Shown piece by piece: positions 1-64,000 of a DNA stretch of 64,000 bases (the stretch's first letter is position 1; every line of letters begins with the position of its first letter). Under the pieces are notes generated by a model. It did not search any database. It worked only from the letters and a program-made list of their open reading frames with translations, and was not told the origin of the DNA. The position numbers were made by a program, and so were the translations under genes. The stretch comes from an uncultured Verrucomicrobiota bacterium (lineage in GTDB: Bacteria; Verrucomicrobiota; Verrucomicrobiia; Limisphaerales; UBA9464). The stretch covers positions 124,001 to 188,000 of the forward strand of contig CAIVQH010000060.1 of NCBI GenBank assembly GCA_903907995.1, written 5' to 3'.

Positions 1-216
1 AATGGTGATGCCGAGGTAGTGGAAAATCCATCGGCCGGCCACGGCGAAGACCAGCAGCAGGGCGGCGCAAACCGTGCATGCGAGCCGGGCCATCTTCACC
101 CGCTCGTCCGGGGTGTTTTGCGAGGTCATCGCCAGAAACGCCGGGACCGTCGCGACCGGATCAATAATCACGAACAGCGAGCTCAGGGCGAGCAGGGCGT
201 ATTCGGTGAGGGACAT
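1..216 (-). CDS. MarC family integral membrane protein (partial, N-terminal 72 codons)
   Basis: Read on the minus strand, an ATG at 216 opens a frame that runs off the left edge. The translation starts MSLTEYALLALSSLF and contains VIIDPVATVPAFLAMT, which matches the N-terminal hallmark of the MarC/UPF0056 (NAAT transporter) family: a first membrane helix followed by an I-D-P motif and P-x-F. A second hydrophobic segment (CTVCAALLLVFAVAG) follows. MarC proteins are inner-membrane proteins of poorly defined transport role. It lies 151 bp downstream of the RND pump gene on the same strand, so co-transcription is possible but not shown. No clear Shine-Dalgarno is seen before the ATG. The family call rests on the motif only, because two thirds of the protein are outside the window. 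Confidence 0.75.
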   Translation of the reverse strand, partial: MSLTEYALLALSSLFVIIDPVATVPAFLAMTSQNTPDERVKMARLACTVCAALLLVFAVAGRWIFHYLGITI

Positions 217-367
217 GGGTGGAGTCGCGGTTGGCAGGGATGGTTACATTCCCATCTCAATCATGCTCATGCTCTTGCTCTTGATCACTTTGCTCCAGTC
301 CATTTTGCAGCTTAATGATCACGAGTAAGATTAAGCGCAAGCGCAAGACAACGCCGGTTTATTCCAG

Positions 368-3300
368 CTATTTTACCGGCACCACATCATCCGGCATCGC
401 CACCGGTTCTGGCTGCTTCCGATGGGCCTTCGCCGCGAGGTCGCTGAAGAGCGTGTACACGACCGGGATCACGAACAGCGTCAGGAACGTGCTGGTCAGC
501 ATCCCGCCGACGACCACCACACCCATCGGACGGCGGCTCTCCGCGCCGGCACCAAAGCCGATGGCGATGGGCATGATTCCCGTGATCGTCGCCAGGGCCG
601 TCATCAGGATCGGTCGCAGGCGGACGCGGCCGGCTTCCTGAATGGCGGTGTGGATGTCCACGCCCTTGGCGACCTGCTGGTTCGCGTATTCAACCAGCAG
701 GATTGAGTTCTTGGTCACCAGGCCCACCAACAGCACGAGGCCGATCTGACTGAAGAGGTTGATGTTCATGGCCGGGATCGGTGGATAGAGACCGACCTTG
801 CCGCCGAAGTTGAGCAGCCATAGCGCCCCGACCGCTCCCAGCGCCGCGAGCGGCACGGCGAGGATGACGGTGAACGGATGGACGAGGCTTTCAAACTGCG
901 CCGCCAACGTCATATAGACGATTGCAAAGGCGAAGAGGAGCACGAGCCAGAACTCGCCTGTCGCATCCGAAAGGTTCTTGGCATCGCCTTCCCACGCGTG
1001 GAGGAAGCCGGCGGGCAGCTCCTGCGCGAGGATCGGTTCGACCTGCTTCACCACCGTCCCAATGGGCACCGCGCCGGGCGATGCGGTGATGCTCGCACTG
1101 CGCAGGCGGCTATAGTGGTTGATGGCATTGGGAGCGGCTCCCTCGCTGCGGGTGACAAGACTGCTAAGCTGGATCAGGTCGCCCGTGGTATTGCGCACGA
1201 AGATGCGATCCAGATCCGTCGGCGTAAGTCGGGAGGCGCGCTCCAACTGGGCCATCACGAGGTATTCCTTGCCCTCGACTTTGAGCCGGCTCAGGTCGAG
1301 CCCGCCGAAGAGGATCTGCATGGTGCGTGAAATGTCCTCGATGCTGACGCCGAGCGAGGCGGCGCGGCTCCGGTCGATGTTGACCCGCAGCTCGGGCTTG
1401 TTGACCTCGTAGCTGACCCGGACGTTGGTGAGCAAGGGACGCCCGGCCGAGTTGGTCAGCCCGCGCAGCCGGTTGGCCATCGCAATCGCGGTGGTGTTGA
1501 GGGCGTCCAGATCCTGGTTTTGCAGGACCAGCTCGAACGGCGAGCTGTTGAAGCTGACCTCAATGGCCTTGGGCAGGTTTGCGATGGCGATGCCGCCCTC
1601 CACCTCGGCGAAGAAGCGCTGCGCGATGCCGCCGGGACCGTTGACGATCTCCTCCGTTCCGCGCTTGCGTTCGGACCGGTCTTTGAAGGTCACGAAAATG
1701 ATGCCGAAGCTCGACTGGCCGGGACCGTTGAAGCCGGGCGCGACAATGGCACCGAAGCTCTTCACCTCCGGCGTCTCGGCGATGATCTTCTCGGCCTTCT
1801 TCAGCTGGCGGTCGGTGAATTCGCTGGTCGAGCCGTTGGGCGTGAGCACGAGCGCGAACATCCGCCCCTTGTCCTCCTGGGGCAGGTACTCCTGATCCAG
1901 CGCGAAAAACAGGGGCAGGCTGGGAGCAACGCAGCCCAGTAGGATCACGACTCCCAAGACCAGGCCGAGCACCACGCGGGCAATCCCGGGAAGCTCGCGG
2001 ACCGGGCGGATCACCGCCGCTGCCAGGCGAACGCACGGCCTCAGCCCGGCCAGATAGAGCGAAGAAATCCGATCAAAAACCCGTTCGAAGAAGTTGAAGA
2101 GGGCGCCGTGCTTGGTCTGGTCAATCGGTTTTAGCATCCGTGCGGCCAGCGCGGGGGAGAGCGTGAGCGCGACAAACGCGGAGATCGCGACCGAGCCCGC
2201 GACGGCCATCGCGAACTCGACGAACAGGCGTCCGGTGGTGCCCTTCAGAAACGCGAGCGGAGTGAACACCGCGATGAGGGAGATGGTGATGGCGATGACC
2301 GCGAAGCTGATCTCCTCCATTGCCTTCAAGGACGCCTGCATCGGCGGCATGCCTTCCTCGATGTGACGGTAGATCGCCTCCAGCACGACGATGGCATCGT
2401 CAACGACCACGCCGATGCTGAGGACCAGTGCGAGCATCGTGAGGATGTTCACCGAGTAGCCGAAGAGGTAGAGGATGGCGAACGTGCCGACGAGCGACAC
2501 CGGGATCGCAATGGCCGGAATGAAGGTGGAACGGACATTCCGCAGGAACACGAAAATGATCAGCACCACCAGGGCGAACGCGACCGCGAGCGTCCCCCAC
2601 ACTTCGCTGATGGCCTGCTCGACGTAGATACTGGCGTCATACGAGTTGGTGAGCTCGATGCCGGGAGGCAGGGAAGGCCGCAGCGCCTCAACCTGGGCCT
2701 TGATCGCCTGGGCGACACTGACGGTATTGGCCTTGGCCTGCTTGACCACGCCGAGGAACACGCAGGTCTTGCCCATGGCGCGGGCGATGGTGTGGTAATC
2801 CTCAACGCCCGCTTCTGCCCGGCCGATGTCCTGCATCCGGACCAGGGTCGTCCCGTCGGCGCGGACGACCAGCCGGTTAAATTCGTCCGCGGTTTTCAGT
2901 TCCCCACGGGTGAGAATGGTCATCTCACGGTCGAGATTTTCCACCCGTCCGCTGGGCAGCTCGATGTTCTGCTGCTGCAAGGCGCGCTGCACGTCGAGAA
3001 CAGTGACTTTGCGCGCAGCCATCTTTTCCGAATCCAGCCATAGACGCATCGCGAAGCGCTTCTCACCGCCGATGGTGATCGAGGAGACGCCGGGCACACC
3101 CTGGAAGCGCGGCTTGATCTGGCGTTCGGCCAGGGTGGTGAGGTCGAGCGCCGAGTAGCGGTCGCTGTTCAGCGCGACCCAGATGATGGGCTGCGCGTCG
3201 GAATCGGCCTTCGACACGATCGGTTCGCGGATGTCGAGCGGCAGCGCGCCACGCACGCGCGAGACCCGGTCCCGCACATCCTGGGCCGCGATGTCCACGT

Positions 3301-3598
3301 CCCGCGACAGGTCGAACTCGACGGTGATGGAACTGACGCCCTCACGGCTCTGTGACGAAAGCGTCTTGATGCCCTCGATGTTGTTGATGGCCTCCTCCAG
3401 ACGTTCCGACACCTCGGTCTCCACGACCTGGGCATTGGCCCCCGGATAAACCGTCGTCACGCTGACCACGGGGGGATCGATGTCCGGCAACTCGCGCACC
3501 GGCAGCCGCGACAGCCCGATAAGGCCGAAGAGCACCAGTGCCAGATTCAGCATCGTGGCAAGGATCGGCCGCTGGATGGAGATCTTGGAAAGGAACAT
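368..3598 (-). CDS. RND efflux pump permease (HAE1/AcrB-like)
   Basis: 1076 residues, the normal size for a hydrophobe/amphiphile RND pump that exports compounds from periplasm or inner membrane through an outer-membrane channel by proton antiport. It starts MFLSKISIQRPILATMLNL, the typical first helix, followed by the porter-domain stretch PVRELPDIDPP. The fourth helix carries the paired aspartates of the proton relay in GVVVDDAIVVLEAIYRH (about residue 400). A large periplasmic loop and a second set of helices follow, including LVTKNSILLVEYANQ near the C terminus. The adaptor lipoprotein lies upstream on the same strand with about 600 bp of repeats between them; no TolC-like channel gene is in the window. 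Substrate is unknown. Confidence 0.93.
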   Translation of the reverse strand: MFLSKISIQRPILATMLNLALVLFGLIGLSRLPVRELPDIDPPVVSVTTVYPGANAQVVETEVSERLEEAINNIEGIKTLSSQSREGVSSITVEFDLSRDVDIAAQDVRDRVSRVRGALPLDIREPIVSKADSDAQPIIWVALNSDRYSALDLTTLAERQIKPRFQGVPGVSSITIGGEKRFAMRLWLDSEKMAARKVTVLDVQRALQQQNIELPSGRVENLDREMTILTRGELKTADEFNRLVVRADGTTLVRMQDIGRAEAGVEDYHTIARAMGKTCVFLGVVKQAKANTVSVAQAIKAQVEALRPSLPPGIELTNSYDASIYVEQAISEVWGTLAVAFALVVLIIFVFLRNVRSTFIPAIAIPVSLVGTFAILYLFGYSVNILTMLALVLSIGVVVDDAIVVLEAIYRHIEEGMPPMQASLKAMEEISFAVIAITISLIAVFTPLAFLKGTTGRLFVEFAMAVAGSVAISAFVALTLSPALAARMLKPIDQTKHGALFNFFERVFDRISSLYLAGLRPCVRLAAAVIRPVRELPGIARVVLGLVLGVVILLGCVAPSLPLFFALDQEYLPQEDKGRMFALVLTPNGSTSEFTDRQLKKAEKIIAETPEVKSFGAIVAPGFNGPGQSSFGIIFVTFKDRSERKRGTEEIVNGPGGIAQRFFAEVEGGIAIANLPKAIEVSFNSSPFELVLQNQDLDALNTTAIAMANRLRGLTNSAGRPLLTNVRVSYEVNKPELRVNIDRSRAASLGVSIEDISRTMQILFGGLDLSRLKVEGKEYLVMAQLERASRLTPTDLDRIFVRNTTGDLIQLSSLVTRSEGAAPNAINHYSRLRSASITASPGAVPIGTVVKQVEPILAQELPAGFLHAWEGDAKNLSDATGEFWLVLLFAFAIVYMTLAAQFESLVHPFTVILAVPLAALGAVGALWLLNFGGKVGLYPPIPAMNINLFSQIGLVLLVGLVTKNSILLVEYANQQVAKGVDIHTAIQEAGRVRLRPILMTALATITGIMPIAIGFGAGAESRRPMGVVVVGGMLTSTFLTLFVIPVVYTLFSDLAAKAHRKQPEPVAMPDDVVPVK

Positions 3599-4205
3599 CG
3601 GGAATTACGAATTACGATTTACGAATGACGAACGCCGGGTGGAGTGAGCGTCTTTAGGAGCCGGACCGCCTTGAACGTGGATAATCAGGCTGAGCAAAGC
3701 GTCTGGGAACGGCCACCCAGAGCGGTTGCAGAATTTCTTGAGCCCACGAGGTCGCGAAGCGTCTTGGACCGCGGCAGTCCTCTGCCGCTTTGGTCGGGGG
3801 CTGCCCAGCAGGAGGCCATGTTCCAATGAGGCGCTGGCCTCGTTGCCGGGCCTTCTCCCTCACCCTCTCCCTCTCCCTCTCCCGCTGGGAGAGATTCCAC
3901 GTCCCAAAATGCGCGAATTGTGACCCTGAACCCTCCTTTCGTAAGTTCTTGGGAATCAAGCTGCCGTCGGGAGGGTTCATGGGTAGGGGACAGCCGGCGA
4001 ATATCGCGGGCCGCCAGACAGTTTTTCCGGCCGGTCTTGCGCCATGCCTCCGCCGAAAGGCAGGCGACGATTCTCCCTCTCCCAGCGGGAGAGGGCCGGG
4101 GTGAGGGAGAGCGGTCACCAAGTAAAGAGACGTCCATCGAACGGCCAATTTGATCCGGCGCTTTACGGTAAAAATTGTCCATAACTCCCAAACTCATCTC
4201 CCCTG
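3599..4205. repeat. Intergenic block of several repeat families
   Basis: No gene is seen in these 600 bases between the RND pump and its adaptor. They hold an ATTACG-rich stretch at 3602-3634; a hairpin GCGGCAG/CTGCCGC at 3771-3788; and a pyrimidine-rich element (3854-3893) with core CTCTCCCGCTGGGAGAG whose inverted copy lies at 4072-4110. Such elements are common between genes in large Verrucomicrobiota-like genomes. They probably separate expression of adaptor and pump, or act as transcription pause or end points; that is inference. Confidence 0.6.
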
Positions 4206-5279
4206 CTAGTTCAAATAAGGCGCCGTCGCCTCGGCGCTGCCCAGCTTCACCGAGGCCCCGGGGCGCAGCTTCTGCACGCCTTCGACGACGACCATTTCAC
4301 CGGCGGTCAGGCCGCTCAGCACCTCGGCCTTGCCGGCGAGCCGCAGGCCGATCTTCACCGGCTTCATCGTGGCGATGTTCGAGCCGTTAAGGACGAAGAC
4401 CATCGTGGTGTCACCGTTGTTGATGATCGCCGGCTCGGGGATGACCAGTGCGGACTCCCGCAGCTGCAGCCGCAGGTCGAGGTTTGCAAACATGCCGCCT
4501 TTGAGCCGGCCGTCGGCATTGGCGATGCGCGACTTGACGAGTGCCGTACGGGTGCCTTCGTTGAGCTGCGGCGATATGAAGTAAACTTCGCCCTTGAAGA
4601 CATCCTTGGGATAGGCGGCGACCTTGAACTCCAGGGTCTGCCCGGTGGCGACCTGGCTCAGGTAGCGTTCCGGCACGCTCATCTCGACCTTCACCGTGTC
4701 CAGATCCACCAGCACGGTAAGCGGCGTGCTCTTGGTGATGACCTGGCCGGGGCTGATCCGCCGCGCGCCGGTTGTGCCCCCGAACGGTGCCGTCACCCGG
4801 GCATCCAGGAGCAGGCGACGCTTGAGATTCACGCCCGCCTCGTTCACCGCGAAGAAGCCCGCCGCCTGATCGTATTCCTGCTGGGAAATGAGCTTGCCGT
4901 TGAACAGCTGCTTCACGCGCTCGAAGGAGGTTCGGGCAAGCTGTAGGTTTGCCTCCGCTTCGGCCAGTTGGGCGGCCAGTTTCGTCTCCTCAAGGGCGAC
5001 CAGGAGGGAACCTTTCTCCACATGCTGTCCTTCCGCGAAACCAATCTCTTTCACCAATCCGTCGGCCTCGGACTGCACCTCAACCGATTCATTCGGGGTG
5101 ACGGAACCGATGAGGGAAACCGTTTCACTCACGGCCTGCTGGCGGGCCGGAACCGCCACGACCTGTATGGCATACGCTTCGCCTCCGCCGGCCGCGGCGG
5201 CAGGCGCGCCTTTTTTGCAGCCCAAAACGGGCAGCAGGAGCAGTGGCAACAGTCGGAGCAGGGCAACGGAGTTTCGCAT
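4206..5279 (-). CDS. RND efflux periplasmic adaptor lipoprotein (HlyD/MFP family)
   Basis: About 357 residues from the ATG at 5279; an upstream ATG at 5312 would only add 11 polar residues before the signal peptide. The signal peptide LLPLLLLPVLGC ends in a lipobox with Cys21, so the mature protein should be lipid-anchored. Then come a lipoyl-like half (VQSEADGLVKEIGFAEGQ and ARVTAPFGGTTGARR), a short coiled-coil hairpin (LAEAEANLQLARTSFERV), and beta-barrel and membrane-proximal domains ending in the GEMVVVEGVQKLRPG motif. This is the adaptor that links an RND pump to an outer-membrane channel. It precedes the RND gene on the same strand and follows the WD40-kinase gene by about 90 bp. Confidence 0.92.
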   Translation of the reverse strand: MRNSVALLRLLPLLLLPVLGCKKGAPAAAAGGGEAYAIQVVAVPARQQAVSETVSLIGSVTPNESVEVQSEADGLVKEIGFAEGQHVEKGSLLVALEETKLAAQLAEAEANLQLARTSFERVKQLFNGKLISQQEYDQAAGFFAVNEAGVNLKRRLLLDARVTAPFGGTTGARRISPGQVITKSTPLTVLVDLDTVKVEMSVPERYLSQVATGQTLEFKVAAYPKDVFKGEVYFISPQLNEGTRTALVKSRIANADGRLKGGMFANLDLRLQLRESALVIPEPAIINNGDTTMVFVLNGSNIATMKPVKIGLRLAGKAEVLSGLTAGEMVVVEGVQKLRPGASVKLGSAEATAPYLN

Positions 5280-5370
5280 CGGGTGGCGTTTGAGCTTGGG
5301 CCAAATTTCCAAACTCCGTCTAGCACGGCGAGCGATTTTTTGGCGCGCGGCGCACTGGTCGGGCCCCTCG

Positions 5371-8300
5371 TCAGTTCAGCCCGGCGTCGGCTTCGGACAG
5401 CGTCGGGGCGGGCCAGAAGCGGATGGCATTGCTGCCCAAGGTCGCCATGGTTTCATCCGCTTGGAACACGATGGAGAAGATAGGCTGCGACTGGACATGA
5501 TACGCGGCTAGTTCGCGCCGGGTATCCACGTCCCAGAGGGTGAAGAAGCCGTCCACGCTGCCGGCGGCGAGCCGCGTGTCTTGGGCGGAAAAGGCGAGAC
5601 TGATCTGCCCGACGGCGCGGGAAAGAAGCGCCGCGAGCAGCCGGCCCGAAGCCGTGTCGTAAAGGCGCACGGTCCCGTCAAAACCCGCCGTGGCGACGTA
5701 CCGCCCATGATGGCTGAAAATCAGCGTCTGCAACTGCGGGGTGGCTCCCGGCAGCGTCAGTTTCCGGCCACCGGGCAGGTCAAAGAGATGCACCTGTCCT
5801 TGCAGCGTCGCCGCCGCGAGCCTTTTCCCATCTGGTGAAAGCGCCAGGGATCTGGAGCGCATGGGCACCTTCAGCACGGGCGCAAGATCCGCAGTCCGCC
5901 ACACCCGCACGCCATTGTTCAGGTCGGCGAGGGCGAGCCAGCTTCCATCCAGGCTGAATTCCAGCGAGGCATTCTCAAAACCGGGTGGCAGGGGCTGCCA
6001 ATTGGTTTCCTGCAGCGTGCGGATGCGACGCTCAGGCAGGGAGACGACCGTGATCCGGCCATCGGGCTGATAGACCGCGCCCAGGCCGTTGGTGCTGCCC
6101 CTGGGCAGATGTACTGCCGCTCCAAAGGCATTGGTCGGCACTTCCGGCAGAGCCAGGTTACGGTCGGAGCCGAGTTCCCGCACGCGAAAGGTGTTGTTGG
6201 TCAACACCACGGCCAGATGCCGCTGGTCCGCAAACATCTGCAAACCGACCGTCCCGGCGGGAAAGTTGGTTTCGACCCGCACTCTCGTGCGAGCCTGCTC
6301 GGTGGACCAAAGGTGCAGGATGCGGTCGCCCCCACCGGTGGCGAACTGATCGGCCTCGCCCAGAAATTCGATGGCCAGCTGCGGAGCCCGGCTGCCCCTC
6401 AGCAGGGTCCGCAACTGGCGGGAAGGCACGTCCCAGACATTGATGAACTGGTCGCGGCCGGCGGTGACCAGCGAGTGGCCATCGCGGGAAAATTTCACGG
6501 CAATCACCACGTCGGCGTGCCCCGGCAAAAGGGTTGCCGGCGCCGGCGAACGGAAATCCCAGATCCGCGCCGCGCCGTCGGTGCCGCCCGCGGCGAGCAG
6601 CCGGCCATCCGGGGAGAAATCCAGTGAGAAAACAGTGCCATTGTAGAGCGGGTGCTGACGCGGCACTGGGAGCGAGGCGACAGTATTGCCGGTATCCGTC
6701 TCCCGGACCCGGATCATCCCGGTGCCTTGGGCGCTGGCAAACAGACGCCCGTCGGGAGACAGGGCGAAGGACATGGTTTCCGTAGCGGCTGGAAGGGAAT
6801 GGCGGTGACGAACTTTGCCGCCCTTCAGCTCGATTTCCACCGCGCTTTCCATGCCGGCCAGCCAGAGCGAGGATTCATCCGGTCCGAAATGTTGCGCCGC
6901 CAGGATTCCGGCCAGAGGCAGTTCGGCCTGCTGATGCAGGGTGGCGGTGTCGATCAGGCGCACCACCGTGTTGGTACCATCCGGAGACTGATCTGCGATT
7001 GCGGCCAGCGTCCCGGCCCGGTTCAGCGCGAAGCGGGCGTAACCCGCCGCACGCACGGTGGCGTTGGTCAGTTCGCGACGGGTGGACAGATCCCACAGCT
7101 TCATCGTCCCGGCGTTGTCGGAAGTAAGGAGACGCTGACCACCGGGCAGCATGGCCGCCTGGGCAATGGTGGCGTCATGCGGCCCAAACTCCGCCAGCTC
7201 GTCGCTGCGGCTCTGTCCCCAGAGAAAGCGCCATTCCCAGCCGCGCAAATCCGGCTGCCCCGCCGCCGGCCGCTGGCGGTTCAGGATATCCCGGACATTC
7301 GCGTCGTTGCCGGCCTCCAGCGCTTCAAAGGCCAGCGCCATGTCGGCGGCGTAGAGATTGCGACGGATCACCAGCTCGCTGGCTTCGGCCCGTATCCGTT
7401 GTCGCTCGGCGGCCTTGAAAGCCAGGTTGATGTGATAGGTTGCCAGGGAGGAGCCGAAGGCGAGGACTGCCAACAGGGTGAAGGTCGCGGCTCCAAAGCC
7501 CGCCACCAAAGGATGCCGCCGGGCCCAGCGCCACCCACGCTCGATGCGTGTGATGCGGCGCGCATGGATCGGTTCGTCGCGCAGGAAACGGGCAAGCTCA
7601 TCCGCCACTTCCTGCACATCCTGATAGCGCCGGTTGGGCCGCTTTTCGAGGCACTTGAGGCAGATGGTCTCCAAGTCGATGGGGACACCTGGACGCAGCG
7701 CCCGGGGCCGCACCGGGTCGAGATTCTGCACCGCGTGGACGGTGTCGGCGAAGGTCTCCCCCCGGAACGGCGGACGGTCGGTCAGCAGGTAATAAAGGGT
7801 CGCTCCCAGCCCAAACACATCGGTACGCGGTCCGATGTTCCCAAACCGTGCCGAGGCCTGCTCGGGCGCCATGAAATTGGGCGACCCCGCCCCAGTGGTG
7901 GAATCGGAGCCCCCGGAGCCGGCAAGTATCTCGCGCCCGATCCGACGGGACAGCCCGAAATCGGTGATCTGCGGCTCGTCCCGGTGGTCGATGAGGATGT
8001 TGGCCGGCTTCAGGTCGCAGTGCAGCACGCCCCGGGAGTGGGCGTAGGCGATGGCATCGGCGATTTTCTTGGCGTAGGTCGCGATCCGCTGGGCCGACAG
8101 GATCTGGTTGCGGACGAAGACGCCGATGTTCTGTCCCTCGACGAACTCCATCGAGAAGTAGAGCTGCCCGCCCTCTTCGCCGACCTCGTAGATGCCCACG
8201 ATGTTCTGGTGATCCAGGCTGGCAGCGGCCTTGGCCTCCTCACGGAGCTGCTGCGCGTCCCAGTGGGCCGCACCGGCACCACCCTTGAGCATCTTGATGG

Positions 8301-8568
8301 CACACAGGCGGTCCAGCCCCCGCTGGCGCGCCTTGTAGATCACGCCCATGCCACCGCGTCCCGTCTCCTCCAGCAACTCGTAGTCGCCAAAGGCGCAGGG
8401 CAGGCTGATGGGGTTGGTGGACGCGTCACTCACGCAACGGCAGTTTGGCGGCGCAACCGGCGCGCTCCAACGAAATTTCGCGCGCTTCAGCTGCGTCTTT
8501 TGCGGAATGGTAAAGCCCGAGCGGCTACTTGCGACCCTGGGGGGTAGGCCACCTAACCGCTCAGCCAT
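5371..8568 (-). CDS. Ser/Thr protein kinase with C-terminal WD40 repeats
   Basis: Up to 1065 residues. The kinase domain starts near residue 62: Gly-loop GRGGMGVIYKA, lysine in AIKM, catalytic loop HCDLKPANIL (about 183-192), DFGLS (about 203) and APEQ. The catalytic HRD arginine is Cys here, so this is a non-RD kinase. A single membrane helix (FGAATFTLLAVLAFGSSLA, about 357-377) separates the cytoplasmic kinase from about 600 residues of WD40-type repeats (for example LLTSDNAGTMKLWDLSTRR, LAAGGTDGAARIWDF), which should form a propeller sensor or scaffold outside the membrane. This architecture is frequent in Planctomycetota and Verrucomicrobiota. The true start is uncertain: the conserved part begins around GDYELLEETG, and a GTG at 8433 is an alternative. 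It is followed on the same strand by the RND adaptor. Confidence 0.9.
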   Translation of the reverse strand: MAERLGGLPPRVASSRSGFTIPQKTQLKRAKFRWSAPVAPPNCRCVSDASTNPISLPCAFGDYELLEETGRGGMGVIYKARQRGLDRLCAIKMLKGGAGAAHWDAQQLREEAKAAASLDHQNIVGIYEVGEEGGQLYFSMEFVEGQNIGVFVRNQILSAQRIATYAKKIADAIAYAHSRGVLHCDLKPANILIDHRDEPQITDFGLSRRIGREILAGSGGSDSTTGAGSPNFMAPEQASARFGNIGPRTDVFGLGATLYYLLTDRPPFRGETFADTVHAVQNLDPVRPRALRPGVPIDLETICLKCLEKRPNRRYQDVQEVADELARFLRDEPIHARRITRIERGWRWARRHPLVAGFGAATFTLLAVLAFGSSLATYHINLAFKAAERQRIRAEASELVIRRNLYAADMALAFEALEAGNDANVRDILNRQRPAAGQPDLRGWEWRFLWGQSRSDELAEFGPHDATIAQAAMLPGGQRLLTSDNAGTMKLWDLSTRRELTNATVRAAGYARFALNRAGTLAAIADQSPDGTNTVVRLIDTATLHQQAELPLAGILAAQHFGPDESSLWLAGMESAVEIELKGGKVRHRHSLPAATETMSFALSPDGRLFASAQGTGMIRVRETDTGNTVASLPVPRQHPLYNGTVFSLDFSPDGRLLAAGGTDGAARIWDFRSPAPATLLPGHADVVIAVKFSRDGHSLVTAGRDQFINVWDVPSRQLRTLLRGSRAPQLAIEFLGEADQFATGGGDRILHLWSTEQARTRVRVETNFPAGTVGLQMFADQRHLAVVLTNNTFRVRELGSDRNLALPEVPTNAFGAAVHLPRGSTNGLGAVYQPDGRITVVSLPERRIRTLQETNWQPLPPGFENASLEFSLDGSWLALADLNNGVRVWRTADLAPVLKVPMRSRSLALSPDGKRLAAATLQGQVHLFDLPGGRKLTLPGATPQLQTLIFSHHGRYVATAGFDGTVRLYDTASGRLLAALLSRAVGQISLAFSAQDTRLAAGSVDGFFTLWDVDTRRELAAYHVQSQPIFSIVFQADETMATLGSNAIRFWPAPTLSEADAGLN

Positions 8569-8801
8569 TCACGGACGCACTCCAGCACAGCGGCCCAGCT
8601 TGCCAGCCAGAGAAGCTGCCAGACGAGAATCAGCCCGGGCTCGTCCTCCGTCCAGGCGGCCAGGCGGGAGGGCTTGGGCTGTGGCAAGGGTTGGGGCAGG
8701 GGCCGGTCCGTCCTAATCCGGCAGGTCGTGTTGGTGGCGGGTGGCACCAAGGGCAGGCATTGGTTCACCAAGGTTCGTTGCGTCACCACATTCAATTTCA
8801 T
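8553..8801 (-). CDS. Possible small membrane protein, unrecognised
   Basis: An open frame from the ATG at 8801 (or 8834) gives about 82 residues: a proline-rich middle (RPLPQPLPQPKPSRL) and a C-terminal hydrophobic helix LILVWQLLWLASWAAVL that could be a tail anchor. It overlaps the longest form of the kinase frame by 16 bases and faces the MocR gene divergently across the symmetric operator at 8829-8925. I recognise no family. The helix and the placement argue for a real gene; the lack of a clear ribosome-binding site argues against. Confidence 0.35.
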   Translation of the reverse strand: MKLNVVTQRTLVNQCLPLVPPATNTTCRIRTDRPLPQPLPQPKPSRLAAWTEDEPGLILVWQLLWLASWAAVLECVREWLSG

Positions 8802-8828
8802 GCGCCCAGTCTGCCCGTTAGGAGGGAC

Positions 8829-8925
8829 CTGCACAGTGGCACTGACGGATAAGTCGGGGCAGCACAGTTGCCCGCTGACGGGAAACTGTGCTGGCAGATT
8901 GTTCGGTGAACTGTGACTGTGCTGG
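8829..8925. promoter_or_regulatory. Four-half-site symmetric operator upstream of MocR gene
   Basis: Four copies of the heptamer ACTGTGC or its complement GCACAGT lie at 8831-8837, 8862-8868, 8885-8891 and 8916-8922. The left two are inverted relative to the right two. All pairs share exactly the same dyad centre (8876.5), and outer and inner sites are 31 bp apart on both sides, about three helical turns. The inner pair extends to 15-bp arms with one mismatch (8860-8874 and 8879-8893). A fifth partial copy AACTGTG is at 8909-8915. Position between divergent starts suggests autoregulation by the MocR protein; the binding protein is inferred. Confidence 0.65.
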
Positions 8926-8953
8926 TGAACTCGTTGCGGTCATTTTGCTTCCC

Positions 8954-10438
8954 ATGAAGGCGAATTCAGTGGTGGTCGATCCGGCCGAGCCGGTCGGCGA
9001 GCACCTCTACCAGTCGCTGGCATTCCGCCTGGCGGCACTGATCGAGTGCGGCACACTGCGTTCGGGCGACCGCATCCCCTCCGTGCGCCGGGTCAGCCAG
9101 CAGGAAAAGGTGAGCATTGCGACGGCCCTCCAGGCCTATCGGCTGCTGGAGAACCGCGGCCTGATTGAGGCCCGCCCGCAGTCGGGTTATTACGTCCGGC
9201 CCCGCAGCCTTTCGCTGCCGGCGGAACCGGGCATCTCCCGCCCCGTGACCCGCAGCCGGCGGGTGGACATCAATGACCTGGTCATGCGGGTCATGCATTC
9301 GCCGATCATGGAGCAGGCGTCGCTGCGGACGGAGGGCGGCTGGATCAACTTCGGCAGCGCCAGTCCCAACCCCGACCTGCTGCCCACCGCGGCCCTGAAC
9401 CGGTGCCTCAGTTCCGCGGCGCGGCGGCATTCCTCATCGGCGAACCAGTGTCCGTTTCCGCAGGGGGAACTCCAGTTACGCACCCAGATCGCGCGGCGTG
9501 CGATGGAGGCGGGTTGTGCGTTGTCACCGGACGAGATCGTCATCACCGGGGGCTGCCAGGAGGCGATCTATCTCAGCCTGCGGGCCATCACCGTGCCGGG
9601 CGACACGATCGCGATCGAGTCCCCGGCGTATTATGGGTTTCTACAGATCATCCAGACCCTCGGCCTGAAGGCTTGCGAAGTGCCGACCTCACCCCGGGAA
9701 GGCGTCTGCCTTGAGGAGTTGGAAAAGTGCCTCGACAGCTGCCGGGTCAAGGCCTGCCTCTTCGCGCTGAACTACAGCAACCCCCTCGGTAGCTGCATGC
9801 CCGACTGGAAGAAAGCCGCCCTGGTCGAAATGCTCGCAAAGCGTAGCATTCCGCTCATCGAGGACGACGTGTTTGGCGACATCACCTTCGACAAGGAGCG
9901 GCCCAAGGTGGCGAAGGCCTTTGACCGGCAGGGGCTGGTGCTCACCTGCGATTCCTTCGGCAAGACTCTGGCACCGGGTTACCGCATCGGCTGGGTGGCC
10001 CCGGGCCGCTTTTTCGAGCGCGTGCTGGAGCTGAAATTTGTGACTTCCGCCGGCACGACCATGCTGCCTCAGCTCGCCATTGCCGACTTCCTGGCCAATG
10101 GCGGTTACGACCACCATCTCCGGAAAATTCGCCGGGCCTACGCGACGCAATTGCGCCAGTTCGGGCAGGCGGTGGCCAAGTATCTGCCGCCGGGCACCAA
10201 GATCACGCGTCCCAATGGTGGCTGGGTGCTCTGGGTGGAACTCGCCGCGAAAGTGAATGCCCTGGAACTCACAGAACTGGCTCTGGCGGAAAAGATTATG
10301 GTGGCGCCCGGCCCGGTGTTTTCCGCCACGCAGGGGCACCGGAACTTCGTCCGGCTGACCGGCGGGGCACCCTTCGACGAACGGGCCGAAAAAGGCCTGA
10401 TCCGCCTCGGCCAGATCATCGAACGGCTGGCCCGCTAG
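8954..10438 (+). CDS. MocR-type regulator: GntR HTH fused to aminotransferase domain
   Basis: 494 residues from the ATG at 8954 (MKANSVVVDP). An upstream in-frame start would translate through the operator and is unlikely. The N terminus is a GntR winged helix (LYQSLAFRLAALIECG, SGDRIPSVRRVSQQEKVS, AYRLLENRGLIEARPQ). The rest is a fold-type I aminotransferase domain: VITGGCQEAIYLSLRAIT, ESPAYYGFLQII, LNYSNPLGSCMPDWKK, IEDDVFGDITF and the PLP-lysine motif DSFGKTLAPGYRIGW. Such proteins (PdxR, GabR, TauR) use PLP or an amine adduct as signal and often regulate their own promoter and a divergent gene. Here no pyridoxal, GABA or taurine gene is adjacent, so the target pathway is unknown. The 92-bp dyad array just upstream is the obvious candidate operator. 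Confidence 0.92.
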   Translation: MKANSVVVDPAEPVGEHLYQSLAFRLAALIECGTLRSGDRIPSVRRVSQQEKVSIATALQAYRLLENRGLIEARPQSGYYVRPRSLSLPAEPGISRPVTRSRRVDINDLVMRVMHSPIMEQASLRTEGGWINFGSASPNPDLLPTAALNRCLSSAARRHSSSANQCPFPQGELQLRTQIARRAMEAGCALSPDEIVITGGCQEAIYLSLRAITVPGDTIAIESPAYYGFLQIIQTLGLKACEVPTSPREGVCLEELEKCLDSCRVKACLFALNYSNPLGSCMPDWKKAALVEMLAKRSIPLIEDDVFGDITFDKERPKVAKAFDRQGLVLTCDSFGKTLAPGYRIGWVAPGRFFERVLELKFVTSAGTTMLPQLAIADFLANGGYDHHLRKIRRAYATQLRQFGQAVAKYLPPGTKITRPNGGWVLWVELAAKVNALELTELALAEKIMVAPGPVFSATQGHRNFVRLTGGAPFDERAEKGLIRLGQIIERLAR

Positions 10439-10600
10439 ATGGCGGTGGATGGCCGGTGGATAAGTGCCAGTAAAATTGCGTCGCCAGTCACGTTTCGGCC
10501 TTCATGCTGATCGGCCTTACGTTCGCTCCCGTTCTGCCGTCTCCAGTTTTCGGAGAATTCCCCTGAGCTTCACACACTTGTAACGATTCCTGAAATTCAT

Positions 10601-10687
10601 CTTGAAGACACAAGGTATGGTGGTAGTTTGTCTCCCCATCCACAACAGGATGGGTTGCCTGAGAGCTCCCAAGTTGGTGTTTTCAAG
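10601..10687 (+). promoter_or_regulatory. Structured leader RNA upstream of nrdJ
   Basis: The 353-bp gap before nrdJ contains a closed RNA structure. An 11-bp outer helix pairs CTTGAAGACAC (10601-10611) with GTGTTTTCAAG (10677-10687), with one G-U pair. Inside it a perfect 7-bp hairpin CCCATCC/GGATGGG (10635-10641, 10648-10654) has loop ACAACA, and a purine-rich joint (AAGGTATGGTGG) and GCCTGAGAGC flank it. The start codon is 105 bases downstream. I see no B12-box of an adenosylcobalamin riboswitch. I recall a published comparative-genomics motif named after nrdJ but cannot confirm a match here. Confidence 0.5.
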
Positions 10688-10791
10688 CCATTATTTGAAA
10701 TTTTTGGTCCACCCAGTCAGCCGAATCCGCCCCGATACGTGCCCGTCGAAGTGAGTCCGCCGCAGTTTAAACGCCCAAACTTAACCAAGCC

Positions 10792-13908
<3,117 letters not shown>

Positions 13909-13938
13909 GTCTTTTGTTGTGAGCTGAAACTAACGCAG

Positions 13939-13970
13939 AAGGCCGGGCCGCAAGGTCCGGCCTTTCTGTT
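13939..13970 (+). terminator. Rho-independent terminator of nrdJ
   Basis: An 11-bp stem AAGGCCGGGCC/GGTCCGGCCTT with a GCAA tetraloop (13950-13953) and a following TTCTGTT tract starts 31 bases after the nrdJ stop. Confidence 0.85.
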
Positions 13971-14008
13971 GGCAGGGGAAAGGCTGGATGGGGTGCGCGA
14001 CCGGTCTT

Positions 14009-14037
14009 GCTTTACCTGAACGTTGAACGTTCAAAGC
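14009..14037. repeat. GAACGTT-type palindromic repeat
   Basis: Short palindrome built of GAACGTT/AACGTTC units flanked by GCTTT/AAAGC. A longer relative (CTTTGAACGTTCAACG...) is at 40369-40412. Intergenic dispersed repeat of unknown role. Confidence 0.5.
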
Positions 14038-14126
14038 AACCTCGCCGGCTTCACTCGCCTCATGCGATTCGCCTCCACCCGTCGTCTAGTCACCGTTGGT
14101 GAGGGGGAAATTAACCCAAGGCGCTG

Positions 14127-14226
14127 GTAGCAGCCGAGGTGACGAGGCTCCATTTATATCTTCCTGTGAAGCGGCCGAAATGAAGGGAAAAGGAAGAAAT
14201 TGGAGACTCCTTACGTCGTCTCGTGC
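14127..14226. repeat. REP-like element, GTAGCAGCCG family, inverted pair
   Basis: One unit GTAGCAGCCGAGGTGACGAG (continuing to 14153) is followed by a diverged inverted unit at about 14202-14226 (GGAGACTCCTTACGTCG). The same unit occurs at 56563-56589 with an inverted partner at 56604-56627, and singly at 20813-20838. Unit-spacer-inverted-unit organisation resembles REPIN/BIME elements. Confidence 0.65.
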
Positions 14227-14273
14227 AAACCGTCCAAGCGGATGACGGCGACTGGCCGCTCACGCTTGAGCTT

Positions 14274-14648
14274 TCAGCTTGCGGTGTCGTGAGGGCGAAA
14301 TCGGACGCGCCACGATTCCACAATGGCGAGGCGTCCTGCGAGCTTGCCCAGCAGTTCAGTCCTGACGACAAAGCACTGCAAGGTGCCATTGACCTGTGAA
14401 GCCACGGCGTCATCCGGCAATGCCAACACGATAATGCCCGGAAAGCCCGACGGCGGATAATTGCGGATGTCGGCGAAGTCGAAATCGCGGGTAACCATGA
14501 TCTGCTGACTGGCTTTCGCACGAGCGGCAACGACCGCATCAGTTGCACCCGGCGGCAAAACTACGCAGACTTCCTCCACCTCATGCCCCAATTCGCGTAA
14601 CAGCGTCGCCGCCGAACGGGGCATATTTGCATCGAGCAGGAATCTCAT
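14274..14648 (-). CDS. DUF5615 PIN-like protein, probable toxin
   Basis: 124 residues starting MRFLLDANMPRSAATLLREL. The early LLDANMP with its acidic residue, the middle VTRDFDFADIRNYPP and the strand GIIVLALPD are characteristic of DUF5615, a small PIN-like nuclease family usually paired with a DUF433 antitoxin. Its ATG overlaps the stop codon of the DUF433 gene (TAATG), so translation is probably coupled. Likely an mRNA- or tRNA-cleaving toxin acting in the cytoplasm; the activity is inferred from family and pairing. The 3' flank holds a REP-like repeat. Confidence 0.85.
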   Translation of the reverse strand: MRFLLDANMPRSAATLLRELGHEVEEVCVVLPPGATDAVVAARAKASQQIMVTRDFDFADIRNYPPSGFPGIIVLALPDDAVASQVNGTLQCFVVRTELLGKLAGRLAIVESWRVRFRPHDTAS

Positions 14649-14872
14649 TACGCGGCAGCCAGGGGGTGATGCTCCTCCTGATCCACCAGTTCACCGGCAA
14701 ATTTGAGCGCCGAACCGATTTGAGCGCGGGTCAGCCCGTATTCGTGCTCCACCTCCTCAAAGCTCATGCCGCCGGCCAGGCTGCCCACGATGAGAGATAC
14801 CGGCATGCGCGTGCCGCGAATCACCGGTTTGCCGTGGCAAATCTTGGGGTCAATGACGATTTGATCGTTCAC
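14648..14872 (-). CDS. DUF433 antitoxin-like protein
   Basis: 74 residues from a GTG at 14872 (VNDQIVIDPKICHGKPVIRG). This start places the DUF433 signature at the N terminus, where it belongs; longer frames run into low-quality upstream sequence. The segment RGTRMPVSLIVGSLAGGMSF followed by FEEVEHEYGLTRAQIGSALK is a typical DUF433 winged-helix DNA-binding fold. Partner of the DUF5615 gene, with which it overlaps by one base. It probably represses its own promoter and neutralises the toxin, as inferred for such pairs. Confidence 0.85.
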   Translation of the reverse strand: MNDQIVIDPKICHGKPVIRGTRMPVSLIVGSLAGGMSFEEVEHEYGLTRAQIGSALKFAGELVDQEEHHPLAAA

Positions 14873-15061
14873 AGGCTGAAGCTTAGCGCCGATTGCGAAA
14901 TTTACCAGCCGACTGTTCTTGCTCCGAGCTCCGCGTTCCCCGCTCCGCGCTGGATTGCTCCTGACTCCGCGCGCAAGCGCCTCCTGTCTCCTGTCTCCTT
15001 CAGTTCCGGCAACTTTCCGTCTCGCGTTTACCCCGGCCGCATGGTTCAACCAGTCCCGGCG

Positions 15062-15138
15062 GCACCGGTAGCGCAATTGGATAGCGCATCTGACTTCGGA
15101 TCAGACGGTTGCAGGTTCGAGTCCTGCCCGGTGCACCA
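15062..15138 (+). tRNA. tRNA-Arg (anticodon TCG)
   Basis: Full cloverleaf: acceptor GCACCGG/CCGGTGC, D stem GCGC/GCGC, anticodon stem TCTGA/TCAGA around loop CTTCGGA (anticodon TCG, reads CGA), T arm GCAGG-TTCGAGT-CCTGC, discriminator A and an encoded CCA. It borders the AT-rich accessory island to its right, a usual integration site, but I find no repeated copy of its 3' end. Confidence 0.96.
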
Positions 15139-15158
15139 GTTCAGACTTCGATCCCACA

Positions 15159-15809
15159 ATGGTACCCTCCGTATCGGCCAAGGTTGCGACCCAGGTGTGC
15201 CTCGGATTCCGTGCGCTCAAAGGTGGCGCTGTGGCTGTGGGCGTCGCCATCGAATGCGGCGAGCCGCGCGTTGTCCTCTCTACCTTTCTCGCCACCGGTG
15301 TCGATGGTGACCGCCACTCACTCGAACCCTACGCCGTTGCCGCCGAATTGAAGAGTGATCCGCAAGGCCGGGCTTCGGCCGAAGCGGTGGCTATCGTCAC
15401 CGAGGGACGCAAACGTCAAGACCAACTGGGAGCGAAGGGCCTGCACGCCATTGTTCGAACCCTTGAGGAAGCGGGCTGCAAACCGGTCGTTGCCGCACTG
15501 CTCGTCAATCGCGCTGGCTGGGTCACCGACCTGCTGGAATACAGTACCGCCTGGCCGGAGCATGTGCCCGTCGCCGAAGGACTCGCCGTGCGCGACGCCC
15601 TTCGGTTCGCATTGAAGGAATGCCGCCTCAAAGCCATCGACCTGGACGAGAAATCCCTTCCTGAACTCGCGGCGAAAACGCTCGATAGGTCGTCCATGGA
15701 GATCGACGTATGCCTGAAGGCGTTAGGCGCGACGGTCGGCAAACCTTGGCGGAAAGAGCAGAAGCTAGCGTGCATGGCTGCGTGGTCCACATTGAAGACG
15801 AAGGGCTGA
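15159..15809 (+). CDS. Hypothetical protein, unrecognised family
   Basis: 216 residues beginning MVPSVSAKVATQVCLGFRAL directly after tRNA-Arg. The order of segments (GGAVAVGVAIECGEPRVVLS, then DRHSLEPYAVAAE, ACKPVVAALLVNRAGW-like strand, then VAEGLAVRDALRFALKECRL and a C-terminal helix with KPWRKEQKLACMAAW) suggests an alternating alpha/beta, RNase H- or RuvX-like fold, but the acidic catalytic residues are not convincingly placed. Base composition is like the chromosome, unlike the island behind it. It may be a core gene next to the tRNA or cargo at the island edge. I cannot assign a function. Confidence 0.65.
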   Translation: MVPSVSAKVATQVCLGFRALKGGAVAVGVAIECGEPRVVLSTFLATGVDGDRHSLEPYAVAAELKSDPQGRASAEAVAIVTEGRKRQDQLGAKGLHAIVRTLEEAGCKPVVAALLVNRAGWVTDLLEYSTAWPEHVPVAEGLAVRDALRFALKECRLKAIDLDEKSLPELAAKTLDRSSMEIDVCLKALGATVGKPWRKEQKLACMAAWSTLKTKG

Positions 15810-15939
15810 TGCCAGTCTCCCAAACTCTATTCGAAACCCGCTGGCTTGGCGTGCTCTACCACAGACGAAGTGCATCGAGGCTGATGAATGGCAAATGCAG
15901 AAATAGAAGGCGGTGTTTGATATTGTCATGAATATGAAA

Positions 15940-16857
15940 TCAAAGTCTCTTAGAAAGTTGTAGAATACGATTAAAATAGTCTTCAGCCCAGGGTGCGGTG
16001 AAATCCAATTGCGCCAACATTGCTCTCCTAAGCCCGCTTTCGAATGAATCCTTGTCAAAATCCACCCCACTGCAATGTTTGGTAACGACTTCCTTTATTG
16101 CGGTAAAATACCATTTTCCTGGGAATAGATTCTCGCTATTTCCAGTGGCAATAGCAGTTTCAATTATATTTACAATCTTAGCCCAACAACGGTTAAAACC
16201 GTTAACTGTAAAGGCCGAACGTGTGTGTAGGTTCTTTTTGCAAATACTAAATAAATTGCAATCCAAAACAAAATCAGACTTTGAATGCACCGTGGAAAAT
16301 ATACTATATGATTTATCGCATCCAACTCTGTGCATTTTAACAAAGAGGCAAATAATCATCCATTCTTTGAGAAGATTATGCAGACGATTAATTGGGTTTA
16401 AATTACTAAATGCCGCCCTTACGGTTTCCCGTGGTAAGCTGGCAGTTGCCGCCACGCACTTAACAATGTCACATCCGAGAACGAGGTCGTTTTCAATAGA
16501 ATAGTATTCACTGTAGATAATGTGATCACAAACAATTTGCTTACGACAATAATCATCAGCGTCTTTGTCTAAGCAAAATGCAACCAGGGTTTTTTTCCCG
16601 TGAAAATCTGACACCAGCGCGTTTTGCTTCCGAAAATACGAGTGAAGTTCGATCAAGCCTGATTTTCCACCACACTTTGCTACTAAAGAAGCTTGTTGGA
16701 TTGAAATTTGCGTCCTCAATGGATTTGGGAGACGATTAATGATTTCACTCCATAAAAAGGGATCAACAGTCTTTCATTCTATATATATAATAATTCTATT
16801 CGTAGACATCTGCGCGGCGCGCAGCGTTCCTTTGAGACTGTAAGCAGGTCGAGCCAT
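15940..16857 (-). pseudogene. DUF4435 (TOPRIM-like, AriB-like) defence gene interrupted by a TGA
   Basis: Read from the ATG at 16857, which overlaps the ATPase stop (TAATG), or from the ATG at 16809, the frame gives MSTNRIIIYIE, then TGA at 16776-16774, then KTVDPFLWSEIINRL and on without interruption to 15940. The TGA sits exactly where the DUF4435/TOPRIM motif E-G-K has its glycine. Downstream lie KCGGKSGLIEL, the acidic motif LVAFCLDKDADD and a helical C-terminal half. DUF4435 proteins paired with an AAA ATPase form the PARIS anti-phage system (AriB nuclease with AriA). One base change would restore the frame. The surviving downstream frame could start only at a TTG (16719) and would lack the motif glutamate. 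The gene is AT-rich compared with its surroundings. Confidence 0.7.
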
Positions 16858-17885
16858 TAGAGTTTAAAAATCTGAGAATTTTCTGCTTGAGGGCGAGTTG
16901 CTTTCTCTATTTCAATTTCAACACTATTTAAATCGGAAACTACTTTTCGGAACGCAGCATTTGAAGCAATGCGTTTAGCAAATTGAGCCTCAGATCCTAA
17001 ATGAATGTCTGAATGTTTTTGCCGCTTTAGAAATGATGAGACTCTTCGATAAGTGGTTGGAATGTCTGTCGCTGGAATGACACTTTCGGTGGATTCGTTT
17101 GACATGACGTCCTTTAGAATACTTGCTAATCCCGTCTCCGTTGCAAGCCTCACTTGCCCGAGCATGCGACTTGACACGGTATTCCAAAGAGTCTTTATAT
17201 GCGAATTGAATTGTCGCTCTAATGCCGACTCAGATAGTGTCGTTCCCGTATCGTGCTTGCGATTAGCAGCTGCGTCACTGACATATAGACGAGATGTTGG
17301 TAAATAGCCATGCCGCCATCCTGTCCCAGCGCGTTTGCCGCGCGGAGCGTCTGTGGAGTGCCAGTTTCTCTCTACATTTGTCTCAAGGAAAACGGATAGA
17401 AAGTGTTCACTATCCGCATCTGATCTTGCTGTGTCTCGTCGCGCCTTTTTATGGCGGTTAAATACGTAGGTGAATGCTTTTCCGTGATTTAATGAATATA
17501 TGGTAACTTTAGCCTTTTCGAAAACGACATTCTCTAAAATGGAAGAATTCCCTCCCATTGCTGAAGCTAGTATCTTTAGAAGAGATGTCTTGCCGCAGCC
17601 ATTTAAGCCGTAGAATACATTGACGTGCCTGTCTAACGTAAATGATACGGGCTTTGTATGGCCTATTAGACCTTCTATGGAAAATGGCCGGTGTAAGCTG
17701 CTTTCTGTAATTTGCTTTGCCTCTGTTCTATCCCAACCCCAGCGGGGGAGGTTGAGCGATGGCGAGCGTAGCGAGCCGAGCGCAACCGACCCCGCTGGGG
17801 TTGGGAACCGCAAATTTGTCTTCGTAGGTGGGCCCGGAAGGGTTATGTCGGGGTGTTCGTCAAAAAACATCCAACACCAATCCAA
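16857..17885 (-). CDS. AAA/ABC-type ATPase (AriA-like), apparently damaged at both ends
   Basis: The frame spans 342 residues, but the first ~57 are translated from the hairpin element and insertion-sequence flank. Recognisable ATPase begins near FSIEGLIGHTKPVSFTLDRH and has a clear Walker A (YGLNGCGKTSLLKILASAM). The ABC signature, Walker B and switch region that should follow after the helical insert are absent: the protein ends RPQAENSQIFKL right at the overlap with the DUF4435 gene. Most likely lobe 2 has been deleted and the N terminus displaced by mobile DNA. ATPase plus DUF4435 is the PARIS arrangement; other AAA/TOPRIM pairs are possible. A GC-rich stretch of about 50 bases (16810-16857) at the junction looks like a scar. 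Confidence 0.6.
   Translation of the reverse strand: MDWCWMFFDEHPDITLPGPPTKTNLRFPTPAGSVALGSLRSPSLNLPRWGWDRTEAKQITESSLHRPFSIEGLIGHTKPVSFTLDRHVNVFYGLNGCGKTSLLKILASAMGGNSSILENVVFEKAKVTIYSLNHGKAFTYVFNRHKKARRDTARSDADSEHFLSVFLETNVERNWHSTDAPRGKRAGTGWRHGYLPTSRLYVSDAAANRKHDTGTTLSESALERQFNSHIKTLWNTVSSRMLGQVRLATETGLASILKDVMSNESTESVIPATDIPTTYRRVSSFLKRQKHSDIHLGSEAQFAKRIASNAAFRKVVSDLNSVEIEIEKATRPQAENSQIFKL
17731..17806. repeat. 76-bp hairpin element
   Basis: Perfect 17-bp arms TCCCAACCCCAGCGGGG (17731-17747) and its complement (17790-17806), with further nested complementarity inside (GGTTG/CAACC, GCGAGCGTAGCGAGC-like core). GC-rich within AT-rich DNA, it lies between the ATPase remnant and the transposase. 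It looks like a mobile hairpin (MITE or REPIN-like); no second copy is seen in the window. Confidence 0.7.
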
Positions 17886-17887
17886 CC

Positions 17888-19069
17888 ATGGCCCACCCGC
17901 AAGACTCTGACCTGCTCACCACCGTTGTGCAACTGCTCACCGAACAAGGTTCCAGTGGATTTGCCGAGGGCATCCGCCTCCTCGTCAACGAGGCGATGCT
18001 GCGCGAGCGTTCCGCCGCCCTTCGCGCCGAACCCTACGAGCGTGCCGACGCGCGCCTTGGCTATGCCAACGGCTTCAAGAACAAGACCCTCTCCACCCGC
18101 GTCGGCCCCATCGACTTCGACGTCCCCCAGGTCCGCGGCGGTCTCCAGTTCTACCCGTCGGCCCTCGACAAGGGCGTCCGCAGCGAACAGGCCCTCAAGC
18201 TGGCCCTCGCCGAGATGTACGTTCAGGGCGTTTCCACCCGCAAGGTCTCCGCCATCGTCGAGCAACTCTGCGGCTCTTCGGTCAGCTCCACTCAGGTCAG
18301 CGACTGCGCCGCCAAACTGGACTCCGAGCTTTCCCTGTGGCGCGCCCGCCCGCTCGGCTCCACTCCCTACGTCTTTGTCGACGCGCGGTACGAAAAAGTC
18401 CGCCACGGCGGCCACATCATCGATTGCGCCGTCCTCATCGCCATGGGCATCGGAAGCGGGGGCAAGCGCTCGATTCTCGGCGTCAGCGTCGCCCTCAGCG
18501 AGGCCGAGGTCCACTGGCGCACGTTCCTCACCAGCCTGCAACTCCGCGGCCTCACCGGCGTCCAACTCCTCGTCAGCGACGACCATGCCGGCCTCCGGGC
18601 GGCCCGTGCTGCGGTTTTTCCCTCCATCCCCTGGCAACGCTGCCAGTTCCATCTCCAGCAGAACGCCCAGGCTTTTGTGCCCAGATTGGACCAACGCGCC
18701 GCCGTCGCCGAAACCGTGCGCAGCATCTTCGTAAGCTCCGACCTGTCAACCGCCCAACGCCGCCTTAAAGAGGTCGTCGCACTCTACGCCGTTTCCGCCC
18801 CCAAACTCGCCGCCTGGCTCGAAGATAACATCCCTCAAGGACTCACCGTCCTGGCCTTCCCCATCGCCCACCATCGGCGTCTTCGCACCACCAATCCTCT
18901 CGAACGAGTCAACCAGGAGATCAAACGCCGCACCCGTGTCGCCCGCGTCTTTCCCAACGAGGCCTCTCTCCTCAGACTTGTTTCCGCTCTTCTTACTGAA
19001 GTCTCCCAAGACTGGGAAACGGGTAAAATTTACCTCGACATCGCCACGTCCAACTCATCCGCAAATTGA
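17888..19069 (+). CDS. IS256-family (mutator-type) transposase
   Basis: 393 residues from the ATG at 17888 (MAHPQDSDLLTTVVQLLTEQ). The family's order is clear: N-terminal AYLGYANGFKNKTL-like segment (here RLGYANGFKNKTL), DVPQVRGGLQFYPS, then the catalytic region with D in VFVDARYEKVRHG, D in LLVSDDHAGLRAA, the PWQRCQFHLQQNA motif with its C-x2-H, and the glutamate region TTNPLERVNQEIKRRTRVAR followed by FPNEASLLRLVSALL. Full length and apparently intact. It catalyses cut-and-copy movement of the element. GC-rich like the chromosome, inserted into AT-rich DNA next to a defence pair. Confidence 0.93.
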   Translation: MAHPQDSDLLTTVVQLLTEQGSSGFAEGIRLLVNEAMLRERSAALRAEPYERADARLGYANGFKNKTLSTRVGPIDFDVPQVRGGLQFYPSALDKGVRSEQALKLALAEMYVQGVSTRKVSAIVEQLCGSSVSSTQVSDCAAKLDSELSLWRARPLGSTPYVFVDARYEKVRHGGHIIDCAVLIAMGIGSGGKRSILGVSVALSEAEVHWRTFLTSLQLRGLTGVQLLVSDDHAGLRAARAAVFPSIPWQRCQFHLQQNAQAFVPRLDQRAAVAETVRSIFVSSDLSTAQRRLKEVVALYAVSAPKLAAWLEDNIPQGLTVLAFPIAHHRRLRTTNPLERVNQEIKRRTRVARVFPNEASLLRLVSALLTEVSQDWETGKIYLDIATSNSSAN

Positions 19070-19091
19070 TGCCCGCACAAATTACAGAAAG

Positions 19092-19386
19092 AAAATTGCG
19101 CGGCCGGAAAATGATTCAATGTGCGCCATATTTTTAATAGATCACTCAGGCGAAGTTTCCTTATCTGAATGAATATTTCGGCAAATACAAGCAGAAAGAA
19201 ACTCTCAGCGCTTAGAAAGTTCGAAAACAGCTTAACCCTCACGGTGAACTGAATTGCCAAATTGAATGTCTTAGGTGACGTGGTGGTGTGAGACGAGGAG
19301 GGGCAAACCTTTTGCAAGTTCTATCGCAAAAATCTCGAATCTAAAAATCAGATGATTGGCGCGAATTATTATTAGGCTTCGAGAAC
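19092..19386. other. AT-rich island remnant without a gene
   Basis: Right-hand continuation of the AT-rich island after the transposase. Short frames only; a minus-strand frame of 95 codons (19030-19317) ends in a CNLCGHQF zinc-knuckle-like sequence but overlaps the transposase 3' end and has no supported start. I see no intact gene. Confidence 0.5.
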
Positions 19387-19390
19387 TTAA

Positions 19391-19455
19391 GTGAAGATCA
19401 CTTCAGCATCCGTCTTTCGTTTCGCAGAAGGCGGCGAGCAGGGCGGTTGATGAGC
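19391..19455 (-). pseudogene. Remnant copy of the ilvE 3' end
   Basis: GAAGATCACTTCAGCATCCG and the following 45 bases match the end of ilvE at 20849-20911 (GAAGATCACTTCGCCGTCCG, then TCTTTGTCGTCTCGC and GAAGGCGGCGAGCAG) at roughly 80 percent with a small indel. On the minus strand it would encode LLAAF.ET.. and EVIF, as in the ilvE C terminus, but in two frames. It lies just past the ankyrin gene, so ilvE ends flank that gene as direct repeats. Confidence 0.65.
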
Positions 19456-19493
19456 AGCAGCTGGCCTGCCTGGCGGCTTGGGCCGCCCTCGAT

Positions 19494-20783
19494 TCAGCTG
19501 ACGCCGTGCTGCCGTAAGACGGTGCGTACCGCTTCGGTGCCATCCAGTTTGCCCGGAGGTTTTGCCCCGGCACGAAGCAACGCCTCGACGGTGGCGGCAT
19601 AGTCGCCGGTCTGGCGATGCCAGCCATGCATCGAGCCGTAAATGGCCCATCCCAAGGGCGTCGAATGGTGGTCGAGGTCGGTCACCTCCAGTGGCGGGTT
19701 GTGACGCAGGATGACCTTGGTCATCTCCGCATTGCCATGGAAGGCGGCCCAGTGCAGCGCCATTCCGCCGTGTTGGCCTCGGGCATCCACCGGCCAGCCG
19801 CAGTCGAGCATGAGGCGAACTACCGCGAGTTGGTTATTCCGCGCCGCGTGGGCCAGGTGGCGCTGGTCGGCGAGGGAAAGTTGCGCGACAAGACCAGGAT
19901 TAGCGGCCAGCAGGGACTTCGCGGCCGCCTCATCTTCATCCAGGACCAAGGCCAGCAGCTTCACGTCGGCGGGGCTGCGCTCGATGAGCAATCGCAGGAC
20001 GTCCGCATGGCCGAACTCCTTGGCCACCGCATGGGCGGACACATACCAGCCGAGGGTCCACTGGTAGATGGTCCCGCCCGCTCGCGGGTTCACCATGGGA
20101 AAATATTCGTCGGTGACCCGCATGCGGATGCAACCGGGATCGGCGTCGAGGTGCTGACGAACCCGGTCCAGATCACCAAGCGCGGCTGCCAGAAGAATGT
20201 CGGTCCGGGCACCCCGCTGGACGAGAAAGCGCGCTACCTCGGTCCGATCCTTGATCATCCACTGCGCCGGTGTGGACTCGTGATCCACGTCGCGCGCGTT
20301 GATGTCGGCGCCATGCGCCAGCAGAAACTCGGCGACCTCGATCGTGCCGGCAAAGTGCAGGGGCGTCTGGCCATCACCGCCACGGACATGAACGAGCGCC
20401 GGGTCACCGGCCACGAGTTCGCGAAGCTGCGGCATCATTCCTAAACGGGCTGCCGCATGGACCGTCACAATCGCGCCACGGCTGATCGCGTAGGCCGCCA
20501 GCTCCGGACTGGCGCTGTCGAGCAGCCCGAAGCTGCCGGCCCACCACTGGCTCCGGGCATTGATGTCGGCACCGGCGGCGAGCAGCACGTCCAACATCGC
20601 CCAGCTGCGGGCGTGGATGATGGGCGGCGAATCAAAGGCGCACACCGGCGCGTTGATGAGCGCCTTCAGCTCTGGATATTCCGCCAGCAGCCGCTGCAAC
20701 CCTGTTGCATCATTCTCATGAAAGGCCCGCTTGGCCTGCTCGGCGGGGATGTCCGCTCCGGGTGAGTTGGCGTTCGTGGCCAT
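19494..20783 (-). CDS. Ankyrin repeat protein
   Basis: 429 residues, no signal peptide. Repeats are seen at SWAMLDVLLAAGADINARSQ, then DGQTPLHFAGTIEVAEFLLA, the HGADINARDVDHESTPAQW segment, TEVARFLVQRGARTDILLAA, GHADVLRLLIERSPADVKLL, LAVVRLMLDCGWPVDARGQH, MALHWAAFHGNAEMTKVILR and AATVEALLRAGAKPPGK. The fold is a protein-interaction solenoid; the partner is unknown. It sits between ilvE and a decayed copy of the ilvE 3' end, so it may have arrived or been duplicated together with part of ilvE. A single REP-like unit lies between its start and ilvE. Confidence 0.88.
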   Translation of the reverse strand: MATNANSPGADIPAEQAKRAFHENDATGLQRLLAEYPELKALINAPVCAFDSPPIIHARSWAMLDVLLAAGADINARSQWWAGSFGLLDSASPELAAYAISRGAIVTVHAAARLGMMPQLRELVAGDPALVHVRGGDGQTPLHFAGTIEVAEFLLAHGADINARDVDHESTPAQWMIKDRTEVARFLVQRGARTDILLAAALGDLDRVRQHLDADPGCIRMRVTDEYFPMVNPRAGGTIYQWTLGWYVSAHAVAKEFGHADVLRLLIERSPADVKLLALVLDEDEAAAKSLLAANPGLVAQLSLADQRHLAHAARNNQLAVVRLMLDCGWPVDARGQHGGMALHWAAFHGNAEMTKVILRHNPPLEVTDLDHHSTPLGWAIYGSMHGWHRQTGDYAATVEALLRAGAKPPGKLDGTEAVRTVLRQHGVS

Positions 20784-20812
20784 TTTCGCGTCCGGTGTTC
20801 TGGGGAAGCAGT

Positions 20813-20838
20813 TGGAGCCTCCTCACGTCGGCTGCTAC
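20813..20838. repeat. REP-like unit, GTAGCAGCCG family (single)
   Basis: GGAGCCTCCTCACGTCGGCT and following GCTAC is the complement of the unit seen at 14127 and 56563. No inverted partner is visible beside it. Confidence 0.6.
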
Positions 20839-20842
20839 GTGA

Positions 20843-21715
20843 TTACGGGAAGATCACTTCGCCGTCCGTCTTTGTCGTCTCGCGGAAGGCGGCGAGCAGC
20901 TTGGCGGTGATGGGGCCGGGCTTGCCGGTGCCGATCGCTCGGCCGTCCACCTTCACCACGGGCACCATCTCGGCGGCGGTTCCGGTGACGAACATCTCGT
21001 CGGCGATGTAAAGGTCGTAGCGTGACAGGTTCGGTTCGCCGGTCGGAATGCCCAGGGCGCGCGCACAGTCGAGCACCGTGTTGCGCGTGATGCCGTAGAG
21101 CGCGCCCGCACTGAGCGGCGGCGTGTAAAGCTTGCCCTTCTGCACGATGAACACGTTGTCAGCGGTGCATTCGGCCACGAAGCCGTCGCTGTTCAGCATG
21201 ATCGCCTCCTCGACACCGGCGTTGTTCGCCTCGATGCGCGCCAGCACGTTGTTGAGGTAGTTCAGCGATTTGATCGCCGGGTTGATGGCGTTCACCGTGT
21301 TGCGCGTGGTCGGCACGGTCACGATGGTCAGACCGTCGGTATAGGTCTTGTCGGGGTAGAGCTGAATCGTGGTCGCGATGATGATGACCGAGGGCTTCGG
21401 GCACTTGCGCGGGTCGAGGCCGAGCGTGCCCTTGCCGCGGGTCACGACGAGGCGGATGTAGCCGTCGCGCAGGCCGTTTTGGCGGCAGGTCTCGACGGTC
21501 GCCGCCGCCACTTCCTCGGGTGTCATCTGGATGTCGAGCAGCAGGGCCTTGGCCGACCAGAAGAGGCGCTCGATGTGCTCCTTCAGCTTGAAGACGCGGT
21601 TGTGATACATGCGGATGCCCTCGAACACGCCGTCGCCGTAGAGCAGGCCGTGGTCGAAGACGGAGATTTTGGCATCCGCCTCACTGTAAAACTGTCCGTC
21701 GATGTAGATCTTCAT
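20843..21715 (-). CDS. ilvE: Branched-chain amino acid aminotransferase
   Basis: 290 residues, fold-type IV PLP aminotransferase. It interconverts branched-chain 2-oxo acids and valine, leucine and isoleucine with glutamate. Seen: MKIYIDGQFYSEADAKISVF, DHGLLYGDGVFEGIR near residue 21, the PLP lysine in NPAIKSLNYLNN (Lys149), GVEEAIMLNSDGFVAECT and the phosphate-binding GALYGITRNTVLD. ADEMFVTGTAAEMVPV near the C terminus matches the IlvE rather than the D-amino-acid transaminase subgroup, although family IV members are hard to split by eye. Upstream on the same strand is the DUF455/ATP-grasp gene (73 bp gap). Confidence 0.9.
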   Translation of the reverse strand: MKIYIDGQFYSEADAKISVFDHGLLYGDGVFEGIRMYHNRVFKLKEHIERLFWSAKALLLDIQMTPEEVAAATVETCRQNGLRDGYIRLVVTRGKGTLGLDPRKCPKPSVIIIATTIQLYPDKTYTDGLTIVTVPTTRNTVNAINPAIKSLNYLNNVLARIEANNAGVEEAIMLNSDGFVAECTADNVFIVQKGKLYTPPLSAGALYGITRNTVLDCARALGIPTGEPNLSRYDLYIADEMFVTGTAAEMVPVVKVDGRAIGTGKPGPITAKLLAAFRETTKTDGEVIFP

Positions 21716-21788
21716 GCGTCGAAGTCGCGGGAAGCTACGGGAGCAAACCGGAGCGGGGCAACGGTTTTGGCGACCGGCATTGGCGAAT

Positions 21789-23876
21789 TCACGCCGTCAG
21801 CTCGCGTCCGCCCACCTCCAGCACCGCGAGATAGCCCTGGGCGATGGCCGGATCGTTGAGGCAGACAACGCCTTCGCGGATGCGGGGAACCGGTTCGCCT
21901 TCGAGACGTAATGGCTGACGCGCGGCCAACGCTTGCGCCAGGGCAGGGAACTCCGCCATCCCCTCGGCGCGGGCCTGGGCCCGGCTGAAGATGCGGAAGC
22001 GTCCATAAGCGCCGGGGCAGACCTGCCGCATCAGCTCCAAGGTCAGCCGCCCCATCGTGTAGCGGGGATTGATCTCGACGATGGGTTTCAGCCGGCAGCG
22101 ACCAGTTGCGTCGCGATAGACGAAGGCGTCAATGCCCAGCGGCCCGCGATAGCCGACGCGGCGAAGTTCAGCGGCGAGCGGCGCGAGCAATCCCGGGAAA
22201 AGCCGGGGAAGGCGTGCCGACGCGGCAGGATCATTCTTGAAGGCAGCGAGGACTTCGGCAGGCAGGCGACGCGCGAAATCCGGTTCCGCCCAATTGGCCT
22301 GGAACTGGCCACGCAAATCGGTTTTGAGCCCGGTGTAGCCGATGAGCTTCAAGCCGCCCGCCTCCATCTCCAGTTGGACCGAAAAGTCCACAACGCGGTC
22401 CAGCCACGGCTCAACCACGAGTTGGCGGCCCTGCTCGAACGCGCGAGCCAGCCAGCGGTGTTGGGTGTCGAGCAGCTCGGGCTCCCACAGGCGCAGCGCA
22501 TTGCTGCCGGCGAGGCCAAAGGCTTCCTTGATCACGACGCGGTGATGCCCGCGCGCCCGGATGGAGGCGATGGCCGCGAGTGCGTCTGCCAGCGAAGTGA
22601 CGGCTATACCAACTTCGTCGGGCGAACAGAGCCAGGATTCTGCGGGGTGCGAGCGGAGCCATTGGCCAAGAAACTTGGCACTCCAAACCTTGGAGTAGAG
22701 CTGGGCGATGCCGGCATTGAAGCATTCGGCAGCGGGTCTGGCTTCAGCGGTCACATTGGCGAACAACGGGGCGAGCAACTCCACGCTGTCCGGCCCCCAG
22801 GCCCACGGACGCAACCGGCCGAGCTTGCGTGCAGCGAGCCCGGGTAGCTCGGCCAATTCCACGAACTCGGGCAGTGGGAAGCCCGCCTGCTTCAGGCCGC
22901 TCAGAAACTCCACCGAGGGGCGCCGGGGCAGCAGCACAAGATCGCCTTGGCGGGCAAGGAACTGGGGCAGGCTGGCCAGGTCGTTAGCCAGCGTGGCCTG
23001 GGCTTTCACCGGGGCGAATTTCCCTCCGTGAGCCAGAAACCCTTCGGTGAACGGGTTGAACAGGAACACGCCCGGCGTGCGGCCCTTGGACGCAGAATAG
23101 ACGTTCAGTTCGGCGATGAAGGCCGGATCCAGCCCGGCGGCGCGCCGGCCCTCGACGTTGAGTGAAACCCCTTTTGCGCGTTGCGGTGAAAGGGGGAACT
23201 TCAGTTGTTGGCAGTAGGCTTCCCAGTCGCTCTTGTCAGACTGCTTCCACCGGCGAAACCATTTCAGCCCGTGCGCCACGTGGGCGATCTCGTCACGGTA
23301 GATACGGTCGAGCAGGGTGGCGGAATCCGCATCGCCCACGGTCGCCAGGCTGCGGGAGAAGTGGCGGGCATAGTCGAGATTGGCCTGCTCAAAGGTCAGG
23401 CTCAGCCCGGCGACAAAATCCAGCGGACTCTCCATCGGCGCGATGCTGCGCCAGAAGTAGCCGCTCACCGGCAGCTCACCAAACCGGATACCACAAGCCG
23501 CCATGCGTGCCAGATAGAGCCGCGTGTGCTCCTGCTCGTCGCGCAGCGTCTGCAAGACGCCGCGCCGGAAGGCAGCCGGGGCCTCGGGAAAGCGCAGGAG
23601 CACCAGCGCCATCAGCTCGGTGGCAAGCAACTCATGGTTGGCGAAAAAGTGCAGCAGGCGTCCACGTTCCGCTGTCTGCTCCAACCGGTGCAGGCTGGGA
23701 AAATCGTTCGTTCCGGCAGTCGTCGGTTTGAAGCAAAGGTCGACGGGACGCCCGGGAGCTTCGGGTGAATCCAATGGCTGACCGGGGCGCTCATCGGTAA
23801 TGGATTCCAGGCTCCGGAGTTTTTCCTCCAGGGTCGTGGCAAAGAGCACCTGCTCAGCAAAGTCGCGGAGTTCCAT
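21789..23876 (-). CDS. DUF455 ferritin-like domain fused to an ATP-grasp-like domain
   Basis: 695 residues. The first ~250 are DUF455, a ferritin-like four-helix bundle with plausible di-metal ligands: NHELLATELMAL (Glu82, Glu87), LRDEQEHTRLYLARM (Glu114, His117), FEQANLDYA (Glu163) and YRDEIAHVAHGLKWF (Glu196, His199). The C-terminal ~400 residues resemble ATP-grasp: HHRVVIKEAFGLAGSNALRL for the nucleotide-binding lysine and glycine loop, QLVVEPWLDRVVDFSVQLEM, and the metal-binding end GIDAFVYRD...KPIVEINPRYTMG. Such a fusion suggests ATP-driven ligation coupled to an oxidative step on the same substrate, but no substrate can be named. DUF455 alone is usually annotated as an uncharacterised MiaE-related family. 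Confidence 0.75.
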   Translation of the reverse strand: MELRDFAEQVLFATTLEEKLRSLESITDERPGQPLDSPEAPGRPVDLCFKPTTAGTNDFPSLHRLEQTAERGRLLHFFANHELLATELMALVLLRFPEAPAAFRRGVLQTLRDEQEHTRLYLARMAACGIRFGELPVSGYFWRSIAPMESPLDFVAGLSLTFEQANLDYARHFSRSLATVGDADSATLLDRIYRDEIAHVAHGLKWFRRWKQSDKSDWEAYCQQLKFPLSPQRAKGVSLNVEGRRAAGLDPAFIAELNVYSASKGRTPGVFLFNPFTEGFLAHGGKFAPVKAQATLANDLASLPQFLARQGDLVLLPRRPSVEFLSGLKQAGFPLPEFVELAELPGLAARKLGRLRPWAWGPDSVELLAPLFANVTAEARPAAECFNAGIAQLYSKVWSAKFLGQWLRSHPAESWLCSPDEVGIAVTSLADALAAIASIRARGHHRVVIKEAFGLAGSNALRLWEPELLDTQHRWLARAFEQGRQLVVEPWLDRVVDFSVQLEMEAGGLKLIGYTGLKTDLRGQFQANWAEPDFARRLPAEVLAAFKNDPAASARLPRLFPGLLAPLAAELRRVGYRGPLGIDAFVYRDATGRCRLKPIVEINPRYTMGRLTLELMRQVCPGAYGRFRIFSRAQARAEGMAEFPALAQALAARQPLRLEGEPVPRIREGVVCLNDPAIAQGYLAVLEVGGRELTA

Positions 23877-23997
23877 CGATCAAAGACGGCCGCATTGGGC
23901 CGGAATTCCTTTGGCGACCGCAATCTGCATTTCGCCGATCAGGAGGGGGACGCTGTCATTGCCGTCCCACGCAAGGGCATGTTAGCATTTCAACCAC

Positions 23998-24693
23998 ATG
24001 CCTCCCCGTGCCATCCGCCTTCTGCTGGGCTGCTTCGCCGTCGTGCTCGCCACCTTCGGGACGGTCTGGATTCTCCGGCGCACACTTGATGCCCATGAGG
24101 CGACCTATCAGGGAAAATCGGTCGATGAATGGCGGGAATTGCTGGCGAGCCATGAGCCGGGCGTGAGCAATCGCGCCAGCATTGAGATCACGTCCCAGGT
24201 CATTCCCGCCCTGATCGGGAACATGCTGCATGACACGGCTGATTCGAGGATGAGTTCGGCGCTGGCAGATGCCCTCAACAGCCTGCCGGGACCGACGATC
24301 GTGTATCTGACTGCCGACACCCGCCGTGCCAATGCGGCCGAAGGGCTGGGAACCCTTGGGCTGGCGTCTCCGGCGGCCATCGCCGCCCTCATGGAGGTTC
24401 TGCGGAGCCGCGACCTTGCGGTACACGCCAGTGCCGCCGAGGCGCTGGGCAAGCTGCCGGCGGACCCGGCGCAAACTGTTCCGGTGCTGCTGGCCTGTCT
24501 GAATGATCCGCAAGACCCGGGCCGGGCGGAGGCGGTTACCACGCTCGCCAGCTATGGCACCGCGGCCAAAGTGGCGGTGCCGACCTTGGTCCGCTTGTTG
24601 GATGATCGCAGCAGCAAGGAACTCATGGCCGCCGTTCGCTCGACGCTGAAGCAGCTGGATCCGGCAGCGGCGGCACGGGCCGGAGTGCATTAG
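23998..24693 (+). CDS. Membrane-anchored HEAT-repeat protein
   Basis: 231 residues. The N terminus IRLLLGCFAVVLATFGTVWI is one membrane helix or uncleaved signal. A short linker with YQGKSVDEWRELLA (a segment often found before HEAT repeats in these phyla) is followed by HEAT-like helix pairs such as ASPAAIAALMEVLRSRDLAV, HASAAEALGKLPADPAQTVP and KVAVPTLVRLLDDRSSKELM. Probably a periplasm-facing scaffold; partners are unknown. Divergent from the DUF455 gene (121 bp) and upstream of proB. Confidence 0.75.
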   Translation: MPPRAIRLLLGCFAVVLATFGTVWILRRTLDAHEATYQGKSVDEWRELLASHEPGVSNRASIEITSQVIPALIGNMLHDTADSRMSSALADALNSLPGPTIVYLTADTRRANAAEGLGTLGLASPAAIAALMEVLRSRDLAVHASAAEALGKLPADPAQTVPVLLACLNDPQDPGRAEAVTTLASYGTAAKVAVPTLVRLLDDRSSKELMAAVRSTLKQLDPAAAARAGVH

Positions 24694-24767
24694 GCGCACC
24701 TTCGCCGGGCCTCGGTCATGCGTCGCCGTTCTCGACGCCGCTTCCTCCCCTCTGCTACCAACCGCGC

Positions 24768-25844
24768 GTGCGTTCCGACCTTCTTGGCTCCGTCAGCCGC
24801 ATTGTCGTCAAGCTGGGTACCGGCGTCCTCACGGACAGCCGGAAGCGCCCGGACCAGGTGCAGTTTGCCCAGCTCGTGGCCCAGATCGCGGCGCTGCGGG
24901 CGGCAGGCAAGGAGGTCGTGCTGGTCACTTCCGGCGCGGTCGGGGCGGGCATGGGCGTGCTCGGCCATGAGGAACGTCCGGCGGCGCTCGCCGAGCGGCA
25001 GGCCTGCGCGGCGGTCGGCCAATCACGCCTCATGGCGATGTATGAGGCGCTCTTCCGGCACTACGAGCTGACCGTGGGGCAGGTGCTCCTCACGCATGAG
25101 GATCTCGCCGATCACACCCGGCACCTGAACGCCCGCAACACGCTGCTGACGCTGCTTAAGCGCGGGGTGGTGCCGATCATCAACGAGAACGACGCCGTGT
25201 CCGTCACCGAACTGAAATTCGGCGACAACGACAAGCTCTCGGCCCTCGTCGCGAGCCTCTTGCCGGCGGATTTGCTGGTCATCCTTACCACGGCGGACGG
25301 GCTGCTTCAGAATTTCGGCAAACCTGACGAGAACCTGCTCTCCACGGTCGAGCGCATCGATGAGCGCATCGAAGACATGGCTGGCGGAACAACGAGCGTC
25401 ACGGCGACCGGCGGCATGACGACGAAGATTCTGGCGGCGAAGACCGTGGTTCGTGCCGGCATTCCTTTGGTCATCGCTCCGGGCCGGAAGTTCGACGTGC
25501 TCGCCCGCATTCTGTCCGGGGAGGAAGAGGGCACGTACTTCGTCCCGAACGCCACGCGTCTCACCAGCCGTAAGCGGTGGATCGCCTTTTATCATCATGC
25601 CGCCGGCACGCTGGTGGTGGATGACGGCGCCAAGCGGGCGCTACGCGACCAGTCCCGCAGCCTGCTGGCTCCCGGCATCAGCCGCAGCGAAGGCGAATTT
25701 GTGGCCGGTGATGTCGTCCGTATCTGTGACCTCGCGGGTCACGAATTCGCGCGAGGACTTGCCCGCATCAGCGCCGCCGAACTCCGCTCCGGGGCCGCCC
25801 CGCGCAAAGAGGTGGTCCACCGCGACGACCTCGTGATCCTGTGA
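24768..25844 (+). CDS. proB: Glutamate 5-kinase
   Basis: 358 residues from a GTG start (VRSDLLGSVSRIVVKLGTGV). It phosphorylates glutamate to glutamyl-5-phosphate, the first step of proline synthesis. The amino-acid kinase domain shows VVKLGTGVLT, VLVTSGAVGAGMGVLG, NENDAVSVTELKFGDNDKLS, LTTADGLL and the TGGMTTKILAAKTVVRAGIP loop. A PUA domain occupies the last ~80 residues (AAGTLVVDDGAKRAL, FVAGDVVRICDLAGHEFARG), as in the long ProB class. proA is not adjacent. Confidence 0.95.
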   Translation: MRSDLLGSVSRIVVKLGTGVLTDSRKRPDQVQFAQLVAQIAALRAAGKEVVLVTSGAVGAGMGVLGHEERPAALAERQACAAVGQSRLMAMYEALFRHYELTVGQVLLTHEDLADHTRHLNARNTLLTLLKRGVVPIINENDAVSVTELKFGDNDKLSALVASLLPADLLVILTTADGLLQNFGKPDENLLSTVERIDERIEDMAGGTTSVTATGGMTTKILAAKTVVRAGIPLVIAPGRKFDVLARILSGEEEGTYFVPNATRLTSRKRWIAFYHHAAGTLVVDDGAKRALRDQSRSLLAPGISRSEGEFVAGDVVRICDLAGHEFARGLARISAAELRSGAAPRKEVVHRDDLVIL

Positions 25845-25946
25845 AATTTCGAGTTTCGAATTTCGAGCGGCGCACGGGTGTCGGTTCGCACGCCTCCAGC
25901 CAGGCGCACGCAGTTCTCTGTTCGCCGTTCGTCGTTTTCGCCGCCT

Positions 25947-26663
25947 ATGTCTAGAGCGCCTTCCAAGAAGCTCCCGCCGATCCGCCAACTCCTTGAACTC
26001 ATGGCCGCCTTGCGCGCGCCGGACGGCTGCCCGTGGGATCGTGAGCAGGACCACCAGACGCTGCGCTGGCACGCGGTGGAGGAGGTTTACGAGCTGATGG
26101 ACGCCATCGAGAACGGCGACGACCACGAAATGGCGGAGGAACTCGGCGATCTGCTGCTCCAGGTGGTGTTCCACGCCCAACTGGCGCGCGAGCGCGGCGC
26201 CTTCGATTTCGACGCGCTTACCCAGCGGTTGGTGGACAAGCTGGTCCACCGCCATCCGCACGTCTTCGGCGACGTGAAGGTCGCGAACGTTGACCAGGTC
26301 TGGGCGAACTGGGAGCAGCTCAAAAAGGCGGAAAAGTTGGGCTCCAAGCACGAGCGCAAGTCGGCACTGGATGGTGTTCCCACGCGCCTGCCCGGGTTGA
26401 TGCGGGCGCAGAAGCTGGTGAAGAAAGCCAAGAAGGCGGGCCTCGCGGATGAAGGCGTCACGGCCCATTCGGAGAAGACCAGACGTCCGGCCAAGAAGAG
26501 CGAGGTGGCGCAGGGTCTGTTTTACATCGCCCAGTATTGCCAAGACAAAGGCTGGTCCGCCGAGGAGCTCTTGCGGCAGGAAATCGCGAAGCGCGAACGC
26601 GCCTGGCGCAAGATCGAAAAAAACGAGGGGGCGGTGAGGCTGGCGGGTAAGAGGAAGACTTGA
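25947..26663 (+). CDS. mazG: Nucleoside triphosphate pyrophosphohydrolase MazG
   Basis: 238 residues from the ATG at 25947; the sequence upstream of it in frame is not MazG-like. It hydrolyses (d)NTPs to monophosphates plus pyrophosphate. MRAPDGCPWDREQ-like opening (LRAPDGCPWDREQDHQTLR), the metal-binding EEVYELMDAIENGDDHEMAE with ELGD (Glu45, Glu46, Glu49, Glu65, Asp68), and LLQVVFHAQLARERGAFDF are all present. The second MazG half is reduced to a tail ending FYIAQYCQDKGWSAEELLRQ, where the catalytic acids are weaker, as usual for the linker and second domain. It follows proB by about 100 bp. Confidence 0.92.
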   Translation: MSRAPSKKLPPIRQLLELMAALRAPDGCPWDREQDHQTLRWHAVEEVYELMDAIENGDDHEMAEELGDLLLQVVFHAQLARERGAFDFDALTQRLVDKLVHRHPHVFGDVKVANVDQVWANWEQLKKAEKLGSKHERKSALDGVPTRLPGLMRAQKLVKKAKKAGLADEGVTAHSEKTRRPAKKSEVAQGLFYIAQYCQDKGWSAEELLRQEIAKRERAWRKIEKNEGAVRLAGKRKT

Positions 26664-26673
26664 TAAAGACCAA

Positions 26674-27717
26674 ATGAAATCGAGGCGAATAGTCGAACTG
26701 ACATCGTGCTGGTTTTGTCTCAGTTACGTTTGGTGGATGCTCTGCTTATCGCTGCAGGCCTCGATGCTTCCCCCGGACGTGCAGGTGACGTTGGAGTGCA
26801 TTGATCCGCTGAATGGAAAAACGATCTGGACCAACCAGTTTGACCGAATCCTGAGGCCCTATCGGTGCGAAGCATACACGAACGGGATCGTGGCATTTCT
26901 GAGTCCTGTAAAAGGCGACGCGAGAACAACCGAAGTCGTATTCCTCGACCCCAGAAACGGGAGCAAAGTCACACCCTTCGACACCCGAGCTTTTGTTTTT
27001 TCTAAGGATGATTCCCAGATTGCGCGTTCAGGAGGCTATGGGTCGCAGGGGTCTGTGGAAGAGGAGCGCAGCGAAATCACTCTCCCAAATGGCTGGAGGT
27101 CGAAGGGCATCGCCGGTCTCTCCTGGCGGAATGCGGGAAGCAATCATGTGTATTTCCTTCGCAAGGCCGAATTGAAGTGGACCATGACATTGCCCGATGG
27201 CGCCTACAATCTCGCCCATTGGAATGAGATTCTAATATATAAGCGATCTACCGAAGAAGGAAAGAGGATCATCAGCACCCTCTGCGCGCAACCCGCCGGG
27301 AAGGAAACCGTGATCTGGAGATTTACTCTGCCAGAAGACATTCCTGATCGGCCTTTCCAAAGTTTTGACTTTACCAGTGACCGCACCATCAGGTTCTTCT
27401 CATATTTGGTTGGAAAGAATTACGTTTTCGCGTTTGGGGGTGGGACACTTTTTGCGCTTGATCCCAAAACCGGCGGCCTCTTGTGGCGGCATTCTGTCGC
27501 CGGTGATCCTGTTGTGAGATCGCACACCCTGTCGATGGACAGTGCTGACATCGTTGAAAACGACGGGAGTTTATTGCTGGTTTCCGCTAGCACGATGCTT
27601 CGTTTCGATTTGAACTCGAAGACGGTTGCCGCTGTGCTGCGGGAAGATCTCCACCAATATGGCCCCTCGCCGATCGTTGCAAATGGGGCCATCTATTGCT
27701 TCACGGAGCGCGACTGA
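26674..27717 (+). CDS. Secreted PQQ-type beta-propeller protein, function unknown
   Basis: 347 residues with an N-terminal hydrophobic segment (SCWFCLSYVWWMLCLSLQAS). Repeated blade sequences are DPLNGKTIWTNQFDRIL, FLDPRNGSKVTPFDTRAF and LFALDPKTGGLLWRHSVAGD, the PQQ/BamB-like W-motif pattern. It lacks a lipobox and obvious enzyme residues, so it is a binding or scaffold propeller at best. It begins 10 bp after mazG, but its codon usage looks less GC-biased than its neighbours, hinting at later acquisition. Confidence 0.65.
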   Translation: MKSRRIVELTSCWFCLSYVWWMLCLSLQASMLPPDVQVTLECIDPLNGKTIWTNQFDRILRPYRCEAYTNGIVAFLSPVKGDARTTEVVFLDPRNGSKVTPFDTRAFVFSKDDSQIARSGGYGSQGSVEEERSEITLPNGWRSKGIAGLSWRNAGSNHVYFLRKAELKWTMTLPDGAYNLAHWNEILIYKRSTEEGKRIISTLCAQPAGKETVIWRFTLPEDIPDRPFQSFDFTSDRTIRFFSYLVGKNYVFAFGGGTLFALDPKTGGLLWRHSVAGDPVVRSHTLSMDSADIVENDGSLLLVSASTMLRFDLNSKTVAAVLREDLHQYGPSPIVANGAIYCFTERD

Positions 27718-27756
27718 ATAGAAACCATCCTGATTCCGGACGGAGTTGAAAAGGCC

Positions 27757-27984
27757 TCATCGGGTGAACTCAGCGATATACCAGCCCTCGACCCGTTGCC
27801 GTGCCCAAGGGGTTTTGCGGAGGAAGGTCAGGCTGGATTTCACGCTCGGGTTGATCTGGAAGCACCGCACCGGAATGCGCATGGCCATCTCAGCCCAGCC
27901 GTAGCGCTCCACGAGCTGGTTGAGGATTGTTTCAAGGGTGATGCCATGCAGGGGATCACGCGGATGGGGGGTGGACGGAGTCAT
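27757..27984 (-). CDS. VF530/DUF2132 family small DNA-binding protein
   Basis: 75 residues. DPLHGITLETILNQLVERYG, then GWAEMAMRIPVRCF, then NPSVKSSLTFLRKTPWARQR cover the whole of the VF530 (DUF2132) family with only a short tail. Family members are small helical proteins with SAP-like double-stranded DNA binding reported for one structure. It stands alone, convergent with the propeller gene. Confidence 0.9.
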   Translation of the reverse strand: MTPSTPHPRDPLHGITLETILNQLVERYGWAEMAMRIPVRCFQINPSVKSSLTFLRKTPWARQRVEGWYIAEFTR

Positions 27985-28036
27985 GGGTCGGGAGTTGAAG
28001 GCCTAGGTGTTGCGTGGTGTTTCTTCGCGATGGCAA

Positions 28037-29944
28037 TCACGTGGATTGATGCGGGGTTGGCACCCTTAACCGCGAGCGCATGCGTTGTTCCCAGCGGCTG
28101 CCGCCACCGGCGTCGGAAATCTGGGCCATCACCTGCGTCATGGTCTCCCCGCCCAGTTGGCGCATCTTCAGGTAGAGGAGGGCAGGGAGGATCGTCACCA
28201 GCGGGAGCAGGAAGATGCTGGTCAGGGAGGTGAGCTGGGAAAGGGCCTTGATCACGGTGCCGCTGTGTTTCGAGTCGTCGATGCCCATACCCAGGTGGAT
28301 CACCCCTTGCACGGCGGTTGGCACCAGAAACTGGAACACCACGGCCACGAGGATGCTTTTCCAGGAGCCCGAGGCCAGCTCACGCGATCGCTTCAAGGCG
28401 GCCTTCGTTTCCAAACCCTCCATCAGCACCACCGGGGCCCAGAGAGAATAGCGCATGGCGAGCACGATGCCGGGAATCACCAGCAGGACGAACCCGATCG
28501 TCGTCCGCACGGCGACGTGCAAGCCGGTCTTGATGAACGGTCGCCAGCGTCGTTTCCAGATGGCGAAAGCAGACCGCAGCTCGAGCCGCTTCAGGGGCAT
28601 TACGGCCGCTTGCGTGATCACGATGGCGGTTACGCCCGAAATGACGGACGCCGTCACAAAGGTTGCAGTGCCCTCTAGCAACCCGAAGACACCATCGAAG
28701 ATGGTCTCTTGGACGTTGCCCGACGGAGGATGAGCCAGCGCGACTCCGACGTGCAGCAGGGTCAGAACGATCACGGGGAGGTGCGCCAGCAATGACAGCC
28801 GCAGCATCAGGGGAAAGTGTTCGCTGTAGAGGGCAAACGCGCGGCGGTAGAGCGCGCCCAGATCATCGGCATTGGCCCGGAGCGCATTGGCGAAGACCAT
28901 CGCGGTCGCCGGCCGGCGGGCCGGATCTTTTTCCAGAGCGGACATGACCACGCGCGACACGCCCTTGGGCAAGCGGCGATCGTGCGTGCGCAATAGGACC
29001 GGCTCCTGGCCGATGTGTGCCTCGATGACCGAAAGCGGTTCGCCATCGAAGGGGGACACGCCGGCGAGCATCTGATAGGCAATCACACCGAGGCTGTAGA
29101 TGTCCGAGCGGGCATCCTGGAAATCACCCCGGCACTGTTCGGGCGACATGTACCACGGGGTGCCTAGCACCGCACCGGCCCGCGTCAGTTGCGGCGTCGA
29201 TGCGCGCGCGGAGCGAGGCGGCCCGGCTACGACATCGCTGGCGACCGGAGCAATTCGCACCGTTCCCGCGCCCAGCTTCATCCCAGGGAGCACCGCCGCT
29301 GGTGTCTGCTCTGTGGGTGGCTTCGGTTCCGACGCGTCCTCGAAGTCGAGCGGAGTGAGTTGGATTGTGGCTTTGGTGGTAGGCCGGCCATCTGCCGGAG
29401 CCGTTTCCGGATTTGGCGCGCTGGCTTCGGCCAGCTTGGCGATACCGAAATCGAGGACCTTGGCGCGAAAGCCCCCGAGGCTGTTGGGTTCCAGCCAGAT
29501 GTTGTCCGGCTTCAGGTCACGATGGACCACGCCTTGGTGATGGGCCTCATCCACGGCGCTGCAAACCTGTTCCAGAATATCCACGACCCGGTCCAGAGGC
29601 AGGCGGCGTTCTTCCGCCAATACCTGGGCCAGCGTGCAGCCGTCCAGATACTCCATGACCAGATAGGCGACCTTGGTTTCGCCCACCCGGGCGAAACCGA
29701 AATCGGTCACATCGACGATGTTTGGATGCCGCAGTCGGCCGGCAGCGCGGGCTTCGCGCTGGAAGCGTTCGACCGAGTCGTCCTGGTTCACGAGCTGTGG
29801 CGTGATCAGCTTCACCGCGACGTAACGTTCAGTGCCGAGATGCGTGGCGAGATAGACGGCTCCCATGCCGCCGCGCCCAAGCAGGCGTTCCAGGCGGTAT
29901 TTTTCATCCAGCGTCTGACCGAGATAGGGATCCGGACCGTTCAT
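28037..29944 (-). CDS. Ser/Thr protein kinase with polytopic C-terminal membrane domain
   Basis: 635 residues. Kinase domain 16-360: Gly-loop LLGRGGMGAVYLAT, Lys45 in VAVKLI, HRDLKPDNIWLEPN (Asp143), DFGIAKL, then a long insert rich in Pro, Thr and Ala (about 175-260) before GTPWYMSPEQCRG. This is a normal RD kinase. The C-terminal third has about six hydrophobic segments (for example LSLLAHLPVIVLTLLHVGVA, VTASVISGVTAIVITQAAVM, IGFVLLVIPGIVLAMRYS), resembling DUF975-like or YciC-type membrane proteins (VLMEGLETKAALKRSRELAS). The substrate is unknown. The insert may be an autophosphorylation region. Confidence 0.9.
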   Translation of the reverse strand: MNGPDPYLGQTLDEKYRLERLLGRGGMGAVYLATHLGTERYVAVKLITPQLVNQDDSVERFQREARAAGRLRHPNIVDVTDFGFARVGETKVAYLVMEYLDGCTLAQVLAEERRLPLDRVVDILEQVCSAVDEAHHQGVVHRDLKPDNIWLEPNSLGGFRAKVLDFGIAKLAEASAPNPETAPADGRPTTKATIQLTPLDFEDASEPKPPTEQTPAAVLPGMKLGAGTVRIAPVASDVVAGPPRSARASTPQLTRAGAVLGTPWYMSPEQCRGDFQDARSDIYSLGVIAYQMLAGVSPFDGEPLSVIEAHIGQEPVLLRTHDRRLPKGVSRVVMSALEKDPARRPATAMVFANALRANADDLGALYRRAFALYSEHFPLMLRLSLLAHLPVIVLTLLHVGVALAHPPSGNVQETIFDGVFGLLEGTATFVTASVISGVTAIVITQAAVMPLKRLELRSAFAIWKRRWRPFIKTGLHVAVRTTIGFVLLVIPGIVLAMRYSLWAPVVLMEGLETKAALKRSRELASGSWKSILVAVVFQFLVPTAVQGVIHLGMGIDDSKHSGTVIKALSQLTSLTSIFLLPLVTILPALLYLKMRQLGGETMTQVMAQISDAGGGSRWEQRMRSRLRVPTPHQST

Positions 29945-30043
29945 CGTGAAACGCCGGGCGGGAAAACCACGGCTTCAGGCGTTGGGGAAGGTTTCTTGGT
30001 TTGGAGGGACTTGTCGATGGGGCAGGCGAAGGGCTGCCCTGAT

Positions 30044-30131
30044 CGTAATGCTAAGCTTAATCGTAATCTTCCTCTCGCGAAACACAGCAGGGCAGAGAGA
30101 TTATGATTACGATTAGGGTTAAGATTACGAC
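30044..30131. repeat. Intergenic inverted repeat rich in TAATCGTAATC
   Basis: Left arm 30044-30076 (TCGTAATGCTAAGCTTAATC...) and right arm 30096-30131 form an imperfect long hairpin of GATTACGATTA-type units. Similar ATTACGA runs occur at 3602-3634. AT-rich against the GC-rich background; a dispersed repeat of unknown role. Confidence 0.5.
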
Positions 30132-30199
30132 TTGGAAAGCGCACCCTGCCTGATTTCATTTTCTTCCCACGTCAGCCGGTGGGTGGTTCCATCATCACC

Positions 30200-30946
30200 A
30201 TGCGCCCCTGCCTGATCCTCGGTTGCTGCCTCGCCACCATCGCCTCGGCGGCCGAGCCGCCGTCCATTCCCGCCGGAACTATCGCCCACAAGAAAGAGCT
30301 GCTGTTCTCCGATGATTTTGAAGGCGCTACGCATCCCAAGGTCTGGCATGACGTGGTCCCTACCTTTGTCTTCGAAAAGGGCATGCTCAAGGGCACACAG
30401 ACGCGCGATCAGAATATCCCCGCGGCCGATGGCAAGCCGGCAGTGACGCCCCACGCCGCCGTGTATGGTCTGGAAATCCCAACCAAGGACAGTGTGGTCG
30501 AGGTGAAAATCCGTTTCGAAGGCGCCTCGATGCTCGATGTGGAGTTCGACGATCGGAAATTCGAGGGCTCACACTACGGCCATCTCTGCCGCGCCCAGGT
30601 CCGCCTCGACAAGGTCGTGCTGTTGGACGAGCGCGACGGCAGCCAGAGCAATACCCTCATCGAGCTGCGCAAGGATGCGGCAAAGAATAAGGAAGCCATC
30701 GAACAACTGCTCGCGAGCCACCGGGCGACCTTTCCGACCAAGCTGGAGGCGGGGAAGTGGTATCTCTTTGTGGTTGAGACGGTCGGTGAGGAGATGCGGG
30801 TCACCATCGATGGCCAGCCGGCCGGCTACCTGAAATCCCCCGGCATCGGGCACGCCACCAAGTCCAAGATCGAGCTCGGCGTGGCCGGCAAAGACGGTTT
30901 CTTCGACGACATCAAGGTCTGGAATGCAGAACCGGCCAAACGCTAG
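30200..30946 (+). CDS. Secreted lectin/glucanase-like (DUF1080-type) protein
   Basis: 248 residues from the ATG at 30200. The signal peptide MRPCLILGCCLATIASAAEP is clear. The body, with LLFSDDFEGATHPKVWHDVV, AAVYGLEIPTKDSVVEVKIR and KIELGVAGKDGFFDDIKVWN at its end, has the jelly-roll pattern of 3-keto-disaccharide hydrolase (DUF1080) or LamG-like domains common in Verrucomicrobiota. The final FFDDIKVW strand is typical. Probably a periplasmic sugar-binding or hydrolytic protein; no active site can be named. Confidence 0.7.
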   Translation: MRPCLILGCCLATIASAAEPPSIPAGTIAHKKELLFSDDFEGATHPKVWHDVVPTFVFEKGMLKGTQTRDQNIPAADGKPAVTPHAAVYGLEIPTKDSVVEVKIRFEGASMLDVEFDDRKFEGSHYGHLCRAQVRLDKVVLLDERDGSQSNTLIELRKDAAKNKEAIEQLLASHRATFPTKLEAGKWYLFVVETVGEEMRVTIDGQPAGYLKSPGIGHATKSKIELGVAGKDGFFDDIKVWNAEPAKR

Positions 30947-31027
30947 TTAGGCGTTCGGCCGGTCGTAATGTGCTCCGGCGCAACACAAAACACCGGAGCC
31001 GCTGAGCAAGCAGGAGGAACCGCTCGC

Positions 31028-31552
31028 TTAAAAGGCGAAGCGCACGCCGGCGCGGAACAAACCGTAATTCGAGGTTCGCTCCGTGAACACATACCGGCCG
31101 TCGGCGAAGATGCCTACCTGGGGGGTAAACCTGAACTCGATGCCGGCCCCGGCATCGAGAAACCAGAGTTCTGAAGGGTCAAATTGATGGCCCCCTCCAC
31201 CGAGGACGTAGGGCGCAAAGCCCGAATCGCCCAGGGGAAAGCGGGCGAGGAAATTCGCGGAGACACGATCCACAAGGTAGTGGCTGGTGCTTTCCGTACC
31301 CGCATCGACCCCGACGCCGAGGTTTTGCGTGAAGAAGTAGCTCAAGCCTGCCCCGACACCCAGCCGGCCATCATGTTGGATGCGTGATCCGGAGATATGG
31401 TCGAGGGTATATTGTCCCACGGACCCGCTGCCGAAGAGATCGACATTGAATTCTTCTGCCCGATACGGGGAAGCGGCCGTTTGAGCCATCCCGGCGACGC
31501 AGCAGAGCGAGGTTCCGAGTATCAACAGTCCATGTTTTGCGTATGCATTCAT
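31028..31552 (-). CDS. Outer-membrane beta-barrel protein
   Basis: 174 residues. Signal peptide with LLILGTSLCCVAGMAQTAA. Alternating strands (LGVGAGLSYFFTQNLGVGVD, VSANFLARFPLGDSGFAPYV, AGAGIEFRFTPQVGIFADGR) end in FRAGVRFAF, whose C-terminal aromatic residue is the usual Bam signal. This is an OmpA/OmpW-like eight-stranded barrel; no peptidoglycan-binding domain follows. Confidence 0.85.
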   Translation of the reverse strand: MNAYAKHGLLILGTSLCCVAGMAQTAASPYRAEEFNVDLFGSGSVGQYTLDHISGSRIQHDGRLGVGAGLSYFFTQNLGVGVDAGTESTSHYLVDRVSANFLARFPLGDSGFAPYVLGGGGHQFDPSELWFLDAGAGIEFRFTPQVGIFADGRYVFTERTSNYGLFRAGVRFAF

Positions 31553-31642
31553 CGGAAGCGACGCTGCCTTTTGGGAGGGCGACGGTCCATGGGGTGAAAC
31601 CCTACGGTTTTCCCGGCCGCGCGAAACCGGCTGCTGCTACGG

Positions 31643-32053
31643 TTAGCGCAACAGATCTTCCGGCTTGAGCATCCACGCCGAAGGATGCTGGGTCAGTCCC
31701 ACGCGCGGGTAGTATTCCATCGCCTTGGGAGCACTGAGCAGGATGAGCAGGGCCTGTCCACCCAACTGCTGGGTTCGGCGGATCAGCTCCCGACCGATCC
31801 CGTGGCGCTGATGCGAAACCAGGACTGCCAGATCGCTCAGGTAGGTGCAGAAGGCGAAGTCGGACACGGAGCGCGCGATCCCGACGAGCAGGTCACCATC
31901 CCAGGCGGTAACCACCAGGTTCGCATTGCGCAGCATGGCGGCCATGCGGGGCCGATCCTCGACCGGGCGGCGTTCGCCCAGCGTGGAGCCGCGGTAAAGC
32001 TCCTGAACCTGGTCAAGGTCCAGATCGTTTCCCACGCGATAGGTGATCGGCAT
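31643..32053 (-). CDS. GNAT family N-acetyltransferase
   Basis: 136 residues from the ATG at 32053 (MPITYRVGNDLDLDQVQELY). Acetyl-CoA binding region: YLSDLAVLVSHQRHGIGREL, with the Q-x-x-G-x-G/A type pyrophosphate loop RHGIG, followed by ALLILLSAPKAMEYYPRVGL. Substrate unknown; small-molecule acetyltransferases of this type acetylate amines. Confidence 0.88.
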   Translation of the reverse strand: MPITYRVGNDLDLDQVQELYRGSTLGERRPVEDRPRMAAMLRNANLVVTAWDGDLLVGIARSVSDFAFCTYLSDLAVLVSHQRHGIGRELIRRTQQLGGQALLILLSAPKAMEYYPRVGLTQHPSAWMLKPEDLLR

Positions 32054-32252
32054 GGCGGAAGGGTTGGACGTCCCGTCGCGGTGCTCAAGTCTTCGTTCCG
32101 TCCTCATCAAGGTCTTCGTGGACTCCGTCGGATCAGATCGATCCTACGTAGTCAACCCTACGTAGTCTGAGCAGTTGCCATTCTCCAAGGCGTTTGAGAA
32201 GTTACTTCCTTAGGTCCCAACACGCCAACGTTTGACCGAGCCAGCCGAGCCC

Positions 32253-34904
32253 ATGACCAAGCCTATGAATTCAGCCCGACTGTTTCCGCGCCGACCTCCC
32301 GCCGGATTCAATTTGCTGCTCCTGATCAGTCTGCTGGTGGCCATTCGGGTGACCGCCGCCGCTCTGGATCCCGGGGCGACCATACCCCTGAGCGAAATCG
32401 GGGCTGCGGCTCAAAAACAGTACCATGGTGATGGCCTGGCCATTCGTCCGGGAGCAGATGGGGCCGCCCTGCGCTGTGTGTTTCAAAAGCTGGAAGGGCA
32501 GGTGACCAGCCAGGGGTTGCGGCTCAGTTCCACGGCGGACAATGTTGCCGGCGCTCCGTTTCGCGTGGTGGCCCAATCCTTGGGACGGAACGGTTCGGCA
32601 ACCGCAGTGCTGGAAAACGGCGGGAAGGTGGAGACGCAGGAGGGGCTTGCCCGGTTTGTGCGTCCAGGACTGGTGGAGGAATACAGCGTCAGCGCGGAAG
32701 GCGTGCGCCAAGATTTTGTCGTTACGCGACGCCCCGACGGCCAGGCCGCTCTCCGGGTGAATCTCGCCGTGGAAGGGGCGAGTGCCGAGCTGGTGGACAA
32801 CGGGGTGCGCCTCGTTCTGGCCGATTCGGGACGGAAGCTGGCCTATCGGCGGTTGAAGGTAACCGATGCGCAGGGCCATTCACTTTCCGCCCGCATGGAG
32901 GTCACGTCAGCCCGGCAGATTGAAGTCACGGTGAACGATGCGGCGGCGGTCTATCCGGTCCGCATTGACCCGACCTTCACGGACGCCAACTGGATCAGCC
33001 TGGGGTCTTTGGTGGGCATCGACGGCCTCGTCAAGGCGGTGGTTACCGACGGCACGAACAATCTCTACGTCGGCGGCGCCTTCGCCATCGCCGGGGCGGC
33101 AATGGTGCAAAACGTCGCCCGCTGGGATGGCACCAACTGGTTTGCGCTCGGCAGCGGCACGGATGGGCCGGTGTACACTCTGGCCATCGACAGCAACGGG
33201 GATCTTTATGCGGGCGGCGACTTCTCTCAGGCGGGAGGCGAAACCGCCTTCAGCATCGCCAAATGGGACGGCAATGCCTGGTCAAGTTTGGCGGATGGAA
33301 TGAATGGCACAGTTTATTCCCTGGCGGCGGACAGCGCAGGCAATCTCTATGCCGGCGGCTTTTTTTCGACCGCAGACACGAACGCCGTCAACAACATCGC
33401 CAAATGGGATGGGACCGCCTGGTCGGACCTCGGTGGCGGCACGGATGATGCGGTTCTCGCGCTGGCCGTGGACGGCACCAGTCTCTACGTCGGCGGGGCT
33501 TTCACGCTGGCGGGCGGAGCCCCCGCGAACCGGGTGGCGAAGTGGGATGGAACCAGCTGGTCTGCGCTCGGCGATGGTGCCGGTGACGACGTAAACGATG
33601 GGGTTCTGGCGCTGGCCAAAGACAGTTTGGGCAACCTTTACGCGGGAGGATCGTTCGCGGTGGCGGGCGGAGTGATGGCCACCAACATCGCCAGGTGGGA
33701 TGGGACCAATTGGTCGGCGCTCGGCGACGGCATCGGCGAATACATGTATGATTTCGTCTTCACCCTGGTCACTGACAGCCCGGGAAATCTTTACGCGGGG
33801 GGCTCGTTTTTAGCCGCGGGCAGCGTGACGGCCAAGAGCATTGCCAAATGGGATGGCAGCACGTGGACCGATCTCGCCGGGGGAGTGACTGACCATTTTT
33901 CCAGTGGGGTATATGGGCTGGCGGTGGATAGTTCCGGCAACCTCTTTGCCGGTGGAAGCTTTCTGAGCATTGGCGGGATCACTGCCGGGGCCATCGGTAA
34001 ATGGGACGGCGCCCTTTGGTCGGCACTGGGTGCGGGCACGGATGATTCCGTCTATGCGCTGGTCGCGGATGGCAGCGGAAGTGTTTATGCTGGTGGCGCC
34101 TTCAAAACCATTGGAGGAGTGAACGCCAACTTCATCGCGAAGTGGGATGGCACCAGTTGGTCGGCTTTAGGAACCGGCCTCGACGCTCAGGTTTCTGCCC
34201 TCCTATTGGATGGGGCAGGCAACCTTTATGCCGGTGGTGATTTCACAACGGCAGGAGGAAACCCGGCCGCCTACATTGCCAGATGGGATGGGGCGGCGTG
34301 GTCGGCCTTGGGTGGGGGCATGGATGCGCCTGTCTTTGCCTTGGCGCGGGACAGTTCGGGCACTCTCTATGCCGGCGGCGACTTTCAAAACGCCGACGGG
34401 AATCCGGCCAACTATCTGGCCAAATGGGACGGCATGACCTGGTCGGCCGTGGGAGGTGGGGTTGACAGCACCGTCAACGCCTTGGCGGTGGACAGCTCCG
34501 ACAAACTCTATGCCGGAGGGTATTTTACCCATGCCGAAGGCAATCCGGCGAACTATCTGGCCAAATGGGATGGGTCTGTGTGGACGGCGCTTCCGGCCGA
34601 GGTTGATGGCCAGATTTTCGCCCTGTCATTCGACGCTTCGGGAAATCTCTATGCGGCCGGATCATTCGCCAACGCCGGGGCGGTGCCGGCCAACAATATT
34701 GCCAAGTGGGATGGCTCGGCGTGGTCGGCTTTGGGTGGTGGCGCTGCTGGCACCGTGTACGCGCTGACGCTGGATACCGCCACGCGGGCGGCTATTTCCA
34801 AAAGGCCGGCGGGATCGTGGTTCAGGGAGTTGCCGAATGGGACGGCACCCAGTGGTCGGCGCTCGGCTCCGGAATGGACAGCGGGGTCAATGCGCTGGTC
34901 GTAA
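32253..34904 (+). CDS. Secreted repeat-propeller protein, 5' part of a frameshifted gene
   Basis: Starts at the ATG at 32253 with a signal peptide (FNLLLLISLLVAIRVTAAAL). A first domain of about 230 residues (YPVRIDPTFTDANWISLG at its end) is followed by about twelve repeats of roughly 49 residues built as V-ALA-D-x-x-GNLYAGG-F-x-x-AGG, then IAKWDGTxWSALGxG. These are WD/Kelch-like blades often called delta-60 or propeller repeats. After TVYALTLDT (about 34775) the frame shifts and runs 40 codons of unrelated sequence to a stop. The repeat pattern resumes in the +1 frame at 34781 and the gene continues to 36154. A deletion of about 10 bases in the GNLY part of repeat 13 explains it. Confidence 0.75.
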   Translation: MTKPMNSARLFPRRPPAGFNLLLLISLLVAIRVTAAALDPGATIPLSEIGAAAQKQYHGDGLAIRPGADGAALRCVFQKLEGQVTSQGLRLSSTADNVAGAPFRVVAQSLGRNGSATAVLENGGKVETQEGLARFVRPGLVEEYSVSAEGVRQDFVVTRRPDGQAALRVNLAVEGASAELVDNGVRLVLADSGRKLAYRRLKVTDAQGHSLSARMEVTSARQIEVTVNDAAAVYPVRIDPTFTDANWISLGSLVGIDGLVKAVVTDGTNNLYVGGAFAIAGAAMVQNVARWDGTNWFALGSGTDGPVYTLAIDSNGDLYAGGDFSQAGGETAFSIAKWDGNAWSSLADGMNGTVYSLAADSAGNLYAGGFFSTADTNAVNNIAKWDGTAWSDLGGGTDDAVLALAVDGTSLYVGGAFTLAGGAPANRVAKWDGTSWSALGDGAGDDVNDGVLALAKDSLGNLYAGGSFAVAGGVMATNIARWDGTNWSALGDGIGEYMYDFVFTLVTDSPGNLYAGGSFLAAGSVTAKSIAKWDGSTWTDLAGGVTDHFSSGVYGLAVDSSGNLFAGGSFLSIGGITAGAIGKWDGALWSALGAGTDDSVYALVADGSGSVYAGGAFKTIGGVNANFIAKWDGTSWSALGTGLDAQVSALLLDGAGNLYAGGDFTTAGGNPAAYIARWDGAAWSALGGGMDAPVFALARDSSGTLYAGGDFQNADGNPANYLAKWDGMTWSAVGGGVDSTVNALAVDSSDKLYAGGYFTHAEGNPANYLAKWDGSVWTALPAEVDGQIFALSFDASGNLYAAGSFANAGAVPANNIAKWDGSAWSALGGGAAGTVYALTLDTATRAAISKRPAGSWFRELPNGTAPSGRRSAPEWTAGSMRWS

Positions 34905-36154
34905 ACAGCAGCGGCGACCTTTATGTGGGCGGGGATTTCATCGAGGCTGGTGACAAGGTCTCGGCCTTCGTTGCCCGGTTCCTGCTCAATTTTGCCGGCA
35001 TCTCCGTGGCGAGCGATTCTGGCACCCTGATCGACGGGGCGGGCAGCGTGGATTTTGGCACCATTCTGTATGGCAGCAACACCGTCCAGTTCTTCTCCAT
35101 CACCAATACCGGCAACCTCAGCCTGACCGGCATGGTCATCAACAAGGATGGTGCCAATGCGTCCGACTTCACCGTGGATACATCGGGCATGCTGACAACC
35201 TTGGCGCCCGGTGACAGCACCAGCTTTGCGGTCACATTTTCGCCGGTCGGTGGGGGCGACCGGAGTGTCGCCCTGCATATCGCCAGCAATGCCGTGGGCG
35301 AGAGCAACCCCTTTGACATCGCGCTGATCGGTTATGGTGATGTCGGGTCGGCCGTGATCGATCTGAACAACACCTCAGTGGATGAGAACCTGCCCGCCGG
35401 CACGGTCGTGGGTACCCTGAGCGCCACGGATCTCGATCCCGGTGACACTTTCACCTTCTCGCTGCACTGCGGCTGTTTCGACAACGATCTGTTCCAGGTA
35501 GTGGGCAACTCACTGGTGACCCGTGTCCCCTTCGATTACGAGGCGACCAACAGCTACATTGTCTTCATCCACGCGGTGAATGCGGGCGGACAGTCCTTTG
35601 ACCAGTCCTTCGGGATCAACGTCAACGACGTCAACGAGCCGCCGGTCTTCAGCGGGTACGGCTTCGTGGCCCTGGAAAACACCGCCGCCACCATCGCCCT
35701 GCCAAAGCTGCTGGCGCGGGCCAGCGATCCCGAAAATGATCTCGTGTCCATCCCCTCGACCGACATCACGAGTGCGCAGGGCGGGGTCGTGGAACTGCTC
35801 GCCTCCTCGATCAAATATACGCCGCCGCTCAATTTCACCGGCAACGACAGTTTTTCGATCACACTGAGTGATGGTGTGCTGACGACTCCGGCCACAATCA
35901 GCATCACCGTGGACAACGGTCCTTCGGGCAACGGCACAACGTTGCTTTCGATCACGCCCGCAGGTTCGGATGTTCAGCTGAAATTCGCCGGCATTCCCGG
36001 TGCGAATTACCTCGTACAGCGTTCAGAGACGCTCGTTGCGCCGGTGGTTTGGACCACGCTCACGACCGTGACCGCCGATGCCAGCGGTTATGCCAGCTAT
36101 CTGGATACCAGTCCGCCCAGTCCGTCCTACTGGCGCACCATCACCACACCGTGA
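34781..36154 (+). CDS. 3' part of the frameshifted secreted repeat protein (anchor D, cadherin-like domains)
   Basis: In the shifted frame the thirteenth repeat reads AGGYFQKAGGIVVQGVAEWD and is followed by a further GDLYVGGDFIEAGD. Then come a choice-of-anchor-D/ASPM-SPD-2-Hydin-like domain (SVDFGTILYGSNTVQFFSIT, TLAPGDSTSFAVTFSPVG), a cadherin-like repeat (VDENLPAGTVVGTLSATDLD, FEYEA-like FDYEATNSYIVFIHAV, VNDVNEPPVF), a second Ig-like domain (GNDSFSITLSDGVLTTPATI) and the small C-terminal domain GANYLVQRSETLVAPVVWTT found on many Verrucomicrobiota exoproteins. No PEP-CTERM tail. Together with the 5' part this would be a cell-surface protein of about 1300 residues. Confidence 0.7.
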   Translation, partial: HAGGYFQKAGGIVVQGVAEWDGTQWSALGSGMDSGVNALVVNSSGDLYVGGDFIEAGDKVSAFVARFLLNFAGISVASDSGTLIDGAGSVDFGTILYGSNTVQFFSITNTGNLSLTGMVINKDGANASDFTVDTSGMLTTLAPGDSTSFAVTFSPVGGGDRSVALHIASNAVGESNPFDIALIGYGDVGSAVIDLNNTSVDENLPAGTVVGTLSATDLDPGDTFTFSLHCGCFDNDLFQVVGNSLVTRVPFDYEATNSYIVFIHAVNAGGQSFDQSFGINVNDVNEPPVFSGYGFVALENTAATIALPKLLARASDPENDLVSIPSTDITSAQGGVVELLASSIKYTPPLNFTGNDSFSITLSDGVLTTPATISITVDNGPSGNGTTLLSITPAGSDVQLKFAGIPGANYLVQRSETLVAPVVWTTLTTVTADASGYASYLDTSPPSPSYWRTITTP

Positions 36155-36165
36155 TTCAACGAGAC

Positions 36166-36858
36166 ATGAACCCTTTTCCCTCTTCGCTCATGAATTTCCG
36201 TTCACGCCTGTTTCTAACTGCCGGACTCCTGCTGGCACCGCTCGCCCAGGCCGGTGTCATCATGGTCACCGACACTCTCAGCTCCGACAACGCGATCAGC
36301 GATGCGCCGGGCTCCGGATTGGCCCGCGTGCTGAATGTGCCGACGACCGGTGCGCTGATCACCGACATTTCCGTCGATCTCAACATCGGGAGCTATGTGG
36401 GTGACACCGCCTGGAATGGCGACCTTTATGCCCAGCTCACCGGTCCGAGCGGTACGCTTTCCGTGCTTATCAACCGGACCGGGGTTTCTTTGCCGGATGA
36501 TGCCGGCTATGGGGACGCTGGCTTTCATGTCACCCTGAATGACAGCGCCACCGATGACATCCACACCTACCAGTCGGTGAGCTATAGCTTGAATGGAGCC
36601 AACCAATTGACTGGCACATGGCAGTCCGATGGCCGCGCCGATCCGACGAGTTCGGACCGGAGCAAATCGTTGAGCCAGTTCATCGGTCAGAATCCCAATG
36701 GCAACTGGACTCTGCTCGTGTCCGATCAGGCGAATGGCAACCGCGCACAGCTCAACAATTGGAGCATAACGTTCACCACCGTGCCGGAGCCGGCCACCAC
36801 AGCTGCCCTGAGCGGCCTGGTCCTCCTAGGCTTCGCGTTCTGGCTGAAGCGAAAGTAG
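36166..36858 (+). CDS. PEP-CTERM sorted exoprotein with a proprotein-convertase P-like domain
   Basis: 230 residues from the ATG at 36166 (an ATG at 36190 is also possible). Signal peptide LFLTAGLLLAPLAQAG. The body resembles a P-domain jelly roll: ITDISVDLNIGSYVGDTAWN, GDLYAQLTGPSGTLSVLINR, NPNGNWTLLVSDQANGNRAQ and LNNWSITFTTV. The C terminus VPEPATTAALSGLVLLGFAF plus WLKRK is a textbook PEP-CTERM signal: VPEP, a hydrophobic helix and a basic tail, processed by an exosortase. It starts 12 bp after the preceding surface-protein gene, so they are probably co-transcribed. Confidence 0.9.
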   Translation: MNPFPSSLMNFRSRLFLTAGLLLAPLAQAGVIMVTDTLSSDNAISDAPGSGLARVLNVPTTGALITDISVDLNIGSYVGDTAWNGDLYAQLTGPSGTLSVLINRTGVSLPDDAGYGDAGFHVTLNDSATDDIHTYQSVSYSLNGANQLTGTWQSDGRADPTSSDRSKSLSQFIGQNPNGNWTLLVSDQANGNRAQLNNWSITFTTVPEPATTAALSGLVLLGFAFWLKRK

Positions 36859-36906
36859 CCCGCCAACTTAGTCCTGGGCGCGGCGACCAGCTCTGTGCGA
36901 TCGGCG

Positions 36907-37800
36907 CTATTGCACGCCTTTGACCCGCATTTTTGCGCCGTACACGTTCTTGCTGGCGGTAACGAAAAGGTAGTCGTGGTCCTTGCCGCCAAAGGTGATG
37001 TTGGCCGTCCAGGGCTCGGCCACTTCGAAATGCTCGATTTGCTTGCCCGTCTGGTCGAAGACGGTGACCCCTCGTCCGGTAAGATAGACATTGCCCTCGC
37101 TGTCCAGCGTCATGCCGTCCGAGCCGAGGGTGCAGAAGAGGGCTTTGCCAGTGAGCGAGCCATCCGGTTGCACGGCGTACCGGTAGGTCTTATTGCCCCC
37201 AATGTCCGCGACATAGAGTGTCTTGCCGTCCGCCGTGCCGATCAGTCCGTTGGGCTGGGTGAGGTCGGTGGCCACGGGTTTCACCGATTTGTGATCGGCG
37301 CTCAGGAAATAGACATATTGTCCCGGCTGCTGCATCGCTGGATCCCGCTTCCAATAGGGGCGCGGATAGAGCGGATCCGTGAAATAGAGCGCGCCGTCGG
37401 GGCGGATCCAGAGATCGTTGGGCCCGTTGAGGAGCTTGGAGGCGAAATTCTTCACGAGCACGGTGACCTTCTTGTCCGGCGCGATGGACCACAGCTCATT
37501 CTTGTCGTCGGCGCAGGTCAGCAGGTTGCCGTCACGGTCGAAGTAGGTGCCATTGGAGCGGCCGGCGGGCTTGAGCCAGTCGCTGAAACTGCCGGTCGCG
37601 GCGTCCCAGCGTACGATGCGGTCATTGGGCTGGTCGGTGAAGAACACGTTGCCCGCACGGTCGGCGGCCGGGCCTTCGGTAAACTCATAGCCGCCACCGA
37701 TCTTTTCCAGTTTGGCGCCGGGGGCAAGCAGGCTGCCATTGGCGAAAACGGGGTTCAGGGCGAGCAGGAGCAGGGCGGGGGCGAGATGCGCGGTCTTCAT
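36907..37800 (-). CDS. Secreted SMP-30/gluconolactonase family protein
   Basis: 297 residues from the ATG at 37800. Signal peptide MKTAHLAPALLLLALNPVFA. Six-bladed propeller with family marks: metal-binding GYEFTEGPAADRAGNVFFTD, NGTYFDRDGNLLTCADDKN, LNGPNDLWIRPDGALYFTDP, TQPNGLIGTADGKTLYVADI and SDGMTLDSEGNVYLTGRGV. These include the Glu, Asn and Asp ligands (TEGP, PND, SDGM). Probably a periplasmic sugar-lactone hydrolase. Confidence 0.9.
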   Translation of the reverse strand: MKTAHLAPALLLLALNPVFANGSLLAPGAKLEKIGGGYEFTEGPAADRAGNVFFTDQPNDRIVRWDAATGSFSDWLKPAGRSNGTYFDRDGNLLTCADDKNELWSIAPDKKVTVLVKNFASKLLNGPNDLWIRPDGALYFTDPLYPRPYWKRDPAMQQPGQYVYFLSADHKSVKPVATDLTQPNGLIGTADGKTLYVADIGGNKTYRYAVQPDGSLTGKALFCTLGSDGMTLDSEGNVYLTGRGVTVFDQTGKQIEHFEVAEPWTANITFGGKDHDYLFVTASKNVYGAKMRVKGVQ

Positions 37801-37943
37801 GTGAGAGGGCGCAAGTAGGCACCGAAATCCGGTTCGCCACAACCACACTTTGGGGGGCGACGCGGGCTTGAAACCGTTTCCGCTTGAGCCGTGAAACCGC
37901 GTGCTACCATCCTTCGCCCGCCAGCCGATGAAGGAGAATCAGG

Positions 37944-38285
37944 ATGCCACATAGTCTGCGTTTCGATGCCCGTAATACGCGGGATTGGTCCCGGCTGGCG
38001 TGGCAGGCGCGATATCATCCCCAGGCGCTGGTCCGCGTTGCGGGTGTCAGCCGCCGCCAGCTGCAGCGTCTCTGCCAGGACCGGATGGGCCTGGGACTGG
38101 AGGAATGGCTTTTCCGGCAACGCCTGATGGCGGCGGGCTTTTTGTTGCCCGAGACCGGTTCCGTGAAAAGGGCCGCCTTTGCCGCCGGGTATCCCAGTGC
38201 CGCCCAGCTCTGCCGGGAATTCAAACGCTACCACGGCATCACCCCCGGCAAATATCTCCAGCGTTTCCGCTACTGGTGGGGCTGA
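37944..38285 (+). CDS. Stand-alone AraC-type DNA-binding protein
   Basis: 113 residues, just the two helix-turn-helix motifs of AraC/XylS regulators: VRVAGVSRRQLQRLCQDRMG and VKRAAFAAGYPSAAQLCREF, then KRYHGITPGKYLQRFR, which is the AraC signature end. No sensory domain is attached. It is divergent from the SMP-30 gene (about 140 bp), which it may regulate; that is inference. Confidence 0.8.
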   Translation: MPHSLRFDARNTRDWSRLAWQARYHPQALVRVAGVSRRQLQRLCQDRMGLGLEEWLFRQRLMAAGFLLPETGSVKRAAFAAGYPSAAQLCREFKRYHGITPGKYLQRFRYWWG

Positions 38286-38673
38286 AGGCCTTATGCGGGA
38301 AGGATCGGACAAAAAAGCGGGGCAATGTCCGGCTCAGCTAGCTCTTTGTCGTAGTCTTGGCGCAGCAAACTGCTAGAAGAAACGGCGTTGCCGCTCCCCT
38401 GTTTGCCTTTGCCCATCCTGACCGGTGGACGATTTCGGACAGGCGAGTTTCACCGCAACAACAATGACGCCGAGGAGTGTTCATGTTGGGCTGGGCAACC
38501 CCGCTGGCCAACCCCACTGCCGCCCGGCGAACAGCCGGTGCGGCTTTGGGGTGGCAGCAGCCCCCAAACGAATCCGTAGGCCCGCTCGTTCTTGGTATTC
38601 GGCTGCCCTTGATCTGGCCTGAATTCGTTCGTCCGCCTTGGGACGGTCTGGTAGGCTTCACGCCCTGATTGAC
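38286..38673. other. Intergenic region, no gene recognised
   Basis: About 390 bases between the AraC-type gene and the SDR-like gene. Short frames on both strands resemble no family. I see no terminator hairpin with a T-tract and no repeat shared with the rest of the window. Confidence 0.5.
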
Positions 38674-40257
38674 ATGGGTGTTCCTTCCGCCACACCGGCC
38701 GCCACCAACGATGAGACCTCGCCGAAGCCAGACTCGCTGGCCGCGCGACTGAAGGCGGCTGCCGAGATCCTGGAGATGGCGGTGAAAGACCGGGCGCTGC
38801 TGGCCGAGCTTTCGGTCGCCGACCGCACCCGGCTGCTCACGGCGGCGGGTGACATCTATTGCCCCGACCTGAAGGAGCGCCGGCGGCTGGTCAAAGCCCG
38901 GGTGAAGCAGCGCAAGGCCGACAAGCGGGAGCGTGACGACGCGGTGCTTTCCGAGACCGGCATCCGCCAGCTGCGTCGCCAGTCGGTCTTTACCACACCC
39001 AATCTGCCCCCACCGCCGGAAATTGAACCAACGGAGGTCAAAAATGACCCGGATTTCCGCGAAGTGCTGGAAGCGCAGAACTGCTACATCTGCAAGCAGG
39101 ACTATTCGGTCATCCACCACTTTTACGACCAGCTCTGCTCCAAGTGTGCGGAGCTTAATTTCCGCAAGCGCACCGAATCGGCCGATCTGCGCGGGCGGGT
39201 CGCCTTGCTGACCGGTGGGCGGGTGAAAATCGGCTATCAGGCTGGCATCAAGCTGCTTCGGGCCGGCGCGCATCTCATTGTGAGCACGCGATTTCCGCGT
39301 GATTCCGCACGCCGTTATGCCGCCGAGCCTGATTTTTCGGAGTGGGGGCACCGGCTGGAGATTTTCGGGCTCGACCTCCGGCACACGCCGAGTGTCGAGG
39401 CCTTCTGCAAGCACCTGCTGGCCACTCGGGAACGGCTGGATTACATCATCAACAACGCCTGTCAGACGGTCCGCCGCCCGCCTGATTTCTACCGCCACAT
39501 GATGGCGGCCGAGACGGCCTCGCTGGACGATCTGCCGGAAAACGCCCGGCGCCTGCTGGGTGCCTACGAAGGCCTGCGCGGCTACCACATCCTGCCGGAA
39601 GGCGAGACCAAACCCGCCCTGTACGAACGCCAGATCGGTGAGGTGGCCGGGCTGACCCATGCCGCCGAGCTGTCGCAGGTCCCTTTGTTGCCGGAAGAAC
39701 TCGCCGCCCAGCAGGGTCTCTTTCCCGAGGGGAAGCTGGATCAGGACTTGCAGCAGGTGGACCTGCGCGACCGCAACTCCTGGCGGCTCATGCTGCACGA
39801 GGTTTCCTCCGTCGAGCTGCTCGAAGTGCAACTGGTGAATGCCGTTGCACCATTCCTGCTCAACGCCCGGCTGAAGCCGCTGATGCTGCGTACCCCGGAA
39901 CGCGACAAGCACATCGTGAACGTCTCGGCGGTCGAAGGGCAGTTCTACCGCAAGTTCAAGACGACCCGCCACCCACACACCAACATGGCCAAGGCCGCGC
40001 TCAACATGATGACGCGCACCTCGGCGGCCGACTATCACGCGGATGGCATCCACATGAACGCCGTGGATACCGGCTGGGTGACCGACGAGGATCCGGCGCA
40101 GATCGCGGCACGGAAGGTGGAGGAGCACCGTTTCCATCCGCCGCTCGACATTGTGGACGGCGCGGCGCGGATCGTGGACCCGATCATCGCGGGCGCGAAC
40201 ACGGGCGAGCACATCTGGGGCAAGTTCCTCAAGGACTACATGCCGACGGACTGGTGA
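38674..40257 (+). CDS. Short-chain dehydrogenase-like protein with N-terminal zinc knuckle
   Basis: 527 residues from the ATG at 38674. The first ~165 residues are helical and charged (KERRRLVKARVKQRKADKRE) and end in a four-cysteine motif C137-x2-C140 ... C155-x2-C158 (NCYICKQDYS, QLCSKC). A Rossmann SDR domain follows: LLTGGRVKIGYQAGIKLLRA (TGxxxxIG variant), NNA in DYIINNACQTVRRP, and NVSAVEGQFYRKF with the serine. The catalytic tyrosine of Y-x3-K is Thr436 (HTNMAK440), and about 100 residues are inserted before the last conserved region. Probably NAD(P)-binding; oxidoreductase activity is doubtful. Confidence 0.8.
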   Translation: MGVPSATPAATNDETSPKPDSLAARLKAAAEILEMAVKDRALLAELSVADRTRLLTAAGDIYCPDLKERRRLVKARVKQRKADKRERDDAVLSETGIRQLRRQSVFTTPNLPPPPEIEPTEVKNDPDFREVLEAQNCYICKQDYSVIHHFYDQLCSKCAELNFRKRTESADLRGRVALLTGGRVKIGYQAGIKLLRAGAHLIVSTRFPRDSARRYAAEPDFSEWGHRLEIFGLDLRHTPSVEAFCKHLLATRERLDYIINNACQTVRRPPDFYRHMMAAETASLDDLPENARRLLGAYEGLRGYHILPEGETKPALYERQIGEVAGLTHAAELSQVPLLPEELAAQQGLFPEGKLDQDLQQVDLRDRNSWRLMLHEVSSVELLEVQLVNAVAPFLLNARLKPLMLRTPERDKHIVNVSAVEGQFYRKFKTTRHPHTNMAKAALNMMTRTSAADYHADGIHMNAVDTGWVTDEDPAQIAARKVEEHRFHPPLDIVDGAARIVDPIIAGANTGEHIWGKFLKDYMPTDW

Positions 40258-40368
40258 GGGACGGGACTGAAAAGGGATCGTCCAACGCCCAACGTCCGAA
40301 GGAACCAAGGGCGTTTGCGGCCTGATGGGCTGCCCGAGCGGGAACTGGGCCGGAATCGGCGTTGGCCA

Positions 40369-40412
40369 CTTTGAACGTTCAACGTTGAGCGTTGAACGTT
40401 GGACGTTCAAAG
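40369..40412. repeat. GAACGTT-type palindromic repeat (long form)
   Basis: CTTTGAACGTTCAACGTTGA and its continuation pair back to ACGTTGGACGTTCAAAG. Same family as 14009-14037. Intergenic, between the SDR and S2P genes. Confidence 0.55.
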
Positions 40413-40465
40413 AACTGCGCGACGTCCCCTTGCGGCCGGCCTCAATTCCTTCGACGCTGTAGCCG

Positions 40466-41383
40466 GTGACACCGACTAAAAGTGGTTCCTTTCATCTGTT
40501 CCGTGCCTTTGGAATTGATGTCTACCTGCATTGGTCCTGGCTGGTAATCGCGGTGTATTCCATCCAGGCCCGGGCTCACGAGTATTCTTCGCTCGTCTGG
40601 AATGTCGCCGAGTATCTGGGTCTGTTTGTGACCGTACTGCTCCACGAGTTCGGCCACTCCCTCGCGTGCCGACAAGTGGGCGGGAAGTCGGACCAGATCG
40701 TCCTATGGCCTCTCGGCGGAGTGGCCTATGCCAATCCGCCGCCCAGGCCGGGTGCAACGTTGTGGACGATTGCCGCCGGACCACTGGTCAATATGGTGCT
40801 GTTCCCGCTCTTTTTTGCCCTAACGCTGCTCACCGGGCAATTGGGCTGGGAGGGCACTCATCCGGACTTCTATCGCTTTCTGGAGACCCTGACCTGGATC
40901 AATGGCATCTTGCTCGTCTTCAACCTGTTGCCCATCTACCCGCTGGATGGAGGCCAGATTTTGCAATCGCTGCTTTGGTTTGTTTTCGGCCGGGCTCGCA
41001 GTCTTCTCGTGGCCACGGTTATCGGTTTTGTGGGGGTCGCGGGACTGTTCGGTTGGGCAATCTACACCCGGTCGGTTTGGAATGGCGTCATGTCCGCATT
41101 CATCTTCATGAACTGCTGGCAGGGCTTTAAGTATGCGCGTGGCCTACTGCGGCTCGAAAGAATCCCCCGAAGAAGCGGCTATGCCTGTCCGGCCTGCGGA
41201 AAACCACCCGTGGCCGGCGCGATCTGGCCCTGCCCGAGCTGCGGGACTCCGAACGATATCTTTGCCACGAACGGAGTCTGCCCGCAGTGCCAAGTCATTG
41301 CCGATGTCGCCGGTTGCCCCGATTGCGGCACCGCTTCCCCGGTGTCGCTGTGGCGGAAGCGGCCACCCCCGCCGCCGCGTTGA
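40466..41383 (+). CDS. Site-2 protease family metalloprotease with C-terminal zinc ribbons
   Basis: 305 residues. Polytopic membrane protein with the zinc motif HEFGH (His60, Glu61, His64) in VTVLLHEFGHSLACRQVGG and the second ligand site NLLPIYPLDGGQILQSLLW. This is the M50/SpoIVFB-like intramembrane protease fold, which cleaves membrane-embedded regulators. The C-terminal 80 residues carry paired CxxC motifs (YACPACGK, WPCPSCGTP, GVCPQCQV, GCPDCGT), a double zinc-ribbon addition. The start is taken as GTG at 40466. No anti-sigma factor is adjacent. Confidence 0.88.
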   Translation: MTPTKSGSFHLFRAFGIDVYLHWSWLVIAVYSIQARAHEYSSLVWNVAEYLGLFVTVLLHEFGHSLACRQVGGKSDQIVLWPLGGVAYANPPPRPGATLWTIAAGPLVNMVLFPLFFALTLLTGQLGWEGTHPDFYRFLETLTWINGILLVFNLLPIYPLDGGQILQSLLWFVFGRARSLLVATVIGFVGVAGLFGWAIYTRSVWNGVMSAFIFMNCWQGFKYARGLLRLERIPRRSGYACPACGKPPVAGAIWPCPSCGTPNDIFATNGVCPQCQVIADVAGCPDCGTASPVSLWRKRPPPPPR

Positions 41384-41401
41384 GCGGTGGAATGGAGCGC
41401 C

Positions 41402-41576
41402 GGTCTCCGACCCGGCGCGGAGACCAATTGGTCGCGATTTTGGACGGGTAGGGATGGCGCGCCGCGCCGTCCCCGTCGCCGAGCGCAGCGTCAGGCGACG
41501 GAACGAACGCCCACGACATCCGCACGCTTCTTCCACCCCTTCAGGGCGGTGACGGCGCAGCGCACCGTCCCTACCG
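41402..41576. repeat. Intergenic inverted-repeat block (GGTAGGGATGGCGCG family)
   Basis: A small hairpin GGTCTCCG/CGGAGACC at 41402-41424 is followed by an inverted pair: GGTAGGGATGGCGCGCCGCG (41447-41470) and its near complement ACGGCGCAGCGCACCGTCCC (41552-41575). It lies between the convergent S2P and gcvP genes and may help end both transcripts. Confidence 0.55.
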
Positions 41577-41598
41577 GTACCGCTTCGGCCAGTCGGCC

Positions 41599-44511
<2,913 letters not shown>

Positions 44512-44711
44512 CAATGTTGGCAAAATGGTCGCAGAACCAAAAACGAGGACGAACGGTATCTGCGAGCGGCGAGGGCGCAAGCGGTGTTTGTTTCGAAATG
44601 GGAGAGCGGTGAGTTTTGGCGAAATTTGGCCAATCCTAACGCCCACTGTGAGCGGTATTTGACAGCCGGGCGGGGTTGACGGCAGACCCAAACAAGGGGT
44701 AGCCACCGCGC

Positions 44712-45692
44712 GTGCCGGTCGTTGAATCCTCCTATCGTCCGCCGTGGTGGCTGCGTAACGCCCATGCCCAGACCGTCTGGCCGGCGTTGGTGAGGAAAGT
44801 TACGGCCCCGCCTTGGCAGCGGGAGCGACTGGAGCTGGCGGACGGCGACTTCCTGGACTTCGACTGGGCTCGCAACGGAGCGCGACGCCTGGTGGTGCTT
44901 ACCCACGGACTGGAAGGGAATTCCCGGCGGACCTACATGGTGGGCATGGCCCAGGCCTTCCTTCGCCGTGGCTGGGACGCGCTGGCATGGAATTTTCGCG
45001 GCTGCTCCAGTGAGCCCAACCGGCTGTGCCGCTCGTATCACAGCGGCGCGACCGAGGATCTGGCTGCGGTCATTGCCCACGCCACCCGTGCCGGCGCTTA
45101 CGAGCAGGTAGCGGTCGTCGGCTTCAGTCTCGGCGCGAACCTGACGCTGAAATTTCTCGGCGAGCTGGGCGGCTCACCGGGATTGGTCTGCGGCGGAGCG
45201 GGGATTTCGGTGCCCTGCGATTTGCAGGCGGCCGCGCAGCAAATGGCCGGGCCCGCCTGTGCCAGCTACATGCGGCGATTTCTCCGCGACATGGGCGACA
45301 AGATGCGGGCGAAAGCCCGGCAGTTCCCGGGTCGGATCGATCTCGCACCGCTGGAAGGCATGACGACGTTCCAGGAATTCGACGACGCCTACACTGCCCC
45401 ATTGCACGGCTTTCGGGATGCCGAGGATTACTGGAAGCGCTGCTCCGCCCGGCAATTTCTCCCGCAGATCCGGGTGCCAACCCTGATCGTGAGCGCCTTG
45501 GATGATCCCTTTCTCGCGCCCCAGTGCTTCCCGTACGCCGAGGCCAAGGCCAGCGCATGGGTGACGCTGGATGCTCCCGCCCGGGGCGGGCACGTGGGTT
45601 TCGCGAGCCTGGCCGCCGAGTATTGGAGCGAACGGCGGGCGGCGGAATTTCTAACCGGTGGCGCCGAGGCCGCTTCCGGTGCCGTTCGCTAA
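44712..45692 (+). CDS. Alpha/beta hydrolase, YheT/ABHD1-3 family
   Basis: 326 residues from a GTG. The opening [20 protein letters not shown] is specific to the YheT family. [20 protein letters not shown] gives the oxyanion region, [17 protein letters not shown] the nucleophile Ser139, [12 protein letters not shown] the acid and [10 protein letters not shown] the histidine. A putative esterase acting on lipids or short esters. Divergent from gcvP. Confidence 0.92.
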
Positions 45693-46223
45693 CGTTCGTC
45701 GCATCCGGACGAAGGCAATTTCCAAGCCCTCCGGCAACGCGTGCATGACCCGTTCCACCTTAGCAAATCCATGCGCGGCGTAGAGCTGTTCGCCCGGCAG
45801 GGTTGCGACGAGTTCGGCGGTGTGGAAGCCGGCAGCAATGGCGGCGTTCAGGCTCGCTTCCAGCAGCCAACTGCCCAAGCCCCTGCGGGCAAACTCCGGG
45901 GCCACGAAAAACGCCCGGATGCGCGCTGGCTCGGTCTTGGGATCGAGCAGGGAATCCTCGCCCGCCTTCATCTGGTCGCCCCCGTACAAGGTGCGCCGCC
46001 GGCTCCAGCCACCGCAGGCGGCCAACTGCGTGCCTGTCGTCACGACGAAGTAGGTGCCATCCTCGATCAGCCGCGTGTCGGGCCCGAAGACATGCCGGAG
46101 CGCGCTGTCGATCTGGGCCTGGGTATATAGCGCCGCGCTGAGCGCCCGCACAGACTGCGGGATCAGCGCGTTGATCGCCGGTAGGTCGTCGATCGTGGCG
46201 GATCGAAGGTGAAAGTCGGCCAT
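45651..46223 (-). CDS. GNAT family N-acetyltransferase
   Basis: 190 residues from the ATG at 46223 (MADFHLRSATIDDLPAINAL). Acetyl-CoA loop in RAFFVAPEFARRGLGSWLLE (RRGLGS) and AAIAAGFHTAELVATLPGEQ, followed by LYAAHGFAKVERVM, the GNAT C-terminal strand motif. Its 3' end overlaps the 3' end of the convergent hydrolase gene by about 40 bases. Substrate unknown. Confidence 0.88.
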   Translation of the reverse strand: MADFHLRSATIDDLPAINALIPQSVRALSAALYTQAQIDSALRHVFGPDTRLIEDGTYFVVTTGTQLAACGGWSRRRTLYGGDQMKAGEDSLLDPKTEPARIRAFFVAPEFARRGLGSWLLEASLNAAIAAGFHTAELVATLPGEQLYAAHGFAKVERVMHALPEGLEIAFVRMRRTLANGTGSGLGATG

Positions 46224-46239
46224 GGGAATCCGGCGGGGC

Positions 46240-47505
46240 TCACTCCCGCACCGCGTGGGACACCATTTCCAGCACGCGCCGCAGGCCGTCGTCACCACCG
46301 AGACTGCCCTCGTTGAACGGCGTACGGGGAATGGGCGTCCAGTTGTCGCGGGAATGATCCACCTCGGTCGGCTGCGGAATCCCCGTGAGCGTCGGGTCGT
46401 ACTGGCCGTTGTTTCCGCCCATCTTGTAAATCACGAGATCGAGCGACGGCACGATAAAGATGCCGAAGCCGCCCGCGCCGGACTTGTAGAACGCGTCCTT
46501 GGGCGCACCGACGACGTGGCCATCGGCGTTGTGCTCGAACTGCAGACTGAAGGGCGTGTGCGGGTTGTAGGGCGAGGGTTGGTTGCAGCGGGCGATGTAG
46601 TCGGCCGGCACCAGCTGCTTCCCGTTCCACTGGCCATGGTGTAGCAGGCAATAGCCAAAGCGCAGCGCATCCGTGGCGTGGACCGCGATGCTGCCGGCGC
46701 CGTTGGCGTGCGGCATGACGAAGTCGCCCCGGTGCAGGCAGTAGCCCCACGGGCCCCAACCCATCGGTTGGGCCAGCCGCCGGTTGATGTATTCCTGCAA
46801 ATCCATGCCGGTGACGTGGCGCAGCACGATCGAGGCAATGTGCGGGGCGGGGGACGAATACGAATAGCCGGCGCCGGGGTCGGTCCAGAGCGGCACCCGC
46901 AGGGAGGACTGGTCGAGATCGTGGATGTCCTGACCGGGCACGGGCTTCAACTGCTGGACCTTGCCCATGACGACGCCCGTGGGCGCGCCGCCTTCGCCCC
47001 AGTATCCCGCCGACATGCTAAGCAACTGCCCCAGCCGGATGTCGGCCTTGCGCGGGTCATTGAGCGGGAAGGCTTCCGGAAGGAAATGCTCGGTGAACAC
47101 TTTTGTGTCCAGCCCGTCGGGAATCTGGTCGTGGAACTCATGCAGCATGATGCCGCAGGCGATGCTGGTGTAAGCCTTGCCGGTCGAGGCCATGTCGGGG
47201 TTCACGTTCCGCTGGGCCCGGCCAAAATACCGTTCAAAGACCAGGTATCCGTGGCGCACGACGAGCAGGGCCCCGTTCTGCGTGCCACGCTGCGTAAGGT
47301 CATAGGCCTGCTCGAGCCGGTCCAGATCCATGCCCGCGCGCTTCCGGATCTGGGCCGCGTCTTTCAGCGTCCGCCAGCCGCCTTCGCTGTCGGGCGGCGG
47401 AAAATATTCGGCGGCCTGGGGTGCGAGGGAGACGAGGCCGGTCAGAAGCAACGCAGCCGTCAACGAAGACGACCGAAAGCAGAGGCGCAGCGCGCGGGAG
47501 ATCAT
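46240..47505 (-). CDS. Secreted serine hydrolase of the beta-lactamase (class C-like) family
   Basis: 421 residues with signal peptide LTAALLLTGLVSLAPQAAEY. The nucleophile motif S-x-x-K is STGK (Ser107, Lys110) in NPDMASTGKAYTSIACGIM; a YSYSSPAPHIAS segment supplies the tyrosine region. This is the penicillin-binding-like esterase/DD-peptidase fold found on many periplasmic hydrolases. It is upstream of the GNAT gene on the same strand (16 bp gap), so they are probably one transcript. Confidence 0.88.
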   Translation of the reverse strand: MISRALRLCFRSSSLTAALLLTGLVSLAPQAAEYFPPPDSEGGWRTLKDAAQIRKRAGMDLDRLEQAYDLTQRGTQNGALLVVRHGYLVFERYFGRAQRNVNPDMASTGKAYTSIACGIMLHEFHDQIPDGLDTKVFTEHFLPEAFPLNDPRKADIRLGQLLSMSAGYWGEGGAPTGVVMGKVQQLKPVPGQDIHDLDQSSLRVPLWTDPGAGYSYSSPAPHIASIVLRHVTGMDLQEYINRRLAQPMGWGPWGYCLHRGDFVMPHANGAGSIAVHATDALRFGYCLLHHGQWNGKQLVPADYIARCNQPSPYNPHTPFSLQFEHNADGHVVGAPKDAFYKSGAGGFGIFIVPSLDLVIYKMGGNNGQYDPTLTGIPQPTEVDHSRDNWTPIPRTPFNEGSLGGDDGLRRVLEMVSHAVRE

Positions 47506-47581
47506 GCCGCGATTGGACCAGCGTTCCGCCCCCGGTCACAACGCTGTTTTTCAGCGAGCGGTCCGTCGGGCCACTGTTTTA

Positions 47582-47601
47582 CGGATCACTGATCACTGAC
47601 T
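47582..47601. repeat. CAGTGATCAGT-type repeat (short)
   Basis: GGATCACTGATCACTGACTA, at the end of the cytochrome P460 gene. Related to the larger elements at 53177-53294 and 59722-59815. Confidence 0.4.
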
Positions 47602-48106
47602 ACTTGCCCGTTCCACCCAGCCGAGCCTGATAGACAAAATCCTTCTCCTTGCCCGCCTTAATGTGGCACGCCGAGCAGGTGGCGGATTTGGCCGGCGGCG
47701 TGATGTAGGAGCCGTCCGCGTGGTATTCAGTGTATTCCCATTCGCCGGACCGGTTGGCCTCGTACGCGGCTCCAAAGCCCTTTTCCCGGCGCATCACATG
47801 CATTCCCGCGACCTCGGGTTTACCTGTGCCATCCTTAGGCAGCAGAGCCGTTTCCATCACGATCACCGAACCGTAAGGGTAGGGGAGCTGCGTGACGTTC
47901 GTGATGGATGCGGCGGCGGCATTGCCATAGACCGTGACCACTTTGCCCTCCTTTTCGTGCTTCACCGTGCGGAGCACCTGGAAAGACTTTTGGTAACCCG
48001 CCGGAAAACCCACCCGGTCGGTGGTCGGGGCGGGGGCGTCCTTGGTTTCTTCCGCCAGAGCGAGGCAGGCGAGGCTGGCGGTCAGCAGCAGGAGGGGCAG
48101 TTTCAT
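47600..48106 (-). CDS. Cytochrome P460 family protein
   Basis: 168 residues from the ATG at 48106; signal peptide MKLPLLLLTASLACLALAEE. One c-type haem motif CSACH (Cys144, Cys147, His148) sits in PAKSATCSACHIKAGKEKDF at the C terminus, as in cytochrome P460/c'-beta proteins. FPAGYQKSFQVLRTVKHEKE near residue 34 is the usual N-terminal part. Family members bind or oxidise NO and hydroxylamine; the actual role here is unknown. Confidence 0.88.
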   Translation of the reverse strand: MKLPLLLLTASLACLALAEETKDAPAPTTDRVGFPAGYQKSFQVLRTVKHEKEGKVVTVYGNAAAASITNVTQLPYPYGSVIVMETALLPKDGTGKPEVAGMHVMRREKGFGAAYEANRSGEWEYTEYHADGSYITPPAKSATCSACHIKAGKEKDFVYQARLGGTGK

Positions 48107-48310
48107 GAATTCGTGGGAGCGGCCGCACACTAAAGTCCGGCTCGGCGGCGTCAACGCCGCCGTCGGTTGAACTTCCGCAATAACCTTGAATGCACCAGTT
48201 GCGTCTCCAGTCAGGTGACGCTTGCCGTTTGCATCTGGAAAAACGGCAGGACACAGTTTTTGACTCTGGACGCGGCAAGGCCGCGTCGGCACATGATTTC
48301 AACCGCACCT

Positions 48311-50686
48311 ATGCACATAATGATGACTTCGCGCCTTAACCGCCTGTTCCCGGCCCTTGCCGTGACAGCCCTCTCGCTGTCCGCAGCGACGGGGTACGCC
48401 CAGGAAAAGGAAAAATACCGCATGCTCCAGGACGACTTCCCGTTCCAGGGGGCCTGCATCAACGCCAATTTCCCCTCGAACAACATCGCGCTGAAGGGCC
48501 TCGCGATCCACGTCGGCAATGGGGCCCACGTGCTCTTCGATACCGATCTCTGCCGCATGGCGGCGGGCTGGACCGGCGGCTTCATCTCCACGCACGGCGT
48601 CGCGTTTGACGGCGCGCACGGCCATCATCCGGCCATTGCCGGCACGCAGAAGTTTGGCACCGCGCAGGTGCCGGGCGTGGCGGGAGCAGACGGGGCCTAC
48701 CGGGATACGCGAGCAGTTCCCTTCGGTCCGATGGACAAGAACGTCGCACATTGGGGCGGTCTCTACGTGAACGGCGCCGATGTCCTGCTGACCTACACGG
48801 TCGGTGGCGGCACCAAGATCAGCGAACAGCCGGGCAGTGTCGCGGCGGACGGCCAGGTGGCGTTCACGCGCACCTTCAAGGTCGAGGGGGTCTCCTCCGG
48901 CTTCCTCTTCAAGTCGCACAAGGTCGCACAGCCGTTCTCCCTGCTCGTGGCGGATGTGGATGGCGGCACCGCCAACGTGCAGGATGGTGTCGTGACTTTC
49001 ACGGCCGGCGGCACGGCCACCAAGGTCTCCGCCGTCGGCCTCCCGAAAGGTGCGAGCCTGCAGGTGGATGGCGGGCGCCTGAGCCTGCGCGTGGCCAAGG
49101 GCACGCCCACGGCCACCTTCAAGCTGGTGATCTGGAGTGGCGACGTGGCGGATGCGGGCAAGTTTGCCCAGCTAGCCGCCGGGGCTCCGGCCCTCAAGGA
49201 TTTCGCCCACGGTGGCGCGCTTCGCTGGACGGAGTCGGTCAAGACCAACGGGGTGCTCAATACCAGCGTCACGCCGGACGGCGCCTATGTGACCGACGTG
49301 ATTTCCACGCCGGAGACGAATCCCTGGAACCGCCGCGTGCGTTTCGGCGGGTTCGATTTCTTCAGCGATGGCAAGCGGGCGGCCTTCTGCACTCATGACG
49401 GCGACATCTGGATCGTCTCCGGCATCGACGAGAAGCTCGACCACCTCGAATGGCGGCGCTTTGCCTCCGGCATGTACGAGACCCTCGGCCTCTCGATCGT
49501 GAACGACGTCATCTACACCAGCGGGCGCGATCAGATCACCCGCTATCACGATCTCAATGGCGACGGCGAGGCCGACTTCTATGAGAACTTCAACAACGAC
49601 TACATGTCGTCCGAGGGCTTCCACGAGTTCGTCTTCGACTTCCAGCACGACGACGCGGGCAACTTTTACTTTGCCAAGGCCAACCCGGTGAACGGTGGCG
49701 GCCGTGGTTTCGGTGATCAGAAGGCTTCGCGTGGCAACGGCACGGTCAGCCCGCACGCCGGTTGCGTCTTCAAGCTGAGTCCGGACGGCAAGAAGCTCGA
49801 CATCATCGCCCGGGGCGTGCGCGCCCCCAACGGCATCGGTGTCCGGGGCGACGGCCAGGTCACGACCAGCGACAACGAGGGCACCTGGGTTCCCTCCACG
49901 CCTATCAACTGGGTCAAGCAGGGCAACTTCCTGGGCGTCGTGAACACCCTCACCCCGAAGGAACTCGCCGAGACGTGGACGCCGCCGCTCACCTGGCTCT
50001 CGCACGCCGACTATGACAATTCCGGCGGCGGCCAGATTTGGGTGACCAGCGACAAGTGGGGGCCGTTCAAGGGCGAACTGCTCCATGAATCCTACGGCCG
50101 GTCCAGCCTCTTCCTCGTGATGAAGGAGCCGATCTCCGGCGGTCGCATGCAGGGCGGCGTGGTCCGCTTCCCGCTCAAGTTCACGTCTTCCGTGATGCGC
50201 GCCAAGTTCAACCCGAACGATGGCCAGCTCTATGTCGCGGGCCTGAGCGAATGGCAGTCCAACGCCTCGCGCATCACCGGTTTCGACCGCGTGCGCTACA
50301 CGGGCAAGACGGTTTACTCGGTGCGTGACGTGAAGGCGACGCCCGGTGGCGTGACCCTGACGTTCACCCAGCCGCTGGATCCCGCCTCGGTGGGCGATCT
50401 CCAGAACTGGAGTGGCAAACGCTGGAACTATGAGCGCGCCGAGCACTACGGCTCACCCGAGTTCCAGGTGAAGAATCCGCAGAAGCAGGGCCGCGAGCCG
50501 CTCGACATCACCTCGGCGAAACTTTCCGCCGATGGCCGCTCCGTCACGCTGGGCATTGCCGACTTCAAGCCCGTCATGCAGGAGGCCATCAAGTGGGATA
50601 TCAAGGCCAAGGATGGCACGCCGGTCGCGCAGGAAATCCAGCACACCGTACACGTTGTGCCGGTGGCTTCATCCTCTCTGAACTGA
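48311..50686 (+). CDS. DUF6797 secreted protein, propeller-type
   Basis: About 791 residues from the ATG at 48311 (ATGs at 48320 and 48323 are close alternatives). Signal peptide RLFPALAVTALSLSAATGYA. An N-terminal DUF6797-like domain (FQGACINANFPSNNIALKGL, VLFDTDLCRMAAGWTGGFIS) is followed by a propeller region (FGGFDFFSDGKRAAFCTHDG, DGEADFYENFNNDYMSSEGF, APNGIGVRGDGQVTTSDNEG) like those of sugar or sorbosone dehydrogenases, and an Ig-like end (VTLTFTQPLDPASVGDLQNW). Such genes are abundant in Verrucomicrobiota and Planctomycetota, usually beside cytochromes, as here. Function unknown. Confidence 0.82.
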   Translation: MHIMMTSRLNRLFPALAVTALSLSAATGYAQEKEKYRMLQDDFPFQGACINANFPSNNIALKGLAIHVGNGAHVLFDTDLCRMAAGWTGGFISTHGVAFDGAHGHHPAIAGTQKFGTAQVPGVAGADGAYRDTRAVPFGPMDKNVAHWGGLYVNGADVLLTYTVGGGTKISEQPGSVAADGQVAFTRTFKVEGVSSGFLFKSHKVAQPFSLLVADVDGGTANVQDGVVTFTAGGTATKVSAVGLPKGASLQVDGGRLSLRVAKGTPTATFKLVIWSGDVADAGKFAQLAAGAPALKDFAHGGALRWTESVKTNGVLNTSVTPDGAYVTDVISTPETNPWNRRVRFGGFDFFSDGKRAAFCTHDGDIWIVSGIDEKLDHLEWRRFASGMYETLGLSIVNDVIYTSGRDQITRYHDLNGDGEADFYENFNNDYMSSEGFHEFVFDFQHDDAGNFYFAKANPVNGGGRGFGDQKASRGNGTVSPHAGCVFKLSPDGKKLDIIARGVRAPNGIGVRGDGQVTTSDNEGTWVPSTPINWVKQGNFLGVVNTLTPKELAETWTPPLTWLSHADYDNSGGGQIWVTSDKWGPFKGELLHESYGRSSLFLVMKEPISGGRMQGGVVRFPLKFTSSVMRAKFNPNDGQLYVAGLSEWQSNASRITGFDRVRYTGKTVYSVRDVKATPGGVTLTFTQPLDPASVGDLQNWSGKRWNYERAEHYGSPEFQVKNPQKQGREPLDITSAKLSADGRSVTLGIADFKPVMQEAIKWDIKAKDGTPVAQEIQHTVHVVPVASSSLN

Positions 50687-50708
50687 CCGCACTTTCTACG
50701 CTCCCCTT

Positions 50709-50737
50709 AAAGCCGCCCTTTGCCGGGCGGCTTTTTT
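50709..50737. terminator. Rho-independent terminator after the DUF6797 gene
   Basis: Ten-base-pair stem AAAGCCGCCC/GGGCGGCTTT with loop TTTGCC and a T-tract, 22 bases past the stop codon. Confidence 0.9.
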
Positions 50738-51058
50738 CTTTTCCGACTAGGCTGTTTCAGAGGCCCGGTAAGGAAGGCTCCTAACCTTCGTTGGCTTGTG
50801 GAAGGGCCTTGGGTGCAGTTGGATCAGGACCTTGATGCTGACCGTGGCCGAGCTCGAACCGACTTGCACGGGCCTCCTTCCACCGAAGGAAGCGGGCTTC
50901 GCCGCCTCGTCCGGGCCTGATTGGTCGTGGCTGGAGGCCTGCCGACTGGCCGCTGCTTTTTCCCCCGCAAACGCTGCCAACCCCCAACGATCCGCAACGC
51001 CGGGATTCGCCCGGCGGAAGACCTAAAACCCTGCCAAATCGGTAGTCAGTAGCCGATG
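50738..51058. other. Intergenic region without a recognised gene
   Basis: About 320 bases between two strong terminator hairpins. It has local hairpin potential (for example TCCTTC/GAAGGA around 50876-50889) but no matching family and no convincing coding frame. Because the second terminator (51059-51088) has no gene directly before it on the plus strand, a short non-coding transcript ending there is possible. Confidence 0.35.
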
Positions 51059-51088
51059 AGCGCCCCGCGAAAGCGGGGCGCTTTTTTT
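51059..51088 (+). terminator. Strong rho-independent terminator with no obvious gene upstream
   Basis: Perfect 10-bp stem AGCGCCCCGC/GCGGGGCGCT with a GAAA tetraloop and seven Ts. It lies 370 bases after the DUF6797 stop and 86 bases before the cytochrome gene. Confidence 0.85.
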
Positions 51089-51173
51089 GGCGCGTCCGCC
51101 TTGAAGCCCTCCGCCGGCCTGCCTACCGTCTCGCCGCCCTGAAGCCGAAACCGGCCGCAGGCGTCCTAGCCTC

Positions 51174-53117
51174 ATGACATTTCGCCGACTTGCCATCTTT
51201 GCGCTTGCCGCCTTCACCTCCGCCGTCCTGCGACTGGCGGCAGAAAATCCTGCCGGGCTCGTGGCCACGTTTGGGGCAGGTGGCGTCACTGACCAGGTCG
51301 TGGCGGATAATGTCTGGCTTTACGTCCCAGCCGGCCAGCCGGCCACACCGTTCGTTGCTCCGGGCGCGTTTACCGCGACTTGGCGGGGCCAGGTCACGGC
51401 GGAGTTGAGGGCCGATTTCACCTTTCACGCCGAGTTCAGTGGTGACCTGAAGCTCACCATCAATGACACGGTGGTGCTGGAAGGGAAAGGCGAGGGCGAC
51501 AAGACGGTCACGGGGAAATCCATCCGTCTGAACAAGGGGGCCAACAATCTGGTGGCGGAGTTCAAGTCGCCCGAAGCCGGCGATGCCTTCATCCGCCTCT
51601 ACTGGTCCAACAAGGAGACGCCGTACAATCCGATTCCGCTCGGGATTCTCACCCACACGGAAAACGACGACCTGAAGAAGTCGCTGCTGGCCCATCGCGG
51701 TCGGGATCTCTTCGCGGAACACCGCTGCATCCGCTGCCATGCTTCCGCCGGTGGCATGCCGGAACTGGCCGCCGACGCCCCGGCTTTCAATGGCATCGGT
51801 GGCCGCCGCAATTTCGACTGGCTCGCGCGCTGGATCGCCGATCCCCACGCGCTGCGTCCGGGCACGCCCATGCCGCAGGTCTTTGCCGGAGCGGATGCCA
51901 AGGACAAGGCCGAAGCCGTTGCCGCCTACCTCGCCTCCCTCAAGGGCGAAGCCAAGTTTGAGGCCAAGGCCGGCGACGCCGAGGTGGGCAAAGCGCTCTT
52001 TGAAAAGCTGCATTGTGTCGCCTGCCATAATCAGCCCGAAGGCGGTGACGCCGATGCGAAGAAAATCGCGCAGAAGCAGGTGAAGGCGAAATTCGCGCCC
52101 GGCGCGATGGCGGCGTTCCTGCAGAAGCCTTCCGAACACTACGCGTGGATTCGCATGCCCAATTTCCGCCTCTCCGCCGATGAGGCCGGCGCTCTCGCCG
52201 CCTATCTCGATGCCAATGCCGACGCGCCCACGGATCGGCCGGCTCCGACCGATGCCGCGCTGATCGAAAAGGGCAAGGGGCTGGTCCAGAGCGTCGGCTG
52301 CCTGAATTGTCACACGTTGGAAGGTTCCAAGAATGAGTTTGCCGGCAAGGCGCTCGCGGATCTCGCCGCCGGCAGATGGACCGCCGGCTGCGTGGCCGAC
52401 CAACCTGCCGCTGACAGCAAGGCTCCTCATTATTCCTTCTCCGACGACGACCGGGCAGCCTTGCGGGCCTTTGCGGCGACCGATCGCGGCGCGTTGACGC
52501 GGCATACCGCCGCCGATTTTCTGGCGCGGCAGTCCGAGCGGCTGAACTGCCGCGAGTGTCACGGCAAGTTCGATGGCTTCCCCACCTACGAGTTGCTGTT
52601 GGGCAAGCTGCGCCCCGAGTACGCCGCCGGCTTCATTGCCGGGACGGACACTTGGAAGCCTCGTCCATGGCTCGACGCCCGCATGCCGAACTTCCCGGCC
52701 TATGCCGAGCATCTGGGCACGGGGCTTGCCATGATTGCGGGGTTGCCGCCGAAGACGGCCGTCGATCCGGCCCCCGCCGATACCGCTGACCTGGCCAAGG
52801 CCGGCCAGAAGCTCGTGAGCGCCAACGGCGGCTTCGCGTGCATCTCCTGCCATCCGGTCGGCGCGATGGGGGCAACGCAGGTTTTTGAGGCTCCGGGCAT
52901 CAACCTCGCCCATTCGTTCGGGCGCATCCAGAACAGCTACTTCCGCCGCTGGCTGCGCGCCCCCACTTCGGTGGATCCCGCCACGAAGATGCCCACCTAC
53001 TTCGACGAGGAAGGCAAAAGCCCGTTCCCCGATGTCCTCGGTGGCGATGGCAAAAAGACCATCGGAGCCGTCTGGGAATACCTGCGGCTGGGCGAGCAGA
53101 TGCCCCGGCCGGAGTGA
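51174..53117 (+). CDS. Pentahaem c-type cytochrome with PA14-like N-terminal domain
   Basis: 647 residues. Signal peptide LAIFALAAFTSAVLRLAAEN. Residues ~25-150 resemble a PA14-like domain (ADFTFHAEFSGDLKLTINDT, FIRLYWSNKETPYNPIPLGI). Five haem motifs follow: CIRCH, CVACH, CLNCH, CRECH and CISCH, spread over 450 residues in repeated cytochrome c modules, with candidate distal Met residues (PGTPMPQVF, WIRMPNF, DARMPNF, ATKMPTYF). Probably periplasmic electron transfer, perhaps for the neighbouring DUF6797 dehydrogenase-like protein; that link is inferred from co-orientation and context. Confidence 0.88.
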   Translation: MTFRRLAIFALAAFTSAVLRLAAENPAGLVATFGAGGVTDQVVADNVWLYVPAGQPATPFVAPGAFTATWRGQVTAELRADFTFHAEFSGDLKLTINDTVVLEGKGEGDKTVTGKSIRLNKGANNLVAEFKSPEAGDAFIRLYWSNKETPYNPIPLGILTHTENDDLKKSLLAHRGRDLFAEHRCIRCHASAGGMPELAADAPAFNGIGGRRNFDWLARWIADPHALRPGTPMPQVFAGADAKDKAEAVAAYLASLKGEAKFEAKAGDAEVGKALFEKLHCVACHNQPEGGDADAKKIAQKQVKAKFAPGAMAAFLQKPSEHYAWIRMPNFRLSADEAGALAAYLDANADAPTDRPAPTDAALIEKGKGLVQSVGCLNCHTLEGSKNEFAGKALADLAAGRWTAGCVADQPAADSKAPHYSFSDDDRAALRAFAATDRGALTRHTAADFLARQSERLNCRECHGKFDGFPTYELLLGKLRPEYAAGFIAGTDTWKPRPWLDARMPNFPAYAEHLGTGLAMIAGLPPKTAVDPAPADTADLAKAGQKLVSANGGFACISCHPVGAMGATQVFEAPGINLAHSFGRIQNSYFRRWLRAPTSVDPATKMPTYFDEEGKSPFPDVLGGDGKKTIGAVWEYLRLGEQMPRPE

Positions 53118-53176
53118 ACGGTGCGTTTGGCTGGAGGGGCGCGTTATGCCCGGGTGGGAGGTGCAGTCCTCACGGC

Positions 53177-53294
53177 CAGTGATCCGTAATCAGTGAAACA
53201 GTGTTCAGAAAGACGGTGGCGGGAGCGCGCTCTGAAAACTGAACACTGTTTTACTGATTACTGATTCACTGATCACTGGCTCACTGATTACTGG
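53177..53294. repeat. CAGTGATCAGT-type inverted repeat element
   Basis: Left arm 53177-53208 (CAGTGATCCGTAATCAGTGA...) and right arm 53239-53278 (CTGAACACTGTTTTACTGAT...) could fold into a long hairpin, followed by another ACTGATTACTGG. Same family as 59722-59815. Confidence 0.65.
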
Positions 53295-53333
53295 CGACGG
53301 GAGGCCGCCGGGCCTTAGCCTCCGCGCACCAGA

Positions 53334-54788
53334 ATGCGTCTCCTTGACCGTTATCTCCTGCGGGAATTGCTGCTGCCGCTAAGCGTTTGTCTTGGCGGCT
53401 TTCTGGTGTTTTGGATCGCCTTCGACCTGTTCAACGATCTGCGGACCTTCCAGGAAGAACACGCGACTCTCAGAGGGCTCGTGCAGCTCTACGGCATCCG
53501 TCTGCCGGATTTGCTGATGACAATCCTGCCGGTCGGCGAGCTGCTCGGGCTGCTCTACGCGCTGACCCAACTGGCCCGGCATAACGAGATTACCGCCATC
53601 CGGGCGGCCGGCGTGAGCCTGTGGCGGATCGCTCTCCCCTATTTCGCCGTCGGCATCCTGTTTTCCGGCTGCCTGTACTGGTTGAACGAAGAAGTGGCCC
53701 CCCATGCTGTCGAACGCGAGCAGCAGTTGCGCCTAAGCTGGCTGGACCCACAGGCCGGCGAAGCGGCCCGGCTTTGGCAGACGAACGTGAATTTTCAGAA
53801 CAGCACGGACAGGCGCGCATGGAGCATCGGACGCTTCAACCTGGCCACGTATGAAATGGGGCAGCCGCGGGTGGACATGTACCTGCCCCCGGAGGCCTTT
53901 CGCGAACTCACGGCCAGTACGGCCCGCTGGACGAATGGTGCCTGGAGCCTGACCAACGGGCTGGAATTGCTGCACCGCTACGGTGGCGATCCGGCCCCCG
54001 CCAGTCGCATTCAGCGCCGCCTGGTGGCAGGCGAACTGCCGCCGCCATCCGAAAGCCTGGCGCATTGGGAAGGCAGTGATGTGCTGGTTTCCAACGTGCT
54101 GGTGTTGCGCACCAACCTGAGATTCACCAACGGGGTATCGCGGCAGGGCTGGAAAGCCTCGGAGTTTGCCCCGGCCACTGGCGACCTGAAAGACTTGGTC
54201 AGCGCCGAACCCATTGGAACCGGTGCGCGGCGCCTGCTCATGGCGGAGCGCGCGGTGTGGACCAACGGGATGTGGCGCTTCCTGAACGCGCGCGAATTTC
54301 TTTACCGGTCCGGTACCGACGACCTGCCGTTCGATCAGACCTTTGCGGAACTGGATCTGCCGGAGCTGACCGAGACGCCGGAGATCATCAGGAGCGAGGT
54401 GCGGGTCAGTTCGCTGCTATCCCAGGCCAAGGTGATCCGCAAACCGTCACTTTCGGTGGCCGAGGTGCGGGATTACCAGCGGCTGCATCCCCACCTATCA
54501 GATCGGGACCGCGCCCTCCTCGATACAGTACTACAGGCGCGGCTGGCGGGACCCTGGACCTGTCTGGTGGTGGTGCTGATCGCGATTCCCTTCAGTGTGG
54601 CTTCGGGCCGGCGCAATGTGTTCTACGGTGTCGCGGGCAGCATCGGCCTTGCTTTCGGCTATTTCGTTTTGCAGCGCGTCGGCTTCGCCCTGGGACAGAG
54701 TCAGACTGCGCCGGCCTGGCTCGCCGCCTGGCTGCCCAATTTTTTCTTTGGCCTCCTCGGCCTCGTGTTGATCGCCCGCGTGAGATAA
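53334..54788 (+). CDS. LptF/LptG family permease
   Basis: 484 residues. Six-helix YjgP/YjgQ topology: three helices in the first ~110 residues (LLLPLSVCLGGFLVFWIAFD, LMTILPVGELLGLLYALTQL), a large periplasmic jelly-roll domain, and three at the end (WTCLVVVLIAIPFSVASGRR, FYGVAGSIGLAFGYFVLQRV). MRLLDRYLLRELLLPL and ARHNEITAIRAAGVSLWRIA are family signatures. It is one of the two membrane subunits of the LPS-exporting LptB2FG complex; which of F or G cannot be decided by eye. The periplasmic domain is long for the family. A partner gene is not adjacent. Confidence 0.9.
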   Translation: MRLLDRYLLRELLLPLSVCLGGFLVFWIAFDLFNDLRTFQEEHATLRGLVQLYGIRLPDLLMTILPVGELLGLLYALTQLARHNEITAIRAAGVSLWRIALPYFAVGILFSGCLYWLNEEVAPHAVEREQQLRLSWLDPQAGEAARLWQTNVNFQNSTDRRAWSIGRFNLATYEMGQPRVDMYLPPEAFRELTASTARWTNGAWSLTNGLELLHRYGGDPAPASRIQRRLVAGELPPPSESLAHWEGSDVLVSNVLVLRTNLRFTNGVSRQGWKASEFAPATGDLKDLVSAEPIGTGARRLLMAERAVWTNGMWRFLNAREFLYRSGTDDLPFDQTFAELDLPELTETPEIIRSEVRVSSLLSQAKVIRKPSLSVAEVRDYQRLHPHLSDRDRALLDTVLQARLAGPWTCLVVVLIAIPFSVASGRRNVFYGVAGSIGLAFGYFVLQRVGFALGQSQTAPAWLAAWLPNFFFGLLGLVLIARVR

Positions 54789-54790
54789 CC

Positions 54791-56542
54791 ATGAGCAACG
54801 AGCCAGCCAGCAACGGTGAACTGGAGCAGTTGCGCAACCGGCTGGACCGGCTCGAGGCGCTGCATCTGGTGGGGCAGGTGATTCACTCGACGCTGGATCT
54901 GCGCGAGGCCCTGCAGCTCGTGATGCGCGAGGCCGTCCGGCTCATGCGGGCCAACAGCGGCTCGGTCTGCCTGGTGAATCCCACGACCGGCTTTCTGGAA
55001 CTGGAAGCCGCGCATGGGCTGCCCAGCGGGGCGCGCAATCTGCGGCTCCGCCTCGGCGAGGGCATTACCGGCTGGGTGGCCCGGGTGGGCAAACCCGCGC
55101 GTGTCGGTGATGTCACCAAGGACAAACGCTACTTCGCGCTGCGCCCCGGTGTTCGTTCGGAGCTGGCCGTGCCGCTGCGGGTGGCGGACGAGGTGCGCGG
55201 GGTCATCAATGTGGATTCCGAGCGCCTGAACGCCTTCACCGAGGACGATCAGGCCCTGCTTCAGGATCTGGCCACGCTGGCCGCGCCGGCCATCGGCAAC
55301 ACGTGGCTTTACGAGCAGGCCAAGCTGAAAGCCCGGCTGCTGGAATCACTGGTGCGCGTGGGCAAGATCATCAATTCCACGCTCAACCTAGATGACGCGC
55401 TGCTCGTCATCACCCGGGAGGCCCGCACGCTGCTCCGCGCGAAAATGGTGTCGCTGATGATGCTAAATGAATCGGGCGAATGGCTGGAGCTGCGGGCGCA
55501 TTTCGGTGCGGGCAAGACCTACGTGGAGAAGCCGCGCCTCAGCGTATCGGAAAGCTTTATCGGCATCGTCATCCGGCGGAAGAAGTCGATGCAGCTTGAG
55601 AATGTGCAGAGTTCCGGCCGCTACCAGAACGCGTCGCTGGCGCGCCGTGAAGGCTTGGTGTCGCTGCTGAGTGTGCCGCTGCTCTATGGTGGCAAGGCGA
55701 CGGGCACGCTGAACCTTTATACAGGCGAACCGCACACCTTCTCGGACGAGGAGGTGCGCGTGCTTTCCACCTATGCCGAGCTCTCCGCCCTCGCCTTGGA
55801 GAAAGCGCGGCTCTACGACCGCATCGTTTCGGTCGAGGAAGAATTGCGGCAAAGCGAGCGGCTGTCCGCGCTGGGCCTGCTGGCGGCGGAAATCGCGCAC
55901 GAAATCCGAAATCCGCTGACGGTGATGAAGATGCTCCATCACTCGCTGGATCTGGATTTCCCAGCCGACGATCCCCGTCGGACCGATGTGCGGATCATGG
56001 GGGAAAAGATGGACCACCTGAACCGCATCGTGGATCAGGTGCTCGACTTTGCCCGCAGCACCGAACCCAGGCTGGAGCCCGTGGACATTAACCAGCTGCT
56101 CGACGACCTCAGCCTGCTCACCCGTCACAAACTGCGCGATCAGGACGTGCACTTCATCCGGCGGCTCGACCCGAACCTGCCGACGATCATCGGAGATGCC
56201 ACCCAGCTGGAGCAGGCCTTTCTGAACCTGACCCTCAACGCCGTGGAGGCGATGCCGCAAGGCGGCCGCCTGACGGTCCGCTCACGGACCTTGCCGCTGA
56301 AGCGCGGGACGGAACGGCCCACCCATGTGCTGGTGCGCTTTCGCGATACGGGCGTGGGGATGACCCAGGAACAGCGCCGGCGGGTGTTTACGTCGCTGCT
56401 CAGCACCACCAAGGCGCGGGGCAATGGCATCGGGTTGGCGATCGTTTCGCGGGTCATCGAGCAGCACCAGGGCAAGGTGCGTCTCTGGTCCCATCCGGGG
56501 AAGGGGACGACCATCGCGCTGCTTCTGCCAATTGAACGCTGA
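54791..56542 (+). CDS. Sensor histidine kinase with two GAF domains
   Basis: 583 residues from the ATG at 54791, two bases after the permease stop, so the two genes are translationally close. A short coiled coil (NGELEQLRNRLDRLEALHLV) leads to GAF1 (about 35-170) and GAF2 (about 190-340), then a HisKA domain with His370 in LAAEIAHEIRNPLTVMKMLH and a HATPase with N box LEQAFLNLTLNAVEAMPQGG, G1 VRFRDTGVGM and G2 TKARGNGIGLAIVSRVIEQH. No membrane segment, hence cytoplasmic. No response regulator is adjacent. The GAF ligand is unknown. Confidence 0.93.
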   Translation: MSNEPASNGELEQLRNRLDRLEALHLVGQVIHSTLDLREALQLVMREAVRLMRANSGSVCLVNPTTGFLELEAAHGLPSGARNLRLRLGEGITGWVARVGKPARVGDVTKDKRYFALRPGVRSELAVPLRVADEVRGVINVDSERLNAFTEDDQALLQDLATLAAPAIGNTWLYEQAKLKARLLESLVRVGKIINSTLNLDDALLVITREARTLLRAKMVSLMMLNESGEWLELRAHFGAGKTYVEKPRLSVSESFIGIVIRRKKSMQLENVQSSGRYQNASLARREGLVSLLSVPLLYGGKATGTLNLYTGEPHTFSDEEVRVLSTYAELSALALEKARLYDRIVSVEEELRQSERLSALGLLAAEIAHEIRNPLTVMKMLHHSLDLDFPADDPRRTDVRIMGEKMDHLNRIVDQVLDFARSTEPRLEPVDINQLLDDLSLLTRHKLRDQDVHFIRRLDPNLPTIIGDATQLEQAFLNLTLNAVEAMPQGGRLTVRSRTLPLKRGTERPTHVLVRFRDTGVGMTQEQRRRVFTSLLSTTKARGNGIGLAIVSRVIEQHQGKVRLWSHPGKGTTIALLLPIER

Positions 56543-56562
56543 AGCGCGTAGTTGACCTCTGC

Positions 56563-56627
56563 GTAGCAGCCGAGGTGACGAGGCTCCATCAGAAGTAAAG
56601 TCAGAGCCTCCTCCCTTCGGCTGCTAC
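56563..56627. repeat. REP-like element, GTAGCAGCCG family, inverted pair
   Basis: Unit 56563-56589 (GTAGCAGCCGAGGTGACGAG...) and inverted partner 56604-56627 (GAGCCTCCTCCCTTCGGCTG...) with a 14-base spacer, between the convergent kinase and clpB genes. Compare 14127-14226. Confidence 0.7.
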
Positions 56628-56639
56628 TGGAAGCCAGCA

Positions 56640-59243
56640 TCAGCCTTTTACAAAGCTCAGCTCATCCTCGCGCCCGGCGCTGACTTTCACGGTATCCCCT
56701 GGCTTGAACTCGCCGGCCAGCAGGCGCGTGGCCAGCGGATTGAGAAGCTTGTCCTGGATCGCGCGTTTGAGCGGGCGCGCGCCGAACTGCGGGTCGTACC
56801 CCTCGGTGGCGAGCAGCTTCTTGGCGGCCTCGTCCACGACGAGGGTGAGATGCTGGTCCGCGAGGCGTTTCACGACGCGGATCAGCTGGATATCGACAAT
56901 CTTCGTCAACTCCGACTCGTCCAGGCTGTGGAAAATGATCGTGTCGTCCACCCGGTTCAGAAATTCGGGCCGGAAATGGCGCTTCAGCTCGGCCATCACC
57001 TTTTCCTCCATCGTGCGACGGGCACCGACGGTCGTGCGGCCGTCCATGAAGTATTTCTGGATGATCGGTGAGCCGATGTTCGAGGTCATAACCACGATGG
57101 TATTCTTGAAATCCACCGTGCGGCCCTGACCATCGGTCAGGCGGCCGTCGTCCAGCACCTGGAGCAGGACGTTGAAGACATCGGAATGGGCCTTCTCGAT
57201 CTCGTCAAAGAGCACGACCGAGTAGGGCCGGCGACGGACGGCCTCGCTGAGCTGGCCACCTTCCTCGTAACCGACATAGCCCGGAGGCGCGCCGACCAGC
57301 CGGGAGACGGTGTGCTTTTCCATGTATTCCGACATGTCGATGCGGATCATCGCCTGCTCGTCGTCGAACAGGAATTCGGCGAGCGCCCGCGCCAGCTCGG
57401 TTTTGCCGACTCCCGTCGGGCCAAGGAAAATGAAGGAACCGATGGGGCGGTTCGGGTCACCCAACCCGGAACGGGCCCGGCGCACCGAATCGGAAACGGC
57501 GCGAATGGCTTCGGCCTGGCCGATGACCCGGTCCCCCAGCCGCTGCTCCATCTTCACGAGCTTCTCGCGCTCGCCTTCAAGCATCTTGGTCACGGGAATG
57601 CCCGTCCACGACGCGACCACCTTGGCGATGTCCTCTTCGGTGACCTCCTGACGCAGCAGGTGCGTCTTGGCACCGCTGTTGAGCGACTGTTTCTCGACGG
57701 CGGCGAGTTTCTTCTCCAGGTCGGGGATTTTGCCGTACTGGACCTCAGCAGCCTTGTGCAGGTCGCCCTTGCGACTGGCCTGCTCCAACTCGGTCTTGGC
57801 CTGCTCCAACTGTGTCTGGATCAGGCTGACGGCGTTGATGGCGGCCTTCTCGTTCTGCCACTGCGCGGTGAGCGCGGCGGATTTTTCCTTCAGGTTGGCC
57901 AGCTCGCCATCAAGCTTCTTGAGCCGTTCCTTGCTGGCATCGTCGCGCTCCTTGGCGAGCGAGGTGCGCTCGATCTGGAGCTGCAGAATCTGCCGGTCGA
58001 ACTGGTCGAGCTCGGTCGGCTTGGAATCGAGCTCCATTTTCAGACGCGAAGCGGATTCATCCACGAGATCCACGGCCTTGTCGGGCAGAAAGCGGTCGCT
58101 GATGTAGCGGTGGGAAAGCGTGGCGGCGGCCACGAGTGCGGAATCTTGGATACGCACGCCATGGTGCGTCTCGTAGCGCTCCTTCAGGCCGCGCAGGATG
58201 GCGATGGTGCTCTCGACGCTGGGCTCGGCGACATAGACCGGCTGGAAGCGGCGTTCCAGCGCGGGGTCTTTCTCCACGTGCTTGCGGTACTCATCGAGCG
58301 TGGTGGCACCGACACAGCGGAGTTCGCCGCGGGCGAGCTGCGGCTTGAGCATGTTCGCCGCGTCGGCCGAACCCTCGGCCTTGCCGGCGCCCACGATGGT
58401 GTGCAGCTCGTCGATGAAGAGGATGATCTTGCCCTCGCTCGCGGTGACTTCCTTGAGGAAGGCCTTGAGGCGTTCCTCGAATTCACCCCGGAATTTCGCA
58501 CCGGCGACCATCGCGCCGAGGTCCATGGCGATGACGCGCTTGTTCTTCAGCGACTCAGGGACATCGCCATCCACGATGCGTTTGGCGAGACCTTCGACGA
58601 TGGCGGTCTTGCCGACGCCCGGTTCGCCGATGAGCACGGGATTGTTCTTCGTGCGGCGGGTGAGCACCTGCATCACCCGGCGGATCTCGTCGTCGCGGCC
58701 GATGACGGGATCGATCTTGCCCTGCCGGGCCAGGGCGGTGAGATCCTTGCCGTATTTCTCCAGCGTCTGGATCTTGTCCTCGGGACTCTGGTCGGTAATG
58801 CGCTGGTTAACGCGCAGTTCGAGGAGCGCCTTCAGCACGGCGTCGCGTTTGAGGGCGTGCTTGGCAAAAATGCGCTTCAGCGAATCACCGCCCTTATCCA
58901 GCAGGCCGAGCAGGAGGTGCTCGGTGGAGACGAACTCGTCCTTCAGTTTTTTCGCCTCGCCCGTGGCGGCGTTCAGCGAGTTTTGAAAATCTTGCGACGG
59001 ATAAACCTGCGAAGCGCCCTGTACCTTGGCGCGGCGACCGAGCTCGGCGTCCAAGTCGGCAGTAAAGCCGCCGATGCTCACGCCGAGCTTTTGTAGGAGC
59101 TGCGGCACGAAACCGTCCTCCTGCTCCGCCAGGGCCAGCGCCAGGTGCTCGCCATCGAGCTGCTGGTGTGAGCGCGACTGGGCGGTTTCCTGGGCTGCCT
59201 GAATCGCCTCCTGAGCCTTGATCGTAAGTTTGTCCAACTGCAT
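56640..59243 (-). CDS. clpB: ATP-dependent chaperone ClpB
   Basis: 867 residues from the ATG at 59243 ([20 protein letters not shown]). A disaggregase that threads aggregated proteins with DnaK. Clp-N repeats come first, then NBD1 with Walker [21 protein letters not shown] and [20 protein letters not shown], the coiled-coil M domain (about 400-520, rich in E, K and Q), and NBD2 with [20 protein letters not shown] and [20 protein letters not shown]. The C terminus ends EDELSFVKG. No HrcA (CIRCE) operator is seen upstream. Confidence 0.97.
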
Positions 59244-59392
59244 GCGCCACGCTACGCATGACCGGTGCCATGACGGCAACGCCGGGATTGGCTAGAATTA
59301 GGCCCCGATTGCGCCCCACCGGTGTGCCTGAGTGAGCCAATTAGGCGCCACTGGGCAACCAGTGTGCCTTAGGTCCCAATCCCGCGAAAGGG

Positions 59393-59716
59393 TCAGTAGC
59401 GCGGCACCTGCGGGTCCACCTCGACGCTCCAGCGGTCGATGCCGCCGCTCAGATTGGTCAGCCGGGTAAACCCCTGGCCGCGCAGAAAGGCGATGGCGTG
59501 CGCACTGCGAACGCCATGATGGCAATAGACGACGATCTCTTCACCCTTCCAAGCTTCCAGTTCGCCAGCGCGTTCGGCCAACTCGCCGAGCGGCAGCAGA
59601 GTCGAGCCTGTCAGTGCGCAAAAGGCGTGTTCCTCCGCTTCCCGCACGTCGAGCAGGCGAGGCGGCTTAGGCGAGCGCAGGCGGGAGGCAAGCTCGGTGG
59701 GCGAGAGGGAGGACAT
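59393..59716 (-). CDS. Rhodanese-domain protein
   Basis: 107 residues, a single rhodanese domain. LLDVREAEEHAFCALTGSTL is the conserved N-terminal motif and IVVYCHHGVRSAHAIAFLRG holds the active-site Cys65 with loop CHHGVR. Such small proteins accept and transfer sulfane sulfur. It is upstream of clpB on the same strand with about 150 bp between, and downstream of trxB. Confidence 0.92.
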   Translation of the reverse strand: MSSLSPTELASRLRSPKPPRLLDVREAEEHAFCALTGSTLLPLGELAERAGELEAWKGEEIVVYCHHGVRSAHAIAFLRGQGFTRLTNLSGGIDRWSVEVDPQVPRY

Positions 59717-59721
59717 TTTCA

Positions 59722-59815
59722 GAAATCAGTAAATCAGTGATCAGTAAACCGTAATTCAGGATTGAGCGGTCGATGCCATCGTCTGATTACTGATTCACTG
59801 TTTACTGATCACTGT
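59722..59815. repeat. CAGTGATCAGT-type inverted repeat element
   Basis: Left arm 59722-59759 (AATCAGTAAATCAGTGATCA...) and right arm 59782-59815 (CTGATTACTGATTCACTGTT...). Second copy of the family seen at 53177-53294; lies between trxB and the rhodanese gene. Confidence 0.65.
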
Positions 59816-59820
59816 CCCGC

Positions 59821-60750
59821 TCAGGCGTTCAGTCCTGCCAGATAACGCTCGGCCTCGATGGCGGCGGCGCAGCCCATGCCGGCGGCAGTGATGGCCTGGC
59901 GATAGACAGAGTCCGCGCAGTCGCCGGCGACGAAGACGCCCGGGACAGTCGTGGCCATGCCTTTGCCGAGGACGAAATAGCCGGCATCGTCCAAGGCCAG
60001 CTGGCCCTTGAAAAGCTGCGTGTTCGGCACATGTCCAATGGCCACAAAGAGGCCCGCGCTGGGCAGGAACGATTCCTCTCCAGTCTTGAGGTTCTTGAGC
60101 TTCACGCCGGTCATCTTGCCAGAGGCGACGTCCTGCACTTCGGTCACGGCGGAATCCCAGATCGGCTTGATCTTGGGGTTCGCCAGCGTGCGGTCGGCCA
60201 TGATTTTCGACGCCCGCAGCGAATCGCGGCGATGCACGAGATAGACAATGGAGCCAAAGCGGGTGAGGAAGTTCGCCTCTTCGCAGGCGGAATCGCCGCC
60301 GCCGACCACGACGAGCGGCTGGTTGCGGAATACCGGCAGCGCACCGTCGCAGGTGGCGCAGTAGGTCACGCCTTTCTTCTCCAGCTCATGTTCGCCCGGC
60401 ACGCCCAAATGCTTGTGGCCCGCTCCGCTGGCGATGATGAGCGTCTGCGTGTCCACCAGATCGCCATCCACGACCAGTCTGATCGGCTTCGCGGCGAGAT
60501 CGACGGACTCGACCGTGCCAAATTTGATCTTCGCGCCGAATTTCTCGGCCTGGGATTGCATCCGCGTCATCAGCTCATAGCCGTCCACACCCTCCGGAAA
60601 GCCGGGGAAATTCTCCACGATGCTGGTGGTGGTCAGCAGGCCGCCGGGCATGACGCCGGTGAGGACGAGCGGGTTGAGATTCGCACGGGCAGTGTAAATG
60701 GCGGCGGTAAGTCCTGCACAACCCGTGCCGATGATGACGACGTTTTCCAT
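59821..60750 (-). CDS. trxB: Thioredoxin-disulfide reductase
   Basis: 309 residues, the low-molecular-weight bacterial type. It transfers electrons from NADPH through FAD to thioredoxin. FAD-binding VVIIGTGCAGLTAAIYTARA (8-13), the redox pair CATC (Cys131, Cys134) in VTYCATCDGALPV, the NADPH motif VVVGGGDSACEEANFLTRFG, VHRRDSLRASKIM, and the C-terminal FAD motif VPGVFVAGDCADSVYRQAIT are all in place. The usual GSGPAG is GTGCAG here. Confidence 0.96.
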   Translation of the reverse strand: MENVVIIGTGCAGLTAAIYTARANLNPLVLTGVMPGGLLTTTSIVENFPGFPEGVDGYELMTRMQSQAEKFGAKIKFGTVESVDLAAKPIRLVVDGDLVDTQTLIIASGAGHKHLGVPGEHELEKKGVTYCATCDGALPVFRNQPLVVVGGGDSACEEANFLTRFGSIVYLVHRRDSLRASKIMADRTLANPKIKPIWDSAVTEVQDVASGKMTGVKLKNLKTGEESFLPSAGLFVAIGHVPNTQLFKGQLALDDAGYFVLGKGMATTVPGVFVAGDCADSVYRQAITAAGMGCAAAIEAERYLAGLNA

Positions 60751-60898
60751 AAGGCGGAGGGACGGTAAGGGCGGGGCGGAAGCGTAGCAAGAAGACGGAC
60801 GATCAGCTCAAGCATGAGATTTGTCGGTTGCCGCTTATGGCCGTGGACGATGTTGACGGAGGTACGCGCAGGGAAGCACTAACGACTCGTAATTTCAT

Positions 60899-60925
60899 TA
60901 AAGTCCTAGGGTTCGCTGCCGATGA
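60899..60925 (+). promoter_or_regulatory. Sigma-28-type promoter of flagellin 1
   Basis: TAAAGTCC, an 11-base spacer, then GCCGATGA. The consensus is TAAAGTTT-N11-GCCGATAA, so 13 of 16 positions agree at the ideal spacing. The flagellin leader begins about 20 bases downstream. Confidence 0.8.
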
Positions 60926-60944
60926 AGGTGGTGTCAGTCAGGCG

Positions 60945-61063
60945 GCCGGCAGCCAGAAATAGCCGGCGGGAAAACGGTGGACGCCCATTTGAAGGTCCAT
61001 CCACGGCAAGGACGCCGTGCAACAAACAATGCCCCGCAAGGGGCAAACTCACGGATAGAGTTT
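60945..61063 (+). promoter_or_regulatory. Flagellin leader RNA, copy 1
   Basis: Four helices in order: H1 GCCGGC/GCCGGC (60945-60950, 60962-60967, 11-nt loop); H2 GGTGGAC/GTCCATC (60976-60982, 60995-61001); H3 CACGGC/GCCGTG (61002-61007, 61014-61019) with loop AAGGAC; H4 TGCCCC/GGGGCA (61030-61035, 61040-61045) with loop GCAA. Then comes ACTCACGGATAGAG as ribosome-binding region. The GGA in the H3 loop and the GGA before the start match CsrA-type sites. Confidence 0.7.
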
Positions 61064-61862
61064 ATGGTCATCAATACTAACGGCTCAAAACGGTGCTCGC
61101 TACCTCGCGGATTCGAGCGCAATGCTCAGCAAATCCCTCGGTCGTCTGTCTTCCGGCTCGAAGCTCACTTCACCGCAAGATGATGCCGCCGGTCTTGCAG
61201 TTTCCGTTCGGTTCGACGCACAGGTCAGCCGGATCGGTGCGGCCATCTCCAATCTGGGCAATGCCACTTCATTCAACCAGACGCAGGATGGTTATCTTAG
61301 CAAAGTCGGCAAGGCGCTCGATCGCATGAGCGAACTCAGCGTCCTCTCGCAGGATGTCACCAAGTCTGACAGCGATCGGTCCCTCTATAACGCCGAATTC
61401 ACGCAGCTCGGATCCTATGTCAATGACATCGCGACCAAGCAGTTCAACGGAGTCAACCTGTTTGACGGCACCGCCCTGAACGTGACGACGGACGGCGACG
61501 GCTCCACCGTGGCCACCTCGGGAGTCAATCTCGCGGCCTCGGCCTACACCACGGCCACGGGTTCGACCGTGGACACCGCCGCGAATGCGGCCACCGCCCT
61601 GACCAACGTCAAGGCGGCCATCGATCAGCTTTCAACGGATCGCGCCAACCTGGGGGCGAACTTGTCGGTGATGGGTTCCTACAGCGCGCAGCTGAGCGTG
61701 CTGAGCGACAACCTCAGCCAGGCCAACAGCCGGATCAAGGATGTCGATGTCGCGCAGGAAAGCACGAACTTCGCCAAGGCGAACATCCTGGTCCAGGCAG
61801 ACACCGCGATGCTGGCCCAGGCGAATTCCTCGTCGCAGTCGGTGATGAAGCTGATGCAGTAA
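61064..61862 (+). CDS. Flagellin 1, N terminus frameshifted
   Basis: Short flagellin, about 265 residues if repaired. From the ATG at 61064 (MVINTNGS) the frame is lost at an A-run (61087-61090); dropping one A gives NGARYLADSSAMLSKSLGRL, which lines up with flagellin 2. The open part from the ATG at 61122 (246 residues) has the D0/D1 core (RLSSGSKLTSPQDDAAGLAV, FNQTQDGYLSKVGKALDRMS, GSYSAQLSVLSDNLSQANSR, STNFAKANILVQADTAMLAQ) and almost no variable D2/D3 region. Without the first ~20 residues it should not polymerise normally. Either a sequencing or assembly error in the A-run, or a real lesion. The promoter, leader and terminator are all intact. Confidence 0.85.
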
Positions 61863-61882
61863 TCTGGTCAGAACACAGCTCG

Positions 61883-61916
61883 GGCCCGGATGGTGTCAAA
61901 GCCGTCCGGGCCTTTT
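61883..61916 (+). terminator. Rho-independent terminator of flagellin 1
   Basis: GGCCCGGATGG pairs with CCGTCCGGGCC (61883-61893, 61902-61912), followed by TTTT. Confidence 0.85.
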
Positions 61917-61990
61917 CATTTCATATCCAGGTCGAGTCGGATGCGTCTTCGCATGTCTGACCATTTTAGTCCCGGACGGGCACAAATAAC

Positions 61991-62017
61991 TCAAGTCTCC
62001 ACGGCAGCTGCCGATAT
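61991..62017 (+). promoter_or_regulatory. Sigma-28-type promoter of the orphan leader
   Basis: TCAAGTCT, 11-base spacer, GCCGATAT. The -10 half matches GCCGATAA in seven of eight bases. It is followed by a flagellin-type leader but no recognisable flagellin. Confidence 0.65.
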
Positions 62018-62035
62018 CAGATGGACTAGAAAAGG

Positions 62036-62154
62036 TGCCGGCCACCGAAAACACCGGCAGGGGAACGCGGTGAGCATCCCGGTCAGACACGCTCACTCAC
62101 GGCAAGGAAGCCGTGGCAGCCGCCCGCAAGGGCCAACCACTCACGGATCGAGTC
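62036..62154 (+). promoter_or_regulatory. Flagellin leader RNA, orphan copy
   Basis: Same helix order as the two flagellin leaders: H1 TGCCGG/CCGGCA (62036-62041, 62054-62059), H2 GGTGAGC/GCTCACT, H3 CACGGC/GCCGTG (62098-62103, 62110-62115) with loop AAGGAA, H4 GCCC/GGGC with loop GCAA, and the start region CTCACGGATCGAG before an ATG at 62155. Confidence 0.65.
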
Positions 62155-62604
62155 ATGGTCACCACCACCAGCGTCGTATCGCCACGCAGCGAGCGACATT
62201 CCGCCGAATCGGGCACCTCGCCCGGCTGGCTCCCCCAGTCTGCCCCGCCCCGGCGCGGCTCATCCCGGTCGGAAGTGAAACTTTCCGCGGTGCCACCGCG
62301 GCCGGCCGGCAATTCTTTGGATTGCTTCGCCGACATTGTCGGGTGTCCCCAAGTCGTCACCGCCTTGCCTGGTCCAGGCAGCGAGCCTGCCGTTGTCAGA
62401 TCATCCGGGAGACGAATGCGCGGATGCGGCAGCGACAGCCGTCCGCGACCTGTCGGCCGCCCCGGGAATGCGGAACCCATGCGCCCACCGGAACCAGGCG
62501 GGACGCGTCGCGAGAGGATGCCAGTGACGCCCCCCTTCTGTATCATATCCGGACCGCTCCTTCGCCGCGGGTCCCGGGCCAACCGGAGGGGGCACCATGT
62601 CTGA
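62155..62604 (+). CDS. Open frame behind the orphan flagellin leader, no family
   Basis: 149 codons starting MVTTTSVVSPRS at the position where flagellin would start (flagellin 2 begins MVINTNTSAMNG). The rest is arginine-, proline- and serine-rich and shows no flagellin core or membrane segment. It may be a chance frame over a deleted third flagellin. The 5' signals are convincing, the protein is not. Confidence 0.2.
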   Translation: MVTTTSVVSPRSERHSAESGTSPGWLPQSAPPRRGSSRSEVKLSAVPPRPAGNSLDCFADIVGCPQVVTALPGPGSEPAVVRSSGRRMRGCGSDSRPRPVGRPGNAEPMRPPEPGGTRRERMPVTPPFCIISGPLLRRGSRANRRGHHV

Positions 62605-62795
62605 TCCGTCCCTGAGGCGTTTTCCGCGGCGCGGCCTGCGTCGCCGGCCCATCGCAAAATCGCACGAATCTCTCGGAAAGCATCGCCCCGACTGCACCCG
62701 GCCGGCACCGGCTGGCGGGACCGGAAAGCCCACGGAGGCGGCCACATTCTGTGTGCGGGTCGAAAGATGTGAAATTACGGACATCTTCATATATC
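62605..62795. other. Intergenic region, no gene recognised
   Basis: GC-rich spacer ending in an AT-rich stretch before the flagellin 2 promoter. Nothing recognisable. Confidence 0.4.
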
Positions 62796-62799
62796 TATA

Positions 62800-62826
62800 T
62801 AAAGAATCGGACGAATGTTCCGATAT
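62800..62826 (+). promoter_or_regulatory. Sigma-28-type promoter of flagellin 2
   Basis: TAAAGAAT, 11-base spacer, TCCGATAT. The AT-rich sequence just upstream (TATATCTATA) could act as an UP element. Confidence 0.75.
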
Positions 62827-62837
62827 AAGATTTGGCG

Positions 62838-62955
62838 GCCGGCGGCCATAAAAGGCCGGCAGGGATCAGGGTGATGCCCGGGAAAGTTCACCGCGTGGCA
62901 GGGATGCCACGGCAACAATGCCCCCAATGGGGGTGACTCAAGGATAGGAGTCCAT
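62838..62955 (+). promoter_or_regulatory. Flagellin leader RNA, copy 2
   Basis: H1 GCCGGC/GCCGGC (62838-62843, 62855-62860, 11-nt loop), H2 GGTGA/TCACC, H3 CGTGGC/GCCACG (62894-62899, 62906-62911) with loop AGGGAT, H4 CCCCC/GGGGG (62921-62925, 62929-62933). The ribosome-binding region CAAGGATAGGAG (62939-62950) contains both the Shine-Dalgarno and an AAGGA motif. Confidence 0.7.
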
Positions 62956-63759
62956 ATGGTAATCAACACTAACACATCAGCAATGAACGGCGCGCGGATG
63001 CTCGCCGACTCGTCAGCGGCGCTCAGCAAGTCCCTCGCGCGATTGTCCTCCGGCTCGAAGATCACTTCGCCGGCGGATGACGCCGCGGGTCTCGCCGTGT
63101 CGGTCCGGTTCGACGCTCAGATCAGCCGCATCGGTGCGGCCAGCTCCAACATCGGCAACGCCATCTCGTTCAACCAGACGCAGGATGGCTACATGGGCAA
63201 GGTCAGCAACGCGCTCAATCGCATGAGCGAGCTGTCGGTCCTTTCCCAGGACGTGACCAAGTCGGATTCGGATCGCGCCCTGTACAACGCGGAGTTCACC
63301 CAGCTCGGCTCGTACATCAACGACACGGCGACCAAGCAGTTCAACGGGGTCAACCTGTTCGACGGCACGGCGCTCAATGTGACCACTGACAGCGAAGGCA
63401 ACACCCTGGCCACCACTGGCGTCAACCTGGCGGCGAGCGCCTACACCACGGCGACCGGTTCCACGATCGACACCGCGGCCAATGCGGCCACCGCCCTGAC
63501 CAACGTCAAGGCGGCCATTGACCAGCTCTCCAAGGACCGCGCCAACCTTGGTGCGAACATCTCCGTGCTGGGCAGCTACAATGACCAGCTGTCGGTGCTC
63601 AAGGACAACCTGAGCTCGGCCAACAGCCGCATCAAGGATGTCGATGTCGCCACCGAGAGCACCAACTTCGCCAAGGCGAACATCCTGGTCCAGGCCGGCA
63701 CCTCGATGCTCGCGCAGGCGAATTCGTCCTCGCAGTCGGTGCTGAAGCTGCTGCAGTAA
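62956..63759 (+). CDS. Flagellin 2
   Basis: 267 residues, the complete partner of flagellin 1. MVINTNTSAMNGARMLADSS is the D0 start, and RLSSGSKITSPADDAAGLAV with FDAQISRIGAASSNIGNAIS follow. The C-terminal D1/D0 half is SYNDQLSVLKDNLSSANSRI, STNFAKANILVQAGTSMLAQ and ANSSSQSVLKLLQ. The middle is only ~100 residues (FNGVNLFDGTALNVTTDSEG), so the filament surface domain is minimal. The main filament protein, exported by the flagellar type III apparatus. The two copies are nearly identical apart from the 5' lesion, suggesting recent tandem duplication. Confidence 0.96.
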   Translation: MVINTNTSAMNGARMLADSSAALSKSLARLSSGSKITSPADDAAGLAVSVRFDAQISRIGAASSNIGNAISFNQTQDGYMGKVSNALNRMSELSVLSQDVTKSDSDRALYNAEFTQLGSYINDTATKQFNGVNLFDGTALNVTTDSEGNTLATTGVNLAASAYTTATGSTIDTAANAATALTNVKAAIDQLSKDRANLGANISVLGSYNDQLSVLKDNLSSANSRIKDVDVATESTNFAKANILVQAGTSMLAQANSSSQSVLKLLQ

Positions 63760-63795
63760 GCAGAGCCAAGGCGCCTTGAGGCGCGGGTCTCCACG

Positions 63796-63830
63796 CCCCG
63801 GCGGTGCGCAAGCGCCGCCGGGGTCTTTTT
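63796..63830 (+). terminator. Rho-independent terminator of flagellin 2
   Basis: CCCCGGCG/CGCCGGGG (63796-63803, 63816-63823) with an inner GCGC/GCGC pair, then TCTTTTT. Confidence 0.85.
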
Positions 63831-63852
63831 CACCCGCCCGCATTCCGGCGGC

Positions 63853-63880
63853 TAAAGCTCCCGGGCGTTCCGGCCGATAA
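63853..63880 (+). promoter_or_regulatory. Sigma-28-like promoter of fliD
   Basis: TAAAGCTC, a 12-base spacer (one longer than ideal), then a perfect GCCGATAA. The ATG of fliD starts only 9 bases after the -10 element. Confidence 0.6.
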
Positions 63881-63888
63881 CACCGGCA

Positions 63889-64000
63889 ATGGCGGCAACA
63901 TCACCGACACTGGATCTGGGCGTCTCAGGACTGGCCTCGGGTTTTGACTGGCGTACGCTGGTCGAACAGCTGGCGCAGGCGGAGCGCACGCCGCAGACCC
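63889..64000 (+). CDS. fliD: Flagellar hook-associated protein 2 (filament cap), partial
   Basis: Opens with an ATG at 63889 and runs off the right edge: MAATSPTLDLGVSGLASGFD and WRTLVEQLAQAERTPQT. The SGLASG-D-x-x-x-LV-QL-x-x-AE-R-P pattern is the conserved FliD N terminus. FliD caps the growing filament. No Shine-Dalgarno precedes the ATG, and the putative promoter -10 ends at 63880, so the transcript may start at or next to the ATG. Confidence 0.85.
   Translation, partial: MAATSPTLDLGVSGLASGFDWRTLVEQLAQAERTPQT

Follow-up and report, generated by a model that had tools for sequence, protein, structure and literature searches.

The closest described counterpart of the leaders reported here is the 5' untranslated region of flaA of Campylobacter jejuni, for which a two-hairpin layout of CsrA sites was shown by footprinting and mutation (PMC4894983). 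As described there, flaA shares with the present locus a sigma-28 promoter, a flagellin mRNA, two stem-loops whose loops each contain ANGGA and the second of which lies over the ribosome-binding site, and compensatory changes in the stems; its leader is also able to titrate CsrA, which we liken to a candidate role of one copy here (PMC4894983). The C. jejuni leader is given as 45 nt with two stem-loops only, whereas the leaders here measure about 122 nt, carry two pseudoknots and a spacer hairpin in addition, belong to a different phylum, and include a copy with no flagellin gene (PMC4894983). In Bacillus subtilis, CsrA occludes the Shine-Dalgarno sequence of the flagellin gene hag and FliW relieves the block, as we propose here; as far as that account of the hag leader goes, a pseudoknot domain, which is present here, is not mentioned, and FliW is reported to bind the leader for a reason as yet unexplained (PMC6529632). 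A single CsrA dimer bridging an upstream high-affinity GGA hairpin and a Shine-Dalgarno site, the arrangement that we propose here, is described for glgC of Escherichia coli, a different gene whose lower site is presented in that source as a lower-affinity Shine-Dalgarno region and not as a hairpin (PMC7652899).

The window, a 64-kb stretch of DNA from an uncultured member of the Verrucomicrobiota, contains three promoter-leader cassettes (60899-61063, 61990-62154, and 62800-62955). We regard it as highly probable that their leaders belong to an order-wide class of structured flagellin leaders in which CsrA, bridging the hairpins P3 and P5, would repress flagellin, with relief by FliW. Judged from sequence comparison, such a leader very probably lets the cell hold flagellin back until the flagellum is ready. 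The features are as follows.

60899..60925, + strand: sigma-28-type promoter of leader 1 (TAAAG ... GCCGATGA); sequence and promoter-pattern count
60941..61063, + strand: leader 1, with pseudoknot 1, pseudoknot 2, P3, P4, and P5; covariance-model match of 118.1 bits, pair counts
60941-60967, + strand: pseudoknot 1 of leader 1
60968-61001, + strand: pseudoknot 2 of leader 1
61002..61019, + strand: hairpin P3 of leader 1, with the loop AAGGAC; first candidate CsrA site
61046..61062, + strand: hairpin P5 of leader 1, with the loop ACGGATA lying over the ribosome-binding site; second candidate CsrA site
61064..61862, + strand: flagellin 1, frame broken near codon 7, open frame from 61122
61990..62017, + strand: sigma-28-type promoter of the orphan leader (CTCAAGT ... 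GCCGATAT)
62034..62214, + strand: orphan leader 2, ending at 62154, followed by 60 conserved bases; candidate stand-alone RNA; covariance-model match of 57.0 bits
62098..62115, + strand: hairpin P3 in the orphan leader, with the loop AAGGAA; sequence, covariance-model match
62139..62153, + strand: hairpin P5 in the orphan leader, with the loop ACGGATC; sequence, covariance-model match
62800..62827, + strand: sigma-28-type promoter of leader 3; sequence, promoter-pattern count
62834..62955, + strand: leader 3, with pseudoknots, P3, P4, and P5; covariance-model match of 98.3 bits
62894-62911, + strand: P3 of leader 3, loop AGGGAT
62935-62952, + strand: P5 of leader 3, loop AAGGATAG
62956..63759, + strand: flagellin 2, intact, 267 amino acids; Pfam Flagellin_N (6.8e-29) and Flagellin_C (7.8e-24)

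The first-pass annotation had described a hairpin, H3, whose stem is CACGGC/GCCGTG in both copy 1 and the orphan but CGTGGC/GCCACG in the last copy, the arms of a further hairpin, H2, the loops AAGGAC, AAGGAA, and AGGGAT together with a second GGA in a hairpin over the ribosome-binding region, and sigma-28-type promoters; all of these are present in the DNA, the H2 arms with G-U pairs, and with promoter-like elements ending in CCGAT ahead of all three leaders. Flagellin 1 matches both Pfam Flagellin_N and Flagellin_C, on 61122-61859, and at its frame break five bases are absent relative to the nearest relative, G003 (five gap columns in the alignment). Folding of single sequences only modestly beats shuffles, with z values of -2.67 for leader 1, -0.55 for the orphan, and -2.01 for leader 3. 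In the window's own genome, a sequence-only model (coding DNA included) finds the three cassettes and seven weak matches (E, 0.04 to 0.59).

From 5' to 3', the leader consists of two H-type pseudoknots, P3 (the earlier H3) with ANGGA in its loop, the spacer hairpin P4, and P5, which has a conserved stem of its own (ACUC/GAGU) and again ANGGA in the loop. The earlier claim that the helices covary is borne out for each of the seven helices in 101 distinct aligned rows; the accompanying view of H1 and H2 as plain hairpins is not, since two extra helices make each of them part of an H-type pseudoknot. Standard pairs account for 93.3% of 3558 pair cells, against 41 to 48% when partners are slid, and double-change cells number 442, against 115 in shuffles (both for 101 rows). 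The covariance model fitted five of the seven helices and not the two pseudoknot helices, and for the pseudoknot helices taken alone two of five measures are no better than shuffles. Flagellin starts without a leader were omitted from two of the leader alignments, one of which has 20 canonical leaders, and another was built from the window plus 94 of 197 loci; one later alignment misplaced the 3' arm of pseudoknot 2 (PK2) and was excluded from counts, and rows L191 and L027 are shortened copies of other rows.

The P3 loop, mostly of six bases, contains GGA in 98 of 101 rows and ANGGA in 96 of 101 (of the 100 rows with P3, two lack GGA in its loop), and the P5 loop over the ribosome-binding site contains ANGGA in all 101; the N is nearly free in both loops. 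P3 resembles the CsrA SELEX consensus RUACARGGAUGU with its mostly six-base loops (PMC7652899). From GGA to GGA, P3 and P5 are separated by 32 to 47 bases (median, 38; 98 rows), a spacing that falls inside the 10 to 63 bases over which CsrA bridging is reported (PMC7652899). For the leader class, comparison strongly supports control by CsrA, with binding itself a prediction.

Homologous leaders with compensatory changes, which the first-pass annotation had proposed seeking with a covariance model, were present in 143 of the 320 genomes from the order at E<=0.01 and in 108 at E<=1e-8. A flagellin gene lies directly downstream in 99 of 101 distinct rows (91 recognized by pattern and 8 by reading translations), the two exceptions being the window's orphan and L191, which lies at the end of a contig. 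The promoter pattern is present ahead of the leader in 88 of 100 aligned cases and in 0.7% of shuffles. Among the 108 genomes with a strong leader match, 99 have csrA and 100 have fliW (112 and 113 among the 143), while CsrA occurs in 35 of the other 212 genomes of the order, and 22 genomes have csrA but no leader match. Six of the nine strong leader genomes with no csrA match are less than 90% complete; G000, G274, and G279 are not. This co-occurrence is not independent evidence, because the leader, csrA, and fliW each go with the presence of flagella. For the window leaders and 20 of 259 loci, 19 of the 20 with a leader, Rfam 15 gave no match that reached the gathering score or E<=0.1. A lax Rfam search for a known family returned only M23 and CRISPR-repeat matches, far below the gathering score, and these were rejected. 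Among the openly licensed PMC papers listed, none dealt with a Verrucomicrobiota flagellin leader or with a pseudoknot in a flagellin leader. Elsewhere in the phylum, the covariance model, run on 387 genomes, gave four weak matches apart from the window's own, none of them upstream of a flagellin gene. We attribute these to chance, so that the full form of the leader appears to be confined to the order within the genomes sampled.

In the mechanism that we propose, a sigma-28-type promoter would start the leader RNA, the 5' part of which would fold into two H-type pseudoknots with a stabilizing or spacing role. A CsrA dimer would bind P3 and reach across about 38 bases to P5, and CsrA on the P5 loop would block ribosomes at the ribosome-binding site. 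FliW would take CsrA away once flagellin is exported, with the outcome that flagellin is synthesized only after hook completion. This would extend to the Verrucomicrobiota the CsrA-FliW control of flagellin established in Bacillus and Campylobacter; the conserved RNA offers an exact, testable design, and with the covariance model leaders and their losses can be followed through a phylum that is poorly represented in culture.

Divergent families of the order keep P3 in 28 of 30 loci and P5 in 23 of 30 by rule, with three further P5 hairpins outside the rule count (L222, L224, and L227), and their P5 stems are often wholly different (e.g., GACAA/UUGUC). Upstream of flagellins outside the order, a P3-type ANGGA hairpin is present in 18 of 23 loci, against 5% in shuffles, a P5-type hairpin in only 5, and both in 4; the 23 remain from 28 flagellin loci after L244 and L250 to L253, with incomplete or uncertain starts, were dropped. 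Both hairpins occur in 0 of 87 control genes and in only 1 of 32 other flagellin starts in related genomes. Many of those 32 starts appear to adjoin the 3' side of csrA. A two-pseudoknot descriptor beat every one of 12 shuffles in 29 of 39 usable flagellin starts of the order (of 73); beyond the order, just 2 of the 12 usable starts (of 19) did so.

The tandem pseudoknots could also be read as an aptamer, that of a small-molecule riboswitch coupling flagellin to cell state with CsrA secondary or absent. They covary across the order, the descriptor recovers them in divergent leaders (19 of 24 usable, of 25, beat 12 shuffles each), and PK2, again by descriptor, precedes the P3-type hairpin in another order of the class (p<0.05 in 9 of 14 leaders and none in 5 of 14; the near-duplicate L257 was dropped, and since the sequences are related, a combined p should not be taken for a real probability). 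The unpaired bases of ligand pockets are usually near-invariant, unlike those of the pseudoknot domain, which are at most 93% identical (100 rows), and a riboswitch, for which Rfam offers no match, would leave the ANGGA loops unexplained; we consider it very improbable. That the leader is a mere stability or translation-start element, with the P5 GGA as the Shine-Dalgarno sequence and the P3 GGA structural, seems fainter still. A loop kept purely for structure should have no need to hold A-N-GGA, with N free, while its stems change, P3 lies away from any ribosome-binding site, and hairpins at the start site would presumably lower translation without a regulator, even though flagellin mRNA needs high abundance, the GGA of P5 indeed overlaps the ribosome-binding site, and 5' stem-loops and pseudoknots are able to protect mRNA.

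CsrA-bridged repression fits the class better than it fits the window's own genome. The first-pass annotation had set the search for csrA and fliW as a check, with absence of csrA as a refutation, and taken literally, absence is what was found: neither gene has a match in the window's own assembly (a draft, 95.67% complete), nor was flgL found there in a search without a positive control. The CsrA logic is supported in part, strongly for the class as a whole, through ANGGA loops, spacing, stem changes, and co-occurrence. We reject the absence as a refutation, as G003 points to a missing 6-kb block and not to a lineage without the system: it has flgL, fliW, csrA (L094:9092-9364), and a flagellin gene exactly where the own assembly lacks 6 kb and joins flgK, out of frame, to a flagellin tail (contig 60, about 392577). 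The neighboring fliW and csrA of G003, next to a further flagellin gene, recall the adjacent pair of B. subtilis (PMC6529632) and differ from the Epsilonproteobacteria, where fliW is described as lying apart from csrA (PMC4894983). Given this block and csrA in 99 of 108 leader genomes, CsrA-FliW control is likely the function of the class, and it may have been lost in the window's own genome. Because the regulators seem to be missing there, the leaders of this genome have probably become deregulated relics, unless the assembly is at fault in that place. Decay of a lost motility system is a real possibility, though we lean against it: the missing regulators and flgL, the flgK fusion, and the out-of-frame flagellin 1 fit it, yet flagellin 2 is 97% and the leaders are 98 to 100% identical to those of G003 (122 of 123 bases in leader 1 and 122 of 122 in leader 3), and the gap and frameshift may be draft-assembly faults. 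For the class as a whole, decay is no competitor to the CsrA reading.

The orphan leader has two GGA hairpins and no flagellin gene downstream. CsrB and RsmZ, stand-alone sponge RNAs with several GGA hairpins that sequester CsrA, likewise lack a flagellin gene, whereas the orphan has only two such hairpins and derives from an mRNA leader. Together with the following 60 bases, it differs from G003 at 2 of 181 bases, against 104 of 693 in the flanks (15.0%; binomial p, 9e-11). Because it is so much more conserved than its flanks between the two species, it is itself under constraint and may act as an RNA alone, perhaps by titrating CsrA. A broader proposal, that the pseudoknots form a separate docking or sensing domain (e.g., for FliW) and that the orphan is a sigma-28-driven, leader-derived, CsrA-titrating RNA that times assembly, strikes us as rather unlikely; if true, the leader would be a two-input device, with a pseudoknot domain beside the CsrA sites. 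The widely conserved pseudoknot domain and the flagellin-less leader copy both make bench predictions. The first-pass annotation had missed both the pseudoknots and the constraint on the orphan. Both elements of the orphan promoter are kept in G003, with a different spacer, and downstream of the orphan the first 28 changes are split 9, 9, and 10 over the codon positions.

The window derives from a 5.1-Mb draft genome (contig 60, positions 124001-188000), and its final 3 kb hold flagellin 1, a flagellin-free stretch, flagellin 2, and the start of fliD, which continues past the window's end. Three cassettes lie in this region, each consisting of a leader of about 122 bases and its own sigma-28-type promoter, and what the first-pass annotation had said of their sequences was correct when checked against the window DNA.

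60941-61063, leader 1, upstream of flagellin 1, behind a sigma-28-type promoter
62034-62154, orphan leader, in the stretch between the two flagellins, behind a sigma-28-type promoter
62834-62955, leader 3, upstream of flagellin 2, behind a sigma-28-type promoter

This is a real structured flagellin leader of one Verrucomicrobiota order. The Verrucomicrobiota search with a covariance model proposed in the first-pass annotation found it in 143/320 order genomes and 59/118 genera (E ≤ 0.01); the model, R2, was built from 20 canonical leaders (A4) and has 129 positions. In a phylum sample of 387 genomes, convincing R2 matches were found in the window's own genome only; four weak matches elsewhere in this sample were rejected, none being upstream of a flagellin. 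Rfam gave no match to the leader. Relatives of the flagellins are present in 29/58 genomes, the window's own counted, and in the relatives' upstream regions the leader occurs at 41 of the 73 flagellin starts with at least 150 bases upstream. The remaining starts are mostly leaderless, many of them lying, by reading, immediately 3' of csrA. Genomes G166 to G169 have 9 to 12 leader matches each (E ≤ 0.01, weak ones counted), which suggests very many flagellin genes with leaders.

From 5' to 3', the predicted fold is read as two pseudoknots followed by the helices P3, P4, and P5.

Pseudoknot 1, helix X (GGC/GCC) with P1
Pseudoknot 2, helix S1 (GGGG/CCCC) with P2

The model-fitted alignment (A5) contains 110 matches in 101 distinct rows, two of which are truncated copies of others. 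Of its 3558 pairing cells, 93.3% pair, compared with 82.8% in shuffles and 41-48% in slid alignments; double changes occur in 30/36 pairs and 442 cells, compared with 115 cells in shuffles. X and S1 are absent from the covariance model, which makes theirs an unfitted test; they pair in 89.1% of 688 cells (shuffles, 83.7%; slid, 37-71%), with 50 double-change cells versus 21 in shuffles. Neither the number of X and S1 pairs with double changes (3 versus 3.7) nor that of pair types (10 versus 9.8) exceeds the shuffles. Clear exchanges are seen from C-G to U-A in X (13 rows) and from G-C to A-U in S1 (21 rows). The 20 canonical leaders by themselves pair in 86.6% of 686 cells (shuffles, 80.4%), and in a descriptor search the pseudoknots were better than all 12 shuffles in 19/24 usable divergent order leaders. 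Unpaired bases of the pseudoknot domain never exceed 93% identity (100 rows), which makes a ligand pocket less likely. The pseudoknots may hold or time folding, shield the 5' end, or serve as a binding site for some other factor. In leaders of genus g3 (e.g., L034 and L029), the third loop of pseudoknot 2 carries an extra hairpin, CCC-AAGGAC-GGG, that supplies one more ANGGA loop. Upstream of 51/100 A5 leaders (1.2% of shuffles), a short hairpin of the form NGUC-loop-GAC comes after the promoter; by a narrower, mainly GNRA, pattern, a hairpin is found there in 36/100.

Candidate CsrA sites lie in two hairpins. The P3 loop has six bases in 92/101 rows and contains GGA in 98 and ANGGA in 96 (the base at N is A in 33, T in 32, G in 25, and C in 8), one row being truncated before P3. 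The P5 loop contains ANGGA in 101/101 rows (T 41, C 36, A 22, and G 2). The CsrA SELEX consensus is reported as RUACARGGAUGU, in mostly six-base loops, and sites bridged by a CsrA dimer as 10-63 nt apart (PMC7652899); the spacer between the P3 and P5 GGAs is 32-47 (median, 38; 98 rows). Among 30 divergent loci, 28 have a P3-type and 23 a P5-type hairpin by rule, P5 being present outside the rule's limits in L222, L224, and L227; the P5 stem is often very different (AGACAA/UUGUCU, GACAA/UUGUC), and P4 is frequently absent. Twenty-eight of these loci are upstream of flagellin, 25 of them as recognized by a pattern and 3 as judged by reading, the exceptions being L208, at a contig end, and L207, which does not precede a flagellin. 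Flagellins from outside the order have the P3-type hairpin in 18/23 cases, the P5-type in 5/23, and both in 4/23, versus 5%, 2%, and 0.1% of shuffles and 4/87, 1/87, and 0/87 control genes. Both hairpins are found at 35/41 leader-bearing starts, a figure that is not independent because these starts were partly picked by the same hairpins.

On the favored reading, a CsrA dimer that occupies both P3 and P5 would block translation initiation, and FliW would release the leader from CsrA upon flagellin export, a proposed mode of action like that of the flaA and hag leaders. The proposed control would be a variant of an already known kind; the pseudoknot domain and the flagellin-less copy are novel. 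The CsrA control proposed in the first-pass annotation is consistent with the leader class, which has all sequence features tested for CsrA-FliW-controlled flagellin leaders. The search for csrA and fliW in the window's own genome, called for in that annotation, found neither, and CsrA control in this genome is therefore not claimed.

Across the order, CsrA is present in 134/320 genomes and FliW in 133/320. Genomes with the leader at E ≤ 1e-8 contain CsrA in 99/108 cases and FliW in 100/108, compared with CsrA in 35/212 other order genomes; at E ≤ 0.01, the counts are 112/143 and 113/143. Because leader, CsrA, and FliW all track flagella, this co-occurrence is consistency, not proof. The close relative G003, with 95-97% DNA identity to the window's genome across aligned flanks, has the gene order flgK, flgL, several opposite-strand genes, fliW, csrA, and flagellin. 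Its CsrA matches Pfam CsrA and nine distinct CsrA sequences of solved structure, including 5dmb, a FliW-CsrA complex, and the gene adjoining its csrA is FliW. Relative to G003, exactly 6.0 kb are missing from the window's genome, from the flgK end into that flagellin, and the two sides of the junction overlap by two bases; this gap is either a real loss or an assembly fault. flgL likewise was not found in the window's genome. At the junction (L093; contig 60, ~392577), flgK is fused out of frame to a flagellin tail, and the additional block of G003 holds flgL, other genes, fliW, csrA, and the flagellin start.

Judged by sequence comparison, the orphan is under as much constraint as the working leaders. 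In a comparison of the window's genome with G003, differing bases number 1/123 in leader 1, 2/121 in the orphan, and 0/122 in leader 3, against a divergence of 3% in flagellin genes and 12-15% in intergenic stretches. Conservation of the orphan extends to 62214, with 2 differences in 181 bases versus 104/693 in the flanks (15.0%; binomial P = 9e-11). The first 28 changes past 62214 are spread evenly over codon positions (9, 9, and 10), and thus no reading frame accounts for the conservation. The orphan is present in 2/8 genomes of the genus. As the flaA leader of C. jejuni reportedly titrates CsrA (PMC4894983), a role as a CsrA sponge is plausible for the orphan. A second flagellin-less leader, in G169 (L207, ~1501-1607), has both GGA hairpins and an ATG followed by a stop two codons on. 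Compared with G003, flagellin 1 of the window (61064-61862) shows a frameshift near codon 7, and its leader is almost unaltered.
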